Shown: positions 1 to 55,211 of the stretch, piece after piece
Numbering within the stretch: position 1 is the first letter of the stretch
How the letters are laid out: every line of letters begins with the position of its first letter
Source: Saccharomonospora azurea NA-128
GTDB taxonomy: Bacteria; Actinomycetota; Actinomycetes; Mycobacteriales; Pseudonocardiaceae
Reading direction: 5' to 3'
Length of the DNA stretch: 55,211 nt
Assembly (NCBI RefSeq): GCF_000231055.2
Contig: NZ_CM001466.1
Location: 582,696-637,906 of the forward strand
The notes under the pieces: model-generated
The model's database searches: none
What the model was told of the DNA's origin: nothing
The model's input: the letters and a program-made list of their open reading frames with translations, nothing else
Translations under genes and position numbers: made by a program

Positions 1-537
1 CGTCTTGACCGACTCCGCTTCGGTCTTCGCGTGCTGGGCCGCGAGCTCGGCCTGCTCACGCGCCGCCCGATCGTCACGGGCCTGCGCGAGCGCCCGGTCG
101 CGGGCACGTTCGGCGGCCTCCGCCCGTTGCGTGGCGTCCTCGGCTTCCGAACGGGCCGCCAACGCCTGCTCCTCCGCCTGCCGCACCTGCGCCAGCGCCT
201 GTTCCTCCGCGCTGGTCAGGCGCTGCCCCATGTCGTTCAGCGCCGACAGCAGGGGAGCGGTGGCGGTGTCGAAGGCCTCGGCCGCCCGGCGCAACTCCAC
301 GAGCGGCTCGACCACGGCGGCCGTGCGCGCGGCCCGTCGCTGCCGCGACGCCGCATCGGCGTGGGACTTGCAGCAGTAGGACGACGGCCGGCCTCCCTTG
401 CGTCGACCGTTCTCGTCGACGGCGGGTGGAGGCAACGGATTGTCGCAGCCCTCCAACGCGCACACACCCTGCGAGTTCTCCTCAGGCACCGGCTCGGCGC
501 TCACCAGCTCGTCAGCCACCGCACCAGTGTCGCCCAC
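1..537 (-). CDS. Zn-site/coiled-coil protein, 3' part cut by window edge
   Basis: The reading frame runs leftwards off the window, so only the N-terminal ~179 residues are present. They show a possible zinc site (Cys26, Cys31, Cys55, Cys56, His59) in the pattern C-x4-C-N-P-L-P, then G-R-P-S-S-Y-C-C-x2-H. After about residue 105 the sequence becomes Ala/Glu/Arg/Gln-rich heptads (QALAQVRQAEEQALAARSEA), a long coiled coil. Similar cysteine-then-coil proteins occur as hypothetical proteins in actinomycetes; I cannot assign a function. A DNA-binding or KfrA-like scaffolding role is only a guess. The GTG at 537 was chosen because the coding character starts there. It has no strong ribosome site and the frame stays open further upstream, so the start is uncertain. 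Confidence 0.6.
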   Translation of the reverse strand, partial: MGDTGAVADELVSAEPVPEENSQGVCALEGCDNPLPPPAVDENGRRKGGRPSSYCCKSHADAASRQRRAARTAAVVEPLVELRRAAEAFDTATAPLLSALNDMGQRLTSAEEQALAQVRQAEEQALAARSEAEDATQRAEAAERARDRALAQARDDRAAREQAELAAQHAKTEAESVKT

Positions 538-705
538 CGTCCACGGCGGTCGGCAGTCGGTGCGTGGTCCGGATTGCGATGCTCGGGTGATCTGTTCCCG
601 CTTGGCGCAAAGTGGATCCAGGGCAGCTCCTAGCGTCTGATCCGGCTCGGCGCGGCCCACCTGGCGGACCTCGTCCGACGCCACGGAATCCAACGAGGGG
701 CAACG

Positions 706-831
706 ATGAAACGCATGCTCGCCACCGCCGCAGCTGCGGCGATGACCTCGACAGCAGCTGAGCTCAGGCCCCGGGCGGGGCCGCGCTGTCCCCGGCGCTG
801 TCGCCCTGCGTCGGGTTCGCGGCCGGGATGA
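706..831 (+). pseudogene. Possible remnant: start of a secreted protein
   Basis: A GAGGGG ribosome-binding site sits a few bases before an ATG followed by Lys-Arg and an alanine-rich stretch (MKRMLATAAAAAMTSTAA) that looks like a signal peptide start. The frame then runs into the antisense 3' end of the DUF421 gene and stops after about 42 codons with no secretory-protein character. This suggests the 5' stub of a secreted-protein gene whose remainder was lost. It could also be chance. Confidence 0.25.
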
Positions 832-1258
832 TGCTGATGCCGCCCGAGCTCTCCAGGATCGCGTAGTCGATCTGGTCGAGGCGCAGCAGTCCCTGTCGGC
901 TACGGGCCACGGCGAGCACGTCCTCCACACTGATGTGCTCCTTGCGCAGGCGGTGCTCCAGCGGTCTGCCGCGCTCGACGAGCACCACAGGGGCGCCCTC
1001 CACCAGTCGACTGAACCTCTTGGACCTGAACTTCACCAGGTCCGCGGCGCGGTCGAGGACCACGAGCGTGATGATCGCCAACACCGCCGTGGTGATCGAA
1101 TAGTCGTCACCGAGCAACGCCTGTTGCGTGGCCTCGCTGATGATCAGCAACAGCACGAGGTCGACCGTCGTCACCTGCGCCATGGTGCGCTTGCCCGTGA
1201 TTCGGAACAGCACCACGATGACCAGGTAGATCACCAGGGCTCGCACCACGATGTCCAC
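764..1258 (-). CDS. DUF421 (YetF-type) membrane protein
   Basis: A 164-residue protein beginning with hydrophobic segments (about residues 5-20, 30-47 and 55-70) that contain the family-typical R-I-T-G-K-R near residue 19. A soluble domain follows, including the V-L-V-E-R-G and L-R-L-D-Q-I-D-Y-A-I-L-E elements of DUF421/YetF proteins. The usual family length is 150-230 residues, so it looks complete. YetF-like proteins are inner-membrane proteins of poorly defined function, sometimes linked to spore or envelope stress. It lies 15 bp downstream of the next gene on the same strand (start 1783), so the two are probably one operon. The Pro/Ala/Gly-rich C-terminal tail is variable and probably disordered. 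Confidence 0.8.
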   Translation of the reverse strand: MDIVVRALVIYLVIVVLFRITGKRTMAQVTTVDLVLLLIISEATQQALLGDDYSITTAVLAIITLVVLDRAADLVKFRSKRFSRLVEGAPVVLVERGRPLEHRLRKEHISVEDVLAVARSRQGLLRLDQIDYAILESSGGISIIPAANPTQGDSAGDSAAPPGA

Positions 1259-1273
1259 GCCGCATCCCTTCGG

Positions 1274-1783
1274 TCACGGATACACGAGCTGCCGGATGCG
1301 CACCGGCTTGGCCGACGTCCCCCCGACGGTGGTCTCGAGCACGCCGAGCCCGGAGTTCGGGCGCAGATCGAACGTCACCGTCAATGGACCGTCCCCACGC
1401 ACGCCGAACTCGTAGACGAGGCGATCACCCTCGGCGGTGACCGACATCGGATCCGGGGTCGTGGCCATGACCTCGTTGTCCGCCAGGTAGTCCTGCGAAA
1501 GCGACAGACGGATCGACCCCTCGTGCGCGCTGCCCGGCGGGAACCGCACCTGCAGAGTGGACTCGCCGAGGTTGCGCACGAACCGGTCGTAGTCCACCTG
1601 CAGTCGCCCGTCGGCGCCGGTGACCCGAGCCTGACCGAGCGCGCCACCACCCCACAGTCCCGCCAGCCCCGCCAGGAGGATCAGGACGAGCACCACCCAC
1701 GCGACGCGGTTGACTCGCCACTCGCGACGCTGGAACGCCGGGCGTTCGTCGATCACGTCGGCGACGTCGCTCGCCTCGCCCAC
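1274..1783 (-). CDS. Single-pass membrane protein paired with DUF421
   Basis: The GTG at 1783 is chosen because GAGGAGG lies about 7 bases upstream and because this avoids overlap with the divergent gene at 1917. The 169-residue product has an acidic cytoplasmic N-terminus, one transmembrane helix around residues 28-46 (V-A-W-V-V-L-V-L-I-L-L-A-G-L-A-G) and an extracytoplasmic beta-rich domain. That domain is rich in short hydrophobic strands (LQVDYDRFVRNLGESTLQV). I recognise no named domain. Proteins of this layout commonly sit directly upstream of DUF421 genes in actinomycetes, so a complex with the DUF421 protein is likely but inferred. Both genes are oriented away from the YciI-like gene, so the promoter should lie around 1790-1910. 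Confidence 0.65.
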   Translation of the reverse strand: MGEASDVADVIDERPAFQRREWRVNRVAWVVLVLILLAGLAGLWGGGALGQARVTGADGRLQVDYDRFVRNLGESTLQVRFPPGSAHEGSIRLSLSQDYLADNEVMATTPDPMSVTAEGDRLVYEFGVRGDGPLTVTFDLRPNSGLGVLETTVGGTSAKPVRIRQLVYP

Positions 1784-1916
1784 GGTCCTCGCCTCCTCGC
1801 GCACGGGACGTGACGATCCTTCCCTCCGCGATCGATCTCGAAACCACCGTGTCGGCGCGGTTTCCACCCGATCGAGCACACCGGACTGTCGGACCGCGCC
1901 GATACCCTGCGCGACC

Positions 1917-2225
1917 ATGGCCGCCGAATCCGTGCTGCACCTGCTCCGACTTCACTACACCGACTCGGAGGAGGACGCCGCCCCGTTCGTCACCGCCCAC
2001 GTCGAGTACCTGCGGCGGTATCACGCCGACGGAACGTTCCTGGTGTCGGGCCAGACGCTGCCGACGTCGGACGGCGGAGTGATCGTGGCCCACGGTGTGG
2101 ACCGCGACGCCGTCGAGGCCCTCAGCGCGCAGGATCCGTTCGTGGTCGCGGGCGTGGCAAGGTACTCGATCACCACCGTCACCGCGGGCCGGGTCCACCC
2201 CGCGCTCGCCGGACTGCTCGGCTGA
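1917..2225 (+). CDS. YciI-like protein
   Basis: A 102-residue protein matching the small YciI/DGPF alpha-beta fold. It has R-L-H-Y near the start, then H-V-E-Y-L-R-R-Y-H-A-D-G-T-F-L-V-S-G-Q and later Q-D-P-F-V-V-A-G-V-A-R-Y-S-I-T. The H-x-x-Y-L and D-P-F elements are diagnostic and the length is typical. YciI-family proteins are dimeric ferredoxin-like folds; some are chlorinated-catechol dehalogenases or accessory domains, but most have no known reaction. It is monocistronic here: the upstream genes are divergent and the downstream LysR gene is convergent. No clear ribosome site precedes the ATG, so translation could be leaderless. Confidence 0.75.
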   Translation: MAAESVLHLLRLHYTDSEEDAAPFVTAHVEYLRRYHADGTFLVSGQTLPTSDGGVIVAHGVDRDAVEALSAQDPFVVAGVARYSITTVTAGRVHPALAGLLG

Positions 2226-2285
2226 CTCGGCTTGCGAGCCCGATGTATTCCGGGAAGTGATGCGGACACGGCCGGGGATGCCCGT

Positions 2286-3185
2286 TCAGAACACGCGGTC
2301 GCGCCGGATGTGGTGGGGGATCAGGTCGAGGAAGGCATGCAGCGCCCGCGTCGGCGGACGCGTCGCGGAGGCGACCACGCTGAGCGTCCAGGCCAGTCGG
2401 GCGTCCGCGAGGGGGACGGTACGAACGGTGTCCCCGGCCGTCGCGGCGAAGTCCGGGGGCAACAGCGCCACGCCCAGGCCGTGCGCCACGTAGTCCGCGA
2501 TCGTGGTGATGTCCGAGACCTCGATGAGGACCCGCCGGGACAGCCCTTCCTTCGTAAACGCGTCGTCCGCGACCTGGCGTTGCCCGAAACCGGCGGGCAT
2601 GTCGACGAAGGATTCCCCGGCGATGTCTCTGAGCCGCACCCGCTTCCGGCGGGCCAGTGGGTGATCGGCGGGGACCAGCAGCTGGACCTCGTACCTCTTG
2701 ATGGCCCTCGATCTGAGGTGTTCATCCTTGATGTCGGCTCCTACGAAGGCCACGTCGACGTGGCTCTCCTTGATCCGCTCGATCAGCCCGGAGGTTCCCC
2801 GCTGGGAGGTCTCGGTACGCAACCGGACCTCGGGATGACGGCGGTGGAATTCACCGGCCAGCGCGGGTACGTCGATCACCGTCAGCCCGCTGAGGACGCC
2901 GACGGTGAGGCTGCCGCGCAGCCCCGTGGAGAGCGGCTCCACTGCCGCCCGGGCCCGGTCGAGTGCCTCGATCGCGGTCCGCGCCTCGGGGAGGAACGCC
3001 GAGCCGGCCTCCGTCAGTCTGACCGACCGCGTGGAGCGGAGGAGCAGTTCGATCCGGAGTTCGTGCTCCAGGGCCTTGATACCGGCCGAGAGCGTGGACT
3101 GAGTGATGTGCAGCCGCTGGGCGGCCCTCGTGAAGTTCAGCTCCTCGGCGACGGTGATGAAGTACTCCAGCCGCTTCTGGTCCAC
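2286..3185 (-). CDS. LysR-family transcriptional regulator
   Basis: A 299-residue regulator. The N-terminal winged helix-turn-helix (VDQKRLEYFITVAEELNFTR, then A-A-Q-R-L-H-I-T-Q-S-T-L-S) is classic LysR, followed by an effector domain with a typical L-T-V-G-V-L strand near residue 90. The GTG at 3185 is preceded by GAGG and gives the family length; an ATG at 3206 is the alternative. It is transcribed away from the epimerase remnant, the DUF606 transporter and the amidohydrolase, so it is the likely regulator of that cluster, binding somewhere in 3186-3309. The effector cannot be read from the sequence; a substrate or product of the amidohydrolase is a reasonable guess. Confidence 0.88.
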   Translation of the reverse strand: MDQKRLEYFITVAEELNFTRAAQRLHITQSTLSAGIKALEHELRIELLLRSTRSVRLTEAGSAFLPEARTAIEALDRARAAVEPLSTGLRGSLTVGVLSGLTVIDVPALAGEFHRRHPEVRLRTETSQRGTSGLIERIKESHVDVAFVGADIKDEHLRSRAIKRYEVQLLVPADHPLARRKRVRLRDIAGESFVDMPAGFGQRQVADDAFTKEGLSRRVLIEVSDITTIADYVAHGLGVALLPPDFAATAGDTVRTVPLADARLAWTLSVVASATRPPTRALHAFLDLIPHHIRRDRVF

Positions 3186-3309
3186 ACTCACCTCATTTAT
3201 CGGCATGTCCGATCGAATGTTCGAAAACATTCGTTGGACACGATAGCCGGGCGGGGGCACTGTTGTCGTGCGGGCCAACGCCCGGCCCAGGAAACGTCAG
3301 CGAAAGAGA

Positions 3310-3807
3310 ATGCCCATGCGCGTACTGCTCACCGGCGGCACCGGCTACCTCGGAGCCGCGGTGCTCGATCGGCTCGTCTCCGGCGGCCACCAGGTCACTG
3401 CCCTGGTCCGCTCAGCCGAGAAAGCCGAGCTGGTGCGGGCCAAGGGCGCCGAACCACCCCGGCGCACACCATGATCGGTTCCGGTGACCAGCACTGGAGC
3501 ACCGTGCACGGTGGACGACCTGGCCGAGCTTTACGTGCTCGCGCTGGAGAAGGCCCCGGCCGGTTCGTACTTCCTCGGCGCCAGCGGTACGAACCCGACC
3601 GTACGAAGCGGTGAGCCGCTCCGTCGGCCTGGCCGGACGCGTCGAGCCCGAACCCGTCGTGCAGACGCTCGACCGGCCCGGCCCGGCCTGCTCGGCGAGG
3701 CCCTTCTTCTCGACCAGCAGGCTTCGGGCGGCACGGCCCGGCGTGTCCTGGGTCGGACCCCCACGGGACCGTCGGTCCTCGACGACATCGCGCGTACTGA
3801 CTTCTGA
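3310..3807 (+). pseudogene. Decayed NAD(P)-dependent epimerase/NmrA-type gene
   Basis: The first ~45 codons encode a clean Rossmann start ([13 protein letters not shown] near residue 3), then the frame stops at 3474. The middle of the protein is missing. From about 3500 a different frame encodes the C-terminal region of the same kind of protein (V-D-D-L-A-E-L-Y-V-L-A-L-E-K-A). Around 3605-3680 the homology moves to a third frame (A-V-S-R-S-V-G-L-A-G-R), then returns (L-D-Q-Q-A-S-G-G and T-P-T-G-P-S-V-L-D-D-I) to a normal-looking end at 3807. At least one internal deletion and two frameshifts are needed. It is the first gene of the cluster divergent from LysR. Confidence 0.75.
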
Positions 3808-3863
3808 GAAAGGCCCGCGCCCCGGGCCCTGCCCGGCCGCAACCCTTCTTGAGGAACTTCGAC

Positions 3864-4904
3864 ATGAGCACTCCCACCGCTCCGACCGGGGCAGGTCATC
3901 GCCGTCCTGCCGGGCCCGGTCCCCAGTCGGCGGAACAGTCCCGCCCATCCGTGCCTCGCGGCGGCCCGCTGGCCGTCGCGGCAGCCATCGCAGCCGGCAT
4001 GGTGGTGCCGGTACAGGCACGTCTGAACGGCGAGCTGAGTCAGCGCCTCGACGACGGCATCGCCGCGGCGGCGATCAGTTTCTCGGGCGGACTCGTCCTG
4101 TTGTCCCTCCTCGCGCTCTTCTCCCCCGGGCTGCGCGGCGCGCTGCGCCGCCTGGTCGGCGCTGCACGGGATGGCCGACTCCCCCGCCGGTACCTGCTGG
4201 CCGGTGTGCTCGGCGGCACGTTCGCCCTGGCCCAGTCCACCGCCGCGCTGGTCACTGGAGTCGCCGTGTTCACCGTGTCGGCCATCGCCGGTCAGACCTT
4301 CGGCGGTCTGATCGTGGACAGCCGGGGTATCGGCGGCGGCCTGCGGCAGCGCCCGGGCGCTGCCCGGCTCACGGGAGCGGCCGTCATCCTGGTGGCCGCA
4401 GTCGTGTCCGCTCTGCCCCGTTTCGCCGACACCCTCGCGCCGGCCACGATCATCCTGCCGGCCCTCGCCGCCCTCGCCGCCGGCTTCCTCCTCGGCGTGC
4501 AGCAGGCACTCAACGGAGCGACGACGGCCGCGTCGGGCTCGCCGATCGCAGCGACCTGGCTCAACTTCCTTGTCGGTGCGGTGTTCCTCGCCGCGGCCTG
4601 GGGGGTGAAAACACTCGTGCAGGGGACCGTGGGGGACCCGCTGCCCACCAGCTTGTGGGTCTACCTCGGTGGTCTGTGCGGCGTGGTGTTCATCGGCGCC
4701 TCGGCGTTCCTGGTGCGCCGGATCGGGGTCCTGCTGCTGAGCATGGCCTCTATCGCGGGGCAGCTCGCCAGTTCGATCGCCCTGGACTTCCTGGTCCCGT
4801 CGGGCGGTCGGTCCCCCTCCGTCCTCACCGTCCTCGGTGCGTTGCTCACGTTTGGCGCCGTCTGGATCGCCTCCCGACGCCTTCGTGACACCACCGCGAA
4901 GTGA
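3864..4904 (+). CDS. Fused double-domain DUF606 (DMT superfamily) transporter
   Basis: A 346-residue membrane protein with about ten hydrophobic segments. After a Pro/Ser-rich cytoplasmic tail (about residues 1-30) there are two similar ~145-residue halves, each with the DUF606/YdcZ arrangement. The first contains A-G-M-V-V-P-V-Q-A-R-L-N-G-E-L and the second contains L-G-V-Q-Q-A-L-N-G-A-T. In both, the Q-x-x-L-N-G signature is followed by a helix starting near S-F-S-G-G or T-W-L-N-F-L-V-G-A. Single-domain DUF606 proteins of ~150 residues are usual; fused pairs also exist. The likely role is a small-molecule permease for the amidohydrolase pathway (inference from position). The ATG at 3864 has GAGGAA upstream; the amidohydrolase follows after 95 bp. 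Confidence 0.82.
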   Translation: MSTPTAPTGAGHRRPAGPGPQSAEQSRPSVPRGGPLAVAAAIAAGMVVPVQARLNGELSQRLDDGIAAAAISFSGGLVLLSLLALFSPGLRGALRRLVGAARDGRLPRRYLLAGVLGGTFALAQSTAALVTGVAVFTVSAIAGQTFGGLIVDSRGIGGGLRQRPGAARLTGAAVILVAAVVSALPRFADTLAPATIILPALAALAAGFLLGVQQALNGATTAASGSPIAATWLNFLVGAVFLAAAWGVKTLVQGTVGDPLPTSLWVYLGGLCGVVFIGASAFLVRRIGVLLLSMASIAGQLASSIALDFLVPSGGRSPSVLTVLGALLTFGAVWIASRRLRDTTAK

Positions 4905-4999
4905 TCCACGTTCGCGCCCGGACCGGACGCGGACCCGCCCCACCCCTCTCTCGATGGAGAAGCAACACAGTGCCGCCCACGGCAGGAAAGGAACCACAG

Positions 5000-6361
5000 G
5001 TGTCCCAGAACCAGCAGCAGAACAACGAACGCATCCTGATCAAGGGCGCATACCTGATGACGCAGGACGACAAGCTCGGCCACTTCGTGGGCGACATCCT
5101 CATCGCCCACGGCAGGATCCTCAAGGTCGGCCGGGACCTGTCCGACGACCGGGCCAGGGTCATCGACGGCACAGGGAACGCCGTGCTGCCCGGTTTCATT
5201 GATACCCACCGCCACAACTGGCAGGGAGCGCTGCGCAATCTCGGTCCCGCCTGGACCTACCAGGAGTACCGCAGCCAGGTGCAAATCGGCCTCGGACAGT
5301 ACTTCGCCCCCCGGGACGTCCACATCGGCAACCTGGCGGCGGATCTGATGTCCCTCGACTCCGGGGTGACGACCGTTCGGGACGAATCGCACATCAGCAA
5401 CAGCCCCGAGCACTCGGACGCGGCGATCGCCGCGCACTGGGAGTCGGGCATCCGTGCCGTCTTCGACCACGGCTGGCCGTCCACGGAGGCCGAACAGTGG
5501 CAGTTCGGCAGCGACCGCACCCACCCCGACGACATCCGGCGCATCCGCAACGAGGTGCTCGCCGACGACTCGGCGCGGGTGACCCTCAACGCGATGCTCC
5601 GCGGACCGGAGCTGTCCACCCCCGATGTGTCCGAGCGTGACATCCGGCTCGCCCGTGAACTGGGCCTGCGCATCAGCATGCACGTGGGCCTCGGGGAGTG
5701 GGGGGCGGAGCAGCAGGCCGTACGGCAACTGGAGGAAGCCGGGCTGCTCGCCTCCGACATGACGTTCATTCACCTGTGCACGTCGACCGACGAGGAGCTG
5801 AGGATGCTGGCCGCACGCGGCGCCACCGCGTCCGTGGCCGGCGCCCTCGAGGTCTTCATGCCGGGCCTGGGTCAGCCGGCCACCAACCGGCTGCTGGCCG
5901 CCGGTGTCCGCCCGAGCCTCAGCGTCGACACCGAGACGATCGTCAGCGGTGACATGTTCGGCGTCATGCGGGCGACCCTCGCCTACCAGCAGCTGATCCT
6001 CGCCGGTGCGGCCGGGCCCATGGACCGTGTTCCCGGCCTGCCCACGTTCGACGCCGCCGACCTGCTGTCCTTCGCGACCATCGAGGGCGCACGGGCCGCG
6101 GGGATCGACGACCGCACCGGCAGCCTGACCCCGGGCAAGGAGGCAGACCTGATCATGATCCGCCTCGATCACGCCAACATGTTGCCCGCCACGGACGTCG
6201 CGGCCACGATCGTCGCGGGCGGCCACGCCGGCAATGTCGACCTGGTCGTGGTGGCCGGTGCCGTCCTCAAGGAGAACGGTGTCCTGAAGGGAGGCGACGC
6301 CGTCTTCGGCGAGGCCGCGGCCTCCCGTGACCGGCTCTTCCGCGCCGCGGGCATGCTGTAG
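5000..6361 (+). CDS. Metal-dependent amidohydrolase (TRZ/ATZ-guanine deaminase type)
   Basis: A 453-residue cytosolic enzyme of the amidohydrolase superfamily. An N-terminal beta domain (I-L-I-K-G-A-Y-L-M-T) is followed by the metal motif P-G-F-I-D-T-H-R-H (H-x-H near residue 72), then S-M-H-V-G-L-G, then F-I-H-L-C, and S-V-D-T-E-T supplying the catalytic Asp. This H-x-H/H/H/D set fits the subtype III mononuclear deaminases and chlorohydrolases that act on purine- or triazine-like rings. The C-terminal beta strands (S-L-T-P-G-K-E-A-D-L-I) are typical. The exact substrate is unknown. The GTG at 5000 follows GGAAAGGAACCACAG, a good ribosome site. Its position after the DUF606 transporter suggests import and hydrolysis of one compound under LysR control. 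Confidence 0.88.
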   Translation: MSQNQQQNNERILIKGAYLMTQDDKLGHFVGDILIAHGRILKVGRDLSDDRARVIDGTGNAVLPGFIDTHRHNWQGALRNLGPAWTYQEYRSQVQIGLGQYFAPRDVHIGNLAADLMSLDSGVTTVRDESHISNSPEHSDAAIAAHWESGIRAVFDHGWPSTEAEQWQFGSDRTHPDDIRRIRNEVLADDSARVTLNAMLRGPELSTPDVSERDIRLARELGLRISMHVGLGEWGAEQQAVRQLEEAGLLASDMTFIHLCTSTDEELRMLAARGATASVAGALEVFMPGLGQPATNRLLAAGVRPSLSVDTETIVSGDMFGVMRATLAYQQLILAGAAGPMDRVPGLPTFDAADLLSFATIEGARAAGIDDRTGSLTPGKEADLIMIRLDHANMLPATDVAATIVAGGHAGNVDLVVVAGAVLKENGVLKGGDAVFGEAAASRDRLFRAAGML

Positions 6362-6589
6362 CCGGGGTCGGAGGCCCACCGCCCGGACGACTCGCGTCGT
6401 GCGGTCGGCCGAGTACGCCGCCTCGGCTTGCGCCTACCCATCGTCGCCACCACCTCTCGCGGATCGCCCCAGCGTGTTCGCTTTCCGGGAATCCTGTCAG
6501 CGGAGACAGGCCGACGACGTAACGTTGGCAGCTGCCGGCCACCGACATCGCACGCCGGGACACGTCAGCACCATGGGGGAATTGTGCGA

Positions 6590-7507
6590 GTGGGCCTGAA
6601 CGCCCTGATCGACCCGGGACTCGACGCGCACGTCGAGGAGTGCCGGCGTGAGAGAGCCACGTCCGGCGGCGTCCGCGGCCCGAGCGGTCCGGAGGAGCTC
6701 CAGGCGTTCCGAGCCAAGCAGGCCGCCGCCGCAGCGTGCTCCGAGACGTCCGCGGTCGAGCAGACCGTCGACGTCGCCGGACGGCGAGTGCCCGTCAGGA
6801 TTCTGACTCCCGACACCACGCCGCGCGGCGTCCTGCTGGACATCCACGGCGGTGGCTTCTATCTGGGGTCGGCGGCACAGGCGGACGCGCGCAATCAACA
6901 GCTGGCGGACGCGCTCGGCATCGTCGTCGTAAGCGTCGACTACCGCCTCGCGCCGGAACATCCGTGGCCGGCCGCACCCGACGACTGCGAAACGGCGGCA
7001 CTGTGGTTGCTCGACCAGGCCGAGTCCCGCTTCGGTACGAGCCGACTGGCCCTCGGCGGCTTCTCGGCGGGAGCGACGTTGGCCATGACGACACTGCTGC
7101 GCCTGCGGGACCGCGGACTCGTCGACCCGGTCGTCGGCGCCGCGCTGCAGTTCGGCACCTACGACCTCAGCGGTCTCACCCCCGCGGGCCGGCTGATCGC
7201 CGACGAGTACTTCATCGAGGCCTACGCCGGTCGGGCACCCGACCGCACGGCGTCCGACATCTCCCCGATCTACGGTGACCTGCGCGGACTGCCACCGGTC
7301 CTGATGGTCGTCGGCACCGCCGACATCTTGCTGGAGGACAACCTGGCCATGGCGGGCCGGATCGCCGCGGCCGGAGGCGACGTCGACCTGCGGATCTATC
7401 CGGAAGCGCCGCACGGCTTCACGACACGTCCGACGGGCATGGCCTCGGCCGCGCGGCACGACATCCGGCGTTGGCTTGCGGGCCGGATCGCCGCAGCGCC
7501 GGGCTGA
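6590..7507 (+). CDS. HSL-family alpha/beta hydrolase (carboxylesterase)
   Basis: A 305-residue hydrolase of the hormone-sensitive-lipase group. It carries the oxyanion H-G-G-G (residues 86-89), the strand V-V-S-V-D-Y-R-L-A-P-E, the nucleophile elbow G-F-S-A-G with Ser159, a catalytic Asp in V-G-T-A-D-I-L and the His in A-P-H-G-F. All three triad members are visible. These enzymes hydrolyse short-chain acyl esters; the natural substrate is unknown. The GTG at 6590 has GGGGGA 9 bases upstream; a second in-frame GTG at 6584 is too close to it. The 222 bp upstream holds no gene; a small inverted repeat there (CCTGTC at 6493-6498 and GACAGG at 6505-6510) could be regulatory. It converges on the methyltransferase. 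Confidence 0.88.
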   Translation: MGLNALIDPGLDAHVEECRRERATSGGVRGPSGPEELQAFRAKQAAAAACSETSAVEQTVDVAGRRVPVRILTPDTTPRGVLLDIHGGGFYLGSAAQADARNQQLADALGIVVVSVDYRLAPEHPWPAAPDDCETAALWLLDQAESRFGTSRLALGGFSAGATLAMTTLLRLRDRGLVDPVVGAALQFGTYDLSGLTPAGRLIADEYFIEAYAGRAPDRTASDISPIYGDLRGLPPVLMVVGTADILLEDNLAMAGRIAAAGGDVDLRIYPEAPHGFTTRPTGMASAARHDIRRWLAGRIAAAPG

Positions 7508-7514
7508 CGCGGGC

Positions 7515-8087
7515 TCACGACGGAGACGACCGCTGCGCGCAGACGATCAGGATGCCCGGGCACGGCGCATAGTGACAGTCGCTCGGGCAGGGCACCGACT
7601 CCGTGGACACGCCACCGAACCCCGTGCCCTCCAGCAGTTCCCGCCATGCGTCCGGCGGCAGATCCCACCGGGGGATCTCGAACTCGCGGAAGCCCGGCGC
7701 CACATGCGAGATCACGAGTCGCCCTCCGGGTCGGAGCCTGGCCGCCACAGCGGGCAACAGCGTCTGCGGATCGACGAACCACGCCGCTCCGAACCGCGAG
7801 TACACCGCGTCGACCGGCGGGCCGTCTCCGGTGAGGTAGTCGACGACCTCCGCCTGCACGAACTCCAGCCCCGGGATCCGGTGCCAGCGCGTGCGGGCCT
7901 GCGTGACCGCCGCCGTCGACTCGTCCACTCCGGTCACCCGCCACCGGTGGGCGGCGGCGAGGTGTGCCGCCTGCAGTCCGCGGCCACAACCGAGATCGAC
8001 GACTCTGGCTCCCTCAGGGTGCTCACCGAGCAGTGACTCGTCCGGCCCGCGTCCTCGGTGATGCGTCCATCCGAACCACGTCTCCAC
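7515..8087 (-). CDS. Class I SAM-dependent methyltransferase
   Basis: A 190-residue Rossmann methyltransferase. Motif I is V-V-D-L-G-C-G-R-G (around residues 29-37), the acidic end of strand 2 is V-T-G-V-D-E-S-T, and motif post-I/III continues with A-V-Y-S-R-F-G-A-A and L-R-P-G-G-R-L-V-I-S. The short N-terminal part (METWFGWTHH) and C-terminal cap carry no recognisable substrate domain. The Cys/Pro-rich tail (P-C-P-S-D-C-H-Y-A-P-C-P) is unusual. Expression starts from a GTG with GGGAGGGGG upstream. It is divergent from the MarR-SDR operon, so the intergenic dyad at 8151-8189 may control it too. The substrate is unknown. Confidence 0.82.
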   Translation of the reverse strand: METWFGWTHHRGRGPDESLLGEHPEGARVVDLGCGRGLQAAHLAAAHRWRVTGVDESTAAVTQARTRWHRIPGLEFVQAEVVDYLTGDGPPVDAVYSRFGAAWFVDPQTLLPAVAARLRPGGRLVISHVAPGFREFEIPRWDLPPDAWRELLEGTGFGGVSTESVPCPSDCHYAPCPGILIVCAQRSSPS

Positions 8088-8150
8088 GTGCGTCCCCCTC
8101 CCGCCGCCGATCCGAGTCTGGCAGGCGAGCTTCGTCGCGGTCTACGGCCC

Positions 8151-8189
8151 GATACATGGAATGGCCGAAAGTTGGGCGTTCCATGTATC
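8151..8189. promoter_or_regulatory. Perfect 11-bp inverted repeat, probable MarR operator
   Basis: GATACATGGAA at 8151-8161 and TTCCATGTATC at 8179-8189 are perfect reverse complements separated by 17 bp. The site lies between the divergent methyltransferase and MarR genes and reaches the MarR translation start region. Its half-sites are 28 bp apart centre to centre, nearly three helical turns, so two dimers or one bridging protein could bind. Autoregulation by the adjacent MarR protein is the simplest reading. Confidence 0.6.
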
Positions 8190-8197
8190 TTGGTCAG

Positions 8198-8671
8198 GTG
8201 AGTACGGACGAGGTCTTCGGTTCACTGGTCGACCAGATGTTCGCGCTGCACGATCGAGTGCGCAGCGAGCTGAGGGCACTGTGCGGGGAGATCGGCCTGA
8301 CTGATGCTCAGATCGGAGTGCTGTGGCGGATGGCCGCCGAACAGGGGCGCGACGTGACGGCCGGTCAGCTGGCGGACCGTCTGGGGGTCGATGCGTCCAC
8401 TGTGACGTCGCTGGTCGATCGGCTGGAGCGACACGACGTGATCAGGCGGGTGACTCATCCCTCCGACCGTCGCGCAAAGATCCTGCAGCTCACCCCGCTG
8501 GGTTGCGAGCTGCACGACCGCATCGGGGACTACCGCCGACACGGATCACCGTTCGCCGCCCTGACTCCGGCCGAGCAGCAGCAGCTGCACGAGTTGCTCT
8601 CACGCGCGCTCGGCACGCGTGCGCAGCCGGTCGTGACATCGCACGAGCAGCAGAGCGGGGGGCAGGGATGA
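8198..8671 (+). CDS. MarR-family transcriptional regulator
   Basis: A 157-residue MarR protein with a dimerisation helix (V-F-G-S-L-V-D-Q-M-F), a winged helix-turn-helix (L-A-D-R-L-G-V-D-A-S-T-V-T-S-L-V-D-R-L-E) and the wing R-V-T-H-P-S-D-R-R-A-K, the signature D-x-R of the family. The start is taken as the GTG at 8198; the ATG at 8183 is inside the right arm of the upstream dyad and is the alternative. Neither has a strong ribosome site. The stop overlaps the ATG of the following dehydrogenase (ATGA), so the two are co-translated and the regulator probably controls that enzyme. The ligand is unknown. Confidence 0.88.
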   Translation: MSTDEVFGSLVDQMFALHDRVRSELRALCGEIGLTDAQIGVLWRMAAEQGRDVTAGQLADRLGVDASTVTSLVDRLERHDVIRRVTHPSDRRAKILQLTPLGCELHDRIGDYRRHGSPFAALTPAEQQQLHELLSRALGTRAQPVVTSHEQQSGGQG

Positions 8672-9540
8672 ACCGAAAGACCGCCGTGGTCACCGGAGCG
8701 ACTGCAGGACTGGGGCGTGCGCTCGCGCGGCGACTCGTCGAGCACGGCTACAACGTCACGATCGTCGGACGGGACGAACGGCGCACCGCACAGGTCGCCG
8801 ACGAGCTGGCCCGCAGTGCCAGGGGTGACCAGGACGGTGTGCAGATCAGCCGGCACCTCGCCGACCTCGTCCGCCAGGAGGAGGTCCGAGCACTTGCCGA
8901 CGTGCTGGCCGACGCCGGTGTCGGTATCGACGTGCTGATCAACAACGCGGGCGCTGCGTTCGACAGTTTCGCCACCACCCCGGACGGCGCGGAGCGGACC
9001 TATGCGCTCAACCACCACGCGCCGCTGCTGCTGACCCACGAACTGCTGGCGAATGGATCGCTGTCCGGTGACGCACGGATCGTGAACATGTCCAGTTTCC
9101 TGGAGAAGCGCGCGCGTCTCGTTGTCGCCGATCCCGACGTCGTCGGCACCTCGTGGGGCGACCGGCGGTACTCGCAGACTCAGGTCTACGCGACGAGCAA
9201 GCTGCTCGCCTTGGTGGCCGCGGCCGAGACGGCACGACGGGCACCCGGCGCGATCAAGGTCTACAACGCCGATCCCGGCATGGTGCGCACCGGATTCACC
9301 AGCAATGCCGGTGGTCCGATGCGGCTGACGGCTCCGCTGTTCCGGCTGTGGTCGATCAGCATCGAGCAGGGGATCCAGACTCCGCTGTGGCTTGCGACGG
9401 CCGACGAACCTCCTGGGCCCAATGGTGGGTTCTTCGCCCGCTCGCACCCGGCTGCTCCCTCTGCCCGAGCACTCGACCCCGCGCTGGCACGCGAGGTCTA
9501 CCAGCGCACCACCGCCTTCCTCGGGATCCCGCCACTCTGA
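8668..9540 (+). CDS. Short-chain dehydrogenase/reductase
   Basis: A 290-residue SDR with the nucleotide-binding motif T-G-A-T-A-G-L-G (residues 9-16), the N-N-A-G loop (L-I-N-N-A-G), the strand I-V-N-M-S-S and the catalytic V-Y-A-T-S-K (Tyr-x-x-x-Lys). A longer-than-usual segment between the Ser and the Tyr (about 35 residues, including G-T-S-W-G-D-R-R-Y-S) resembles retinol-dehydrogenase/WW-domain-oxidoreductase-type SDRs. The second basic residue of R-D-E-R-R after strand 2 suggests NADPH preference. The substrate is unknown. It is translationally coupled to MarR by a 4-bp overlap, so expression is probably derepressed by the MarR ligand. Confidence 0.87.
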   Translation: MNRKTAVVTGATAGLGRALARRLVEHGYNVTIVGRDERRTAQVADELARSARGDQDGVQISRHLADLVRQEEVRALADVLADAGVGIDVLINNAGAAFDSFATTPDGAERTYALNHHAPLLLTHELLANGSLSGDARIVNMSSFLEKRARLVVADPDVVGTSWGDRRYSQTQVYATSKLLALVAAAETARRAPGAIKVYNADPGMVRTGFTSNAGGPMRLTAPLFRLWSISIEQGIQTPLWLATADEPPGPNGGFFARSHPAAPSARALDPALAREVYQRTTAFLGIPPL

Positions 9541-10308
9541 CCTGCACACCGACGCCCGACACCCGACACCACTGCGGTTACCTGGTCGGCCTCGGTTTTC
9601 CGCCGAGCTGGATGGCCGGGCGGGTCGCCGACCTCCGCCCGAACAGTCCGCTCGTTCTCTGTCCCGGCATGACGTTCCACACGGGTGCTGAGCCGACAGT
9701 CGACGGGCAGCGCCCTCGGCGAGGCGGAGTCGACGAACTCGGTGCCGTAGGCGGCTCGGTCGACCACCCACTCCCGGGCCGAGCCGCGCGGCCTTCGCTC
9801 GTGCGCCACCGAACACCGACACTCCACAGCTTTCTCGTCCGTGGTCTCGGACTGAAAGCCGTCACCGAACCGGTGAATGCGGCTCTGACGGTGCCTGAGC
9901 TCAACCCCATCCCACACCGATTCGTTCTCGTGCGCCGCCCACGCCGCGTTGGCGAGCTCGCCAGGCCGGGCGTTCCCGGGCGTTCGTGAGGTTCCAGCGG
10001 GCATTCTCGCGCGGCTCCCGAGGTCACACCCGACTTGAGTTAAGCGAACGCGATACGAAAAACGTATAAGCGTGACGCGAAACGAAGAACCTATGTGCCA
10101 CACAATGGAGGTTATGTGGCACGGCGATGCTGGATCGTCAGATGACGGAGGGCATACGGGGTTTGTCGCCGCCCGCTGGCGACGACCGCCACGGCGGGGA
10201 CTCGAAGCCGTAGTCCGGCCGACCAAAGGGCCTTCTGATCGAGGCCGGCGTGGTCGAAGCGCACCGCAACGGCGTCGGCCTCGAGAACCCTCCCGAAGCC
10301 GCACTCCG
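9541..10308. other. 768-bp stretch without a recognisable gene
   Basis: Between the SDR and the stress-type membrane protein I recognise no conserved protein on either strand. The best candidate is a minus-strand frame from an ATG at 10004 to 9498 (168 codons). About four-fifths of its first hundred codons end in G or C, but it resembles nothing I know and overlaps the SDR 3' end by 43 bp. Lower-GC DNA at 10030-10125 carries two dyads: ATACG-AAAAA-CGTAT (10053-10067) and GTGCCACA/TGTGGCAC (10095-10102, 10115-10122). These look like a promoter-operator zone whose gene was lost or is not recognised. Confidence 0.4.
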
Positions 10309-10785
10309 TCAGCGCAGTTCCGCCAGCAGCCTTCGCGCCTGTGGTGCGCTTCGATCGGCGGACAGCAGGTCGAACCGGCGGGCCGTCACGCCGGTGACCG
10401 AGGCGAAGTCTCGCTGCCCACCCGTCGCCCAGTGCCCGAGGAACCCGGAGACCGCGCCGGCGATCGCGCCGATGATCAAGCCACCCAGCAGGAGACCGAG
10501 CCACACCGGCCCGAAGGTGAACAACCCGACGAGCAGGCCCAGCAGCAACCCGAACAGGGCACCGCCGGCCGCACCGGCTGCCGCGGCACGCCCCTTGGTG
10601 ACACGCCCGGTGATGTCTTCGACCAGGTGCAGATCACTGCCGACGATGCGCAGGTCCTCGACCGGAAACTGGTTGTCGGAGAGGTAGTCGACCGCGCGTT
10701 GAGCTTCGGTGTAGCGCTCGTAGGTGGCCAGCACCTGCTCTCCCGGACGAACCTCCGGGTCGCTGATCGGCGGGTTGTCGCTCAC
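10309..10785 (-). CDS. GSP17M-like general stress membrane protein
   Basis: A 158-residue protein. The N-terminal domain (residues about 20-60, with T-Y-E-R-Y-T-E-A-Q-R-A-V-D-Y-L-S-D and V-E-D-L-R-I-V-G) matches the general stress protein 17M fold, a ferredoxin-like module. The centre (about 75-125) is a glycine-zipper double transmembrane segment rich in G-x-x-x-G/A (A-A-A-G-A-A-G-G-A-L-F-G-L-L-L-G-L-L-V-G). A short basic cytoplasmic tail follows. Proteins of this layout are common in actinomycetes and are thought to be osmotic or envelope stress proteins; the mechanism is unknown. The GTG at 10785 has AGGAGG 7 bases upstream. It is divergent from the HD hydrolase, sharing the region 10786-10923. 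Confidence 0.78.
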   Translation of the reverse strand: MSDNPPISDPEVRPGEQVLATYERYTEAQRAVDYLSDNQFPVEDLRIVGSDLHLVEDITGRVTKGRAAAAGAAGGALFGLLLGLLVGLFTFGPVWLGLLLGGLIIGAIAGAVSGFLGHWATGGQRDFASVTGVTARRFDLLSADRSAPQARRLLAELR

Positions 10786-10923
10786 GTTCCGTCCTCCTGT
10801 CGCCTTCACCGTCAGCGACATACCCGCCCGACCGGACCGGCAACCAGCCACCGCGTTATGGCCGTGAGGCCGCGCTCGTGCTCCGGCGGCGTCGCCTGCC
10901 ACGTCGAGTGCGACCATCGGGCC

Positions 10924-11577
10924 ATGGCTGATCGACGCGAGTTGCTGGTGGACGCCACCCCGCTGCCCGAGGACCTGGACCCCCGACTGCGCCGACAGCT
11001 CACGTTCGTGATCGAGATCGACCGGTTGAAGACGGTGCTGCGTCAGTCGCCGCTCGTGTCCGCGGAACGTCGGGAGAACGACGCCGAACACTCGTGGCAT
11101 CTGGCGATGATGGTGGTGCTGCTGGCCGAGTACGCCGACGAGCCGATCGACGTCGGCCACACCGTTCAACTGGTGCTGGTGCACGACCTGGTCGAGGTCT
11201 ACGCGGGCGACACCCCGCTATACGACGTCGCGGGCGGGCAGGATCAACTCGAACGGGAACGACTCGCCGCCGACGAACTCTTCAGCCTCCTTCCCGACGA
11301 TCAGGCAGTGCGGCTGTGGGCGTTGTGGGACGAGTTCGAGGAACGCACGACCCCGGAGGCGCGTTTCGCCAAGGCGATGGACCGCCTCCAACCGCTGCTG
11401 CTCAACTGGATGGCCCGCGGTGGCACCTGGCGAACTCCCGGTGTCACCGCTGACGACGTGCGCCAACGCAAGGCCGTGATCGGGGATGCCTCCACACAGT
11501 TGTGGGAAGCCGGACGACAGCTGATTGACGAAGGCGAGGCGCGCGGCTGGGCGCGGCCAGCAGGGGAGTCGCGTTGA
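10924..11577 (+). CDS. HD-domain phosphohydrolase (YfbR-like)
   Basis: A 217-residue HD-superfamily protein. The metal ligands are visible as E-N-D-A-E-H-S-W-H (His56) and V-H-D-L-V-E (His87-Asp88, with Glu91), plus a later Asp in F-A-K-A-M-D-R-L-Q-P-L-L. The pattern A-E-H-S-W-H followed by H-D-x-x-E is that of the YfbR/HD_3 group, whose E. coli member is a 5'-deoxynucleotidase. A role in nucleotide clean-up is therefore likely, but the substrate is not proven by sequence. It starts at ATG 10924 without a strong ribosome site and stands alone; a strong hairpin lies 138 bp after its stop. Confidence 0.83.
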   Translation: MADRRELLVDATPLPEDLDPRLRRQLTFVIEIDRLKTVLRQSPLVSAERRENDAEHSWHLAMMVVLLAEYADEPIDVGHTVQLVLVHDLVEVYAGDTPLYDVAGGQDQLERERLAADELFSLLPDDQAVRLWALWDEFEERTTPEARFAKAMDRLQPLLLNWMARGGTWRTPGVTADDVRQRKAVIGDASTQLWEAGRQLIDEGEARGWARPAGESR

Positions 11578-11902
11578 GCGCTGCACCGGCCGGACACGCT
11601 GTCCCGGCGCGCTGGTGACGCGGCTCGTCGATGAACGACGGTCGCCGGTGATCGAACCGTGTGGGCGGGAGGTTGCCGGCCCCTGACGTCAGGCGTGACC
11701 GGGTGGCGCCGCTTCGGCCCCGCACGCCGAGGACTCTCGGCGCGGGGCCGAGGCGTGACCACGGGAATACGGTCGGGTCGCGGTCGCGTTGCTGCTTGCG
11801 CGACGGGCTGTCGTCGGCGTCCGTCGTCGCAGATGTCGTGGCGCAGGTCCGGCCGCTCGTCGGACGTCGTGCGGGTGTCCGGCGTGAGGGGGACGGAAGG
11901 CG
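11578..11902. other. Intergenic region with a strong GC hairpin
   Basis: No gene is recognised here. The main structure is CGGCCCCGCACGCCGAG (11715-11731), GACT loop, CTCGGCGCGGGGCCG (11736-11750): a 15-bp stem with a 2-nt bulge. It has no following T-run, so it may be a GC-only terminator for the HD hydrolase gene or a regulatory structure upstream of the LysR gene. The rest of the interval is ordinary GC-rich spacer that must contain the LysR promoter. Confidence 0.45.
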
Positions 11903-12859
11903 ATGACGCTTCGTCGGTTCGAGTATGCCCTGGCTGTGGCCGACGCGGGTTCGGTGACGGCAGCGGCGGAGTCGCTGCGGGTCGCCCAGCCGTCGGTGTC
12001 GCAGCAGATTCGTGGCCTGGAGCGGGAACTCGGTGTGACGTTGTTCGCCCGCACGCCGGCCGGGCTGGTGCCCACCGCGGTGGGTCGCGCTTTCCTGCGG
12101 GACGCGGAGGTCGCGGTGCGAGCGGCGCGGCGGGCGAAGGCGACGGCCCAGGCAGGCGCCGACGAGCTGGAGGGCGAGCTGGTCGTCGCGGCGCAGATGG
12201 GGTTGGGAACGCGGCAGCTCCCGGGCGCGCTGCGCGCGTTGCGCCGCCGCTTCCCGCGACTGGAGATCACCGCGTTCGAAGAGGCGAGCTTCGCCGAATT
12301 GGAGCGGCTGGCGCGTCGGGGCGTGGTGGACCTGGGGCTGATGGCCGGGCCGTGCGAGGACGGCCCGTACGAGGGGCACCACCTGGGCGACGAGGAGTTC
12401 GTCGTGGTGCTGAGTCCCGAGCGCGCGCAGCTCGCCGACGACCGGGTCGAGCTGCGCGCGCTGGAGCGGGAGCCGTGGATCAGGTTCGACCACGACAGCA
12501 CGCTCGACGGTGTGCTGCAGAAGGTGCTGTGGGACCACGCGCTGGTGCCCACCACCGTCGCCCGCGTGTCCCAGACGTCGACGGCGGTGCGCTGGGCCGC
12601 CCACGGGCTGGGAGTGACGGTCGTTCCGACCTCCGCCGTGCCGTGCGGGTTCGAACACCTCACCCGTCCGCTGTCGCCCGCCGTTTCACTCCCGATCGTC
12701 GCCGCGGTCCGGCCCGGGGCGGGGCCTGCGGAGATGGCCTTGCTCGGGTTCCTGCGTGAGGAGGCCTGGCACTACACAGGCTGCTCGAACGGCAGCTCGG
12801 GGCCTGGTCACAACTGGGTCATGCCGCCGTCCACGACGAACTCGGCCCCAGCGGTGTAA
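11903..12859 (+). CDS. LysR-family transcriptional regulator
   Basis: A 318-residue LysR protein. The helix-turn-helix reads F-E-Y-A-L-A-V-A-D-A-G-S-V-T-A-A-A-E-S-L and then V-A-Q-P-S-V-S-Q-Q-I-R-G-L-E, and the effector domain starts with E-L-V-V-A-A-Q-M near residue 92. The HTH arrangement is canonical. GGAAGG precedes the ATG. The C-terminal ~25 residues (after E-E-A-W-H-Y) extend beyond the usual domain end and overlap by 52 bp the 3' end of the convergent SDR gene, so the natural stop was probably lost and a short read-through tail acquired. No divergent partner gene lies upstream, so the target is unclear; the SDR at 12808-13554 is the nearest candidate. Confidence 0.86.
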   Translation: MTLRRFEYALAVADAGSVTAAAESLRVAQPSVSQQIRGLERELGVTLFARTPAGLVPTAVGRAFLRDAEVAVRAARRAKATAQAGADELEGELVVAAQMGLGTRQLPGALRALRRRFPRLEITAFEEASFAELERLARRGVVDLGLMAGPCEDGPYEGHHLGDEEFVVVLSPERAQLADDRVELRALEREPWIRFDHDSTLDGVLQKVLWDHALVPTTVARVSQTSTAVRWAAHGLGVTVVPTSAVPCGFEHLTRPLSPAVSLPIVAAVRPGAGPAEMALLGFLREEAWHYTGCSNGSSGPGHNWVMPPSTTNSAPAV

Positions 12860-13554
12860 GTGGCGTCGAAGGCCAGGAACACCATCGCCTTGGCGACTTC
12901 GTCCGGATTCCCGAAGCGCTGCATCGGGTTCTCCGCGACCCGTTCGGCCATGAACTGCTCCACCTCTTCCTCGGACATCGTGTTGCCCAGGATTCCCGTG
13001 TCGATCGGACCGGGACTGACCGCGTTGACCCGGATCCCGCGGGGCAGGAGCTCGCGGGAGAGGCTGCGGGCGAGCGAGCGCAGTGCAGCCTTCCCGGCCG
13101 CGTAGACGCTGGTCTCCGCCATACCGACGACATTCACGGCCGACGTCGTGAGGACGACGCCGGCGCCCGGGCTCAGCAGTGGCGCGATCTTCTGCACGGT
13201 GAAGAAGGCGCCCTTGACGTTGACCGCGAATGATTCGTCGTACTCCTTCTCGGTCACCGACTCCAGAGGTGTGGCGCTGGCGATCCCCGCGTTGACGAAC
13301 AGCGCGTCCACCGTGCCGAGGTGGTCGCGTACGGAGGCGGCCAGGCTGTCCAGGTCGATCAGCGACGCCACATCGCCCCGGACGGCGAACGCGTTGTCGC
13401 CGAGCCGCTCGGTGGCGGCGTCGAGTGTTTCCCGAGAACGGCCGGTGATCACCACGCGTGCTCCGGCGTTCACCAGCAACTCGGCCGCCGCAAAACCGAT
13501 TCCACTGCTGCCGCCCGTGATCACGACGTTCTTGCCTCGGTAGTTGTCGTTCAT
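12808..13554 (-). CDS. Short-chain dehydrogenase/reductase (classical)
   Basis: A 248-residue classical SDR, the normal length. The coenzyme motif is T-G-G-S-S-G-I-G (residues 13-20), N-A-G-I-A is present as V-N-A-G, the catalytic Ser lies in L-T-T-S-A-V-N, and the active-site pair is V-Y-A-A-G-K (Tyr-x-x-x-Lys). The C-terminus has S-P-G-P-I-D-T-G and the end motif A-E-F-V-V-D-G-G-M-T-Q-L. The residue after strand 2 is Arg (T-G-R-S-R), which favours NADPH. The ATG at 13554 directly follows AGAGGAA. The substrate cannot be read from the sequence. A truncated second SDR lies just upstream on the same strand, implying an earlier tandem pair. Confidence 0.88.
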   Translation of the reverse strand: MNDNYRGKNVVITGGSSGIGFAAAELLVNAGARVVITGRSRETLDAATERLGDNAFAVRGDVASLIDLDSLAASVRDHLGTVDALFVNAGIASATPLESVTEKEYDESFAVNVKGAFFTVQKIAPLLSPGAGVVLTTSAVNVVGMAETSVYAAGKAALRSLARSLSRELLPRGIRVNAVSPGPIDTGILGNTMSEEEVEQFMAERVAENPMQRFGNPDEVAKAMVFLAFDATYTAGAEFVVDGGMTQL

Positions 13555-13661
13555 TTCCTCTACTCGTTTCTGTTCGACAGATTCCCGGTGAGTGTGGTCC
13601 ACTGTTTCCGCGTTTCCGCTCCGCTGGAGGTGACGGTCCTGCCGCTCCTCGTCGGGGATGG

Positions 13662-13817
13662 TCAAGACGCGTCGGAGGGGCCGCGCTCCCACGGCGTTGT
13701 CCGACGCCAAGAAGCCCCGCGCACGATTGCCGCGCCGATTCCGCGAGAACCGCCGGTGACCAGAAGCTGTTTGCCCGTGAATTCTCGCGCTCCGGACTCA
13801 TCCATGTCCGTGACCAT
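13662..13817 (-). pseudogene. 5' stub of a second SDR gene
   Basis: From an ATG at 13817 with GGGG-type ribosome site upstream, a frame encodes M-V-T-D-M-D-E-S-G-A-R-E-F, then the SDR coenzyme motif (K-Q-L-L-V-T-G-G-S-R-G-I-G-A-A-I-V) and stops after 51 codons. Nothing after about residue 33 resembles an SDR. This is the N-terminal fragment of a dehydrogenase whose remainder has been deleted, leaving ~110 bp before the intact SDR at 13554. The promoter for both may lie at 13818-13930, where ATAGG-GTTTT-CCTAT (13896-13910) forms a small dyad. Confidence 0.7.
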
Positions 13818-13986
13818 TCCGCTGCCCCTCGTTGATCTATTTCAAGCTAAGCGCGAAAGGGGATGAAAGGCAAAGACGAAAACCGAGCGGACGCCATAGG
13901 GTTTTCCTATAGGTGAGCCCGGTCGATTCCGCCCGGTGTCCAGGCGCACTCGGCCGTCTGTGTCGGGTGAGGTGGTGTCTTGGCGG

Positions 13987-14568
13987 TCAGGGCACCGGCG
14001 AGCGGGGCGTGACCGCCGGCCCCGGAGCGCCCGGTTCACTCTCAGGGCTACCGAGGTGCCAGGAGCCCCGGACGTGGCAGTCGTGGTTGGCCCACCACTG
14101 GAGATCGACGCGGTCCACGTGAAGGTGGACGGGCAGCCGGTGGCGCAGGTCGGCTTCGACGCTCTCGCGTGTGATGCCGTCGGTGCACCGGTCCAACGTC
14201 AGATGCGGCACCGGGTCCGGGAATCGCCCCTCGTAGGGCGGGCACTGCGGGAACGCCTCCACCAGAGCAGCCGTCAGCGCGCGCAACGGCCCGTCCGGAT
14301 CGGCGCGGAGGTGGATCAGACCGTCGGGGAAGGTGTCGACCGTTGCGAGGGTGGTGTCGAAGGGATTCGACGACGCCATGATCGACCCCACGGTGTCGAG
14401 ATCGGCGTGCGACGGCTCCGGCAGCCACGGGCCGAGCACGGTGATGTGTGCGTGCACGAACGCGGGATCGGAGGAGAGGAACGAGGCGTCGTAGTGGGCG
14501 GTCCGGTCTCGGATGTACTCGTCGAGTTCGGGCACCGGAACGACGAGGACCGAGTGTCCTTGGGACAT
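13987..14568 (-). CDS. 2H phosphoesterase (2'-5' RNA ligase-like)
   Basis: A 193-residue protein with the two H-x-T motifs that define the 2H phosphoesterase superfamily: V-H-A-H-I-T-V-L-G-P-W (His41, Thr43) and P-H-L-T-L-D (His122, Thr124), about 80 residues apart as expected. Members hydrolyse or join 2',3'- or 2',5'-phosphodiester bonds in RNA or nucleotides; which applies here is unknown. The ATG at 14568 was chosen because GGAG lies 9 bases upstream; an upstream in-frame ATG at 14595 lacks a ribosome site. The C-terminal ~20 residues are Pro/Gly-rich and probably disordered. It stands alone downstream of, and on the same strand as, the two-component system genes. Confidence 0.84.
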   Translation of the reverse strand: MSQGHSVLVVPVPELDEYIRDRTAHYDASFLSSDPAFVHAHITVLGPWLPEPSHADLDTVGSIMASSNPFDTTLATVDTFPDGLIHLRADPDGPLRALTAALVEAFPQCPPYEGRFPDPVPHLTLDRCTDGITRESVEADLRHRLPVHLHVDRVDLQWWANHDCHVRGSWHLGSPESEPGAPGPAVTPRSPVP

Positions 14569-14657
14569 CGGAGGCGACTCCTTCGACGGGAACAACCGAG
14601 TCGGAGCGGCGAACGTAGCATCCGCCTCGCCGCGTCGGCCGCCCGCACGGCCTTGGG

Positions 14658-15293
14658 TCAGCGGCGGATGAGGCCGAGATCGGTGGCGGTGGCGACGGCG
14701 GCGGTGCGGGAGTCGACGCCGAGCTTGGTGTAGATGCGTGCGAGATGGGACTTGACGGTGCCTTCGGTGAGGTGGAGGCGGTTGCCGATGGCCTGGTTGG
14801 ACAGGCCGTCGGCAACCAGGGCGAGGACTTCGGTCTCGCGCCGGGTCAGGGCGGTGCCGGGGGCGCGCAGCCGTTTCATCAGTCTGTCGGCGACCGTGGG
14901 GGCGAGTGTGGTGCGTCCGGCGGCGGCGGTGCGTACGGCGGCGGCCAGGTCCTCGGGCGGGGCATCCTTGAGGAGGTAGCCGGTGGCGCCGGCCTCGATG
15001 GCGGGCAGGGTGTCGGCGTCGGAGTCGTAGGTGGTGACGATCAGTACTCGGGGGGCTCCCGGTTGGGCGGTGATCTGGGCGGTGGCTTCGGCGCCGCCCA
15101 TGCCCGGCCCGAACTGTAGATCCATCAGCACGACGTCGATGTCACCGTCGGCGGCGCGGGTGACGGCGTCCTCGGCAGTGGCGGCTTCGGCCACGACGAC
15201 GATGCCCGGTTCGGTTTGCAGCACGGCGCGCAGCCCGGCGCGGACGACGGGGTGGTCGTCGGCAAGGAGGAGTCGGATGGGGGTGTCGGTCAC
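14658..15293 (-). CDS. NarL/LuxR-family response regulator
   Basis: A 211-residue response regulator. The receiver domain has the acidic pair Asp12-Asp13, phosphoacceptor Asp58 (V-L-M-D-L-Q), the Thr of V-T-T-Y and Lys109 (Y-L-L-K-D). The C-terminal LuxR-type helix-turn-helix covers about 149-211 (L-T-R-R-E-T-E-V-L-A-L-V and T-V-K-S-H-L-A-R-I-Y-T-K-L). Its GTG start overlaps the stop of the histidine kinase gene (GTGA), so the two are translated together. It most likely controls the divergent ABC exporter through the dyad at 16555-16584. In NarL-type systems of this class the usual output is activation of an adjacent ABC transporter, which fits the layout. Confidence 0.93.
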   Translation of the reverse strand: MTDTPIRLLLADDHPVVRAGLRAVLQTEPGIVVVAEAATAEDAVTRAADGDIDVVLMDLQFGPGMGGAEATAQITAQPGAPRVLIVTTYDSDADTLPAIEAGATGYLLKDAPPEDLAAAVRTAAAGRTTLAPTVADRLMKRLRAPGTALTRRETEVLALVADGLSNQAIGNRLHLTEGTVKSHLARIYTKLGVDSRTAAVATATDLGLIRR

Positions 15294-16510
15294 TGGCGGG
15301 CCTCGGGCTCGGTCTCGGCTGACGGGGTGAGGGGCAGCTGGGCGGCCAGGGTGGTGCCGTGGCCGGGCGCGGATTCGACGGTGAGGGTGCCTCCTAGAGC
15401 TTGGGCCCGGGCGCGCATCGCGGCCAGCCCGAACCCGCCGGACTCGGGGTCGGGGGCGGGCAGGCGGGCGGGGTCGAAGCCGCGTCCGTCGTCGACGACG
15501 TCGAGGGCGACGTGGTCACCGAGGTAGCTGAGCGTGACTTCGGCGCTCGTGGCCTCGGCGTGGCGGACGGTGTTGGCAAGGGCGGATTGGGCGATGCGCA
15601 GCAGAGCGACCTCGTGTGCGGTCGCAAGCGGGGTGGGGTCGCCGGTGAGGTGGAAGTGCGCGGTGAGGCGGTGGCGGGTGCTGGTGGTGGTGCACAGACG
15701 TTCCAAGGCGCCGGCCAGGGTGGCACCTTCCAACGTGGGCGGGGTGAGGGCAGCGACGAAGCGGCGGGCCTCGGCGATGTTGTCCACGGCGGCCTGCCTG
15801 GCCGCGTCGACGTGGCGGGCGGCGTCGTCGGGCCGGCCGGGCAGGGCGCGTTCGGCGGCGCGCAGCAGCAGCTGGATGCTGGACAGGCCCTGGGCGATGG
15901 TGTCGTGGATCTCGCGGGCCAGACGCTCGCGTTCGGCGAGTACACCGGCGGTGTGCTGGGCGGCGGCCAGGTCGGCCCGGGTGGCGGTGAGCTCCTCGAT
16001 CAGCCGCCTGCGCTGTTCGCTCTCCCTGTACAGGGCCTGATATCCCCACACCACCGCGACGGCCACGGCGGCGCCAAGCGCGGGACCGATCACCATGGCG
16101 AGGCTGAAGGAGCCGGTATGGGCGGCGAACCCGGTGATGGCCGCCACGGCTGTGGCAGCCACGGCCCCCAGGCCCGCGCGGCGCGGCAGCAGGTGGAGCT
16201 GGAGGAAGTACAGCGGGAAAGCGACCCATACGGCGTCGGGCGACAGGGCCAACAGCACCAACCACACGGCGCCCACGGCGGCCAGCCACCAGGCGGCGGC
16301 CCGCCGCGAGAGACGAATGCGGGGCAGGAGCGGTCCCACGGCGGACATCAGGCCGCACACCGCCGCCGCAACGACGACCAATTCGGCATCGGGCTGGTCA
16401 TCGGCCACGGCCCGGCCAGCGGCCAGGACGAGCAGGCCGATGACCAGCAGGTGCAGGCACCAGGCCAGGGCGCGGGTGGCCGGGGTCAAGGCGGGGGCAG
16501 CGGTGTTCAC
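15290..16510 (-). CDS. Sensor histidine kinase (HisKA_3 type)
   Basis: A 406-residue sensor with a membrane-embedded input region of about five to six helices (residues 15-160) and no large extracellular loop. A short coiled linker follows, then the HisKA_3 dimerisation box (R-E-I-H-D-T-I-A-Q-G-L, phosphoacceptor His202) and an ATPase domain with the N box (N-T-V-R-H-A), D-D-G-R-G-F-D and the G box (G-G-F-G-L-A-A-M). This is the LiaS/DesK/NarX-like group; membrane-only sensors of this kind often detect envelope stress or their own transporter. The start is the GTG at 16510 with GGGA upstream. It is the first gene of the minus-strand operon, divergent from the ABC exporter. Confidence 0.9.
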   Translation of the reverse strand: MNTAAPALTPATRALAWCLHLLVIGLLVLAAGRAVADDQPDAELVVVAAAVCGLMSAVGPLLPRIRLSRRAAAWWLAAVGAVWLVLLALSPDAVWVAFPLYFLQLHLLPRRAGLGAVAATAVAAITGFAAHTGSFSLAMVIGPALGAAVAVAVVWGYQALYRESEQRRRLIEELTATRADLAAAQHTAGVLAERERLAREIHDTIAQGLSSIQLLLRAAERALPGRPDDAARHVDAARQAAVDNIAEARRFVAALTPPTLEGATLAGALERLCTTTSTRHRLTAHFHLTGDPTPLATAHEVALLRIAQSALANTVRHAEATSAEVTLSYLGDHVALDVVDDGRGFDPARLPAPDPESGGFGLAAMRARAQALGGTLTVESAPGHGTTLAAQLPLTPSAETEPEARQ

Positions 16511-16554
16511 AGTGCGTCCCAGGTTACGGAGGTCAGCGCCCGGAGGACCTCTAT

Positions 16555-16584
16555 CGAAAGTGAGAACACGTGTACCACTTTTCG
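16555..16584. promoter_or_regulatory. Dyad between two-component system and ABC exporter
   Basis: CGAAAGTG (16555-16562) and CACTTTTCG (16576-16584) flank a central 8-bp palindrome ACACGTGT (16566-16573). Apart from one extra T the outer arms are complementary. It lies 45-75 bp before the kinase start and ~95 bp before the permease start, so it suits a response-regulator binding site serving both directions. Confidence 0.55.
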
Positions 16585-16679
16585 GCTCGTGAAGTGCCGT
16601 CCTGCGCCAGATGCCACAGGGAGGGGCGGCCGCGACGGTGGAGGCATACCGCTTCCTCGTCGGAAAGGACGTCACGGCT

Positions 16680-17768
16680 GTGTTCGTCGCCTGGAGAGAT
16701 CTGAGGTTCGCCAAGGGGCGCTTCGCCCTGATGGGGACCGTCATCGTGCTGATGACCCTGCTGGTGGGGCTGCTGTCCGGGCTGACGGCCGGACTGGGCC
16801 AGCAGAACATCTCCGCGATCACGTCCCTGCCTGCCGACAGGGTGGCCTTCCAGGCACCCAGCGGCGGTCAGGACCTGTCGTACTCGAATTCCACCGTCAC
16901 CGAGCAGCAGTGGCAGCAGTGGGCTGAAGCCCCCGGTATCGACAGCGCCGAACCGCTCGGGATCACCACGACCAAGGCCTCGGCCGGGGACAAGACCACC
17001 GGAATCTCGGCCTTCGGCGTCCGGCCGGGATCCCACCTCGCTCCGGAGAGCAGCAAGATCACCGACAGCGCGGTGGTGTTGTCCACCGCGGCCGCGGCAG
17101 AACTCGGTGTGAAGGCCGGCGACTCCCTCACCCTGGCGGGCCAGCCGCTGCAGGTGGCCGCTGTGCAGGGCGAGGCCTACTTCAGCCATGCCCCGGTTAT
17201 CTGGACCAGCCTCGACACCTGGCAGAGGACCGCGCCGCCCACTGGCACCGGCGACGGCCCCGTTGCCACCGTCATCGCCCTGAACACCACTTCCGGGGCC
17301 GATACGGAGGCCGTCGACGTACAGGCCGGTACCACGACGGTCACCACCGAGGACTCGCTGGCAGCGATCGGCTCCTACACCTCCGAAAACGGCTCTCTGC
17401 AGCTCATGCGCGGCTTCCTGTTCGTCATCTCCGCACTTGTCATCGGGGCTTTTTTCACCGTCTGGACCATCCAGCGCAGTGGCGATGTCGCCGTCCTCAA
17501 AGCCCTGGGCGCCTCGACAGCCAACCTGCTGAAGGACGCACTCGGCCAAGCCATCGTCCTGCTCGCGGGAGGCACCCTGCTCGGCACCGGCATCGCCGCC
17601 GCCCTGGGGGCACTCATCTCGGGCTCGGCCGTGCCGTTCCTTCTCACGCCCGCCACTGTCCTGCTCCCCGCCGCCGCGATGATTCTCCTCGGCGCCCTCG
17701 GAGCCGCCCTGTCCATTCGCCGCATCACCTCCGTCGACCCGCTGACCGCCTTGGGGAGCGCCCGATGA
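16680..17768 (+). CDS. ABC exporter permease (FtsX/MacB type)
   Basis: A 362-residue permease with one N-terminal transmembrane helix (F-A-L-M-G-T-V-I-V-L-M-T-L-L-V-G), a ~200-residue extracytoplasmic domain (about 45-250) and three C-terminal helices in an FtsX domain (A-V-L-K-A-L-G-A-S is the cytoplasmic coupling motif). This is the type VII ABC (MacB-like) single-permease layout used for mechanotransduction or for export of lipids, peptides or drugs. The GTG at 16680 was selected because GGAAAGGA lies about 10 bases upstream and the helix follows at once. It overlaps the ATPase gene by 4 bp. Expression probably depends on the divergent two-component system. Confidence 0.88.
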   Translation: MFVAWRDLRFAKGRFALMGTVIVLMTLLVGLLSGLTAGLGQQNISAITSLPADRVAFQAPSGGQDLSYSNSTVTEQQWQQWAEAPGIDSAEPLGITTTKASAGDKTTGISAFGVRPGSHLAPESSKITDSAVVLSTAAAAELGVKAGDSLTLAGQPLQVAAVQGEAYFSHAPVIWTSLDTWQRTAPPTGTGDGPVATVIALNTTSGADTEAVDVQAGTTTVTTEDSLAAIGSYTSENGSLQLMRGFLFVISALVIGAFFTVWTIQRSGDVAVLKALGASTANLLKDALGQAIVLLAGGTLLGTGIAAALGALISGSAVPFLLTPATVLLPAAAMILLGALGAALSIRRITSVDPLTALGSAR

Positions 17769-18448
17769 GCCTCAACTTGACCGCCATCACTCTCACCTAC
17801 CCCGATGGCGACAGTCGCCTGACCGCCCTCGACGACGTCAGCTTGGAGGTCCCCCAGGGGAGCCTGACCGCCGTCGTCGGCCCTTCCGGGTCCGGTAAGT
17901 CCAGCCTCCTCGCGGTCGCCGCCACCCTGATCACCCCCGAAGCCGGCACCGTCACCATCGACGGCACACCCACCACCGGCATGACCCGCGCAGAACTCAC
18001 CGAACTGCGCCGCCGTAAGATCGGCATCGTCTTCCAGCAGCCCAACCTGCTGCCCTCCCTCACGGCCGCGGAACAACTTCAGGTCATGGCCCAAATCGAC
18101 GGCCGCAAGCCCCGCACCGCCCGGGACCGGGCCAGGGAACTCCTCGACGCGGTGGGCCTAAGTGGCCAGGCCGACCGACGCCCTCACCAGCTCTCGGGTG
18201 GCCAGCGCCAACGCATCAACATCGCCCGCGCTCTGATGAACGACCCGACCGTCCTTCTGGTCGACGAACCCACCAGCGCCCTCGACCACGAACGCGGCGC
18301 GGCCGTCATCGACCTGCTCACTCGTCTCACCCACCAGCAGGCCACCGCGACCGTCCTGGTCACCCATGACCGCACCCACCTCACCGCCGTCGACCAGATC
18401 GCCGAAGTCCGCGACGGTCGCCTCCGCCTGCCCGCACCGATCCGCTGA
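17765..18448 (+). CDS. ABC exporter ATP-binding protein (LolD/MacB type)
   Basis: A 227-residue ATPase with Walker A G-P-S-G-S-G-K-S-S (39-47), Q-loop V-F-Q-Q-P-N-L, signature L-S-G-G-Q (143-147), Walker B L-L-V-D-E-P (164-169), D-loop S-A-L-D and H-loop His201. All catalytic elements are intact. The short Q-loop context F-Q-Q-P-N-L-L-P-S-L-T and the 227-residue length place it in the LolD/MacB/FtsE group that pairs with FtsX-like permeases. The ATG overlaps the permease stop (ATGA), so the subunits are co-translated. A homodimer would serve either two copies of the single permease or a permease dimer. Confidence 0.94.
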   Translation: MSLNLTAITLTYPDGDSRLTALDDVSLEVPQGSLTAVVGPSGSGKSSLLAVAATLITPEAGTVTIDGTPTTGMTRAELTELRRRKIGIVFQQPNLLPSLTAAEQLQVMAQIDGRKPRTARDRARELLDAVGLSGQADRRPHQLSGGQRQRINIARALMNDPTVLLVDEPTSALDHERGAAVIDLLTRLTHQQATATVLVTHDRTHLTAVDQIAEVRDGRLRLPAPIR

Positions 18449-18499
18449 GCTCCCGACGCCCCGGTCTCATCCTCCGCGGTATGCCAGAAAGGACCACCC

Positions 18500-18790
18500 A
18501 TGGGATACACCCGGCTCACTGTCACGCTTCAGCACGGCCACGGAACGCTCGCCCGGCTTGCCGCCACCCTCAACAACCACCACGTGCTCGGCTTGGCGTA
18601 CACCACCTCGTCACCGGACTCGGCCACGGCCGTCGTGTGCGTGCCGCGGTCCGTCGCCCCGCGCGCACAGCACAAGCTGCGCAGACTCGTCGATGTGATC
18701 GACGTGTCGCCGGATCCCGCTGCGGGCGGCACCGCCGAAATTCCAGCCCCCATCACTTTCGATCCCGCCCTTCGTGCAGCCGACCTGTGA
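18500..18790 (+). CDS. Small ACT-domain-like protein
   Basis: A 96-residue protein with GAAAGGA upstream of the ATG. Residues 1-70 fit a beta-alpha-beta-beta-alpha-beta ACT fold: strand R-L-T-V-T-L, the Gly-rich turn G-H-G-T-L-A-R-L-A-A-T-L (as in the regulatory subunit of acetolactate synthase), strand A-T-A-V-V-C-V-P, and helix A-Q-H-K-L-R-R-L-V-D-V-I-D-V. The rest is a disordered tail. It follows the ABC ATPase by 51 bp on the same strand, so it is probably co-transcribed with the exporter. Stand-alone ACT domains bind amino acids and regulate partners, so a sensing role linked to the exporter or to nearby AzlCD is possible but unproven. Confidence 0.65.
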   Translation: MGYTRLTVTLQHGHGTLARLAATLNNHHVLGLAYTTSSPDSATAVVCVPRSVAPRAQHKLRRLVDVIDVSPDPAAGGTAEIPAPITFDPALRAADL

Positions 18791-18906
18791 ACGGTGAGCC
18801 GATGCGCTGAACGACAGTCGCCACCCCGTGGCGGAGACGCGGGTGGGAAGGACCGCTTCGGCTCCGGACACGCGGGCTCCTCGGCGGTCACTGCCCCTCA
18901 CCGGTG

Positions 18907-19236
18907 TCACTGAGCGAACACCGTGCTGGACAGCGTGACGTGGACGACCGTTCCGGCGAGGATGCTGAGCACGGCGTTGCGTCGCCACAGGTGCAGACCG
19001 ATCGTCACGGCCAGGGCCGCGAGCGGCGACACCATCCGGGGATGGGTCAGGGAGACGTCCCGCAGGCAGTAGATCGTCAGGATCACCATGATCGCGCCGG
19101 GCATGCGGGTGCTCAGGAACCGGATCGTCGGGCTCGCGCGGAGTCGGGCGAGCACCGTGAAGGGCAGGGCCCGCAACGCCCAGGTGACACAGGCGCCGGT
19201 GAGCGCGGCGGCGATGGCGTAGACGGTGTCAGTCAC
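18907..19236 (-). CDS. azlD: AzlD-family branched-chain amino acid exporter subunit
   Basis: A 109-residue protein with four hydrophobic segments, the standard AzlD size. Family marks are T-W-A-L-R-A-L-P-F near residue 20, M-P-G-A-I-M-V-I-L-T-I-Y in the middle and W-R-R-N-A-V-L-S-I-L-A-G-T near the end. AzlD works with AzlC as an exporter of branched-chain amino acids (established for the Bacillus/Corynebacterium BrnFE-type pairs). Its GTG start lies inside the end of azlC with an 8-bp overlap, giving tight stoichiometric coupling. It converges on the ACT-domain gene; a short hairpin at 18819-18833 (CGCCAC/GTGGCG) lies between them. Confidence 0.87.
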   Translation of the reverse strand: MTDTVYAIAAALTGACVTWALRALPFTVLARLRASPTIRFLSTRMPGAIMVILTIYCLRDVSLTHPRMVSPLAALAVTIGLHLWRRNAVLSILAGTVVHVTLSSTVFAQ

Positions 19237-19957
19237 GGCTATGCCGCTTACGGGTCGTGACGTGCCGGGCCAGCAACCCGGCGGTGAGCAGCGAGACGGC
19301 GGCGAGAAGCAGTTGGCCGGGGAACAGGATTCGGGCGATCACCGCGCTGAACACGGCGAGCGCCGGGGTGAACAGCTCGCCGTCCAGGTTCCGCAGGGCG
19401 TCGAGCGCGAGGACGGTGAACAGGGCGGTCAGGGCGAAGTCGAGGCCGCGGATGCCGTCGAAGACCTGCGCCCCGCCGAGGAGAGCCCCGGTCGTCGCGC
19501 CCGTCACCCAGTAGAAGTGCAGGAAGAACTGCAGCCACAGGATGCGCCGGCTGTGCCAGGACCGGGCCTCGTTCGTCGAGGTCAGCGCGTATGCCTCGTC
19601 GCTGAGCGCGAAGGTCGAGTACAGCTTCCCGAGTCGACCGTTCACCTGGTGCAGGGGAAAGGACAGCGCGTAGAAGGCGTGGCGGGTGTTGATGATGAAG
19701 GCGGTCCCGGCGACGACGGTCAGCGGTGCGGCGGCGGCGACCAGGCCGATGAGGACGAGTTCGAACGAACCGGCGTAGACGACGGCGGGCGACAGGATCG
19801 CCCACCACCAGTCGAGGCCGGACTGGATGACGAGGACGCCGAGGGCGATACCGAGGGGGAGGTATCCGAGGCCGACGGCAGCGGAATCACGGAAGGCGTT
19901 CCGCGCATGAGAGGTGGTTCGCGCCGCGAACCCGATTTCGGCTCGGCGTGTTCGCAT
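19229..19957 (-). CDS. azlC: AzlC-family branched-chain amino acid exporter
   Basis: A 242-residue integral membrane protein with about seven hydrophobic segments. AzlC hallmarks are G-Y-L-P-L-G-I-A-L-G-V-L near residue 30, Y-A-G-S-F-E-L-V-L-I-G, then N-T-R-H-A-F-Y-A-L-S-F, and F-A-L-S-D-E-A-Y-A-L. With AzlD it forms an export system for branched-chain or related amino acids (BrnFE type). A divergent Lrp/AsnC gene lies 62 bp away, matching the classical regulation of azlCD/brnFE by an Lrp-type activator that senses its substrate. The ATG start carries no strong ribosome site. Confidence 0.9.
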   Translation of the reverse strand: MRTRRAEIGFAARTTSHARNAFRDSAAVGLGYLPLGIALGVLVIQSGLDWWWAILSPAVVYAGSFELVLIGLVAAAAPLTVVAGTAFIINTRHAFYALSFPLHQVNGRLGKLYSTFALSDEAYALTSTNEARSWHSRRILWLQFFLHFYWVTGATTGALLGGAQVFDGIRGLDFALTALFTVLALDALRNLDGELFTPALAVFSAVIARILFPGQLLLAAVSLLTAGLLARHVTTRKRHSRD

Positions 19958-19966
19958 GACGACATC

Positions 19967-19989
19967 TTATGGAGAATCGCGACTCATAA
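19967..19989. promoter_or_regulatory. Dyad in the azlC-Lrp intergenic region
   Basis: TTATG (19967-19971) and CATAA (19985-19989) flank a 13-bp centre; extending to TTATGGAG/ACTCATAA gives 6 of 8 complementary positions. It lies in the 62-bp space between the divergent azlC and Lrp genes and is markedly AT-rich against its surroundings. An Lrp-type binding site controlling both directions is the likely role. Confidence 0.5.
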
Positions 19990-20019
19990 CGTTGCTCATT
20001 GTGACCGTAGAATGCGGCG

Positions 20020-20478
20020 ATGAGAAACAAACTGAGCCTCGACGGCGTGGACTGGGACATCTTGTTCCACCTTCGTCAGGACGGGCGCCTGTCCAACGTG
20101 GAGTTGGCGAAGCGGGTCGGCCTGAGCCCCCCGCCCTGCCTGCGCCGGGTCAAGCGACTGGAGAAGGCTGGCGCGATCCGTGGTTATCGTGCGGTGATCG
20201 ACCCCAAGGCGCTGGGTCGCGGCCTGGAGGTCTTCGTGGACATCGAGGTCAGCGCCAGCGACCGCAGGACGTCCGAGCAGTTCGAGGTCACGGTCGCCTC
20301 CTACGAGGAGGTGATCGAATTCCGGCGTATGTACGGGCGCCCGGACTATTTCCTGCGGGTCGCGGTCGCCGACCACGCCGCCTACGAGACCTTTCTCACC
20401 GACAAGCTCAGTGGCCTTCCGGGCGTTCTGCGTATCGAATCCCACCTGACGCTGAAAAAGATCAAATCGAGCGACTGA
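20020..20478 (+). CDS. Lrp/AsnC-family regulator
   Basis: A 152-residue Lrp protein. The N-terminal HTH (V-D-W-D-I-L-F-H-L-R-Q-D-G-R and V-E-L-A-K-R-V-G-L-S-P-P-P-C-L-R-R) and the C-terminal RAM domain (R-G-Y-R-A-V-I-D-P-K-A-L-G then M-Y-G-R-P-D-Y-F-L-R-V-A-V) are complete. The ligand-binding loop region G-R-P-D-Y is the usual G-x-x-D-Y motif. Its divergent position to azlCD suggests it activates export of branched-chain amino acids when they accumulate, as known for corynebacterial Lrp and brnFE. The C-terminal L-K-K-I-K tail is family-typical. Confidence 0.92.
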   Translation: MRNKLSLDGVDWDILFHLRQDGRLSNVELAKRVGLSPPPCLRRVKRLEKAGAIRGYRAVIDPKALGRGLEVFVDIEVSASDRRTSEQFEVTVASYEEVIEFRRMYGRPDYFLRVAVADHAAYETFLTDKLSGLPGVLRIESHLTLKKIKSSD

Positions 20479-20519
20479 AAAAGGGATGTGAGCGAGTCGT
20501 CGGCGTTTCGCAATTCGTG

Positions 20520-21476
20520 TCACCTGGCCTTGTCCCGGATCGTGCCGGTGGTGGCGAAGCGTTGTCGGTACTCGGTGGGCGTGGTGTCGAAGTGGCGGGC
20601 GAAGGCCCGGCGCAGCGTCTCGTCACTGCCCAGGCCGCTGCGCCGGGCCGCGGAGGTGACGCTGTGCCCATCGAGCAGGAGTTGCCGTGCGCGATCGAGC
20701 CGGACCCGTTCCACCCAGCGCGCGGGGGTGGTGCCGAGTTCGGCGTGGAAGAGACGGGTCAGGTGGCGGGGGCTGACGGCGGCGGCCCGCGCCATCGACG
20801 GCAGGTCGTGGTCCCCGGTGGGATCGGCCAGCACGGTGTCGATCAGCATGCGCAGCGGATCGCCCGGGGCCGTGGGCGTGGTGGCCGTCGAGAACTGGGA
20901 CTGGCCACCCGGACGTTGCAGGAACACGACCAGCTCGCGGGCGATGTGGCGGGCCACGTCGGCGCCGTGATCGTCCTCGACCAGGGCGAGCGCGAGGTCG
21001 ATACCCGCGGTGATGCCGGCCGAGGTGACGTACCGGCCGTCCCGGACGTGGATCGCGTCCGGCTCGACGTGCACCAGGGGATGTCGGCGGGCGAGCGTAT
21101 CCGCGTGGCGCCAATGTGTGGTCGCGCGGCGGCCGTCGAGCATACCGAGCTCGGCCAGGACGAACGCGCCCGTGCACACCGACGCGACGCGGGTCACGCT
21201 CTCGGCCGCGTCCCGGGTCGTGGCCAGCAGCTCGTCCTCGATGGGCTGCTCGGCGAGGCGATCCCCTCCCGCCACGACGAGCGTGTCGAGCGCGCCGGCG
21301 TCGGTCGCCGTCACGGTGCCGCTCAACGTCAGTCCGCTGGACGTCCTGACGTCGCCGCCATGAGTGGAGAGTAGAACCAGGTCGTAGTGGTGACCGAGGG
21401 ACCCCGCCTGGTGAAGCACTTCCGAGGGACCGCTGACGTCGAGCATGGTGACGCCGTCGAAGACCACGAACCCCAC
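20520..21476 (-). CDS. GlxA-type AraC regulator (DJ-1/PfpI domain + HTH)
   Basis: About 318 residues. The N-terminal DJ-1/PfpI-like domain starts V-G-F-V-V-F-D-G-V-T-M-L-D-V-S-G-P and keeps the nucleophile-elbow Cys in S-V-C-T-G-A-F-V-L-A; residues up to ~190 form this domain. The C-terminal AraC pair of helix-turn-helices follows (M-A-R-A-A-A-V-S-P-R-H-L-T-R-L-F and S-A-A-R-R-S-G-L-G-S-D-E-T-L-R-R-A-F). GlxA-type regulators sense amide- or aldehyde-related metabolites. The first usable in-frame start is the GTG at 21476; it has no ribosome site, while an ATG with a signal-poor context lies in another frame 49 bp upstream. It is divergent from the HD hydrolase at 21588, its probable target. 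Confidence 0.85.
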   Translation of the reverse strand: MGFVVFDGVTMLDVSGPSEVLHQAGSLGHHYDLVLLSTHGGDVRTSSGLTLSGTVTATDAGALDTLVVAGGDRLAEQPIEDELLATTRDAAESVTRVASVCTGAFVLAELGMLDGRRATTHWRHADTLARRHPLVHVEPDAIHVRDGRYVTSAGITAGIDLALALVEDDHGADVARHIARELVVFLQRPGGQSQFSTATTPTAPGDPLRMLIDTVLADPTGDHDLPSMARAAAVSPRHLTRLFHAELGTTPARWVERVRLDRARQLLLDGHSVTSAARRSGLGSDETLRRAFARHFDTTPTEYRQRFATTGTIRDKAR

Positions 21477-21587
21477 ACGCTGCGTGATGTCTGAAACTGT
21501 GGTTTCTCTGGCAGAACGGACATGGCGCCACGGTAGGCGGCCCGCGATGCTGGGTGCCGGAGAGTCCAGACCGGAACAGGGAGAAAC

Positions 21588-22226
21588 ATGAGCGAGTCCA
21601 TCGCGGGCGTGCGCATCCCGGACAGCGCGCTGGCACGGGAGGCGACCGAGCTGGTGCGTGAGGCGGCGTCGCCGCTGCTGTTCGACCACTCGCGGCGGGT
21701 GTATCTGTGGGGTTCGCTGCGCGGGCGTGAGCAGGGGCTCGACTTCGACCCCGAGCTGCTCTACGTGGGAGCGATGTTCCACGACCTCGGGCTGACCGAA
21801 CGCTTCCGGCGCACCGACCAGCGCTTCGAAATCGACGGCGCCGACGAGGCGAGGCGCTTCCTGCGCTCGCACGGCATCGCGAGTGAGGACGCCGACACGG
21901 TGTGGACGGCGATCGCGCTGCACACCACCCCGGAGATTCCGCTGCACATGGCTCCGGAGATCGCGCTGGTCACGCGCGGGGTGGAGCTCGACGTGCTGGG
22001 CATCGGCTACGACCGCGTCTCCGAGGAGGAACGCGCGGCGGTCGTCGCTGCGCATCCCCGGCCGGATTTCAAGAACCGGATCCTGGCCGCGCTCACCGAC
22101 GGCATCAAGGACCGCCCCGACACGACGTTCGGCAACGTCAAGGCCGATGTGCTCGCGCACTTCGTGCCGGGTTTCGTGCGCGGCGACTTCGTCGACGTCA
22201 TCAAGAACTCCGCCTGGGCCGAGTGA
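21588..22226 (+). CDS. HD-domain hydrolase (cyanamide hydratase-like)
   Basis: A 212-residue HD protein. Metal-site residues are L-F-D-H-S-R-R (His34), A-M-F-H-D-L-G-L-T (His65-Asp66) and A-I-A-L-H-T-T; the F-D-H-S-x-R-x-Y-L-W start is the mark of the cyanamide hydratase/Ddi2-like group, which adds water to small nitriles, although the bacterial members are largely uncharacterised. The C-terminal T-F-G-N-V-K-A-D-V-L segment is also typical. GGGAG lies 5 bases before the ATG. The divergent GlxA regulator is a frequent neighbour of this family, suggesting control by a nitrile- or amide-related signal (inference). Confidence 0.8.
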   Translation: MSESIAGVRIPDSALAREATELVREAASPLLFDHSRRVYLWGSLRGREQGLDFDPELLYVGAMFHDLGLTERFRRTDQRFEIDGADEARRFLRSHGIASEDADTVWTAIALHTTPEIPLHMAPEIALVTRGVELDVLGIGYDRVSEEERAAVVAAHPRPDFKNRILAALTDGIKDRPDTTFGNVKADVLAHFVPGFVRGDFVDVIKNSAWAE

Positions 22227-22248
22227 GGACGTCGACGACGGTGCGGCT

Positions 22249-23283
22249 TCAGTCCTGAAGCAACCGCCAGGCAGCGAGGGCGAGAGTGACTCGCACCAGC
22301 CCGCCCGGCTCGGTCAGCTCGATACCGAGGATCTTCCCGAGTTGGTCGAGCCGGCGGGCGACGCTGCTGTGGTGCAGGTGCAGGAGGTCGGCCGCCGCGC
22401 GACGCGACCCGGTGGCGCAGTAGGCCTCGAGCGTGTCCAGTGCCTCCGGAAGGTCGGCGAGCCGAGCGACGGCTGCCACGTCGGCGTTGCCGCGGAGGGT
22501 GTCGCCGTCGAGGTCGGCCACGAGCGCCAGCGCGCCCAGCTCGTCGTAGTGGACGACCGGCTGACGCGTCGTCGCGAAACGGAGTGCGGTGCGCGCGCGG
22601 CACCACGACTCGTCGGGAGCGCCCGCGGTGCCGACGCCGGCGCGAACGTCGGCTGGGACACCCTCGACGTCGACGCTGGTGGCCAGGACGACGCCCACGT
22701 CGCCCAGTCGGGCCGCTTTCACCAGGCGCGACGGGCAGACGAGGCGGCCGAGCTCGTCGAGCGGACGGCACGACCGGACGGCGACGGCCTGGACGGGCAC
22801 GTCGACGGCGAAGCCGAGCAGCCGGAGCGCGCGAGCCCGGGCCGCTTCGTCAGTGGTGGAGCTGATCACAAGCTCGACCAGCGCGGGATCCGCCATGGTG
22901 GTGCGAGCCGGTCCATACCGTTCGAACACCGCCGACGCCGCGATGGCGAACCGGTCGAGCAGCAGTTGGTCCAGCGCGGCAGGGGAGCCGGGGCGTTCCA
23001 ACCAGACCGTGCCGATCTCCTCGTCGTCGAGCGTCACCGGCGTGGCGGAGGGTGTGGGGCAGGCGGCACCGGTTGCGTCCTGGCCGTCGGCCGCGACGCG
23101 AATGGTGCGTCCCGTGCCGTGGATGCGGATCCCGGCCACGCACCCCGCCAGTCCCGCCGACGCCCGCACGAGCGCGGGCAGGTCCACGCGCCGCCGCATC
23201 AGGGTGTCGTAGAACATCACGACGCGCACCCCGTCTCCGGCTGCCGGATCCAGGTGCGCCAGCCGCGCTGCCAGTGCCTCCAT
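22249..23283 (-). CDS. PucR-family transcriptional regulator
   Basis: A 344-residue protein. The N-terminal two thirds are an uncharacterised sensor region with no GAF or PAS motif I can identify. The C-terminal ~60 residues hold the PucR-type helix-turn-helix: L-E-A-Y-C-A-T-G-S-R-R-A-A-A-D-L-L-H-L-H-H-S-S-V-A-R-R-L. The pattern A-x-x-L-x-x-H-x-x-x-V-x-x-R-L is the family signature. It is divergent from the HSL-type hydrolase at 23393, the natural regulatory target, sharing a 109-bp intergenic region. The 3' end lies 22 bp from the convergent HD hydrolase stop. No distinct operator was seen by eye. Confidence 0.82.
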   Translation of the reverse strand: MEALAARLAHLDPAAGDGVRVVMFYDTLMRRRVDLPALVRASAGLAGCVAGIRIHGTGRTIRVAADGQDATGAACPTPSATPVTLDDEEIGTVWLERPGSPAALDQLLLDRFAIAASAVFERYGPARTTMADPALVELVISSTTDEAARARALRLLGFAVDVPVQAVAVRSCRPLDELGRLVCPSRLVKAARLGDVGVVLATSVDVEGVPADVRAGVGTAGAPDESWCRARTALRFATTRQPVVHYDELGALALVADLDGDTLRGNADVAAVARLADLPEALDTLEAYCATGSRRAAADLLHLHHSSVARRLDQLGKILGIELTEPGGLVRVTLALAAWRLLQD

Positions 23284-23392
23284 GGCAGAAGGATAGAAAC
23301 GACACGGCGTCGAACCGAAGCGCCGATCGGTGCGCGATCGACGTCGAGTGTGCGACGCGTGGCGGATGATTCCGGCGATCCGGCCCGGAACG

Positions 23393-24298
23393 ATGACGGA
23401 CATGGATCCCGAACTGGAAGCGTTCATTCCGCTGTTTCCCCAGGCAGACCTGTCCGATCCCGTGACCGCGCGGCGGCACTTCGCGGAGCTGGCCGCTGCG
23501 GTGCCGAAACCCGACACCACGGGCATGGAGGTGCGCGACCTCGTCGTGCCCGCCGATCCCGAGGTGGCGGTGCGGATCTACCGCCCGCACGCGGCGACGG
23601 GGGCGATCGTCTGGCTGCACGGCGGCGGGTTCGTCATGGGCGACGTGCACACCGAGCACCCGTGGGCGGCCCGGTTGGCCGACCTCGCCGGTGCCGTGGT
23701 GGTGTCGGTGGACTACCGGCTCGCGCCCGAGAACCCGTTCCCCGCCGCTCTCGACGACGCCTACGCCGCTCTGGTCTGGACCGCGGACAACGCGGCCGAG
23801 CTGGGCGTCGACCCGCAGCGCATCGGCGTCGGCGGCCACAGCTCCGGAGGAGGCATCGCGGCCGCGGTGGCGTTGCGGGCACGAGACGAAGGCGGACCGC
23901 ACCTCTGCTTCCAACTGCTCAACCAGCCCGGGCTCGACGACCGGCAGCGGACGTGGTCGGCGCGCACCTTCACCGACACACCGTGGATGAACCGCGACAA
24001 GGCCGCCGCGATGTGGAGGCACTACCTCGGGGGCCGTCCCGCCTCGCCGTATGCGGCGCCGGCGCGGGCCGAGGACTTGTCGGGGCTGCCGCCCGCCTAC
24101 GTCGCCACCGCGGAGCTCTGCCCGAACCGGGACGAGGACATCGACTACGCCGTGCGGCTGTTGCAGGCGGGCGTGTCGGTCGAACTGCACCAGTGGGCAG
24201 GCACCTTCCACGGGTCGCAGGCCATTCTCTCCGCCGCGGTGTCGCAGCGGCAGATCACCGAGCTCGCCGCGGCACTCGGCCGAGCTCTGGCGGAGTGA
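23393..24298 (+). CDS. HSL-family alpha/beta hydrolase, altered acid site
   Basis: A 301-residue esterase/lipase of the hormone-sensitive-lipase group: oxyanion H-G-G-G (76-79), S-V-D-Y-R-L-A-P-E, nucleophile elbow G-H-S-S-G-G (Ser150) and the catalytic His in T-F-H-G-S. Where the family normally has the acidic residue in a D-P-L-R-D-E motif, this protein reads A-E-L-C-P-N-R-D-E-D, so the usual Asp is a Cys. A neighbouring acid might compensate. The start is ATG 23393 (GGAA upstream); ATG 23402 is an alternative. It is expressed away from PucR, its likely regulator. Substrate unknown. Confidence 0.85.
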   Translation: MTDMDPELEAFIPLFPQADLSDPVTARRHFAELAAAVPKPDTTGMEVRDLVVPADPEVAVRIYRPHAATGAIVWLHGGGFVMGDVHTEHPWAARLADLAGAVVVSVDYRLAPENPFPAALDDAYAALVWTADNAAELGVDPQRIGVGGHSSGGGIAAAVALRARDEGGPHLCFQLLNQPGLDDRQRTWSARTFTDTPWMNRDKAAAMWRHYLGGRPASPYAAPARAEDLSGLPPAYVATAELCPNRDEDIDYAVRLLQAGVSVELHQWAGTFHGSQAILSAAVSQRQITELAAALGRALAE

Positions 24299-24325
24299 AC
24301 GTGCTCGCGGAATCGGGGTGTCATT

Positions 24326-24367
24326 CTCCGCCTGATTAGGTAGACTGATCTACCTAATCAGGCGGAG
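24326..24367. promoter_or_regulatory. 42-bp perfect palindrome, TetR operator/leader hairpin
   Basis: CTCCGCCTGATTAGGTAGA (24326-24344) and its exact reverse complement at 24349-24367 flank a CTGA centre (24345-24348): 19 of 19 positions pair. The core TAGGTAGA...TCTACCTA looks like a TetR-type operator. The right arm runs into the GGCGGAGGAGG ribosome site (24361-24371) of the regulator at 24379, so in RNA the hairpin could also mask translation initiation. It sits 28 bp after the stop of the hydrolase gene. Confidence 0.75.
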
Positions 24368-24378
24368 GAGGCCTGCGC

Positions 24379-25002
24379 ATGACCGATGTCGAACGACCCC
24401 GCCGGGAGAAGGCGGGGTCGCGCAGCTCGGCGAAACAGCGACTGCTGGACGCCGCGGCCGAATGCTTCTACGCCCACGGGGTCAACGGAACCGGCATCGA
24501 CACCATCACCGCCGCGGCCGGGGTCGCGAAGATGAGCCTCTACAACAACTTCGCGTCGAAGGACGCCCTCGTGCTGGCCTATCTGGAGGCCCGGCACGAG
24601 GAGTGGCTCGACCTCTACCGCCGCCGACTGGCCTCGGCCCAGGATGCGCGGGCGGCGATCGCCGCCGTCTTCGACGCCTACCTCGACCACGCCGAATCGG
24701 CGTACGCGCACGGCTTCCGCGGGTGCGGGCTGCTCAACGCGGCGGCCGAACTGCCCGCGGGCGCACCGGGGCGCGAGGTCGTCCGTCGCCACAAAGAAGA
24801 GGTAGCGGAGCTGTTGGCCGCGCACGTCGCGGAGCTGACGGGCCGGTCCGCTGCCCAGGTCTCCGCGCTGGCGGACCAGCTCGCGTTCCTCCTGGAGGGC
24901 GCCATGGCCCGGGCGGGCCTGGAAGGCGACTCCCGACTCCTGCGCCGCGCTCGCGACCTCGCGCTGCGCACCGTGGACGCCTCGATCGCCGAGCAGCGGT
25001 GA
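24379..25002 (+). CDS. TetR-family transcriptional regulator
   Basis: A 207-residue TetR protein. The DNA-binding domain (about residues 17-63) reads K-Q-R-L-L-D-A-A-A-E-C-F then G-I-D-T-I-T-A-A-A-G-V-A-K-M-S-L-Y-N-N-F-A-S-K-D, a canonical HTH; the C-terminal ligand domain is mostly helical with Cys in F-R-G-C-G-L-L-N-A-A-A. That R-G-C-x-x-x-N-A element is shared with a TetR subgroup near oxidoreductases. The palindrome immediately upstream is almost certainly its own operator, so it should repress itself and the following HAD gene, which starts 41 bp downstream on the same strand. Ligand unknown. Confidence 0.92.
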   Translation: MTDVERPRREKAGSRSSAKQRLLDAAAECFYAHGVNGTGIDTITAAAGVAKMSLYNNFASKDALVLAYLEARHEEWLDLYRRRLASAQDARAAIAAVFDAYLDHAESAYAHGFRGCGLLNAAAELPAGAPGREVVRRHKEEVAELLAAHVAELTGRSAAQVSALADQLAFLLEGAMARAGLEGDSRLLRRARDLALRTVDASIAEQR

Positions 25003-25043
25003 ACGGGGCAGCCCAGTGATGTCCGACGACCGGAAGGGACCCC

Positions 25044-25775
25044 GTGAACCTCGCTGACTACGACGTGTTGAGCTTCGACTGCTACGGCACGCTCATCGAC
25101 TGGGAGACCGGCATCGCCGCGGTCCTCACACCGTGGGCGAAGGAGGCCGGTCTGGACCTCACCCCCGAGGACCTGCTCGCCACCTACGCCGAGCACGAGT
25201 CGCAGGCCGCGCGCGAGCTGCCCGCAGCCCTCTACTCGACGATCCTCGCCGAGGCGTTCCGCCGCACCGGGGCCCAGCTCGGCGCGTCCGTGAGCGACGA
25301 GTGGGCGCAGCGCCTGGGCGACTCGGTGCCCGACTGGCCCGCCTTCGACGACTCGGCCGACGCGCTCGCCTCGCTCGCCCGCGACTACAAACTGGTCATC
25401 CTGTCCAACGTGCACCGCGCGGGGTTCGCCGGTTCGAACAAGCGCCTGGGTGTGGAGTTCGACCGCATCATCACCGCCGAGGATGTCAAGGCGTACAAGC
25501 CGGCGCCGAACCACTTCGAGGCGCTCGACGAGGTGCTGAAGGAGATGGGAATTCCGCGTGAGCGGCTGCTGCACGTCGCTCAGAGCCTCTTCCACGACCA
25601 CGTGCCCGCGCGGCGGCACGGCCTGCCGTCGGTGTGGATCAACCGTCGGCACGACCGCCCGGGCTGGGGAGCCACGCCGGAACCCGCCGAGGAGTACTCC
25701 TACGCACTCGAATTCCCGGACTTGAAGTCCTTCGCGCAGGCGGCGCGGGAGGCGAAGAGCGGCGACGGCGACTGA
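25044..25775 (+). CDS. HAD-superfamily hydrolase (haloacid dehalogenase type II-like)
   Basis: A 243-residue HAD enzyme. Motif I is S-F-D-C-Y-G-T-L-I-D-W (nucleophile Asp12), motif II is L-V-I-L-S-N-V-H, the motif III lysine is in Y-K-P-A-P-N-H-F, and the motif IV region reads H-V-A-Q-S-L-F-H-D-H-V-P-A. The sequence around H-V-A-Q-S-x-x-H-D and W-I-N-R-R matches the type II dehalogenase subgroup (2-haloacid dehalogenases and related phosphatases). Whether it is a dehalogenase or a phosphatase is not decidable by eye. GTG start with GGAAGGGA. It is co-transcribed with the TetR gene and probably induced by the TetR ligand. Confidence 0.87.
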   Translation: MNLADYDVLSFDCYGTLIDWETGIAAVLTPWAKEAGLDLTPEDLLATYAEHESQAARELPAALYSTILAEAFRRTGAQLGASVSDEWAQRLGDSVPDWPAFDDSADALASLARDYKLVILSNVHRAGFAGSNKRLGVEFDRIITAEDVKAYKPAPNHFEALDEVLKEMGIPRERLLHVAQSLFHDHVPARRHGLPSVWINRRHDRPGWGATPEPAEEYSYALEFPDLKSFAQAAREAKSGDGD

Positions 25776-26080
25776 TCAGCCGCGTTCGGGCTCGCGGGCA
25801 GGCGTGGCACGGCCGCAGGATTCACCACGCCACGCCTCCCGCCCCTCCCGCGGGCGGGTGCAGACCCACGCGAACATGCCCGTGGTGACCAGAGAGGTCG
25901 TCTCGCGCGGATCGACACCGACGCGCCGGGACGCGCCCATCGCGCGCTGCGCCGCCACGGTGCCGAGGATGCCCGCCAAGGCGACCACGAGCCCGATGAC
26001 GTGGACGAGGCCTCGGTCGAGCACTGCGATCGCGGGAGTGAGACCGAACAGTCGCAGCGTCGGTCCCAGCGCACCGAGCA
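25776..26080 (-). pseudogene. Fragment of an isoprenylcysteine methyltransferase-like membrane protein
   Basis: On the minus strand the interval 26078-25863 encodes a hydrophobic stretch (V-L-D-R-G-L-V-H-V-I-G-L-V-V-A-L-A-G-I-L-G), then A-A-Q-R-A-M-G-A-S-R-R-V-G-V-D-P-R-E-T and L-V-T-T-G-M-F-A-W-V. That is the central part of ICMT/PEMT-type membrane methyltransferases, where the order G-x-S-W-R-V-G-V-D and T-x-G-x-F-x-W-V-R-N-P is conserved. The frame then loses similarity before the expected N-P motif and stops at 25776. The N-terminal helices are not recognisable upstream. The gene is therefore truncated at both ends. Confidence 0.65.
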
Positions 26081-26373
26081 CTCCCTGCTCGGATGAGCGT
26101 GGGCGGACCCGGTCGCCGCACTCGTCATCGCCGCCGTCGCCGCGGCCGGTTCGTGCCCGGGCTCGGCCGTCTCGCCTGACTCGCTGATCACCGGCCGGGT
26201 GGTCTGCGCCACATCGACGTGGGTGTGCACCCGCCGGGGCAACCCGGCCCGCCACGATGTTCGTGGATGTGTTCGGTCGCGCACACCCTGAGGACACGGC
26301 GTGTGGCCTGTTTTTCCACACCCGGTACCGTCAGCGCGCTAAACCTTCGCAGAAGTGTTGCAGGAGTTGTCTG

Positions 26374-28425
26374 GTGTCCGTTCCGTCTCCCTCGCGTGCG
26401 ACCGATGCCCCGGTGACGACGGGGCCACGCAAGTTCCGACCCGAACTGCAGGGTCTGCGCGCCATGGCGGTGCTGCTCGTGGTCGTGTACCACGTGTGGC
26501 TCAACCGGGTCTCCGGTGGTGTGGACGTGTTCTTCGTGATCAGCGGCTTCCTGATCACGGGACAGCTCTACCGGGCGAGCTCGCGGGGCCGGATCGACTT
26601 CCGCCGCATGTGGGGCCGGATGCTCACCCGCCTGCTTCCGGCGGCGCTGACGGTGCTGGCGGTGACGATGGCGGTGGCCGTGCTGCTGCTGCCGGAACAC
26701 CGGTGGTCGCTGACGGCCTGGGAAGTCATCGCGTCGGCGTTGTTCTACGAGAACTGGCAGCTGGTCGCCACCTCGGCCGACTACTTCGCGCAACACTCCG
26801 CGGCCAGCCTGACCCAGCACTTCTGGTCGTTGTCGATCCAGGGCCAGTTCTACCTGGTGTGGCCGTTGCTGGTGGCCCTCGTCGCGTGGCTCGCGCGCCG
26901 GGCGGGGTGGACGCTGCACCGGTCGCTGGTGACGGCGATGGCCGTGGCGTTCGTCCTCTCGCTGGCGTTCTCGGTGTGGCTGACGATCGAGAACCAGCCG
27001 CTCGCGTACTTCCACTCGGCCACCCGGGTGTGGGAGTTCGCGCTGGGCGGGTTGACGGCCCTGTTGATCGACTCGGTGCGAGTGCCGCGGCTCGTTCGCA
27101 TCGTGTGCGGGTGGGTCGGCGTCGTCGCGCTCGTGACCTGCGGCCTGGTGCTGCAGGTCGGCACGGAGTTCCCCGGTTACGTCGCGCTGTGGCCGACGCT
27201 GGCCGCGGTGTTGGTGCTGGTCGCGGGCGCCACCGACAGCAAGATCGGCGCCGACCGCTTCCTGTCGGCGAAGCCGCTGGTGCGCCTGGGCAACCTGAGC
27301 TACGCGCTGTACCTGTGGCACTGGCCGTTCCTGCTGTTCTTCCTCATCACCGCCGACAAGGAGAGCCTCAGCCTCGGCGAGGGCGCGCTGGTAATCGCCG
27401 GGTCGCTCGTTCTCGCGGCGCTCACGTACCGGTTCGTGGAGCAGCCGGCCCGCTCCGCCCGTCTGGCCACGGCAACCCCCTGGGGTGGGTACCGCCTGGC
27501 ACTGTTGGCGCTGGTGCCCGTGCTGCTGGCGTCGGGGACCTGGCAGGTCGTCACGGCGCAGCGCGCGTCGTTCACGGTGGCCGAAGGAGAGAAGGAGACC
27601 CTCGGGGCGCCGGTGCTCGACACCCGCGCGCCGCTCGTGGACGCCGCGAGGCCCGTCGTCCCGCCGTTCGCCGCCCTGCCCGACCAGTTCGACAGCTTCC
27701 CCGAGGAGGAGTGCGTCTACTCGCCGAAGAACGAGGACCTGCGGATCTGCACGGTGGACCCGCCGGGTGAGCCGGTGCGGCGCATCGTCGTGACGGGCGA
27801 CTCCCACTCCCAGCAGTACATCGCCGCGCTGCGGCCGATCGTCGAACGCCGCGGTTGGCAGATCATCTCCATGGGCAAGGGCGGGTGCCCGTTCACCACC
27901 AACGGCGTCGACGAGGAATGCCGCGCGTGGAACACCGCCGTCCGCGAGGAGATCCTGGAGATGCAGCCGGACGCCGTCGTCACGATGGCCACCCGTGACG
28001 TGCGGGTGGGGTTGAAGGAATGGACACCTCCCGGCTACGTCGAGCAGTGGCAGGCCATGGATGCCGCCGGAATCCCGGTGGTGGCGATCCGCGACAGCCC
28101 CCGCTACGACTTCGAGCCCTCCGAATGCGTGCAGAAGCACAGCGCGCACGACCCCCAGTGCTCGGGTCGGCGGGCGGAACTGCTGTCGCCGCGCCCCCCG
28201 TACCTCGACGCGCCGGGCGTGCCGCCGTCCGTGTCGTTCCTCGACTTCAGTGACTACTTCTGCAACGCCGAGACCTGCCCGCCGGTGATCGGCAACGTGC
28301 TCGTGTACATGGACAACAACCACGTCACCGCCACCTACCTGGAGACGATGTCGCCGATGGTGGAGGAGCGACTTGTGGAGGTCCTGGGCTGGGAGGACGA
28401 CGTCGTGGGCGGCCACGGCGAGTGA
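26374..28425 (+). CDS. OafA/AcsT-type membrane acyltransferase with SGNH domain
   Basis: A 683-residue protein of the acyltransferase-3 family. Residues ~20-400 hold about ten transmembrane helices, starting with the diagnostic [19 protein letters not shown], in which R-x10-H is catalytic, and [13 protein letters not shown]. From ~440 comes a periplasmic SGNH domain, with G-D-S-H-S around residue 475 and D-N-N-H-V-T around 647, forming the Ser and Asp-His parts of a hydrolase-like triad. Such fusions O-acetylate cell-envelope polysaccharides or glycolipids. The GTG at 26374 has AGGAG 8 bp upstream. It overlaps the following kinase gene by 4 bp. Confidence 0.92.
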
Positions 28426-29435
28426 GCCGTCGCCCGGACGCACCCGCCGCCGACCGTGTGGGGCGCCTGCTGAGCGAGCACTACTCGCTCGACGTGCGTG
28501 ACGTCGTCGCGGTCGGCGACGGCGCCGACCGGGCCGCGTCGGTGTGGCAGGCGACCGGTCACGACGGCCGCGCGTACGCGGTGAAGTTGACGACCGGGGG
28601 CTGCCCGGCGGGGCTCGTGCTCGCCGACCGGCTCGCCCTCGCGCGCCCCGGAGCGACCCCTCGGCCGGTGCACACGGCGGCGGGAGCGCTGTGGGCCACC
28701 GTGGCCGGGGCCCGATTGTCGGTGACGGAGTGGGTCGACGGGCGCAGCGCCGCGGACGTCGGGTTGAGCGAACGGCAGTGGATCGAGTACGGCCGGGTCC
28801 TGGCCGCCCTGCACGGACTGCCCGTCGCGGGTGAGCCGGCCCGACGGGTGCCGCGCGAGACCTTCGATCCGGGGCACTGGGTCGACTGTTTCGACCGCGT
28901 CGACGCCCGGCTCGCCGACGTGGCCGCCGGCGACGACCTGGTCACGCACCTCGTCGCGACCTGGAACGGGCGGCGGTCCGACCTGCGCGTGGTGCGCGAC
29001 CGGACGGTACGGCTGGGGCGGTCGCTGGCGACGCGCGCCGCCCCGACGGCGCGGGTCTGCTGCCACGCCGACGCGCATCTCGGCAACGTCGTCGTCACGG
29101 GCCCCGAGTCGGTCGCGCTGCTCGACTTCGACGACGCCGTGCTCGCCCCGCCGGAGCGGGACCTCATGTTCGTGCTCGGCGGCGGGGTGTGGGCCGAGGA
29201 GCTGATCGACGAGCGGCAGCAGGACGCTTTCCTCCGTGGGTACGGCTCGCGCACGCCCGATCGGCAGCTGCTCGCCTACTACCGTGGCCTGCGCACGCTC
29301 GAAGACGTCGCCGACCCGGCCACGGTGGTGCTCGACGTGTCCGCACCCCGTGAGGACCGGGCCGCCAACCTCGGTTACGTCACCGCGACGGTGGCTGCCG
29401 GCGCGCTGCTCGACCAGGCACTCCGCAGCGAGTGA
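28422..29435 (+). CDS. APH/choline-kinase-like phosphotransferase
   Basis: A 337-residue protein kinase-like fold enzyme. Catalytic loop C-C-H-A-D-A-H-L-G-N-V-V-V (about residues 212-224, H-x-D-x-x-x-x-N) and the metal motif L-L-D-F-D-D-A (about 233-239) are intact, and the N-terminal lobe has a Lys in A-Y-A-V-K-L. Family members phosphorylate aminoglycosides, sugars, choline or homoserine; the substrate here is unknown. It starts with GTG overlapping the acyltransferase stop (GTGA), so co-translation is assured and a role in the same envelope or small-molecule modification is likely but inferred. It converges on the tyrosine phosphatase with a 21-bp gap. Confidence 0.85.
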   Translation: MSRRPDAPAADRVGRLLSEHYSLDVRDVVAVGDGADRAASVWQATGHDGRAYAVKLTTGGCPAGLVLADRLALARPGATPRPVHTAAGALWATVAGARLSVTEWVDGRSAADVGLSERQWIEYGRVLAALHGLPVAGEPARRVPRETFDPGHWVDCFDRVDARLADVAAGDDLVTHLVATWNGRRSDLRVVRDRTVRLGRSLATRAAPTARVCCHADAHLGNVVVTGPESVALLDFDDAVLAPPERDLMFVLGGGVWAEELIDERQQDAFLRGYGSRTPDRQLLAYYRGLRTLEDVADPATVVLDVSAPREDRAANLGYVTATVAAGALLDQALRSE

Positions 29436-29456
29436 CCGGCGTGTCGAGAGCCCGGC

Positions 29457-30158
29457 TCACCCGGTCAGCCGGGTGAGGAGAGCGTCGAGTTCGGCCTCGG
29501 ACAGGCCGTTGTCGAGGAGGAAGTCCGGCATGTTCAACGACGCGATCGTCGACGTCAGGGAGCGCTCGATGGTGGTGCCGTGTTCCGAGAGGAGTTCGGT
29601 CACCGCGGTGAGCTGGTCGCGAACGCCGAGTTCCTCGTACGTCCGTTTCATCCGCTCGTAGGTGAGCAGGTAGTCGGCGACGATCTCGGCCGGCGTCGCT
29701 CCGGCCAGTGTGAGCAGCACCAGGGCGAGCAGTCCGGTGCGGTCCTTGCCTCCCGCGCAGTGGAACACCACGCAGCCCGGTGCGGCGGTGGCGACGGCCC
29801 GCACCGCGCTGACCACCAGCTCCGGGTGCTCGGCCAGCAGCGCCGGGAAGTACAGCGGCGAGCTGAGCCTGTCGATCCGCGTCCAGCGCTCGTGGAAGGG
29901 GGTGCCGACGGGGTCGAGAGGCGCCCGCACGGTGGTGATGCCCGGCGGCGCCGGAGTCCGACCCGGCGCGATCTCGTCGGTGTTCCGGAGGTCGACGACG
30001 GTGCGCACACCGTGGGCCCACGCCGCCGCCCACCCACGCTCGCTCAGGCGCAGGGGTGCTTCCATACGGACCACCGCACCGTGCTTGATCGTCCCCAGGC
30101 CACCGAGGTCGCGAGCGTTGACGCAGCCGTCCCACGCGAGTTCCCTGTCCCGTGTCAT
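29457..30158 (-). CDS. Tyrosine/dual-specificity protein phosphatase (MptpB-like)
   Basis: A 233-residue enzyme with the P-loop H-C-A-G-G-K-D-R-T-G (133-142; nucleophile Cys134, Arg140). The Lys-Asp variant K-D-R-T-G is typical of the MptpB/Tyr_phosphatase_3 group, which dephosphorylates phosphotyrosine, phosphoserine or phosphoinositides. The N-terminal start N-A-R-D-L-G-G is another group signature, as is V-D-L-R-N-T-D-E as the general-acid region. It is probably cytosolic; no signal peptide is seen. A perfect 9-bp stem (29456-29464 and 29469-29477, loop TCAG) overlaps its stop and could help terminate transcription from either side. It is preceded on the minus strand by MarR. Confidence 0.9.
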   Translation of the reverse strand: MTRDRELAWDGCVNARDLGGLGTIKHGAVVRMEAPLRLSERGWAAAWAHGVRTVVDLRNTDEIAPGRTPAPPGITTVRAPLDPVGTPFHERWTRIDRLSSPLYFPALLAEHPELVVSAVRAVATAAPGCVVFHCAGGKDRTGLLALVLLTLAGATPAEIVADYLLTYERMKRTYEELGVRDQLTAVTELLSEHGTTIERSLTSTIASLNMPDFLLDNGLSEAELDALLTRLTG

Positions 30159-30173
30159 GCCTGGAAGGACGCA

Positions 30174-30683
30174 TCACCCGGCGTGCGGGTTGGGGGCCAC
30201 TGGGGGTCTACCGGGTGGCTGGGCCGTCTCCTGCAGGCTCCACAGCACCTGCTCGGTGATCGAGGCCCAGGCCTCGACCTGCTCCGGGGTCAGCTGGTCG
30301 AACACCAGCTCACGCACGGTGTCGACGTGGCCGGGCGCGGCGTTCTCGATCGCGTCGCGGCCCTGGTCGGTGAGCACCACGAAGGCTCCGCGGGCGTCGC
30401 TGGGGCAGTCCTCGCGGCAGACGAGCCCGCGCTTCTGCATGCGGGCGAGGTGGTGCGAGAGCCTGCTCTTCTCCCATTGGAGCGCCGTGGCGAGTTCACC
30501 TATGCGCATCCGGGGTTCGGGCTGGTCGGTGAGTTGGACGAGCACTTCGAAGTCGGGCAGGGACAGCCCGGATTCGGTTTGGAGTTGGCGAGCCAGGCGG
30601 GCCGTCAGCTGAGCATTCATCGTCAGGTAGCGGCGCCAGGCGCGTTGTTCGGATTCGGTCAACCATCGTGTCACGTGTCTCAT
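30174..30683 (-). CDS. MarR-family regulator (MhqR-like by context)
   Basis: A 169-residue MarR protein: dimerisation helix (E-S-E-Q-R-A-W-R-R-Y-L), HTH L-A-T-A-L-Q-W-E-K-S-R-L-S-H-H-L-A-R-M and wing R-E-D-C-P-S-D-A-R-G-A-F (D-x-R). The W-E-K-S-R-L-S-H-H sequence is conserved in MhqR/YkvE-like MarR proteins. It is divergent from YceI and from a ring-cleaving dioxygenase that resembles MhqO, a target of MhqR in Bacillus, so control by quinones or phenols is plausible. Two Cys residues (in V-C-R-E-D-C) close to the wing could be redox- or quinone-sensing. ATG 30683 follows GGGTAGG; GTG 30674 is an alternative. Confidence 0.88.
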   Translation of the reverse strand: MRHVTRWLTESEQRAWRRYLTMNAQLTARLARQLQTESGLSLPDFEVLVQLTDQPEPRMRIGELATALQWEKSRLSHHLARMQKRGLVCREDCPSDARGAFVVLTDQGRDAIENAAPGHVDTVRELVFDQLTPEQVEAWASITEQVLWSLQETAQPPGRPPVAPNPHAG

Positions 30684-30697
30684 CCTACCCGGATTTG

Positions 30698-30743
30698 TTG
30701 ACGCATCATCTATGTTGGAAGAGGCGCCAGATGACACATCAAC
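30698..30743. promoter_or_regulatory. Imperfect inverted repeat, probable MarR operator
   Basis: GTTGACGCATCATC (30698-30711) and GATGACACATCAAC (30730-30743) pair at 11 of 14 positions, with 18 bp between. The repeat lies in the 78-bp region between the divergent MarR and YceI genes, just upstream of the GGAGGAG ribosome site. The left arm includes TTGACG, a possible -35 element. The right arm ends 17 bp before the YceI start, so binding there would block transcription initiation or clearance. Confidence 0.6.
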
Positions 30744-30760
30744 TACTTGGAGGAGCGGAC

Positions 30761-31318
30761 ATGACCGCCAACGTGGACTACGGCCAGCTGACCGGCACCT
30801 ACACCATCGACCCCTCACACAGCCGTATCGGTTTTGTGGCCCGCCACGCCATGGTCACCAAGGTGCGCGGCGCGTTCAACGAGTTCGAGGGTACCGCCAA
30901 GGTGAACGGCGAGAACCCCGCCGACTCGTCGGTGGAAATCGTCATCAAGGCCGCCAGCATCGACACCCGCAACGCCGACCGCGACGGCCACCTGCGCAGC
31001 AACGACTTCCTCGCGATGGACGAGTACCCGGAGATCACGTTCAAGTCGACCGAGATCAAGCAGACCGGCGACGACGCTTTCGCCGTCACCGGCGACCTCA
31101 CCGTCCGGGGCGTCACGCGCCAGGTCACCATCCCCCTGACGTTCGAGGGCCAGGCCACCGACCCGTTCGGCAACGTGCGTGTCGGGTTCGAGGGCTCGAC
31201 CAGCATCTCCCGCAAGGACTTCGGCGTGACCTGGAACGCCGCCCTGGAGACCGGCGGTGTCCTGGTCAGTGACAAGATCGACCTCGAGTTCGAGATCTCG
31301 GCCATCAAGCAGAACTGA
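30761..31318 (+). CDS. YceI-family lipocalin-like protein
   Basis: A 185-residue YceI protein. Marks are Y-T-I-D-P-S-H-S-R-I-G-F-V-A-R-H at residues 14-29, A-S-I-D-T-R-N-A-D-R-D-G-H-L-R-S-N-D-F near 61-79, the strand I-T-F-K-S-T-E-I, and L-T-V-R-G-V-T-R-Q-V-T, then a C-terminal W-N-A-A-L-E-T-G-G-V-L-V. YceI proteins are beta-barrels that bind long isoprenoid or quinone-like lipids. No signal peptide is present, so it is cytosolic here. GGAGGAG 6 bases before ATG. It is followed after 41 bp by the dioxygenase, likely in one operon under the MarR regulator. Confidence 0.93.
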   Translation: MTANVDYGQLTGTYTIDPSHSRIGFVARHAMVTKVRGAFNEFEGTAKVNGENPADSSVEIVIKAASIDTRNADRDGHLRSNDFLAMDEYPEITFKSTEIKQTGDDAFAVTGDLTVRGVTRQVTIPLTFEGQATDPFGNVRVGFEGSTSISRKDFGVTWNAALETGGVLVSDKIDLEFEISAIKQN

Positions 31319-31359
31319 GAGCCGTAGAAAGCCGTACCCACCTCATCGAGGACGGTGTC

Positions 31360-32337
31360 ATGACACTCGCAAGCAACGGCTTGCACCACGTCACGGCCAT
31401 CGCCGGAGACCCGCAGGCGAACGCGGACTTCTACCTGCGCACGCTCGGGCTCCGGCTGGTCAAGACGACGGTGAACTTCGACTCGCCGAACGTCTACCAC
31501 CTCTACTACGGGGACGAGCAGGGGCAGCCGGGCAGCCTGCTGACCTTCTTCCCCTTCGGGAAGGTGGCGGCGGGACGACGCGGGCACGGCCAGGCCACCA
31601 CGACGGCGTTCTCCGTGCCCGCCGAGTCGATCGGCTGGTGGCGCGGGCACCTGGAGCAGGCCGGCACGGACGTGGGCGAGGTCGTCGAGCGGGACGGGGA
31701 GGCAACCCTGACCTTCCACGACCCCGACGGCCTGGAACTGATGCTGGTCGCCCACGAGCAGGACGACCCCCGGGCGCCGTGGGACAACGGCGTCGTGCCC
31801 GCGGAGCACGGGGTGCGCGGACTGCACTCGGTCACGTTGTGCACGGCCGACGAGCCGGGCACCGTGACGACCTTGGAAGAGCTGGGGTTGCGGCTGGTCG
31901 GACAGCACGGACCCCGGCTCCGGTTCGCCGCGGGCGACGGTGAACCCGGTGCGCTGGTGGACGTGGTCGTCGACGCGGGCGCGCCCCGAGGTCTCGTCGC
32001 GGGCGGGACGGTGCACCACGTCGCCTTCCGCGCACCGGACGACGACACCCAGCAACGGTGGCGCGACGAACTCGTCGATCGGGGCGAGGACGTCACCGAG
32101 ATCCGCGACCGCCAGTACTTCCGGTCGATCTACTTCCGCGAACGCGGTGGAACGCTGCTGGAGATCGCGACCGACCAGCCCGGTTTCACCGCCGACGAGC
32201 CGCTGCTGGAGCTCGGCCGGGCGTTGAAGCTCCCGCCGTGGCTGGAACCGGACCGCGAGCAGATCGAGAACGGTCTGCCCTCGCTGTCCGTGCCGGGGGA
32301 GAACAACCCAGGCGTCGTCGAGGAAGCCGGAGCCTGA
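31360..32337 (+). CDS. Ring-cleaving extradiol dioxygenase-like (MhqO-type) protein
   Basis: A 325-residue two-domain glyoxalase-fold protein. The probable Fe ligands are His10 (G-L-H-H-V-T-A), His220 (V-H-H-V-A-F) and Glu268 (L-L-E-I-A-T-D), spaced as in MhqO/MhqA/PcpA-type hydroquinone ring-cleaving dioxygenases. The N-terminal half (1-145) and C-terminal half (150-300) are both VOC modules. The Y-F-R-S-I-Y-F-R-E loop near 253-261 is typical of the subgroup. The expected reaction is O2-dependent cleavage of a hydroquinone or catechol. It lies 41 bp after YceI on the same strand, both apparently controlled by the divergent MarR. Confidence 0.88.
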   Translation: MTLASNGLHHVTAIAGDPQANADFYLRTLGLRLVKTTVNFDSPNVYHLYYGDEQGQPGSLLTFFPFGKVAAGRRGHGQATTTAFSVPAESIGWWRGHLEQAGTDVGEVVERDGEATLTFHDPDGLELMLVAHEQDDPRAPWDNGVVPAEHGVRGLHSVTLCTADEPGTVTTLEELGLRLVGQHGPRLRFAAGDGEPGALVDVVVDAGAPRGLVAGGTVHHVAFRAPDDDTQQRWRDELVDRGEDVTEIRDRQYFRSIYFRERGGTLLEIATDQPGFTADEPLLELGRALKLPPWLEPDREQIENGLPSLSVPGENNPGVVEEAGA

Positions 32338-32384
32338 GTTGCGCGGGTGGTGCGGAGGTGGATCCCTCCGCACCACCCGACGTG

Positions 32385-34694
32385 TCACTCGGAGCGCAAC
32401 GTCTCCAGGCGGGTCGCCTGGCGAAGCAACGGCAGGCTGAGCACGGTCGAGACCAGCACCGTCAGGACGGCGGCCCCACACACCGTCCCGAGGAGGCCGG
32501 CGTCCAGCTGGATGTCCAGGCCGATGTAGCGCACGGTCGGCAGCGTGACGCCCAGTCCGGCGCCCACGGCCAGCAGGACGCCGACCGCGACGGGAACGGT
32601 GTTCTGCCACAGGGCGCTGCGAGCCAGCACCGACAGCGGAACACCCGACGCGGACAGGGCCGCCAGCGGGCGGCGCCGCTCCACGATCTGCTCGATCGAC
32701 ACCAACAGCAGTGACAACGCGGCCACCGCCAGCACGAACAGCGATGCGGTGAGCAGCAGGCCCGTCATCGTGCCCGCCACCTCCTCCAGGCGCTCGGCTT
32801 CGAACATGCCCGGCCCCGGGGACATGCTGACGTTCCACTTCAGCGGGCTGATCGCGGCGGCCACCGCCTCGTACATGCCCGCACGGTCACCGTCGGCCAT
32901 CACGTAGAGCGTGTGGGCCGCGTCCGGTAGCTCAACGCCACGAAGGGCCCCGGGCGTCGTCAGGACCTCTCCGGCGACCAGGCGGTTCGCCTTCTCCGAG
33001 GGAAGACCCTGGACGTCGCCGGGCACGGTCCACGTCGGACCGTACTCCGGCTCGTCGGTCGTGTAGGTGACGAAGCGCATCCGCTCACCGGCGTGCCGAT
33101 CGGCGGGGGAGCCGTCGAGGCCCACGACGAACACGTCACCGTCGGCGCACGAGCCGACCTCCGCGAGCGTCGCCAGCGCCGCACAGTCACCGATCCTCAC
33201 GAACGCTCCCGAACCGGAGCCGTCGACCGATTCCAGCACGGCTTCCTGGATCTGGTGGACGTCGGTGCTCGTCACGGTGTCGGCGAGCAGGCGGCGCGCT
33301 TCGGTCACGTGCTCAGCGGGCAGCCGCAGTTCGGCGGCCAGCGCCGGGGTCGGTTGCCACTGGCTGCCCCGAGGTTGTCCCGTGCTGACGGTCCCGATCA
33401 GGGTCTGGACGAGGATGGCTCCGGCCAGCACGACCACCAGCCCGGACACGACCCGGCTCGCGGTTCCGCTGTCGAGCTGCAGCCTGCGGACGGCCAGCTG
33501 CCACGCGGGGGAGCCGCCGCGCAACCGGTTCACCAGCTTCTCGACCGCCCAGGGCAGCAGGGCCACGACGCTGATCAGCAGCAGGGTACTGCCGGCGGCC
33601 AGGACGACGCCGACGAGGTCGGCGTGGGCTCGTTGCTCCACGAACAAGGTCGACAGCATCAGCGCCGCACCGAGCCCGGCGATGGACCAGCGCCAGCCCA
33701 TCCTCCTGCGCCGGGGCCGTGCCTGACGCACCACACCGAGCGGCTCGACCACGACGCGGCGCAGCCCGAAGACAGCCGCACCGACGGCCAGTGCGGGCAC
33801 GAGCACCGCGATCGCCGCGATCCCGAGCAGGGTCGGGGTGAAGTCCTCGGGGAAGAACCGCGTGTCGAACAGCTCGATCCGGCCGATCAGGGGACGCAGC
33901 ACCGCGAACAGCGCGCCTCCGACGAGCAGGCCGACGAGCGCACCGAGCAGCGACTCCGCCGCGGCGACTCGGCGAACCTGACGACTGCTGACGCCCAGTA
34001 GCCGCAACGCCGCGAGTCGCCGCTCCCGTTGCGCGGCGCCCATGCGGGATGCCGTGGTCACGAAGATCAGCAAAGGCAGCAGGAAGACGACCACGAGCGG
34101 TCCGACGAGAGCCGCCGTGAGGACACCGAAGCTGTCGCCGGGGAGGGAGTCGGCTCCTCCGAAGCCGTAGACCCGATCCACGTTCTCCGCGGTCCGCAAT
34201 GTCTCCAGGGGTGCGCCGACGTAGACGACGACGTCGTTGGCGGTCACCAGGCCCGCCTGACCGACCTCGCCGACCACTGTGCCGTCGATGCGTTCCTGTG
34301 CGACCCGTCCCTCGGGCGAGGCCAGGAACTCCGCGGCGGCGGGGGAGAGGATCACCTCGCCCGGACCCGGGATGCGGTCGAGACCGGGGGGTACCGGGGT
34401 GTGGTCCCCGCTCGGCGCGACCACGGTCGCCTGGACGTAGTCCGCACCGGCGTCGATGAACCAGTCGAGCTGGTACAGCGGGTCGACACCCGGTTCCGGC
34501 ACGACCGACGGCGCCTGCCCGGCCTCGCGCTCTTCCTGCGCGCTGACGAGGGTGGGCACCGACGCTGCTGCCAGCAACACCGTGACGGCCATGGCCACCC
34601 CCAGCGTGGTCATGGCCAGTCGCAGCAGAGCCTGCCCGGAGATCCGGCCGCCCCCGACGGCCAACCGGAGCCCCAGCATCAGGTCGCGGATCAT
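32385..34694 (-). CDS. ABC exporter permease (FtsX/MacB, double domain)
   Basis: A 769-residue permease with two FtsX modules. One transmembrane helix near 25-45 is followed by an extracytoplasmic region to about 190. Three helices around 195-330 include the coupling motif A-L-R-L-L-G-V-S-S. A second extracytoplasmic region runs about 430-620, and the last three helices span about 640-760 (A-A-L-S-A-S-G-V is the second coupling motif). This is the actinobacterial 8-10 TM MacB-like layout, where one polypeptide provides both halves. Its ATG overlaps the ATPase stop (ATGA). It is the last gene of the PadR-ABC operon; substrate unknown, but antibiotic or lipid export is usual for this type. Confidence 0.87.
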   Translation of the reverse strand: MIRDLMLGLRLAVGGGRISGQALLRLAMTTLGVAMAVTVLLAAASVPTLVSAQEEREAGQAPSVVPEPGVDPLYQLDWFIDAGADYVQATVVAPSGDHTPVPPGLDRIPGPGEVILSPAAAEFLASPEGRVAQERIDGTVVGEVGQAGLVTANDVVVYVGAPLETLRTAENVDRVYGFGGADSLPGDSFGVLTAALVGPLVVVFLLPLLIFVTTASRMGAAQRERRLAALRLLGVSSRQVRRVAAAESLLGALVGLLVGGALFAVLRPLIGRIELFDTRFFPEDFTPTLLGIAAIAVLVPALAVGAAVFGLRRVVVEPLGVVRQARPRRRRMGWRWSIAGLGAALMLSTLFVEQRAHADLVGVVLAAGSTLLLISVVALLPWAVEKLVNRLRGGSPAWQLAVRRLQLDSGTASRVVSGLVVVLAGAILVQTLIGTVSTGQPRGSQWQPTPALAAELRLPAEHVTEARRLLADTVTSTDVHQIQEAVLESVDGSGSGAFVRIGDCAALATLAEVGSCADGDVFVVGLDGSPADRHAGERMRFVTYTTDEPEYGPTWTVPGDVQGLPSEKANRLVAGEVLTTPGALRGVELPDAAHTLYVMADGDRAGMYEAVAAAISPLKWNVSMSPGPGMFEAERLEEVAGTMTGLLLTASLFVLAVAALSLLLVSIEQIVERRRPLAALSASGVPLSVLARSALWQNTVPVAVGVLLAVGAGLGVTLPTVRYIGLDIQLDAGLLGTVCGAAVLTVLVSTVLSLPLLRQATRLETLRSE

Positions 34695-35371
34695 GCCACG
34701 AGCTCCGGGTGACCCGCTCGGCCGTCGCGCACGACGATCTCGCGGTCGGAGTGCGCGGCCACCCGCGCCTCGTGGGTGACCAGGACGACGGCCGCTCCGG
34801 TCTCCCGCGCGGCCTCGGTCAGTAGTTGCATGACCTTCTCGCCGTTGAACGAGTCCAGCGCTCCGGTCGGTTCGTCGGCGAACACGACCTTCGGCTCGGT
34901 CACGAGCGCCCTCGCCACCGCGACCCGCTGCCCCTGACCACCGGAGACGTCGCCCGGTCGGCGCTGCCCCAGCTCGCCCACCTCGAGGCGATCGAGCCAC
35001 TGCCGGGCGGTGGACTCCGCGGCCTTGCGCCGGATCCCAGCCAGGCGCAGCGGCAACGCGACGTTCTCCAACAGGGTCAGCTCGGGCACGAGCTGACCGA
35101 ACTGGAAGACGAACCCGAACTCGGTGCGGCGCAACGCGCTGCGCTCGCCGTCGTCCATCGCCACCAGGTCACGGCCCTGGTAGTGGATCGTGCCCGAGTC
35201 CGGCGCGATGATGCCGGCGAGGCAGTGCAGCAGTGTCGACTTGCCGGAGCCGGACGGCCCCATCACCGCCAGGATCTCGCCCGCGTGGACGTCGACGTGG
35301 GCGCCCTGCAGCGCCTGGGTGCGACCGAACGTCTTGTGCAGGTCGCGGCCCGTCAGCAGTGGTGTGGTCAC
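34691..35371 (-). CDS. ABC exporter ATP-binding protein (MacB/LolD type)
   Basis: A 226-residue ATPase with Walker A G-P-S-G-S-G-K-S-T (38-46), a Q-loop with F-Q-F-G-Q-L-V-P-E-L-T, signature V-S-G-G-Q (142-146), Walker B V-F-A-D-E-P (163-168), S/D-loop G-A-L-D and H-loop His200. All are intact, including the Glu after Walker B. It is in the group that partners FtsX-like permeases. The GTG start overlaps the PadR stop (GTGA) and its own stop overlaps the permease ATG, so the three proteins are translated as one coupled unit from a PadR-regulated promoter. Confidence 0.94.
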   Translation of the reverse strand: MTTPLLTGRDLHKTFGRTQALQGAHVDVHAGEILAVMGPSGSGKSTLLHCLAGIIAPDSGTIHYQGRDLVAMDDGERSALRRTEFGFVFQFGQLVPELTLLENVALPLRLAGIRRKAAESTARQWLDRLEVGELGQRRPGDVSGGQGQRVAVARALVTEPKVVFADEPTGALDSFNGEKVMQLLTEAARETGAAVVLVTHEARVAAHSDREIVVRDGRAGHPELVA

Positions 35372-35892
35372 GGGTTCACCGCCTTCTTCAGTGCGTCGAG
35401 CCGGGCGGCCGTCAGTTCGAGCCAGCGCAGGTCGGCTTCCAGGTGGAACAGGGCGTGGTCGCAGATGAGCTGGTCGGCGAGATCGCCGCTGCTCTTGCGC
35501 CGGGTCAGTTCCCGCATCACCCGCAGGTGGGCCGCGCGCTGGGTGTCGAGGATGTCGTGGGCGCTGCGTCCGGACAGCAGCGCGAGGACGACCTTGGTGT
35601 AGAGCGTGTTCTGCAGGTAGGGCTGTGGATCCTCCGGCGTGGCCAGCCACGCGTTGAGGTCCGTCACCCCGGCGTCGGTGATGGTGTAGCGCTTGCGGTC
35701 GGGGCCCGAACCCTGCTCGACCCCGGCCTCCTCGACGAGTCCGTTGCGCAGCAGGCGGGACAGCGTCGAGTAGACCTGGCCGTAGGCGAGCGGCTTGCCC
35801 TGGGCGAAGCGCTCGTCGTAGGCCCGTTTGAGGTCGTAGCCGTGGCGTGGCCCTGGCTCCAGCAGTGCGAGGAGCGTGCGGGACACCGACAT
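35368..35892 (-). CDS. PadR-family transcriptional regulator
   Basis: A 174-residue PadR protein. The winged helix N-terminus S-R-T-L-L-A-L-L-E-P-G-P-R-H-G-Y-D-L is the family signature, then Y-G-Q-V-Y-S-T-L-S-R-L-L-R-N-G-L-V; the C-terminal helices (residues 95-170) form the dimer and ligand arm (Vir-C-type). It is the first gene of an operon with an ABC exporter. PadR proteins of this sort repress the transporter until the exported compound or a stress signal binds. The ATG has GGAGG upstream. A dyad at 35932-35946 probably is its operator. No close drug target can be inferred. Confidence 0.92.
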   Translation of the reverse strand: MSVSRTLLALLEPGPRHGYDLKRAYDERFAQGKPLAYGQVYSTLSRLLRNGLVEEAGVEQGSGPDRKRYTITDAGVTDLNAWLATPEDPQPYLQNTLYTKVVLALLSGRSAHDILDTQRAAHLRVMRELTRRKSSGDLADQLICDHALFHLEADLRWLELTAARLDALKKAVNP

Positions 35893-35931
35893 GGCCTCCT
35901 CCTTCCCTCGGGAACGTTGTCGAGCCCGACT

Positions 35932-35946
35932 ATACGCCCAGTGTAT
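35932..35946. promoter_or_regulatory. Short dyad before PadR-ABC operon
   Basis: ATACGC (35932-35937) and GTGTAT (35941-35946) pair at 5 of 6 positions, giving the ATACRC-N3-GYGTAT type dyad about 40 bp upstream of the PadR start, in a relatively AT-rich stretch. The position suits an autoregulatory PadR operator; the short arm length limits certainty. Confidence 0.4.
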
Positions 35947-36008
35947 TCACCGAGTTCATACGGCAGCCAGATGCGCTGACCTGCGAAAACAGTCGGTGAG
36001 TAAAAGCA

Positions 36009-36030
36009 CAATTGCATAAATCTGCAATTG
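36009..36030. promoter_or_regulatory. Perfect 8-bp inverted repeat, probable ArsR operator
   Basis: CAATTGCA (36009-36016) and TGCAATTG (36023-36030) are perfect complements around TAAATC. The site is AT-rich against a GC-rich background and lies 44 bp before the ArsR start, overlapping where its promoter must be. The size resembles ArsR/SmtB operators, so autoregulation by the ArsR protein is likely. Confidence 0.65.
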
Positions 36031-36073
36031 ATCACATGATGGAGCGGTCCCGTCCCGACCACCTGGGAGTGTT

Positions 36074-36409
36074 GTGCCCGTTCCGCTCTATCAGGCGAAG
36101 GCCGATTTCTTCCGCATGCTCGGCCACCCGGTTCGCATCCGCGTTCTCGAACTGCTCCAGGACGGGCCGAAGTCGGTGCGGGACCTGCGCACCGCCATCG
36201 ACATCGAGGCGCCCAGCCTCTCGCAGCAGTTGGCCGTACTGCGCCGCTCCGGCATCGTCACCGCCACCCGCGACGGCGCCACGGTCGTCTACGCACTCGC
36301 CGGCGGCGACGTCGCCGAACTCATGCGTGCCGCCCGCCGCATCCTCACCGACATGCTGACCGGCCAGAACGAACTGCTCGACGAACTCCGCGCGGAAGAG
36401 GCCCGATGA
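36074..36409 (+). CDS. ArsR-family regulator
   Basis: A 111-residue winged-helix protein: M-L-G-H-P-V-R-I-R-V-L-E-L-L, then S-V-R-D-L-R-T-A-I-D-I-E-A-P-S-L-S-Q-Q-L-A-V-L-R-R-S-G-I-V (HTH) and the wing A-T-R-D-G-A-T-V-V-Y-A. No ELCVCD-type metal-binding Cys pair is present and the protein has no Cys at all, so it senses something other than thiol-bound metals. The GTG at 36074 has GGGAG upstream. Its stop overlaps the SulP start (ATGA). Such ArsR-SulP pairs are common in actinomycetes; the signal may be anion or pH/CO2 related (inference). Confidence 0.9.
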   Translation: MPVPLYQAKADFFRMLGHPVRIRVLELLQDGPKSVRDLRTAIDIEAPSLSQQLAVLRRSGIVTATRDGATVVYALAGGDVAELMRAARRILTDMLTGQNELLDELRAEEAR

Positions 36410-38106
36410 GCCCGACCGCCGCGTGGCAGCGGGTGCGTTCCCTGCTGCCGGGCCGCGCCGACCTCCGGGCGGTCCGCCGCAACCCTCGCCGTGACCTGCT
36501 CGCCGGACTGACGGTCGCGATCGTCGCCCTCCCGCTCGCGCTCGGTTTCGGGGTGTCCTCCGGGCTCGGCGCCGAGGCCGGGTTGGCCACCGCCGTCGTC
36601 GCGGGTGCGCTGGCCGCCGTGTTCGGCGGGTCGAATGTGCAGGTCTCGGGCCCCACCGGGGCGATGACCGTGGTGCTCGTGCCGATCGCCGCCGCCCACG
36701 GTGTGAGCGGCGTCCTCACGGTGGGGCTGATCGCCGGGATCATCCTGGTCGGCCTCGCGGTCGCCCGGGCGGGCCGCTTCATGAGCTACATCCCCGCGTC
36801 GGTCGTGGAGGGCTTCACCCTCGGCATCGCGTGCGTCATCGGTCTGCAGCAGGTCCCGAACGCGCTGGGCGCCGAGGTCGACGGCGACCACGTCCTCACC
36901 CTGACCTGGGAGGCGATCCGCGCCTTCGCCCAGGATCCCGACTGGGCGGCCGTATCCGTCGCCCTGGCCGTGGCGGTGGTGATGCTCGTCGGCGCGCGCT
37001 GGCGGCCGCGTGCCCCGTTCTCGATCCTCGCGATCATCGCGGTGACGATCGTGGTCGAGCTCGCGGGTGTGAGCGTGACACCGATCGGCGATCTGCCCTC
37101 CGGGCTGCCCGCGCCGTCGCTGGGCTTCGTCGACCTCGCGGCTCTGCCCGCCCTCCTGCCGTCCGCGTTCGCCGTGGCCGCTCTGGCCGCACTCGAATCG
37201 CTGTTGTCGGCGTCGGTGGCCGACGGCATGACGGTCGGGCAGAAGCACGATCCCGACCGGGAGTTGTTCGGGCAGGGGCTGGCCAACCTCGCCGCACCGC
37301 TGTTCGGCGGTGTGCCGGCCACGGGCGCGATCGCGCGCACCGCCGTCAACGTGCGCGCCGGCGCGGGCTCCCGCCTCGCGTCCCTGACCCACGCCGCCGT
37401 GCTCGCCGTCATCGTCTTCGCCGCCGCACCGCTGGTGTCGGCGATCCCGCTCGCCGCGCTCGCGGGCGTGTTGCTGGCCACAGCGGTCAGGATGGTCGAG
37501 GTCGGCAGCGTGAAGGCGATGGCGCGCGCGACCCGCTCCGACGGCGTCGTGCTGGTCTCGACCGCCGTGGCCACCGTGGCGCTCGACCTCATCTACGCCG
37601 TGTTGCTCGGCATGCTGATGGCGGGTGCGCTCGCCCTGCGGTCCATCGCGCGGCAGGCCCGGCTCGACCAGGTGGACCTCAGCGGCGATCTCCCCGGGGC
37701 CACGACCGACGAGGAACACGCGCTGCTGGCCGAGCACATCGTCGCCTACCGCATCGACGGGCCGCTGTTCTTCGCGGCGGCGCACCGCTTCCTGCTGGAA
37801 CTGCCCGACGTCACGACCGTGTCGGCGTTGGTGCTGCGGATGTCCCGGGTCAGCACGATCGACGCCAGCGGCGCCCTCGTGCTCAAGGACGCCATCGAGA
37901 AACTCGAACGCCGGGGCATCGCCGTCTACGTGTCCGGGATCAGGGACGGTCACCACAAGCCGCTGGAGGTCCTGGGCGTGATCACTCGGCTGGCGGCGGA
38001 CGGGCGGGTGTTCGCGACGACGCCCGAGGCCATCGCCGCGGCACGCGCCCACCTGCACGACAACGGGACCTTCCCGGTTGCCGCGCCGCCACGCGAGCGA
38101 GCCTGA
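36406..38106 (+). CDS. SulP-family anion transporter with STAS domain
   Basis: A 566-residue SLC26/SulP protein. Residues ~30-420 contain 10-14 transmembrane segments, with the SulP elements D-L-L-A-G-L-T-V-A-I-V-A-L-P-L-A-L-G-F-G (30-50) and G-P-T-G-A-M-T near 84-90; conserved G-G-V-P-A-T-G-A-I-A-R-T-A lies near 302-314. The C-terminal STAS domain (about 440-540) has V-L-R-M-S-R-V-S-T-I-D-A-S-G-A. Family members carry sulfate, bicarbonate or other anions; with no carbonic anhydrase or cysteine genes next to it the anion is uncertain. It is translationally coupled to the ArsR regulator. Confidence 0.93.
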   Translation: MSPTAAWQRVRSLLPGRADLRAVRRNPRRDLLAGLTVAIVALPLALGFGVSSGLGAEAGLATAVVAGALAAVFGGSNVQVSGPTGAMTVVLVPIAAAHGVSGVLTVGLIAGIILVGLAVARAGRFMSYIPASVVEGFTLGIACVIGLQQVPNALGAEVDGDHVLTLTWEAIRAFAQDPDWAAVSVALAVAVVMLVGARWRPRAPFSILAIIAVTIVVELAGVSVTPIGDLPSGLPAPSLGFVDLAALPALLPSAFAVAALAALESLLSASVADGMTVGQKHDPDRELFGQGLANLAAPLFGGVPATGAIARTAVNVRAGAGSRLASLTHAAVLAVIVFAAAPLVSAIPLAALAGVLLATAVRMVEVGSVKAMARATRSDGVVLVSTAVATVALDLIYAVLLGMLMAGALALRSIARQARLDQVDLSGDLPGATTDEEHALLAEHIVAYRIDGPLFFAAAHRFLLELPDVTTVSALVLRMSRVSTIDASGALVLKDAIEKLERRGIAVYVSGIRDGHHKPLEVLGVITRLAADGRVFATTPEAIAAARAHLHDNGTFPVAAPPRERA

Positions 38107-38120
38107 TCGGGGCAACCACG

Positions 38121-38645
38121 TCAGAACACCAGGGCCATGAGCTGGATCGGGATCATGGCGATCACCGACGCGCACGAGACCGTGAACGTCACCGACTTCA
38201 GCGCTCCCCGGGTCGTCTGCGGCAGCAGGGTCTGCAACGGCCAGAACGTGTTGCTGGTGGCGTGGATGGCGAACAGCGAGCCCGCTCCGGCGGCCAGTGC
38301 CACGAAGACTGGGTCGATCCCCAGCAGCGGGAGTACCGGCCCGAGCACACCGGCGGCGGTGATCGAGGCCAGCACCACCGACCCGATCGCGATGTGCAGG
38401 ACGGCCGCCACCAGCCACACCAGCAGGAGGGGCAGGACGGTGCTGGTGGAGAAGTAGCCCTTGAGCAGTTCGCCGAGGCCGACGTCCTTGACCGTCTGTG
38501 CGAGTGACCCGCCGACGCCGGTCAGGATCAGGATCTGCCCGCTCTCCTGGAAGCCCCGCCGGAACGCGGCGGTCGAACGCTCGGCGGGCAGGGTGCGGCG
38601 CGCGACCACGAGGGCGCCGACGAGGCCGATGAGCTGTTCCACCGC
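38121..38645 (-). pseudogene. C-terminal fragment of a GntP-family gluconate permease
   Basis: The minus-strand frame encodes the C-terminal ~170 residues of a GntP permease: A-V-E-Q-L-I-G-L-V-G-A-L-V-V-A-R-R, then I-L-I-L-T-G-V-G-G-S-L-A-Q-T-V-K (the conserved G-V/A-G-G turn), H-I-A-I-G-S-V-V-L-A-S-I-T-A-A-G, and H-A-T-S-N-T-F-W-P. The usual ~450-residue protein lacks its first ~270 residues. The frame upstream of 38645 has no membrane character. It ends with a normal stop. It is therefore a 5'-deleted gene, fused tail-to-tail in position with the fragment on the other strand. Confidence 0.8.
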
Positions 38646-38780
38646 GAGGGCGTCGACAACGGCATCGACACCGACGCACTCGGCGCGTTGCGGGACGAAC
38701 TGGTCGGGCTGGTCGGACACGACCTGTCGTCGGCGCTGGCGCGGGTCCCCGCCACCCCGGCTGCGGTGCGGAGGCGGTGA
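38600..38780 (+). pseudogene. C-terminal remnant of an unidentified gene upstream of IclR
   Basis: A plus-strand frame with coding character, L-F-H-R-E-G-V-D-N-G-I-D-T-D-A-L-G-A-L-R then D-E-L-V-G-L-V-G-H-D-L-S-S-A-L-A-R-V-P, runs from about 38610 to the stop at 38778-38780. It has no start codon of its own with a ribosome site. Its TGA overlaps the IclR start (TGATG), the arrangement of an operon partner. It is the 3' end of a gene whose 5' part was removed by the same deletion that cut the GntP gene. I cannot identify the family from the remaining ~55 residues. Confidence 0.55.
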
Positions 38781-39409
38781 TGACGGAGTCCTTCAAGACC
38801 GGTGTCGGTGTCGTGGACCGGTCGGTGGCGATCCTGGACTGTGTGGAGAGCCGCCCGATGGGCACGAGCGAGCTGGCCAGGACGCTGGGACTCACCGTGT
38901 CCACCGCACACCGGCTGGCCACGGCGCTCGCGGCGCACGGATTGCTGCGCCGTGACGCCGACGGCCGGTTCCATCTGGGACCGCGCTTCGCGACCTCCGC
39001 CTTGGCCGAGGTCGCCCGCCCGGTGCTGGACGAACTCTGCGCCACGGCAGGCGAGTGCGTCCAACTGTGGGTGCGTCGCGCCGACCACCGCCTGTGCGTG
39101 GTGAGCGTCGAGTGCGGCGAGGAACTGCGGGCGAGCCAGCCGGAGGGCTGCCTGCTCCCGCTGCCGCACGGCTCGTCGGCGCAGGTGCTGCTGGGCGAGT
39201 ACGACCCCGCCGGACCCGGTTGGGTGGAGAGCATGCAGGGCCGCGCACCGGGTGTGGGGTCGGTGAGTGCGCCGGTGCGTCTGCACGGCGACGTCGTCGC
39301 CGCGGTGTGCCTGTCGGCGCCGATCCAGCGACTCGACCCGAACCCCGGCGCCCGCTACGGGGCGCAGGTGGTGGCCGCCGCCGCCCGCATCGAGGCCGCA
39401 CTGGCCTGA
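38780..39409 (+). CDS. IclR-family transcriptional regulator
   Basis: A 209-residue IclR protein. The N-terminal HTH reads V-D-R-S-V-A-I-L-D-C, then G-T-S-E-L-A-R-T-L-G-L-T-V-S-T-A-H-R-L, and G-L-L-R-R-D-A-D-G-R-F-H-L-G-P-R, the family hallmark; the effector domain begins near residue 75. Length is at the short end (usual ~250), mainly because the effector domain is compact; the final A-A-R-I-E-A-A-L-A is typical. ATG 38780 has GGAGG upstream, with a GTG immediately before. It probably controlled the now-decayed gluconate/sugar-acid genes next to it. Confidence 0.87.
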   Translation: MTESFKTGVGVVDRSVAILDCVESRPMGTSELARTLGLTVSTAHRLATALAAHGLLRRDADGRFHLGPRFATSALAEVARPVLDELCATAGECVQLWVRRADHRLCVVSVECGEELRASQPEGCLLPLPHGSSAQVLLGEYDPAGPGWVESMQGRAPGVGSVSAPVRLHGDVVAAVCLSAPIQRLDPNPGARYGAQVVAAAARIEAALA

Positions 39410-39734
39410 GCGGGGTTCCGCAGTCGGATGGCCTGTCCGACTACTACCGCGTCAGGGCGGTCGACAACCACTCCGTGTGGCGGCCGGTGACGTGGAAGGC
39501 GACTGGTGAGCCCGGGAGCGGGAACAGGGGCCGCTGAAGCGTCGGCATGCCGAAACGTCTTGGGCTTCCCGTGCCCCGAACACCGCCATCGTGCGCCCGC
39601 GAACACCCGCAAACGTCACCTGGTCAGAGCTTTCCCGGCACCCTCTGGTTGCGGTTCGGTGGGGATCGCAACCGTCCGCGATGACACGGCGAGCGGGCGT
39701 TGGTCGACGCACGTCGAGCGGGAAGGAGCCAGCG
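39410..39734. other. Intergenic region before the RiPP operon
   Basis: Most of this 325-bp interval is spacer holding the promoter of the graspetide operon; GGAAGGAG lies 5 bases before the precursor ATG. At 39434-39537 a plus-strand frame without a start reads L-S-D-Y-Y-R-V-R-A-V-D-N-H-S-V-W-R-P-V-T and ends at a TGA. It resembles the edge strand of a fibronectin-III or similar beta domain and may be a 3' gene remnant. No operator dyad stands out by eye. Confidence 0.4.
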
Positions 39735-40040
39735 ATGCGCCCATTTTCTGAGCACGATCCAGCGGCGAGCCCACTGTCGTCGGCGGCACTGCGTTACCAC
39801 GTGCGGCAGCGGGCCGTTGCCGATGGCGTGGGCCCGGAGGCGACCCGACCGTTCGGGCTGCTGGGCGCGGTTGGCGTTCCCACTCCGCAGCGGCGGAAGA
39901 GTCGTTACTGCCCCCACCGGCAGGTCGCCGTCGACGAGCAGGGGCGGCCGTTGATGGAGACGATGAGCAAGGAGTGGGCCAGCAAATCCTCCAGCGACGG
40001 GGACGAAGGGCCCGAGGAGGACTGGGGTTGGGAAGAGTGA
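39735..40040 (+). CDS. ATP-grasp RiPP (graspetide) precursor peptide
   Basis: A 101-residue peptide, first gene of a three-gene operon. The leader contains the R-P-F-G-L motif (residues 38-42) that is characteristic of precursors modified by this class of ATP-grasp enzyme (TIGR04186-type), followed by C-P-H-R-Q-V-A-V-D-E-Q-G-R-P-L (59-73). The C-terminal core (about 74-101) is rich in hydroxy/amine nucleophiles (Thr76, Ser78, Lys79, Ser83, Lys84, Ser85-87) and acids (Asp88, Asp90, Glu91, Glu94, Glu95, Asp96, Glu100, Glu101), as needed for side-chain ester or amide links. Asp88-Gly89 is a candidate aspartimide site. The GTGA overlap with the ligase gene couples translation. At 101 residues it is long for the family. 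Confidence 0.88.
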   Translation: MRPFSEHDPAASPLSSAALRYHVRQRAVADGVGPEATRPFGLLGAVGVPTPQRRKSRYCPHRQVAVDEQGRPLMETMSKEWASKSSSDGDEGPEEDWGWEE

Positions 40041-41017
40041 ACAGCGCGGCCTCGACGGTGGTGGTGTTCGCCCAGGACGCTGATGCCCCCGCCGACGCGG
40101 TGGTGCAGGAGCTCGACCGGCGTGGCGTGCCCGTGTTTCGCGCCGACCTGTCCTGGTTTCCGCAGCGGCTGCGGCTGGACGCACGCCTCGACGGCGAAGG
40201 CCGCTGGTGCGGCCGGCTGTGGACCGACCACCGCAGCGTGCGCTTGGAAGACGTGCGGGCCATCTGGTACCGCGACCCGGCCGCGTTCGAGTTCCCCGGC
40301 ACGCTGACCGACGTCGAACGCGCCTACGCGCACCGGGAGGCGCGGCTGGGGTTCGGTGGGGTGCTGGCCGCGCTGCCGGTGCGATGGGTCAACCACCCCA
40401 ATCGCGCGGCCGACGCCATGTACAAGCCGTTGCAGCTGGCCACTGCCGCCGCGTGCGGGCTCCGGGTGCAGCCCACCCTGGTCACCAACGCCCCGCCTGC
40501 GGTGAAGGACTTCGCCGACCAGCACGGTGAGCTGGTGTGCAAGTCGTTCGGCCCGAACACGATCACCGAAGGCGGCCAGCTCAAAGTCGCTTACACGCGC
40601 CGGCTGTCCCACGACGATCTGGCCGCACTCGAGGGAGTCGCCTCGACCGCGACCCAGCTGCAACGTTGGGTCGACAAAGCCCACGAGGCGCGCGTGGTGG
40701 TGGTCGGAGACCGCATCTTCACGATCACCATCACCACCGCCTCCGCCGCGGCCCGCGTGGACTGGCGGGCGGACTTCGCGGCGCTGCGCTACGAGCACAT
40801 CGACACTCCCGACCAGATCGCCGAGCCGCTGCGCCGCTACATGCACGCGCTGGGCCTGGCCTACGCCGCGGTCGACTTCGCCGTGGACACCGACGGGCGA
40901 TGGCACTTCCTGGAAGCCAACACCTCCGGCCAGTATGGGTGGCTGGAAACGCAGACCGGGGCCCCGATCACCCACGCCCTGGCTGACCTGCTCACCCGTC
41001 CGAAGGGGCAGCCGTGA
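40037..41017 (+). CDS. ATP-grasp RiPP maturase (graspetide macrocyclase)
   Basis: A 326-residue ATP-grasp ligase of the actinobacterial peptide-maturase type. Residues 77-83 (I-W-Y-R-D-P-A) and 126-134 (A-D-A-M-Y-K-P-L-Q) are subgroup motifs; the ATP-grasp lysine region includes C-K-S-F-G-P-N (168-174) and the metal-binding end is D-F-A-V-D-T-D-G-R-W-H-F-L-E-A-N (280-295; Asp, Glu293 and Asn295 coordinate Mg-ATP). The following T-S-G-Q-Y-G-W-L-E (296-304) is conserved in graspetide ligases. It activates acidic side chains as acyl phosphates and joins them to Ser/Thr/Lys side chains of the core. GTG start overlaps the precursor stop. Confidence 0.9.
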   Translation: MNSAASTVVVFAQDADAPADAVVQELDRRGVPVFRADLSWFPQRLRLDARLDGEGRWCGRLWTDHRSVRLEDVRAIWYRDPAAFEFPGTLTDVERAYAHREARLGFGGVLAALPVRWVNHPNRAADAMYKPLQLATAAACGLRVQPTLVTNAPPAVKDFADQHGELVCKSFGPNTITEGGQLKVAYTRRLSHDDLAALEGVASTATQLQRWVDKAHEARVVVVGDRIFTITITTASAAARVDWRADFAALRYEHIDTPDQIAEPLRRYMHALGLAYAAVDFAVDTDGRWHFLEANTSGQYGWLETQTGAPITHALADLLTRPKGQP

Positions 41018-42204
41018 CCCGAAACATCGTCGACGTCGAATGGCGGTCGCACGCACACCGGCTCGCCGGCGAACTCGAGCAGGCGGGAAAGCTCACCGAC
41101 CCGCGTCTAGCCGCCGCGGTGCAAGCCACGCCCCGGCACCGGTTCACGCCCACGGTCTACCGCCGCCAATCCAACGGCAGGTGGGCCTGCCAGGTCAGCG
41201 TCGACGACCTCGACACCGTCTACAGCAACACCACCCTGATCACCGCACTGACCGATACCGAGGAGACAGTGCTGTCGTCCTCGACTCAACCCGGTCTGAT
41301 GACCCGCATGATCGAGGCGCTGCGCCTCACCGACGGGGCGCGCGTGCTGGAGATCGGCACCGGCACCGGCTACAACGCCGCCCTGCTGTGTCACCTCCTG
41401 GGCGAGCAGGCCGTGTTCACCGTCGACGTCGAGCCCGCACTCGTGCACGACGCGCGGCAGCGGCTGGCCCAGCTTGGCCACCACCCGCTGGTGGTGGCCG
41501 CCGACGGCGCCGCCGGCCTGGCCGAACACGCCCCGTTCGACGCGATCCTGGCGACATGCGCGGTGCCGGCGGTGCCGTGGGCGTGGGTGGAACAGACCAC
41601 GCCAGGCGGGGTGATCCTCACCGACCTGAAGGTAGCGGTCAACGCGGGGAGCCTGGTCCGATTGACGCGCACCGACGTCGACCGTGCCGAAGGCCGCTTC
41701 GATCCGACGTATGCGGCCTTCATGGACCTACGCCATTCTCCTGGCGCGACCCGACGGTCCCGGCGGATACACCGCGACCACGACGACGCCGAGCACCGCA
41801 CCACCTGTGTCGATCCGACAACGCCGTCGACGTCGCTGCTGGTGTGGTTCCTTGCCGCCCTCGAGTTGGGGCGCGATATCGCCCACGGCTACACCCTGCC
41901 CCCCGACGCGGGCCCCGGCTATGACGGCCCACCAAGCGCTGCCTTCCTCACCACACCGGACGGCTCGTGGGCCGAGGTCACGCTCGCCGCCGAGCCGAAC
42001 GGCGAACACGTCGTCGTCGAAGGCGGGCCGCGTCGCGTGTGGCGGGTGGTCGAACACGCTCATCACACCTGGGCCCGCCTCGGCCGCCCGGGCTGGAACC
42101 GTTTCGGACTCACCGTCACTCCCGACACGCACACCCTGTGGCTCGACCGGCCCGACAGCCCGCACACCTGGCAGATCCCGGTAAGCCCCTACCCGAGTGA
42201 GTGA
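41014..42204 (+). CDS. PIMT-like O-methyltransferase of the graspetide operon
   Basis: A 396-residue protein. Residues about 25-230 match L-isoaspartyl O-methyltransferase: the V-L-S-S-S-T-Q-P-G-L-M-T stretch (87-98, PIMT S-x-S-Q-P motif), SAM motif V-L-E-I-G-T-G-T-G-Y-N-A (111-122) and V-D-V-E. The C-terminal ~165 residues form an additional domain absent from ordinary PIMTs but present in homologues that accompany ATP-grasp RiPP ligases (TIGR04188 type). Known members methylate a specific Asp in the graspetide core, which then closes to a stable aspartimide. Its GTG overlaps the ligase stop (GTGA), completing a translationally coupled operon. Confidence 0.9.
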   Translation: MTRNIVDVEWRSHAHRLAGELEQAGKLTDPRLAAAVQATPRHRFTPTVYRRQSNGRWACQVSVDDLDTVYSNTTLITALTDTEETVLSSSTQPGLMTRMIEALRLTDGARVLEIGTGTGYNAALLCHLLGEQAVFTVDVEPALVHDARQRLAQLGHHPLVVAADGAAGLAEHAPFDAILATCAVPAVPWAWVEQTTPGGVILTDLKVAVNAGSLVRLTRTDVDRAEGRFDPTYAAFMDLRHSPGATRRSRRIHRDHDDAEHRTTCVDPTTPSTSLLVWFLAALELGRDIAHGYTLPPDAGPGYDGPPSAAFLTTPDGSWAEVTLAAEPNGEHVVVEGGPRRVWRVVEHAHHTWARLGRPGWNRFGLTVTPDTHTLWLDRPDSPHTWQIPVSPYPSE

Positions 42205-42289
42205 GATCGGGGCACGGCGGCACACCCGCCCGACGATGCTCCAGACGGACCGAATCCCGCGGGAGCGCACGTGGTCGTCGAACGGCAAG

Positions 42290-42605
42290 GCCAGCCGTTG
42301 GCTGCTGTGTCCTGGGCCCGGCTACAGCTGGGTTGCAGCGAAACGACGTGAGCAGGAGGCGTGCCTGCGGGCGTTGGTCAGCGACCTGGTGGAGTCCAGC
42401 GCGGCACGGCTGGTCCTCGGGCGCGACGACGTCGTGCTCGACGTTGATCGCCGTGTGCTGTATCGGCGGCTTTATGAGCTCGGACAGCCTGATCTGAGCG
42501 AACGACCACCTTCGCGCACACGAAGAGCCACGCCTGGCGATCCCGGACGTCGTAGGTTGGTGCTGGGGTCGGGGAGTCCAGGGGCAGTTCTACGGTGACC
42601 AGCTC
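42290..42605 (+). pseudogene. Frameshifted remnant of a conserved actinobacterial protein
   Basis: One frame (about 42345-42495) encodes A-C-L-R-A-L-V-S-D-L-V-E-S-S-A-A-R-L-V-L-G-R-D-D and D-R-R-V-L-Y-R-R-L-Y-E-L-G; then a different frame (about 42505-42605) encodes H-L-R-A-H-E-E-P-R-L-A-I-P-D-V-V-G-W-C-W-G-R-G. Together these match the C-terminal half of a widespread hypothetical protein of actinomycetes with the motif H-x-R-A-H-E-E-L-L-L-A-I-P-D-A-I-A-W-C-W. At least one frameshift and loss of the N-terminal half have occurred. It follows the RiPP operon but is not a typical member of such operons. Confidence 0.65.
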
Positions 42606-42634
42606 GTTTCAGCTCACACCTGAGCACCCGGGCG

Positions 42635-43207
42635 TCACTGGACGCGCGCCGACTGTCCCGTGGCGACGGTGAGATCGAGCTGGATCGGCAGTTCCGGATC
42701 GTCCAGGGCGGCCCGCGCGTGGGCCAGTGCCTCGCTCTCGATGCGCTCGCGCAGCGCCGGGAGATCGGCGGTGTCCTCGACCGTGGCGGTGACCACGAGC
42801 GTGAGGTCGTCCGCGTGGCCGATCATCCGGGCGTCCGCCGAGGACACGCCGCGATAGCTTTCGATCTCGTCGGTGACCGCACGGGTCACGGCGGCCGTTG
42901 ACAGTCTGGTGCGCCCCGCCCCTTCCGCCTGCACCTCCAGATCGCCGGCGCGGTCGGTGGAGAAGAGGATCACCAGCAGCCACCGCAGGCACAGCAGCAC
43001 GAGCAGCAGCGCCGCGACGGCGACCACCGGCCAGAACCAGGTGCCGTTGCGGCCGGCGTAGTCGGCGACGACGTGGTCGGTCAGCGACCGGCGCTGGATC
43101 TCGCTTCCGAACAGGCCGAACGAGGCGGCCGCGCCGAGGCCACCCGCGGCGAGGAGGACGAGCGCGAGGACGATGAGAACCGTGCGGTTCGTGCGGTCGG
43201 CGTGCAT
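42635..43207 (-). CDS. AmaP-like membrane protein of the Asp23 cluster
   Basis: A 190-residue protein with two hydrophobic segments: about residues 9-27 (V-L-I-V-L-A-L-V-L-L-A-A-G-G-L) and 57-83 (F-W-P-V-V-A-V-A-A-L-L-L-V-L-L-C). A soluble domain of about 100 residues follows with the Asp23-like elements V-T-R-A-V-T-D-E-I-E-S-Y-R-G-V and V-V-T-A-T-V-E-D-T-A-D-L. AmaP-type proteins anchor Asp23 to the membrane. It is the most downstream gene of the cluster; its ATG shares an A with the preceding stop (TGATG). Function by context: membrane docking of envelope-stress proteins. Confidence 0.72.
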   Translation of the reverse strand: MHADRTNRTVLIVLALVLLAAGGLGAAASFGLFGSEIQRRSLTDHVVADYAGRNGTWFWPVVAVAALLLVLLCLRWLLVILFSTDRAGDLEVQAEGAGRTRLSTAAVTRAVTDEIESYRGVSSADARMIGHADDLTLVVTATVEDTADLPALRERIESEALAHARAALDDPELPIQLDLTVATGQSARVQ

Positions 43208-43749
43208 CAGGTGCTCCGGGTGCGGACCGAGACGGACGGGGTCGAGCGCAGTTGGAGGCGCCGCAGCGTGTCGCGGGTGGCGTCCGCCGCCGCCTCGTCG
43301 AGTCGCCGCACCGCCGCCTTGTTGAAGCTGCCCGTGGTCGCGGACACCCTGATTCTGCGCCGTTTCACCTTCACCCGTGCCGACCGGACGCCGTCGACCC
43401 CGGTCACTGCCGCGCGCACGGCCGCCGCCACTCCGCGGCGGGTGTAGGCGGTGTCGACGGGCCGCGTGTCGGTGCCCGTTTCGGCAGCCACGCGAAGTCG
43501 GCGCAGTCGCGGGCGCTTCACCTCGGCCAGCAGCAGGACGAGGCCGACGACGAACAGCGCCACACAGACGATGCGGACCACGACGTTCTGCCACGACGTG
43601 CCGTCGGCCCACTGCTGAGTGGCTCGCCAGTCCCAGACCACGGGTTCCGCGCCGACCAGCGCGGCGATCACCTCGGCGATCACCAGCACACCTCCGGCGA
43701 TGAGCGCGAGGCACAGCAGCGTGGCGAGGAGCCGGTTGACCAACCTCAT
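43207..43749 (-). CDS. DUF6286-like membrane protein of the Asp23 cluster
   Basis: A 180-residue protein with two transmembrane helices (about 6-33 and 58-77) separated by a short extracytoplasmic loop (V-W-D-W-R-A-T-Q-Q-W-A-D-G-T-S-W-Q-N), then a basic cytoplasmic domain with Asp23-like alternation (A-A-V-R-A-A-V-T-G-V-D-G-V-R-S-A-R-V-K-V). The W-D-W and T-S-W-Q-N pattern is typical of the DUF6286 proteins in actinobacterial Asp23 loci. It starts with an ATG overlapping the previous stop (ATGA). It likely forms a membrane platform with its neighbours; biochemical function is unknown. Confidence 0.72.
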   Translation of the reverse strand: MRLVNRLLATLLCLALIAGGVLVIAEVIAALVGAEPVVWDWRATQQWADGTSWQNVVVRIVCVALFVVGLVLLLAEVKRPRLRRLRVAAETGTDTRPVDTAYTRRGVAAAVRAAVTGVDGVRSARVKVKRRRIRVSATTGSFNKAAVRRLDEAAADATRDTLRRLQLRSTPSVSVRTRST

Positions 43750-44186
43750 GCGTTCGCCCCGTCCACTCGTCGTGGCCGCTCGCCCGTGGTCAGGTCGGTC
43801 ACCTCGATGTCGATGTCGGTGACCACCAGTCCGGTCAGTTCCGCGACCCGGTCACCGACGTGGCGCCGCACGGCCGCGCAGACGCGGGGGATCGGCGCGG
43901 GCCAGCGGACGCTGATCACGAGGGACAGGCGCGCGGTGGCGCCGTCGACGCGGGCGATGGTCTTCGGCGCCGTCGTGAGGCTCGTGCGCCGCACTCCCGG
44001 GGTCTTCCGGCGACCGAGCATCCGCCCGAACCCGGAGGCGGCCGACCCGGCGTCCGGGATCTCCGCCGCCGCGTACGCCGCGATTTTCGCGACGACGTCG
44101 TCGCTGATGTCGATGCGGCCCAGCTCCGTGCGACCGGGCCGGGCGCGCTCCGGCGACATCGGTGCGGTGTCCTGCTGACCGGTCAT
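43746..44186 (-). CDS. Asp23/Gls24-family envelope stress protein
   Basis: A 146-residue Asp23 protein: I-S-D-D-V-V-A-K-I-A-A-Y-A-A-A-E-I-P near residues 26-43, then the variable R-K-T-P-G-V-R-R insert, and the conserved C-terminal strand-helix V-R-W-P-A-P-I-P-R-V-C-A-A-V-R-R-H-V-G-D-R-V-A-E-L-T-G. Asp23-family proteins coat the inner face of the membrane and respond to alkaline or cell-wall stress. It is one of three Asp23-like genes in this cluster, with a 4-bp overlap to both neighbours, so they are synthesised together. The Pro-rich variation P-A-P-I-P may change assembly. Confidence 0.8.
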   Translation of the reverse strand: MTGQQDTAPMSPERARPGRTELGRIDISDDVVAKIAAYAAAEIPDAGSAASGFGRMLGRRKTPGVRRTSLTTAPKTIARVDGATARLSLVISVRWPAPIPRVCAAVRRHVGDRVAELTGLVVTDIDIEVTDLTTGERPRRVDGANA

Positions 44187-44365
44187 CGGCTCTGGCGCCG
44201 GTCCGGCACGTAACGGGAGAGGTCGATGTCGCCGTCGAGGACCTTGCCGATCACGTAGCCGATCAGGGTCACGAACAGGACGATCAGCAGGTGGCCGAAC
44301 CCGCCGAAGGCCCAGGACAGGCCGAACGCCAGCCCGACCAGCGTTCCGATGTGTGCGCGGGTCAT
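44183..44365 (-). CDS. Small DUF2273-like membrane protein
   Basis: A 60-residue protein that starts at ATG 44365 with GTGAGG just upstream (an in-frame ATG nine bases before lacks a ribosome site). Residues 6-40 form two close hydrophobic segments (G-T-L-V-G-L-A-F-G-L-S-W-A-F-G-G-F-G, L-L-I-V-L-F-V-T-L-I-G-Y-V-I-G), and the tail is charged (D-I-D-L-S-R-Y-V-P-D-R). This size and the G-x-x-x-G pattern match DUF2273, the usual small membrane partner encoded between Asp23 genes. It is probably part of the Asp23 membrane anchor. Overlaps the next gene by 4 bp. Confidence 0.75.
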   Translation of the reverse strand: MTRAHIGTLVGLAFGLSWAFGGFGHLLIVLFVTLIGYVIGKVLDGDIDLSRYVPDRRQSR

Positions 44366-44375
44366 GGTCCTCACC

Positions 44376-44723
44376 TCACAAGTCGATATCGGGATCGGCG
44401 CGCTCGTGCGGCGCGTCGACCAGGCCGGCGACGATCACGTCGACCCGCCGTCCCGCCACGTGCGGCGCGACCGCCGCCTGGATGCGCCTGCCGAGCTCCG
44501 GTACCGGGACGCCCCACTGCGCCGTGACCTGCACGGTCACGCGGTCCGGTTCCACGCGGACACCGGGCACCGTGCGGCCGGGCAGATACGACACGACCGG
44601 CGCCTGGGCCGGTGTGGACGTGCCGCCGTCGAGGTGGGCCACCCCGTCGCAGGTGCGGGCGGCGGCGGCCACGCGGTCGACATCGACACCGTCCACGATC
44701 CCGGGAGCCGACGCAGCGGTCAT
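44376..44723 (-). CDS. Divergent Asp23-like protein
   Basis: A 115-residue protein without membrane segments. The second half fits an Asp23-type unit: V-R-V-E-P-D-R-V-T-V-Q-V-T-A-Q-W-G-V-P-V-P-E, then L-G-R-R-I-Q-A-A-V-A-P and V-D-V-I-V-A-G-L-V-D. The N-terminal part is shorter than in ordinary Asp23 proteins (V-A-A-A-A-R-T-C-D-G-V-A-H-L-D-G-G). It lies between the first Asp23 gene and the DUF2273 gene in the same operon (ATGA overlap upstream, 10-bp gap downstream). Likely an accessory subunit; no independent activity can be inferred. Confidence 0.68.
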   Translation of the reverse strand: MTAASAPGIVDGVDVDRVAAAARTCDGVAHLDGGTSTPAQAPVVSYLPGRTVPGVRVEPDRVTVQVTAQWGVPVPELGRRIQAAVAPHVAGRRVDVIVAGLVDAPHERADPDIDL

Positions 44724-45172
44724 GACACCCTCTGCTGCGTGTCCTGTCCTTCCTCGTCCGGCAGGTACACGTCGTCCACGTTGATGTTGACCTCGGTGAC
44801 CTCCAGCCCGGTCATGCGTTCGACGGCCTGCTTGACGTTGCGTTGGATGCTCCGGCCGAGCTCGGCCACCGAGATGCCGTACTCGACCACGATGTCCAGG
44901 TCGACCGCCGCCTGGGTTTCCCCGACCTCGACGCCGACTCCCTGGGAGAAGCTGGGGCCGGAGCTGCCGGGGATGCGTTCCCGGATGGCGCCGACGGCCC
45001 GGCCGCCGGACGTGCCCATGGCGTGTACTCCGCTGATCTCCCGGCAGGCGACGCCGGCGATCTTCGAGACCACGCTCTGGGAGACGCTGATCCGGCCGTC
45101 GTCGGTGGACAGCGGGTCGTGCGACGACCGTTTCGACGGTCGGCTGCCCGTGGTTTGCTCGGGTTGGGACAT
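44720..45172 (-). CDS. Asp23/Gls24-family envelope stress protein (lead gene)
   Basis: A 150-residue Asp23 protein and the first gene of the six-gene cluster. The core is I-S-V-S-Q-S-V-V-S-K-I-A-G-V-A-C-R-E-I-S-G-V-H-A-M-G near residues 29-54, then V-D-L-D-I-V-V-E-Y-G-I-S-V-A-E-L-G-R-S-I-Q-R-N-V and V-E-R-M-T-G-L-E-V-T-E-V-N-I-N-V-D-D-V-Y-L, a nearly textbook Asp23 sequence. The 271-bp region upstream, divergent from an aldo/keto reductase, must hold the promoter; stress sigma control is expected but I cannot define the motif. It is likely the main surface protein of the complex. Confidence 0.9.
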   Translation of the reverse strand: MSQPEQTTGSRPSKRSSHDPLSTDDGRISVSQSVVSKIAGVACREISGVHAMGTSGGRAVGAIRERIPGSSGPSFSQGVGVEVGETQAAVDLDIVVEYGISVAELGRSIQRNVKQAVERMTGLEVTEVNINVDDVYLPDEEGQDTQQRVS

Positions 45173-45443
45173 GTCAGCACCTCACGCAGATCTGCGGTAC
45201 GAGCGGTTCCCTGACCGCATACCCCCTTCGCGGGCCCGAACCACACGAGTCGCGGGACAGGACTCGTTCGGGTGTCCCGGGCCGGTGGCGGGCCCGAGTG
45301 ACGCGACCCGAGCACTGCCGTGTGCGCTGCGTGACACAGGAGTGCGCCGACACCTGAATCGGTTCATCATCGAGCGCAGTGGGGTGCCCGCTCCGGCGGG
45401 CGCACACAGTCCGACATCGCGACGGCGAAGGAAAAGCCACCTC

Positions 45444-46274
45444 ATGACACAGGTTCCGAACATCACCCTCAACAACGGCACGTCGATGCCGCAGCTCGGC
45501 TACGGCGTGTTCCAGGTACCGCCCGACCAGGTCGTCGAGCCGGTGGCGGAGGCGCTGCTCTGCGGTTACCGCAGCATCGACACCGCCGCCGTGTACGGCA
45601 ACGAGGCGGGTGTCGGCAGGGCCATCGCGGAGTCGGGTGTGCCGCGGAAGGACCTGTTCGTCACGACGAAGCTCTGGAACGACCGGCAGGGCTACGACAG
45701 CACGCTCACGGCGTTCGACGAGAGCCTGGCCCGCCTCGGCCTCGACTACGTGGACCTGTACCTGATCCACTGGCCGGTGCCGTCGCAGGACCGTTACGTC
45801 GACACGTGGAAGGCGATGCAGCGCCTGCACGAGGAGGGCCGCGCCAAGGCGATCGGTGTCTCGAACTTCCAAATCCCGCACCTGCAGCGGCTGCTCGACG
45901 AGACGGACGTGGTGCCCGCCGTGAACCAGGTCGAGCTGCACCCGAGGTTCTCGCAGGGCGAGCTGCGCGCCTTCCACGCCGAGCACGGCATCGCGACGGA
46001 GGCCTGGGCTCCGCTCGGTCAGGGCAAGGGACTGCTCGACGATCCCACGCTCACGGCGTTGGCCGACAAATACGACCGGACCCCGGCACAGATCGTGCTG
46101 CGCTGGCATCTTCAGCTCGGCAACATCGCGATTCCGAAATCGGTGACGCCGTCGCGGATCAAGCAGAACATCGACGTGTTCGATTTCGAGCTGGCGGCCG
46201 ACGACATGGATTCCATCAACGCGTTGGAAACCGGAGTTCGCGTCGGCGCGAATCCCGACACCTTCGGCGCCTGA
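45444..46274 (+). CDS. Aldo/keto reductase (AKR5-like, 2,5-diketogluconate reductase type)
   Basis: A 276-residue (beta/alpha)8 reductase with the full catalytic tetrad: Asp46 (S-I-D-T-A), Tyr51 (V-Y-G-N-E), Lys76 (T-T-K-L-W-N) and His109 (L-I-H-W-P). The later G-V-S-N-F, N-Q-V-E-L-H-P, and C-terminal I-P-K-S-V-T-P-S-R-I NADPH site are intact. This arrangement is that of DkgA/morphine-dehydrogenase-like AKRs, which reduce carbonyl compounds such as methylglyoxal or keto-sugars with NADPH. GAAGGA lies upstream of the ATG. A terminator follows. It is a single-gene unit, divergent from the Asp23 cluster. Confidence 0.93.
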   Translation: MTQVPNITLNNGTSMPQLGYGVFQVPPDQVVEPVAEALLCGYRSIDTAAVYGNEAGVGRAIAESGVPRKDLFVTTKLWNDRQGYDSTLTAFDESLARLGLDYVDLYLIHWPVPSQDRYVDTWKAMQRLHEEGRAKAIGVSNFQIPHLQRLLDETDVVPAVNQVELHPRFSQGELRAFHAEHGIATEAWAPLGQGKGLLDDPTLTALADKYDRTPAQIVLRWHLQLGNIAIPKSVTPSRIKQNIDVFDFELAADDMDSINALETGVRVGANPDTFGA

Positions 46275-46298
46275 AGCAGTCTCTTCTCCACTGTCGAG

Positions 46299-46338
46299 AG
46301 CCCGCTCGCTGGATCCCCCAGCGGGCGGGCTTTCTTCT
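46299..46338 (+). terminator. Rho-independent terminator after aldo/keto reductase
   Basis: AGCCCGCTCGCTGG (46299-46312) and CCAGCGGGCGGGCT (46318-46331) form a 14-bp stem with one mismatch and a short loop, followed by TTTCTTCT. It is 25 bp after the stop. Confidence 0.8.
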
Positions 46339-46545
46339 CGCGCATCGGACACAGTGTCCAGTCGGGTTCCATGATCTGGAATCGCCCGGCGCGGTTTGTG
46401 CGATTTCCCGACTTTCGTCGTAGTCCGTTCAGCTCAGGACCGTTCATTAGTCGCGAACCATTGGGCGGCTGTGCGGACTCCGGGGGCGCGCCATACTCCA
46501 GCAGTCGTCGAAAACGACGCAATCCTCGCCCCCAGGAGGAAAGTG

Positions 46546-47682
46546 ATGAATCGCAAAAGCGCGGTACGCGTTCTCGCGTCCGTGACGATGGCCGCGGGCA
46601 CCGCCGTGGCCTTCACCCTGCCCGCGACCGCCGCCCCTGCTGACGTCTCGGTGGTGCCCACCACCGAGGCCGACCCGGTGGTCCAGGCCATGCAGCGCGA
46701 CCTCGGGCTCACCAAGGCCCAGGCCGAGCAGCGTCTGCAGGACGAGGCCGAGGCCCGCGAGGTCCACGAGACCGTGACCGCGAAGCTCGGCGCCGAGTAC
46801 GCCGGGGCTCACTACGACGCCGACCGCGGCACGCTCGTGGTGGGCGTGACCGACGCCGCGGAGTTCGACGCGGTGAAGGCCGCGGGCGCCACGCCGCGGT
46901 TGGTCGAGTACACCGTCACGGAGCTGGAGTCCGCGGCGGCGAAGCTCGACGCGAAGGAGAGCGCCGCTCCGGAGGCCGTCACCGGCTGGTACGTCGACAT
47001 CGAGGCCAACTCGATCGTCGTGACGACCGCTCCGGGCACCGCCGCGAAGGCGGAGCGCTTCGTCGACCGCGCCGGTGTGGACGCCGACGCCGTCGACGTC
47101 GTGGAGTCGAAGGAGTCGCCGCAGGCGCTGATGGACATCATCGGCGGCAACGCCTACTACATGGGCAACGGTGGGCGCTGCTCGGTCGGTTTCGCGGTGC
47201 AGGGCGGCTTCGTGACGGCGGGCCACTGCGGCACCACCGGCACCTCGACGTCTTCGCCGACGGGCCGCTTCGCCGGGTCGTCGTTCCCGGGCAACGACTA
47301 CGCCTACGTGCAGACCGGCTCCGGCGACACCCTGCGCCCGTGGGTCAACATGTACAACGGCAGCGCCCGCGTGGTGTCCGGTTCGAGCGAGGCTCCGGTG
47401 GGCTCGTCGGTCTGCCGTTCGGGTTCGACCACCGGCTGGCACTGCGGCACGATCGAGGCCAAGAACCAGACCGTCCGGTACGCCGAGGGCAGCGTGTCCG
47501 GTCTGGTGCGCACGAACGTGTGCGCGGAGCCGGGTGACTCCGGTGGTTCGTTCATCGCGGGCAACCAGGCCCAGGGCATGACCTCCGGTGGCTCCGGCAA
47601 CTGCACCTGGGGCGGCACGACGTACTACCAGCCCGTCAACGAGGTGCTCAGCGCCTACGGTCTCCGGCTGATCACCGGCTGA
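46546..47682 (+). CDS. Secreted streptogrisin-type serine protease (S1E) with propeptide
   Basis: A 378-residue preproenzyme. Residues 1-~30 are a signal peptide (R-V-L-A-S-V-T-M-A-A-G-T-A-V-A-F and a cut after A-T-A-A). Residues ~31-197 are an alpha-lytic-protease-type propeptide in which the M-Q-R-D-L-G-L and Y-T-V-T-E-L elements are typical. The mature protease starts near I199 (D-I-I-G-G-N-A-Y-Y-M) with His227 (T-A-G-H-C), Asp251 (G-N-D-Y-A-Y-V) and Ser332 (G-D-S-G-G-S); six Cys residues (212, 228, 290, 300, 326, 353) form three disulfides. AGGAGG lies 7 bases before the ATG. The propeptide acts as a folding chaperone. A strong terminator follows. Confidence 0.95.
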   Translation: MNRKSAVRVLASVTMAAGTAVAFTLPATAAPADVSVVPTTEADPVVQAMQRDLGLTKAQAEQRLQDEAEAREVHETVTAKLGAEYAGAHYDADRGTLVVGVTDAAEFDAVKAAGATPRLVEYTVTELESAAAKLDAKESAAPEAVTGWYVDIEANSIVVTTAPGTAAKAERFVDRAGVDADAVDVVESKESPQALMDIIGGNAYYMGNGGRCSVGFAVQGGFVTAGHCGTTGTSTSSPTGRFAGSSFPGNDYAYVQTGSGDTLRPWVNMYNGSARVVSGSSEAPVGSSVCRSGSTTGWHCGTIEAKNQTVRYAEGSVSGLVRTNVCAEPGDSGGSFIAGNQAQGMTSGGSGNCTWGGTTYYQPVNEVLSAYGLRLITG

Positions 47683-47715
47683 CGTCGGTCACCGGCTGAT
47701 CGGGAACGTCCCTGC

Positions 47716-47750
47716 TGGGGTGGTGGCGGGTCGAACCGCCACCACCCCGT
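47716..47750. terminator. Strong 13-bp hairpin between convergent genes
   Basis: GGGGTGGTGGCGG (47716-47728) pairs perfectly with CCGCCACCACCCC (47735-47747) around GTCGAA, followed by GTTCTC. It lies between the protease and the convergent lipoprotein gene and probably ends transcription from both. Confidence 0.75.
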
Positions 47751-47779
47751 TCTCGTGTCCAGGGGTGGGTCTCCGCGGG

Positions 47780-48313
47780 TCACTCCTGCGCGTGCTCGGG
47801 CGGTGTGCCGTCGGGCCACACGCACGGCGACGACGCACCCAGTGACAGGTCGCCCTCGACGCTCTGCTTGACCGACATGCGGAACGCGTCGCCGTTGTGC
47901 TGCACCGACACGAACCGGTCGGGCGCGTCGCGCTTGTCGGTGAGGACGCGGTAGTCGTTCGCGGTCCAGTAGTCGTGGAGGGCGTCGACGAACTCGGCGT
48001 TGCGTCCCTCGGGCAGGTCGTCGAGCCAGTACGAGCGCCCGACCTCATAGCGGCCCCGGGGGCCGCCGTCGGTGGGGTCGAGACATTCGGCGGAGTCGGC
48101 GCGCAGCAGGGTCAGCGCCGGTTTCTCCGGCAGTGCGTCCACGGCGCGGCGGATGTGCTCTTCCGCGCGCTGGGCTGCTTCGTGCTCGGTCATCGTGCGC
48201 ATGTCGCTCCCTGGTGCTGTCGCGTCCGTGCCGGACGGGGTCGTGCCCTTGCCGCCGCCCCCGCACGCGGTGACGAGCAGCAGGCAGGCGAGGGCCGTCG
48301 CCTTCCGGATCAC
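47780..48313 (-). CDS. Secreted lipoprotein of unknown function
   Basis: A 177-residue protein beginning V-I-R-K-A-T-A-L-A-C-L-L-L-V-T-A-C-G-G, a signal peptide with lipobox L-V-T-A-C (lipidated Cys17). A Gly/Thr/Ser-rich linker to about residue 36 is followed by a ~140-residue domain with helix E-A-A-Q-R-A-E-E-H-I-R-R-A-V-D-A-L-P, then R-S-Y-W-L-D-D-L-P-E and a strand-rich end containing two further Cys (one in A-E-C-L-D-P and one in S-P-C-V-W-P), probably disulfide-linked. It is unrelated to any family I can name. The gene lies 32 bp after the DUF1023 hydrolase on the same strand, so it belongs to that operon. GTG start after GGAAGGAA. Confidence 0.78.
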   Translation of the reverse strand: MIRKATALACLLLVTACGGGGKGTTPSGTDATAPGSDMRTMTEHEAAQRAEEHIRRAVDALPEKPALTLLRADSAECLDPTDGGPRGRYEVGRSYWLDDLPEGRNAEFVDALHDYWTANDYRVLTDKRDAPDRFVSVQHNGDAFRMSVKQSVEGDLSLGASSPCVWPDGTPPEHAQE

Positions 48314-48345
48314 CTGTGTTCCTTCCCTCCGCGCTCGGCCCCGGG

Positions 48346-49950
48346 TCAGTCGGGTGTGCCGCCGACGACGATCGTGGCCATGTTGCGCAGTGATGCCGAG
48401 TCCTGGTTCCAGTACTCCGAGTGTGCCTCGGTGGAGTAACCCCCGGTGTACCAGTCGCCGTCGGTGCCCGCATCGGAGGTGAACACGTGGGCTCCGAAGT
48501 CGTCGCCGACGGGTTGGGGGCCGTGGATGAACGGCGGGGTGGCGCGGATGATGTCGTTCTCGGCCGTCGTGGCGTAGACGCCGGCGTCGTCGGGCAGGTC
48601 GAGGTCGGCGGCGCTGTCCACACCCACGCCCGGGCTGCCGACGAAGACGACGTTGTCGACGTCGAGCTGTTCGCCCTGCGCCGAGTGGCCGACGACGGTG
48701 GAGCCGTAGCTGTGCCCGATCACGGTGTTGTGGGAGCCCTCGCCGGTGTGCGTGGTGCGCAGGCCTTCCTGGAAGGAGCGCAGGTCGTCGGAGGCGTTGT
48801 CGGCGTACTCCTCCTTCCGCGCGTCGGGGATGCTCTGTGGCGCGTCGTAGCCGACCCACGTGATGGCGACGGTCTCGCTGTTGCGGGACTGGCGGTTGGC
48901 CTCGTCGAGGATGACCTGGCTGCGGTCCAGTTCTCCACCGATCCCGGAGAGGTTGGAGCCGGTGCCGGGCACGGACGTGACGACGTTGTCGGCGGTGTCG
49001 GGATTGCCGAGCGCGACGATGCCGCGGCCGTTGCCCTCGGTGGAGAAGTCGAGCAGGTACGCGCGCGGCCGGGTGTCGCCGGGTTCGGCTTCGAGGCGTT
49101 CGTCGATCGCGTCGAAGCCACGCAGGGTCCCGTTGAGGTTCTCCAGTTCCTCGTCCTGCTCGTCGGTGCGGTCGTCGCCGAGCGCTTCCAGTGTGTCCCG
49201 GCGGGTGGTGACTTCGGCGTGTTCCTCGGCGAAGCGGATGCGGTTGGCGCGGTCGCGGTCCTCGACGGGAATCCCGTCGAGACCACCGATCACGTCGCCG
49301 TGGGTGTAGATGGCGGATTCCTGCTCCATCGGCGTCAGGCTGTCCCACCAGTCCTTGATCTGCTGCGGCGAGGCGTCGTCGGCGGGCAGGTCCGCGGAGC
49401 GCACGACGTTGCCCTCACCGACGGCTTCGAGTTCCAGTCCCGCGTCCGACGGCATCAGCGCGGCCAGTGCCTTGGTGGCCACGTCGTCGGCTTCGTTCAC
49501 GGCGGTCAGGACGGAACGCACGGTGTCCGTGAGCTCTTCGGCGACCTCGCGGTCGCGCTTCTTCTCCTCGTCGCCGCGGAAGTCGAACCAGCCGCCGTCC
49601 GCGGTGACGACCCCGGTCTCGGAGTCGAGGGAGAGCACCCGGGAGGCGTCGACGGTGGCCACCACCCCCTCGATGGTCTCCTGCCCTCCGGTGACCACGT
49701 CGGACAGTGCGCGCAGGGCGGGCGGGATGCGTTCGAGGTATTCGGAGGCGGTGTCGTAGGCGGAGCGGACGTCGTCGAAGTGCGTGCGGGCGGCGTCTGC
49801 CGCGTCGCCGTGCCAGCCGTCCAGGTCGGACACGGCGGTCTTGATGTCGCCGGCGGTGGCGGTGAGTTCCTCGGACAGGCGGGCCCACTGGTCGGCGGCG
49901 TCGTCGAAGGCCGAGGGGTCGGCGTCACGGAGTTCGCGGAAGGAGACCAT
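48346..49950 (-). CDS. DUF1023 alpha/beta hydrolase with WXG-like N-terminus
   Basis: A 534-residue protein. The N-terminal ~110 residues are helical with G-W-H-G-D-A-A-D-A-A-R-T-H-F (45-58), a WxG-type turn, resembling type VII secretion (ESX) substrates. A variable helical region (120-300) precedes a DUF1023 alpha/beta hydrolase with V-P-G-T-G-S-N and nucleophile elbow G-H-S-Y-G (412-416, Ser414); the acid and His are later, in E-N-D-I-I and F-G-A-H-V-F. It has no Sec signal peptide, so export would depend on the ESX-like helix bundle. The EspC-like gene 7 bp upstream supports secretion as a pair. Substrate unknown, perhaps lipid or envelope ester. Confidence 0.85.
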   Translation of the reverse strand: MVSFRELRDADPSAFDDAADQWARLSEELTATAGDIKTAVSDLDGWHGDAADAARTHFDDVRSAYDTASEYLERIPPALRALSDVVTGGQETIEGVVATVDASRVLSLDSETGVVTADGGWFDFRGDEEKKRDREVAEELTDTVRSVLTAVNEADDVATKALAALMPSDAGLELEAVGEGNVVRSADLPADDASPQQIKDWWDSLTPMEQESAIYTHGDVIGGLDGIPVEDRDRANRIRFAEEHAEVTTRRDTLEALGDDRTDEQDEELENLNGTLRGFDAIDERLEAEPGDTRPRAYLLDFSTEGNGRGIVALGNPDTADNVVTSVPGTGSNLSGIGGELDRSQVILDEANRQSRNSETVAITWVGYDAPQSIPDARKEEYADNASDDLRSFQEGLRTTHTGEGSHNTVIGHSYGSTVVGHSAQGEQLDVDNVVFVGSPGVGVDSAADLDLPDDAGVYATTAENDIIRATPPFIHGPQPVGDDFGAHVFTSDAGTDGDWYTGGYSTEAHSEYWNQDSASLRNMATIVVGGTPD

Positions 49951-49956
49951 GGCTCG

Positions 49957-50265
49957 TCACTCCGCGGAGCTCAACGCGGGGAGCGTGTCGAGCACGGTCT
50001 GCTCCATCTCGCGGTAGCGGTGGGCGCCGTCCTCCAGCAGCCCGCCCGCCATCGCGGTGCGCTTGCAGACGTCGTCGATCTGGAACTCCCAGGCGGTGGC
50101 GAGCGACGTCACCTTCTGCGCCGCGGCGAACCCCTGGTTGGCGCCCTCGTGCGCGGAGACCCGGCCGATCAGCTCGGCCTTCGCCTCACGCGCGGCGTCC
50201 GCGATCTCCACGAGCCGGTCACCGGTCGAGACGAGGGTGTCGGGGTCGACGCCGTAGCCGTCCAT
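49957..50265 (-). CDS. EspC/WXG100-like type VII secretion-associated protein
   Basis: A 102-residue, all-helical protein: G-Y-G-V-D-P-D-T-L-V-S-T-G-D-R-L-V-E-I then E-A-K-A-E-L-I and W-E-F-Q-I-D-D-V-C-K-R near residue 59. The D-P-x-x-L-x-x-x-A/G start and central W fit the EspC/DUF2580-type proteins that partner large ESX substrates. It is the first gene of the group with DUF1023 hydrolase and the lipoprotein. No secretion machinery genes (EccC, EccB) are in the window. Start ATG 50265 follows AGGTGGG. Its function is likely as a co-secreted helical chaperone. Confidence 0.78.
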   Translation of the reverse strand: MDGYGVDPDTLVSTGDRLVEIADAAREAKAELIGRVSAHEGANQGFAAAQKVTSLATAWEFQIDDVCKRTAMAGGLLEDGAHRYREMEQTVLDTLPALSSAE

Positions 50266-50527
50266 GTCCCACCTCTGATCTTGTGAACGTCGCGGGGATG
50301 GTAGCGACGGCGGGCCCGCGTTGGCGACGGTTCGAGCGCGGGAACGCTCGCAGATGCGAAGACTTTCGCGCTGGTCAGCGGTGTGGCTTCGCGGGTTTCG
50401 GGCGGGCTCGCGGTCGAGTCGTCGCTGGTGCGGGAGTTCCGACGGCCGGGCGCGCGGGCCGGACGCGTTCGGCGGTGCTGCCGGGACGTCGGGTCGGGTG
50501 CTTTCGAGAATCGAAACCGGCGTGGTG

Positions 50528-51673
50528 TCAGGTGCGCGAGACGGGTCGACGTTCCGCGCGTTCCGCGCGTTCCGCGCGTTCAGCGCGTTTCGCGACGACC
50601 ACCGCCACGACGAGGACCGCGGCGAAGGCGGCGAGCCCGGTCCAGACCATGCCCTGGGTCACGGTGAGCCCGGCGCCGTCGACACCGCGTGTCCGCCCAC
50701 CGTCCCGTCCGCTGAGCACGACGGCGACGACGCTCGCGATCACCGCGGCGGCGGCGGTCACGGCGGCGACGCGGCGCAGCAGGGCGAGGGGACGTCCGCG
50801 CAGCGCATCGTTCCGTTCGCTGGGCCGGGCGGGCGCGAGCAGGCGTGTCAACAGCAGCACCGCCGGGGGCAGCTGCAACAGCCACAGCGTGGTCCGCGGC
50901 CACCCGTCGAACCACACGTTCGTGCCGTACAGCAGGGTGTGCCACACGCTGAGCACATAGACCACGAGCACGAACCGGTGCAGCGCCCGCCACGCGCGAG
51001 CGCCCAGGCGGGTGCGGGCGTAGTAGGCCAGGCCCAGCGGGATCGCGAGGTAGAGGGCGAGCAGTCCGAGCAGGACGGCGATGCGACCCGTGCCGGAGGC
51101 GTAGCCGCCGGGCACGAAGGTGTCGACGAACGCGCTCCACACCCGGCCCGCCCAGCTCAGCCCGTCCTCGTTGTCGCGCACCAGTTCGGCGAAGAACAAC
51201 GCGGCGTGCAGGAACATCAGCGCGACGGTGGTCAGGCTCGTCGTGCGGTGCAGGCGTTCCAGGCGCGCGGGGGAGACGGGCAGCCACCGGGGCGGGCGTC
51301 CCGACCGCAGCAGGCCGAGCATGGTCGTCAGCCACGCCCACAGCAGCGCCGACCAGCCGAACGCCTGACACAGCCAGTACATCGCGAACGTGTCGGCGTC
51401 GGCGAGGAACGGCATGATCTCGACCGTCGGCGACGTGCCGGCCGCCACCCGCGCGTACAGCCACACGAAGATCGCCGCGGTGACCACGAGCGCCGCCGTC
51501 GCGTCGGGAACGGCCGCCCGCAGGTCGGCGCGCAGGGCCGCCGTGTCGGGCCGCCGTGTCCACGTTGCCCCGGCCACGAGGTCCTCGATCGCCCACCGGC
51601 CAACACCCCCGTCCGGGTCTTGGCCGCGCGCGGCCGGTGATCGTGTTGTCACAGTCTTTCTGCCAGGTGACAT
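50528..51673 (-). CDS. Ferric-reductase-like transmembrane protein
   Basis: A 381-residue protein with about seven to eight transmembrane segments (about 58-78, 95-118, 145-165, 190-215, 230-250, 262-282, 310-330, 342-365). Conserved pairs of His in M-F-L-H-A-A-L-F-F and L-H-R-F-V-L-V-V-Y-V-L-S-V-W-H are spaced as haem ligands in the ferric reductase-like domain (MsrQ/FRE). There is no FAD or NAD-binding domain, so it would need a partner. The C-terminus ends in the repeat R-A-E-R-A-E-R-A-E-R. The start is either ATG 51673, with no ribosome site, or GTG 51652, with AGAAAG. Redox partner unknown. Confidence 0.75.
   Translation of the reverse strand: MSPGRKTVTTRSPAARGQDPDGGVGRWAIEDLVAGATWTRRPDTAALRADLRAAVPDATAALVVTAAIFVWLYARVAAGTSPTVEIMPFLADADTFAMYWLCQAFGWSALLWAWLTTMLGLLRSGRPPRWLPVSPARLERLHRTTSLTTVALMFLHAALFFAELVRDNEDGLSWAGRVWSAFVDTFVPGGYASGTGRIAVLLGLLALYLAIPLGLAYYARTRLGARAWRALHRFVLVVYVLSVWHTLLYGTNVWFDGWPRTTLWLLQLPPAVLLLTRLLAPARPSERNDALRGRPLALLRRVAAVTAAAAVIASVVAVVLSGRDGGRTRGVDGAGLTVTQGMVWTGLAAFAAVLVVAVVVAKRAERAERAERAERRPVSRT
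50551..50586. repeat. 9-bp tandem repeat in coding sequence
   Basis: Four copies of GTTCCGCGC (50551-50586; the fourth has one change) plus a partial fifth. On the minus strand they encode A-E-R repeats at the C-terminus of the membrane protein. Because the unit is a multiple of 3, copy-number changes keep the frame. Confidence 0.85.
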
Positions 51674-51697
51674 GGGGGAAAGACAAGGGCGCCAGGT

Positions 51698-52528
51698 TCA
51701 GCGGAGGAACTCGGTGAGGGTGGGGGCGAGCTTGCGAGGTGCCTGCATCACGGCTCCGTGGCCGAGTCCGGGGAGCGTGTGGTGCCGGGCTCGGGGTAGC
51801 AGTCCGGCGAGTGCGCGCGCGGCGTCGTGGAACCCGGCGGGACTCCTGCCGCCGGTGAGCACGAGCGTGGGGCACCGCGCTCCGGCCCACTCGTCGGCGC
51901 GCAGCGGCGCACCGTGTTGCGTGTCGCCCAGGACAGCGAGGTCGTAGGGCAGGGTGTGCGCGAGGCCGGTGAGCGTGGACCACACGCCGGGAATCAGCCG
52001 CATGAGGCCGACCAGGGGAGACGGCATGCCCTGCGCGTCGGTCATGAAGGCCCGGACCGCACCGGCGCGATCGCCGGTGGCGAGCAGGCCGGTGATGCGA
52101 TCGGTGAAGTCGTCGGGAGGTCCGAACCCGGTGTCGCGGCGCACGACGAACGGCGGCTCGTAGAGGGCGAGTTTCGTGACGCCGATGTCGGCGGCCGCCG
52201 CCCGCAACGCCAGCACGGCACCCGACGAGCTGCCGAACAGTGCCGCTGTCCCTCCCACGTGGTCGACGAGGGCGGCGATGTCGTCGATCTCGCGGCGAAC
52301 GGTGTAGTCGTGGTGGTCGCCGCTACCGCCACGACCACGGCGGTCGTAGTTGACGACGGTGTGGTGCCGCGCCAGCAGTGCGGCGAGTCTGCGCGTGTCC
52401 CGCCGGTCGGCGAGAGCGGAGGCCACGAGGACGACGGCCGGTCCCTCCCCGGTGGTCTCGAACGCGATCGGCGTGCCGTCCCGCGAGACGACGGTGCCGG
52501 GGACGGGCTGAGTGGAGGTGCTGCGCAT
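51698..52528 (-). CDS. Alpha/beta hydrolase
   Basis: A 276-residue hydrolase with an N-terminal D-G-T-P-I-A-F-E-T start, the oxyanion strand V-V-L-V-A-S-A-L, the Y-D-R-R-G-R-G-G-S-G motif, nucleophile in F-G-S-S-S-G-A, a later V-L-T-G-G region and His in L-G-H-G-A-V-M-Q-A-P. The nucleophile elbow G-S-S-S-G is a variant of G-x-S-x-G. Relatives are often found beside ECF sigma factor genes, and this one is downstream of one. It probably belongs to the operon starting at 53850; the gap to the preceding cupin-like gene is 54 bp. Substrate unknown. GAAAGG lies before the ATG. Confidence 0.85.
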   Translation of the reverse strand: MRSTSTQPVPGTVVSRDGTPIAFETTGEGPAVVLVASALADRRDTRRLAALLARHHTVVNYDRRGRGGSGDHHDYTVRREIDDIAALVDHVGGTAALFGSSSGAVLALRAAAADIGVTKLALYEPPFVVRRDTGFGPPDDFTDRITGLLATGDRAGAVRAFMTDAQGMPSPLVGLMRLIPGVWSTLTGLAHTLPYDLAVLGDTQHGAPLRADEWAGARCPTLVLTGGRSPAGFHDAARALAGLLPRARHHTLPGLGHGAVMQAPRKLAPTLTEFLR

Positions 52529-52582
52529 GAGGAGCCTTTCGTGCGTGGTTGGAGGTGTCGGGTGAGCCGGTGCGGGATCGCC

Positions 52583-52810
52583 TCATCGACGGCTGAGGAT
52601 GATGAGCGTTGTGGGCGTCACGGCGCGGAGCAGGCGCAGTGGCAGCCCGGTGAGGGCGAGCACGCTGCCGTGGCCGAATCGTCGTCGGTGGCCGTGCACT
52701 GTTTCCAGTTCCAGTTCCCCGTCGGCGACGACGACCAGCACTCCCACCCAGGCGGGTGGGTCGTAGCGACGGGTCTCGCCCGCGTCGAGGACGACGAGCC
52801 CACGGCTCAC
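52583..52810 (-). CDS. Small cupin-like protein
   Basis: A 75-residue protein that fits a minimal half cupin: strand V-G-V-L-V-V-V-A-D-G-E-L-E-L-E-T (about 22-37), then R-R-R-F-G-H-G-S-V-L-A-L-T-G-L and L-R-L-L-R-A. The G-x-G-S-V-L-A-L turn is cupin-like. It lacks clear metal-binding His/Glu sets, so it may bind a ligand or a protein rather than a metal. The GTG overlaps the sigma factor stop (GTGA), a sign of tight coupling. Proteins of this shape could act as an anti-sigma-like or sensor domain; this is only an inference. Confidence 0.6.
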   Translation of the reverse strand: MSRGLVVLDAGETRRYDPPAWVGVLVVVADGELELETVHGHRRRFGHGSVLALTGLPLRLLRAVTPTTLIILSRR

Positions 52811-53850
52811 GGCAGGACGAGGGGCAGGTCGAAGGCGGCGAAGTGCCGGGGTTCGAACGCGGTGATGGCGCTGATGTGCCCGTCGACGACGGTGAGGACG
52901 TCGAGGACCTGTGCGCGGAAGCGGCCGGGCAGTGCGCGCGTCTCGACGGCGGTGGGGCGTTCGACGTAGTGGGCGACCGCGGGCTGGGTGTTGGCTCGGG
53001 TGACGACGCTGCGCCAGCGTCCGTGATGCCAGGTGGAGGCGGGGTCGAAGACGTCACGGGTGAAGGCCACGAGAGTGGAGCGGCCCCGCAGCCACTGCGG
53101 GTGCGGCGGCATGGTCAGGCGCACGTCCTCGGCGAGCAGGTCGGCGAGGCCGTCGAGATCGGCCCGTTCGTGGGCGTCGACGTAGCGGCGGACGATCGCC
53201 CGTTCCTCACCGGTCGAGGCGCGCCGGGCCCACTTGTCGCGCTCGGGGGGAAGGTGCGCGCGCAGAGTCCTCCTCGCGCGTTGCAGGGCGCTCTTGACGG
53301 CGGCGACGCTCGTGTCGAGCAGCGCCGCGGTGTCGGCCGCCGACCAGCCGAGCACGTCCCGCGTGATGAGTACCGCGCGTTGGGTCGGCGGCAACCGCTG
53401 GACGGCGACGAGGAACGCCAGTTCGAGCGTCTCGCGCGCGAGGGTCGCCTGCGCGGGCGCGTCGGTTGCCGGGGTGGCGTCGACCAGCACGTCCGGCAGG
53501 GGTTGCAGCCAGGGCACGTTCGTGGGCGGCCGGGTGTCCTCACCGGCTGAAGGGGCGGACCGGTAGGGCCCCGCCACGCGCTTGTGGTGATCGATCAGGT
53601 CGAGGCAGGCGTTGGTGGCGATCTTGTAGAGCCACGCGCGGAACGTCGCACGTCCTTGGTAGGTCGCGCGTCGCCTCCACGCTCGCAGGAGGGTCTCCTG
53701 CACCATGTCGTCGGCGTCGTCGCGGGAGCCGAGCATCCGGTAACAGTGCACGCGCAGCTCGGGTGCGTAGCGGCTGGCGAGCTCGCCGAACGCAGCTCGG
53801 TCGTCGTCCTGTACGGCGGTCCGCACCAGTGCCTCCACGCTGTCGCCCAT
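52807..53850 (-). CDS. ECF sigma factor with SnoaL-like C-terminal domain
   Basis: A 347-residue protein. Region 2 (residues ~20-85) has F-G-E-L-A-S-R-Y-A-P-E-L-R-V-H-C-Y-R-M-L, then D-D-A-D-D-M-V-Q-E-T-L-L-R-A-W-R; region 4 (~150-205) has L-P-P-T-Q-R-A-V-L-I-T-R-D-V-L, then T-S-V-A-A-V-K-S-A-L-Q-R-A-R. The C-terminal ~130 residues (R-R-Y-V-D-A-H-E-R-A-D-L-D-G-L-A) form a SnoaL-like/NTF2 fold, as in ECF groups where this domain replaces an anti-sigma factor in controlling activity. The ATG at 53850 has AAGGGCGA upstream. It heads a likely operon with the cupin-like protein and hydrolase. Confidence 0.92.
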   Translation of the reverse strand: MGDSVEALVRTAVQDDDRAAFGELASRYAPELRVHCYRMLGSRDDADDMVQETLLRAWRRRATYQGRATFRAWLYKIATNACLDLIDHHKRVAGPYRSAPSAGEDTRPPTNVPWLQPLPDVLVDATPATDAPAQATLARETLELAFLVAVQRLPPTQRAVLITRDVLGWSAADTAALLDTSVAAVKSALQRARRTLRAHLPPERDKWARRASTGEERAIVRRYVDAHERADLDGLADLLAEDVRLTMPPHPQWLRGRSTLVAFTRDVFDPASTWHHGRWRSVVTRANTQPAVAHYVERPTAVETRALPGRFRAQVLDVLTVVDGHISAITAFEPRHFAAFDLPLVLP

Positions 53851-54004
53851 GGTCGTTCGCCCTTCGTTGACGGGGTGTCGACCATGTGACCGCCGGGCCG
53901 CGCGACAGGAATCGACGCTGTGTTGCGCATCACAACGAGCAGTGCTCGTGCGGACCGGCGGGTTGGCGGATGTCCGGAGCATGCGGCTCACTCCGAGGGC
54001 AAGG

Positions 54005-54460
54005 TCAACGCCGTGGTCCGGTGCCGAGGTCCCGTGGGCGCGCGCCGGGGGTACCGGTGGGTGGGCGGATGCCGCGGGCGCGCTGCACGAGCAGGGCCAG
54101 ACCACCCGCGGCCGCGCCCCACGCGCCGTTGACCAGCAGCATCGGCACGATCGCGCGCGGCTCGGCCAGGGGGCCTTGGAGTGCGCCGGTGAGCAGCGGC
54201 GAGAGGATGGCGCTGAGCACGGTCGAGAGCACCGCGTAGGCCACTCCGGTGCAGACCAGCGTCAGCACCGGACGGCTGACGGCGCGCAGGCCGACCGCGG
54301 CGACCCAGACCATCGTGATCACGGCCGTCAGGATGCCGGGCAGTGCTGCGGGCCGGTCGGCTCCGATCTGGTCGAACACGGTGTTGGCCACCGGCCGGGC
54401 GAGGGCGAGGACTCCGAGACCCATCACGAGCGGCCAGCGCAGGTCCTTGAGAGCGGTCAT
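54005..54460 (-). CDS. Small membrane protein of unknown function
   Basis: A 151-residue protein with four hydrophobic segments (about 8-23, 43-62, 68-90, 104-124), then a basic, Pro/Arg-rich tail. The sequence V-M-G-L-G-V-L-A-L-A-R-P-V-A-N-T-V and N-G-A-W-G-A-A-A-G-G-L-A are distinctive but I cannot name a family. It stands alone on the minus strand upstream of the sigma factor gene, separated by ~150 bp, and is divergent from the hydrolase at 54651. The start was set at ATG 54460; longer upstream frames lack a ribosome site and membrane character. Confidence 0.65.
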   Translation of the reverse strand: MTALKDLRWPLVMGLGVLALARPVANTVFDQIGADRPAALPGILTAVITMVWVAAVGLRAVSRPVLTLVCTGVAYAVLSTVLSAILSPLLTGALQGPLAEPRAIVPMLLVNGAWGAAAGGLALLVQRARGIRPPTGTPGARPRDLGTGPRR

Positions 54461-54650
54461 GTCCCCGACGCTAGAGCGGCGCGGCGACGCTGCCATCCGT
54501 CTGCGGTCTCGAACGGTGTCGCTTGTGGCGGGACACGCCGTACGTCGGCAGGCGACACCGCGCTCGCGCGGCCTGTGACGGCAGCCGTCGTAGGCTGGCC
54601 GGGCTGTCGGACGGACAGCCAGCCGTTGCGTTCGAGGGAGGGCCACGTTC

Positions 54651-55211
54651 ATGCCGTGCTTCCGGGCCGCCGACGGTGTCGAGATCTCCTACCGGTGCTG
54701 GGAGCAGGACTCGGCCTTACCGCTGGTGCTGTTGCACCACGGGTTCGTCGCCAGCGGGCGGACGAACTGGGAGGCCCCGGGGATCGTCCGCAAGCTCACG
54801 GAGGCGGGCCGCCGGGTGGCGACGATCGACGCCCGCGGCCACGGGTCGTCGGGTAAGCCCCACGATCCCGCCTCCTACGGGGAGGACCGGATGGCGGAGG
54901 ACGTCAGCACGTTGCTCGACGTGCTCGACGAGCCGGCCGTCGACCTGGTGGGGTACTCGATGGGTGCGGTGGTGGCGGTGCTCACCGCGGTGCGGGACCG
55001 GCGGGTGCGGCGTCTGGTCGTGGCCGGGGTGGGCGCGAGCGTGGTGGAACTCGGGGGCGTGGACACGCGGGTCTTGCCCGCCGGGGCGCTGCGGCGGGTG
55101 TTGGAGGCCGACGATCCCGCGTCGGTGGCGGACTCTCCGGCGGCGTCGTTTCGGGCGTTCGCCGACGCGATCGGCGGCGACCGGGTGGCGTTGGCGGCAC
55201 ACGCCGCCGCC
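54651..55211 (+). CDS. Alpha/beta hydrolase, 3' end outside the window
   Basis: The first ~187 residues are inside the window and the frame runs off the right edge. They show F-R-A-A-D-G-V-E-I-S-Y, the oxyanion strand L-V-L-L-H-H-G-F, D-A-R-G-H-G-S-S-G-K-P and the nucleophile elbow G-Y-S-M-G-A (Ser around residue 105), typical of epoxide-hydrolase/haloperoxidase-type alpha/beta hydrolases. The acid and His should lie past the end. GAGGGAGG precedes the ATG. It is divergent from the small membrane protein. The reaction is not identifiable from the N-terminal half. Confidence 0.88.
   Translation, partial: MPCFRAADGVEISYRCWEQDSALPLVLLHHGFVASGRTNWEAPGIVRKLTEAGRRVATIDARGHGSSGKPHDPASYGEDRMAEDVSTLLDVLDEPAVDLVGYSMGAVVAVLTAVRDRRVRRLVVAGVGASVVELGGVDTRVLPAGALRRVLEADDPASVADSPAASFRAFADAIGGDRVALAAHAAA

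Follow-up and report, generated by a model that had tools for sequence, protein, structure and literature searches.

The genome of Saccharomonospora azurea NA-128 carries, at 39735-42204 of the 55,211-nt stretch analysed here (positions 582,696-637,906 of the 4.76-Mb, single-contig genome; subsequently designated the window), three overlapping genes, which raise the question of what they make: a graspetide that bears an aspartimide in addition to its side-chain links, and if so, one linked through which residues? A sequence-only reading of the window had proposed a three-gene operon, and its coordinates proved exact, with GTGA overlaps at 40037-40040 between the precursor and ligase genes and at 41014-41017 between the ligase and methyltransferase genes. 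The first gene (39735-40040, + strand) starts with ATG behind the ribosome-binding site GGAAGGAG (39721-39728, +), which was read from the sequence, and encodes a precursor peptide of 101 aa, with a calculated monoisotopic mass of 11168.39 when unmodified and untagged. As noted before, R-P-F-G-L occupies residues 38-42 of the precursor; the codons for R38-P-F-G41 lie at 39846-39857 (+), and RPFG is named as the key leader recognition sequence of the fuscimiditide system in the available text of PMC13003496. The second gene (40037-41017, +) starts with GTG and encodes an ATP-grasp ligase of 326 aa, in which the previously recognized T-S-G-Q-Y-G-W-L-E element was located at residues 296-304. The third gene (41014-42204, +), also with a GTG start, encodes a PIMT-like methyltransferase of 396 aa with a C-terminal extension. 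Genes annotated by family on both sides, i.e. SulP-family and IclR genes upstream and DUF6286 and Asp23 genes downstream, bear out the earlier statement that no transporter or protease gene adjoins the operon.

The sequence-only reading had suggested a comparison of the three proteins with the models TIGR04186, TIGR04187 and TIGR04188. In profile searches, the precursor scored 37.6 bits against TIGR04186 (cut-off 25, E 1.7e-9) and the ligase 408.2 bits against TIGR04187 (cut-off 350, E 2.2e-122). These two assignments held, but the methyltransferase, which matched TIGR04188 over positions 1-362 of the 363 in the profile (E 9.8e-108), reached 360.7 bits and thus remained 19 bits under the cut-off of 380. 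Such a shortfall is common in graspimiditide methyltransferases, since five of six comparison proteins from other loci also scored below the cut-off (374.1, 355.9, 348.4, 335.8 and 322.2 bits, the last of these being a piece only), while one passed with 429.2 bits. Pfam matches were PF14408 Actino_peptide for the precursor (E 1.5e-9), the MvdD pre-ATP-grasp domain for the ligase and PF01135 PCMT for the methyltransferase (E 2.2e-31). A search of the PDB returned 9bou, 5ig9, 5ig8, CdnC, AMdnB and 7drm as solved relatives of the ligase and Thermotoga maritima PIMT (1dl5) plus 22 others (E up to 0.01) as those of the methyltransferase, while the whole precursor as query yielded nothing of use. 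Similar genes are already named tgmA and tgmB in public annotation, e.g. on plasmids of Streptomyces atratus and Saccharopolyspora pogona. The extra C-terminal domain that had been ascribed to the methyltransferase corresponds to its long C-terminal extension. Structure models calculated from four-row alignments were poor (mean pLDDT 51 for the ligase and 42 for the methyltransferase). At this mean pLDDT of 42, residues 260-355 of the methyltransferase were modelled as strand, helix, four strands and helix, which is the order reported for the C-terminal domain common to these methyltransferases in the available text of PMC10787088, where SsfA is also described; we take this agreement only as a hint.

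According to the accessible portion of PMC13001092, the name graspimiditides has been proposed for group 13 graspetides, whose clusters number 1326, 962 or 1432 by three counts. The earlier interpretation of precursor, ATP-grasp and PIMT as the architecture of aspartimidylated graspetides agrees with group 13 as portrayed there, and the TIGR04186 precursor, the TIGR04187 ligase and RPFG at leader residues 38-41 are group 13 traits present in the operon. In addition, D88-G89, the predicted aspartimide site (39996-40001, +), sits between the candidate donors S83/S87 and the candidate acceptors E95/E100. Thr-Asp ester pairs are absent, as there is no Thr after T76 and the conserved acids are Glu; in the same text, however, these pairs are a trait of the characterised members and not of the definition of group 13 by gene content. 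Judged by these sequence traits, the operon is a complete group 13 graspetide (graspimiditide) operon, a member of an established family of natural products. Matches of all three proteins to family models, kept gene order, the core pattern shared with relatives and the RPFG leader argue that its product is very probably an aspartimide-bearing graspetide; the TIGR04188 score under the cut-off and a single relative without a methyltransferase match count against this reading.

The chemical steps, all of which we infer, would proceed as follows. The RPFG motif of the leader would dock on the ATP-grasp ligase, which would phosphorylate acidic side chains near the C-terminus of the precursor. Ser/Thr and possibly Lys side chains would then attack the activated acids with loss of one water per link, giving rise to a nested stem-loop. 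The methyltransferase is expected to recognise the stapled peptide and to methylate Asp88 of Asp88-Gly89 in the loop, whereupon the methyl ester would close to the aspartimide, which can open to isoaspartate. In the available text of PMC13001092, linear precursors are left unmodified by graspimiditide methyltransferases, and the methylated Asp of the characterised members is followed by Gly and located in the loop. Leader removal and export would have to rely on genes elsewhere or be absent. Absence of a protease gene beside the operon is normal, since graspimiditides have no known native leader protease as far as the text of PMC12291112 at hand reports.

Relatives of the operon were sought among 390 genomes of the family Pseudonocardiaceae. 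TIGR04186 matched in 76 of them (E up to 1e-4), as did a four-tail precursor model (76 of 390, E up to 1e-3) built from the precursors of the operon itself and of loci L010, L011 and L012; the latter model found 20 places at E <1e-20, own locus included. In the genus (12 genomes, own included), TIGR04186 was detected in three, i.e. S. azurea, G332 and G333, and the precursors of the latter two carry cores of different type. When a class-wide sample of 394 genomes was searched with a 25-row model, the own genome matched strongly and three others weakly; this result says little beyond the family, because only two other family members are listed in the sample and 15 candidates were scored per genome. 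The 25 rows comprise the precursor tail of S. azurea and those of 24 relatives from 24 genomes, which were chosen by visual inspection and, in a second step, for the presence of DG as well as W-E-[ET] near the end. The 24 aligned family precursors share, with few exceptions, the pattern K-[DE]-W-x-[ST]...DG...E-x-[WYF]-x-W-E-E, which marks the predicted carrier of the cross-links, residues K79-E101 (39969-40037, +). In the 25 rows, K79 is found in 24, D/E80 in 25, W81 in 23, S/T83 in 25 and S/T/K87 in 25 (S/T in 23, K in two), followed by D88-G89 and D/E90 in 25 each, E95 in 24, W99 and E100 in 25 each and E101 in 24; nine rows have D or E at position 96. The counts for DG, W99 and E100 weigh less, because they are partly built into the choice of rows, while K79, positions 83 and 87 and E95 were not among the selection criteria. 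Tails with other cores, as borne by other members of the family (e.g. PT...DG...SEDxxND), lie outside these counts, and so do L025 (G130) and L011, whose tails share the core type. Including these two alters nothing of substance: in 27 rows, position 83 is S/T in 27, position 87 is S/T/K in 27 and E95 is present in 26, with a loop of 11 between 83 and 95 in 22 rows and of seven between 87 and 95 in 24.

Gene order is kept along with the core. Behind the precursor, all 24 aligned relatives have an ATP-grasp reading, in one case (L063) split over two frames, and a methyltransferase start follows within the stretch examined in 23 of the 24; the exception is L066, in whose 3.2 kb no methyltransferase match was found. 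Two uncharacterised operons show the same core pattern and gene order, namely those of Actinosynnema pretiosum (L010; ligase 68% identical) and Saccharopolyspora spinosa (L012; ligase 61% identical). L010 has Thr at positions 83 and 87 and L012 has Thr at 83, whereas position 83 of the S. azurea peptide is Ser. We know of no product of either operon. Directly downstream of the related operon in A. pretiosum (L010, 7300-7640), we observed six CRISPR-like repeats with a spacing of 61 bases. L011 is an 11.9-kb contig in a record titled Rugamonas rubra ATCC 43154, a betaproteobacterium; its precursor and ligase are very like those of L012, and the contig is likely a contamination or mislabelled. 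In-frame stops are found ahead of its methyltransferase piece.

The operon lies in an insertion relative to two congeners. In S. azurea, the IclR gene (end at 39409) and the DUF6286 region (from about 42630) are separated by 3.2 kb (39410-42629), while the aligned flanks are 133 bp apart in G331 (L107) and 33 bp apart in G338 (L108), and no match to the operon proteins better than E 0.3 was found in these two genomes. Among the congeners, only G331 and G338 have both flanks together: G332 has the IclR gene and lacks the downstream gene, in G333 to G337 and G341 the downstream gene is present with no close IclR copy, and neither flank gene was found in G339 and G340. The island is not flanked by a pair of direct or inverted repeats, no gene of a recognised family was seen at its borders, its G+C content of 0.68-0.74 is that of its surroundings, and tRNA and Rfam matches were absent from the entire window. 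At the end of the island, a frame of 133 codons (42197-42598, +) without Pfam, NCBIfam or plasmid match is possibly a remnant. Directly downstream and outside the island, two DUF6286-type and two Asp23-family genes (42638-45172, -) are common to congeners, the first DUF6286 match being weak (19.4 bits, cut-off 35). Among plasmids, neither the precursor tail nor the frame at 42197 had a match; 76 records matched the ligase, each at <60% identity. The empty sites in two congeners offer a natural plus/minus comparison for the role of the peptide.

Broken relatives indicate that such operons come and go. Outside the window, the S. azurea genome itself holds a second locus, L078 (3677-5355, about G000:C1 289,676-291,354), which encodes a full-length TIGR04188-type methyltransferase (355.9 bits) and the C-terminal portion of an ATP-grasp enzyme that is 39% identical to residues 130-325; a TIGR04186 precursor above the cut-off was not found there, and L078 is likely a remnant. 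L079 of G332 (1747-2665) is a decayed cluster made up, in this order, of a precursor with another core, the N-terminal half of an ATP-grasp enzyme and a C-terminal methyltransferase fragment. S. spinosa has a further broken relative (L083, 7101-7998).

These remnants in the same genome and in G332 bear on the question whether the operon of the window could itself be decayed or silent and yield no product. A tblastn search with four regulators detected a divergent HTH regulator upstream in eight of the 24 relatives (in some cases at only 26-33% identity), while no such regulator was found in the window at E up to 1e-3 and neither a sigma-70-type promoter match nor a terminator-like match was obtained in 39380-42700. 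However, the remaining 16 relatives likewise showed no such regulator, all three frames are open and of full length with conserved motifs, and the precursor gene has a good ribosome-binding site in front of it; we consider a decayed or silent operon very unlikely. It is likewise conceivable that the methyltransferase is a protein-repair PIMT residing beside a plain graspetide pair, in which case no aspartimide would be made. Its PCMT domain and the TIGR04188 score below the cut-off would fit, but TIGR04188 beats the best repair model by more than 240 bits (360.7 versus 118.1): the cut-offs of neither PRK00312 (118.1 bits, cut-off 188) nor pimt TIGR00080 (94 bits, cut-off 159) were reached. The long C-terminal extension, the overlap of its start codon with the stop of the ligase gene and a gene order kept in 23 of the 24 relatives speak against repair as well and render it barely credible.

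Less clear-cut is which residues would be linked, and here, too, we infer the pairs from the alignment. Slightly favoured is a register with an inner Ser83-Glu95 ester and an outer link that involves Glu100 and may be an amide with Lys79. Residues 83 and 95 enclose 11 residues in 20 of the 25 rows (13 in four rows and 15 in one), and this loop of 11 falls within the range of 10-12 residues given for graspimiditides in the available text of PMC12291112. Moreover, the spacing from 79 to 83 is four in 24 rows and that from 95 to 100 is five in 23, as expected for the stem of a Ser83-Glu95/Lys79-Glu100 register. Against this assignment count K at position 95 in L064, the invariant nucleophile at position 87 and the loop between 87 and 95, which with seven residues in 22 of 25 rows is steadier. 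The latter two would suit nested Ser87-Glu95 and Ser83-Glu100 esters, with Lys79 as a bystander or engaged in a third link to Glu101, and esters alone would suffice for the S. azurea peptide. We regard this as a real possibility, if short of an even chance: a loop of seven is under the published range, the stem spacing from 83 to 87 varies in five rows and the conserved Lys79 would have no role unless it formed the third link. Returning to the Ser83-Glu95 register, its Lys79 amide would be unlike the links of the four characterised graspimiditides, among which no Lys amide is reported in the text of PMC13001092 at hand, and this counts against it. As a tentative and rather unlikely proposal in its complete form, the KEW/KDW core would define a mixed graspimiditide, in which a Ser/Thr-Glu ester forms the 11-residue loop, a Lys79-Glu100 amide closes the stem and the aromatic residues 81, 97 and 99 lie beside the links.

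How would such a peptide compare with known products? Amycolimiditide was compared by sequence, fuscimiditide and SsfA by the descriptions in the respective papers and albusimiditide by a general statement in the review. The earlier suggestion that the peptide is likely new stands with regard to amycolimiditide and the literature searched, but the core type is not unique to S. azurea and is carried by at least 24 other genomes. A search of a limited collection of article texts retrieved no match for the core string DGDEGPEE, for TIGR04186 or for Saccharomonospora together with graspetide. We consider with fair confidence, based on these comparisons, that the peptide is new as a characterised product. 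Only four graspimiditides have been made so far according to the accessible portion of PMC13001092, all of them Thr-Asp ester stem-loops; for the core type discussed here, which predicts Glu in place of Asp acceptors and possibly a Lys amide, the operon provides a compact three-gene set present in at least 24 other genomes.

The amycolimiditide operon (AmdA/AmdB/AmdM) has the same order of precursor, ATP-grasp and PIMT homologue genes and DG in the core. PDB entry 8DYM was reached by a query with another family member (a second such query returned no graspetide), and its exact 29-residue chain is encoded in G095, along with an RPFG leader; the S. azurea enzymes share 42% (ligase) and 38% (methyltransferase) identity with their counterparts in this operon. 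The four Thr and four Asp of the amycolimiditide core can be joined as four nested pairs of equal sum in a single way, around a loop of 10; this putative pairing agrees with the four Thr-Asp links reported. In contrast, Thr does not occur beyond T76 in the S. azurea core, where Glu accounts for most of the conserved acids; an amycolimiditide-type Thr-Asp ladder is thus impossible. Fuscimiditide (ThfA/ThfB/ThfM) shares the three genes, the RPFG leader and donors four residues apart, but differs, as far as described in the available texts of PMC12291112 and PMC13003496, by its Thr3-Asp22 and Thr7-Asp18 esters in a 22-residue core. The SsfA/SsfB/SsfM system of Streptomyces sp. F-3 likewise consists of the three genes, and the available text of PMC10787088 describes modification at Asp81-Gly82 and five links whose acceptors lie within the final 12 residues, a stretch with four Asp and no Glu. 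By this description, the Glu-rich end of the S. azurea core differs from the Asp-only acceptor stretch of SsfA, and the mixed type proposed above would, if true, combine an aspartimide with a stem-loop held by Glu links, one of them an amide; the four characterised products are reported to contain Thr-Asp esters instead.
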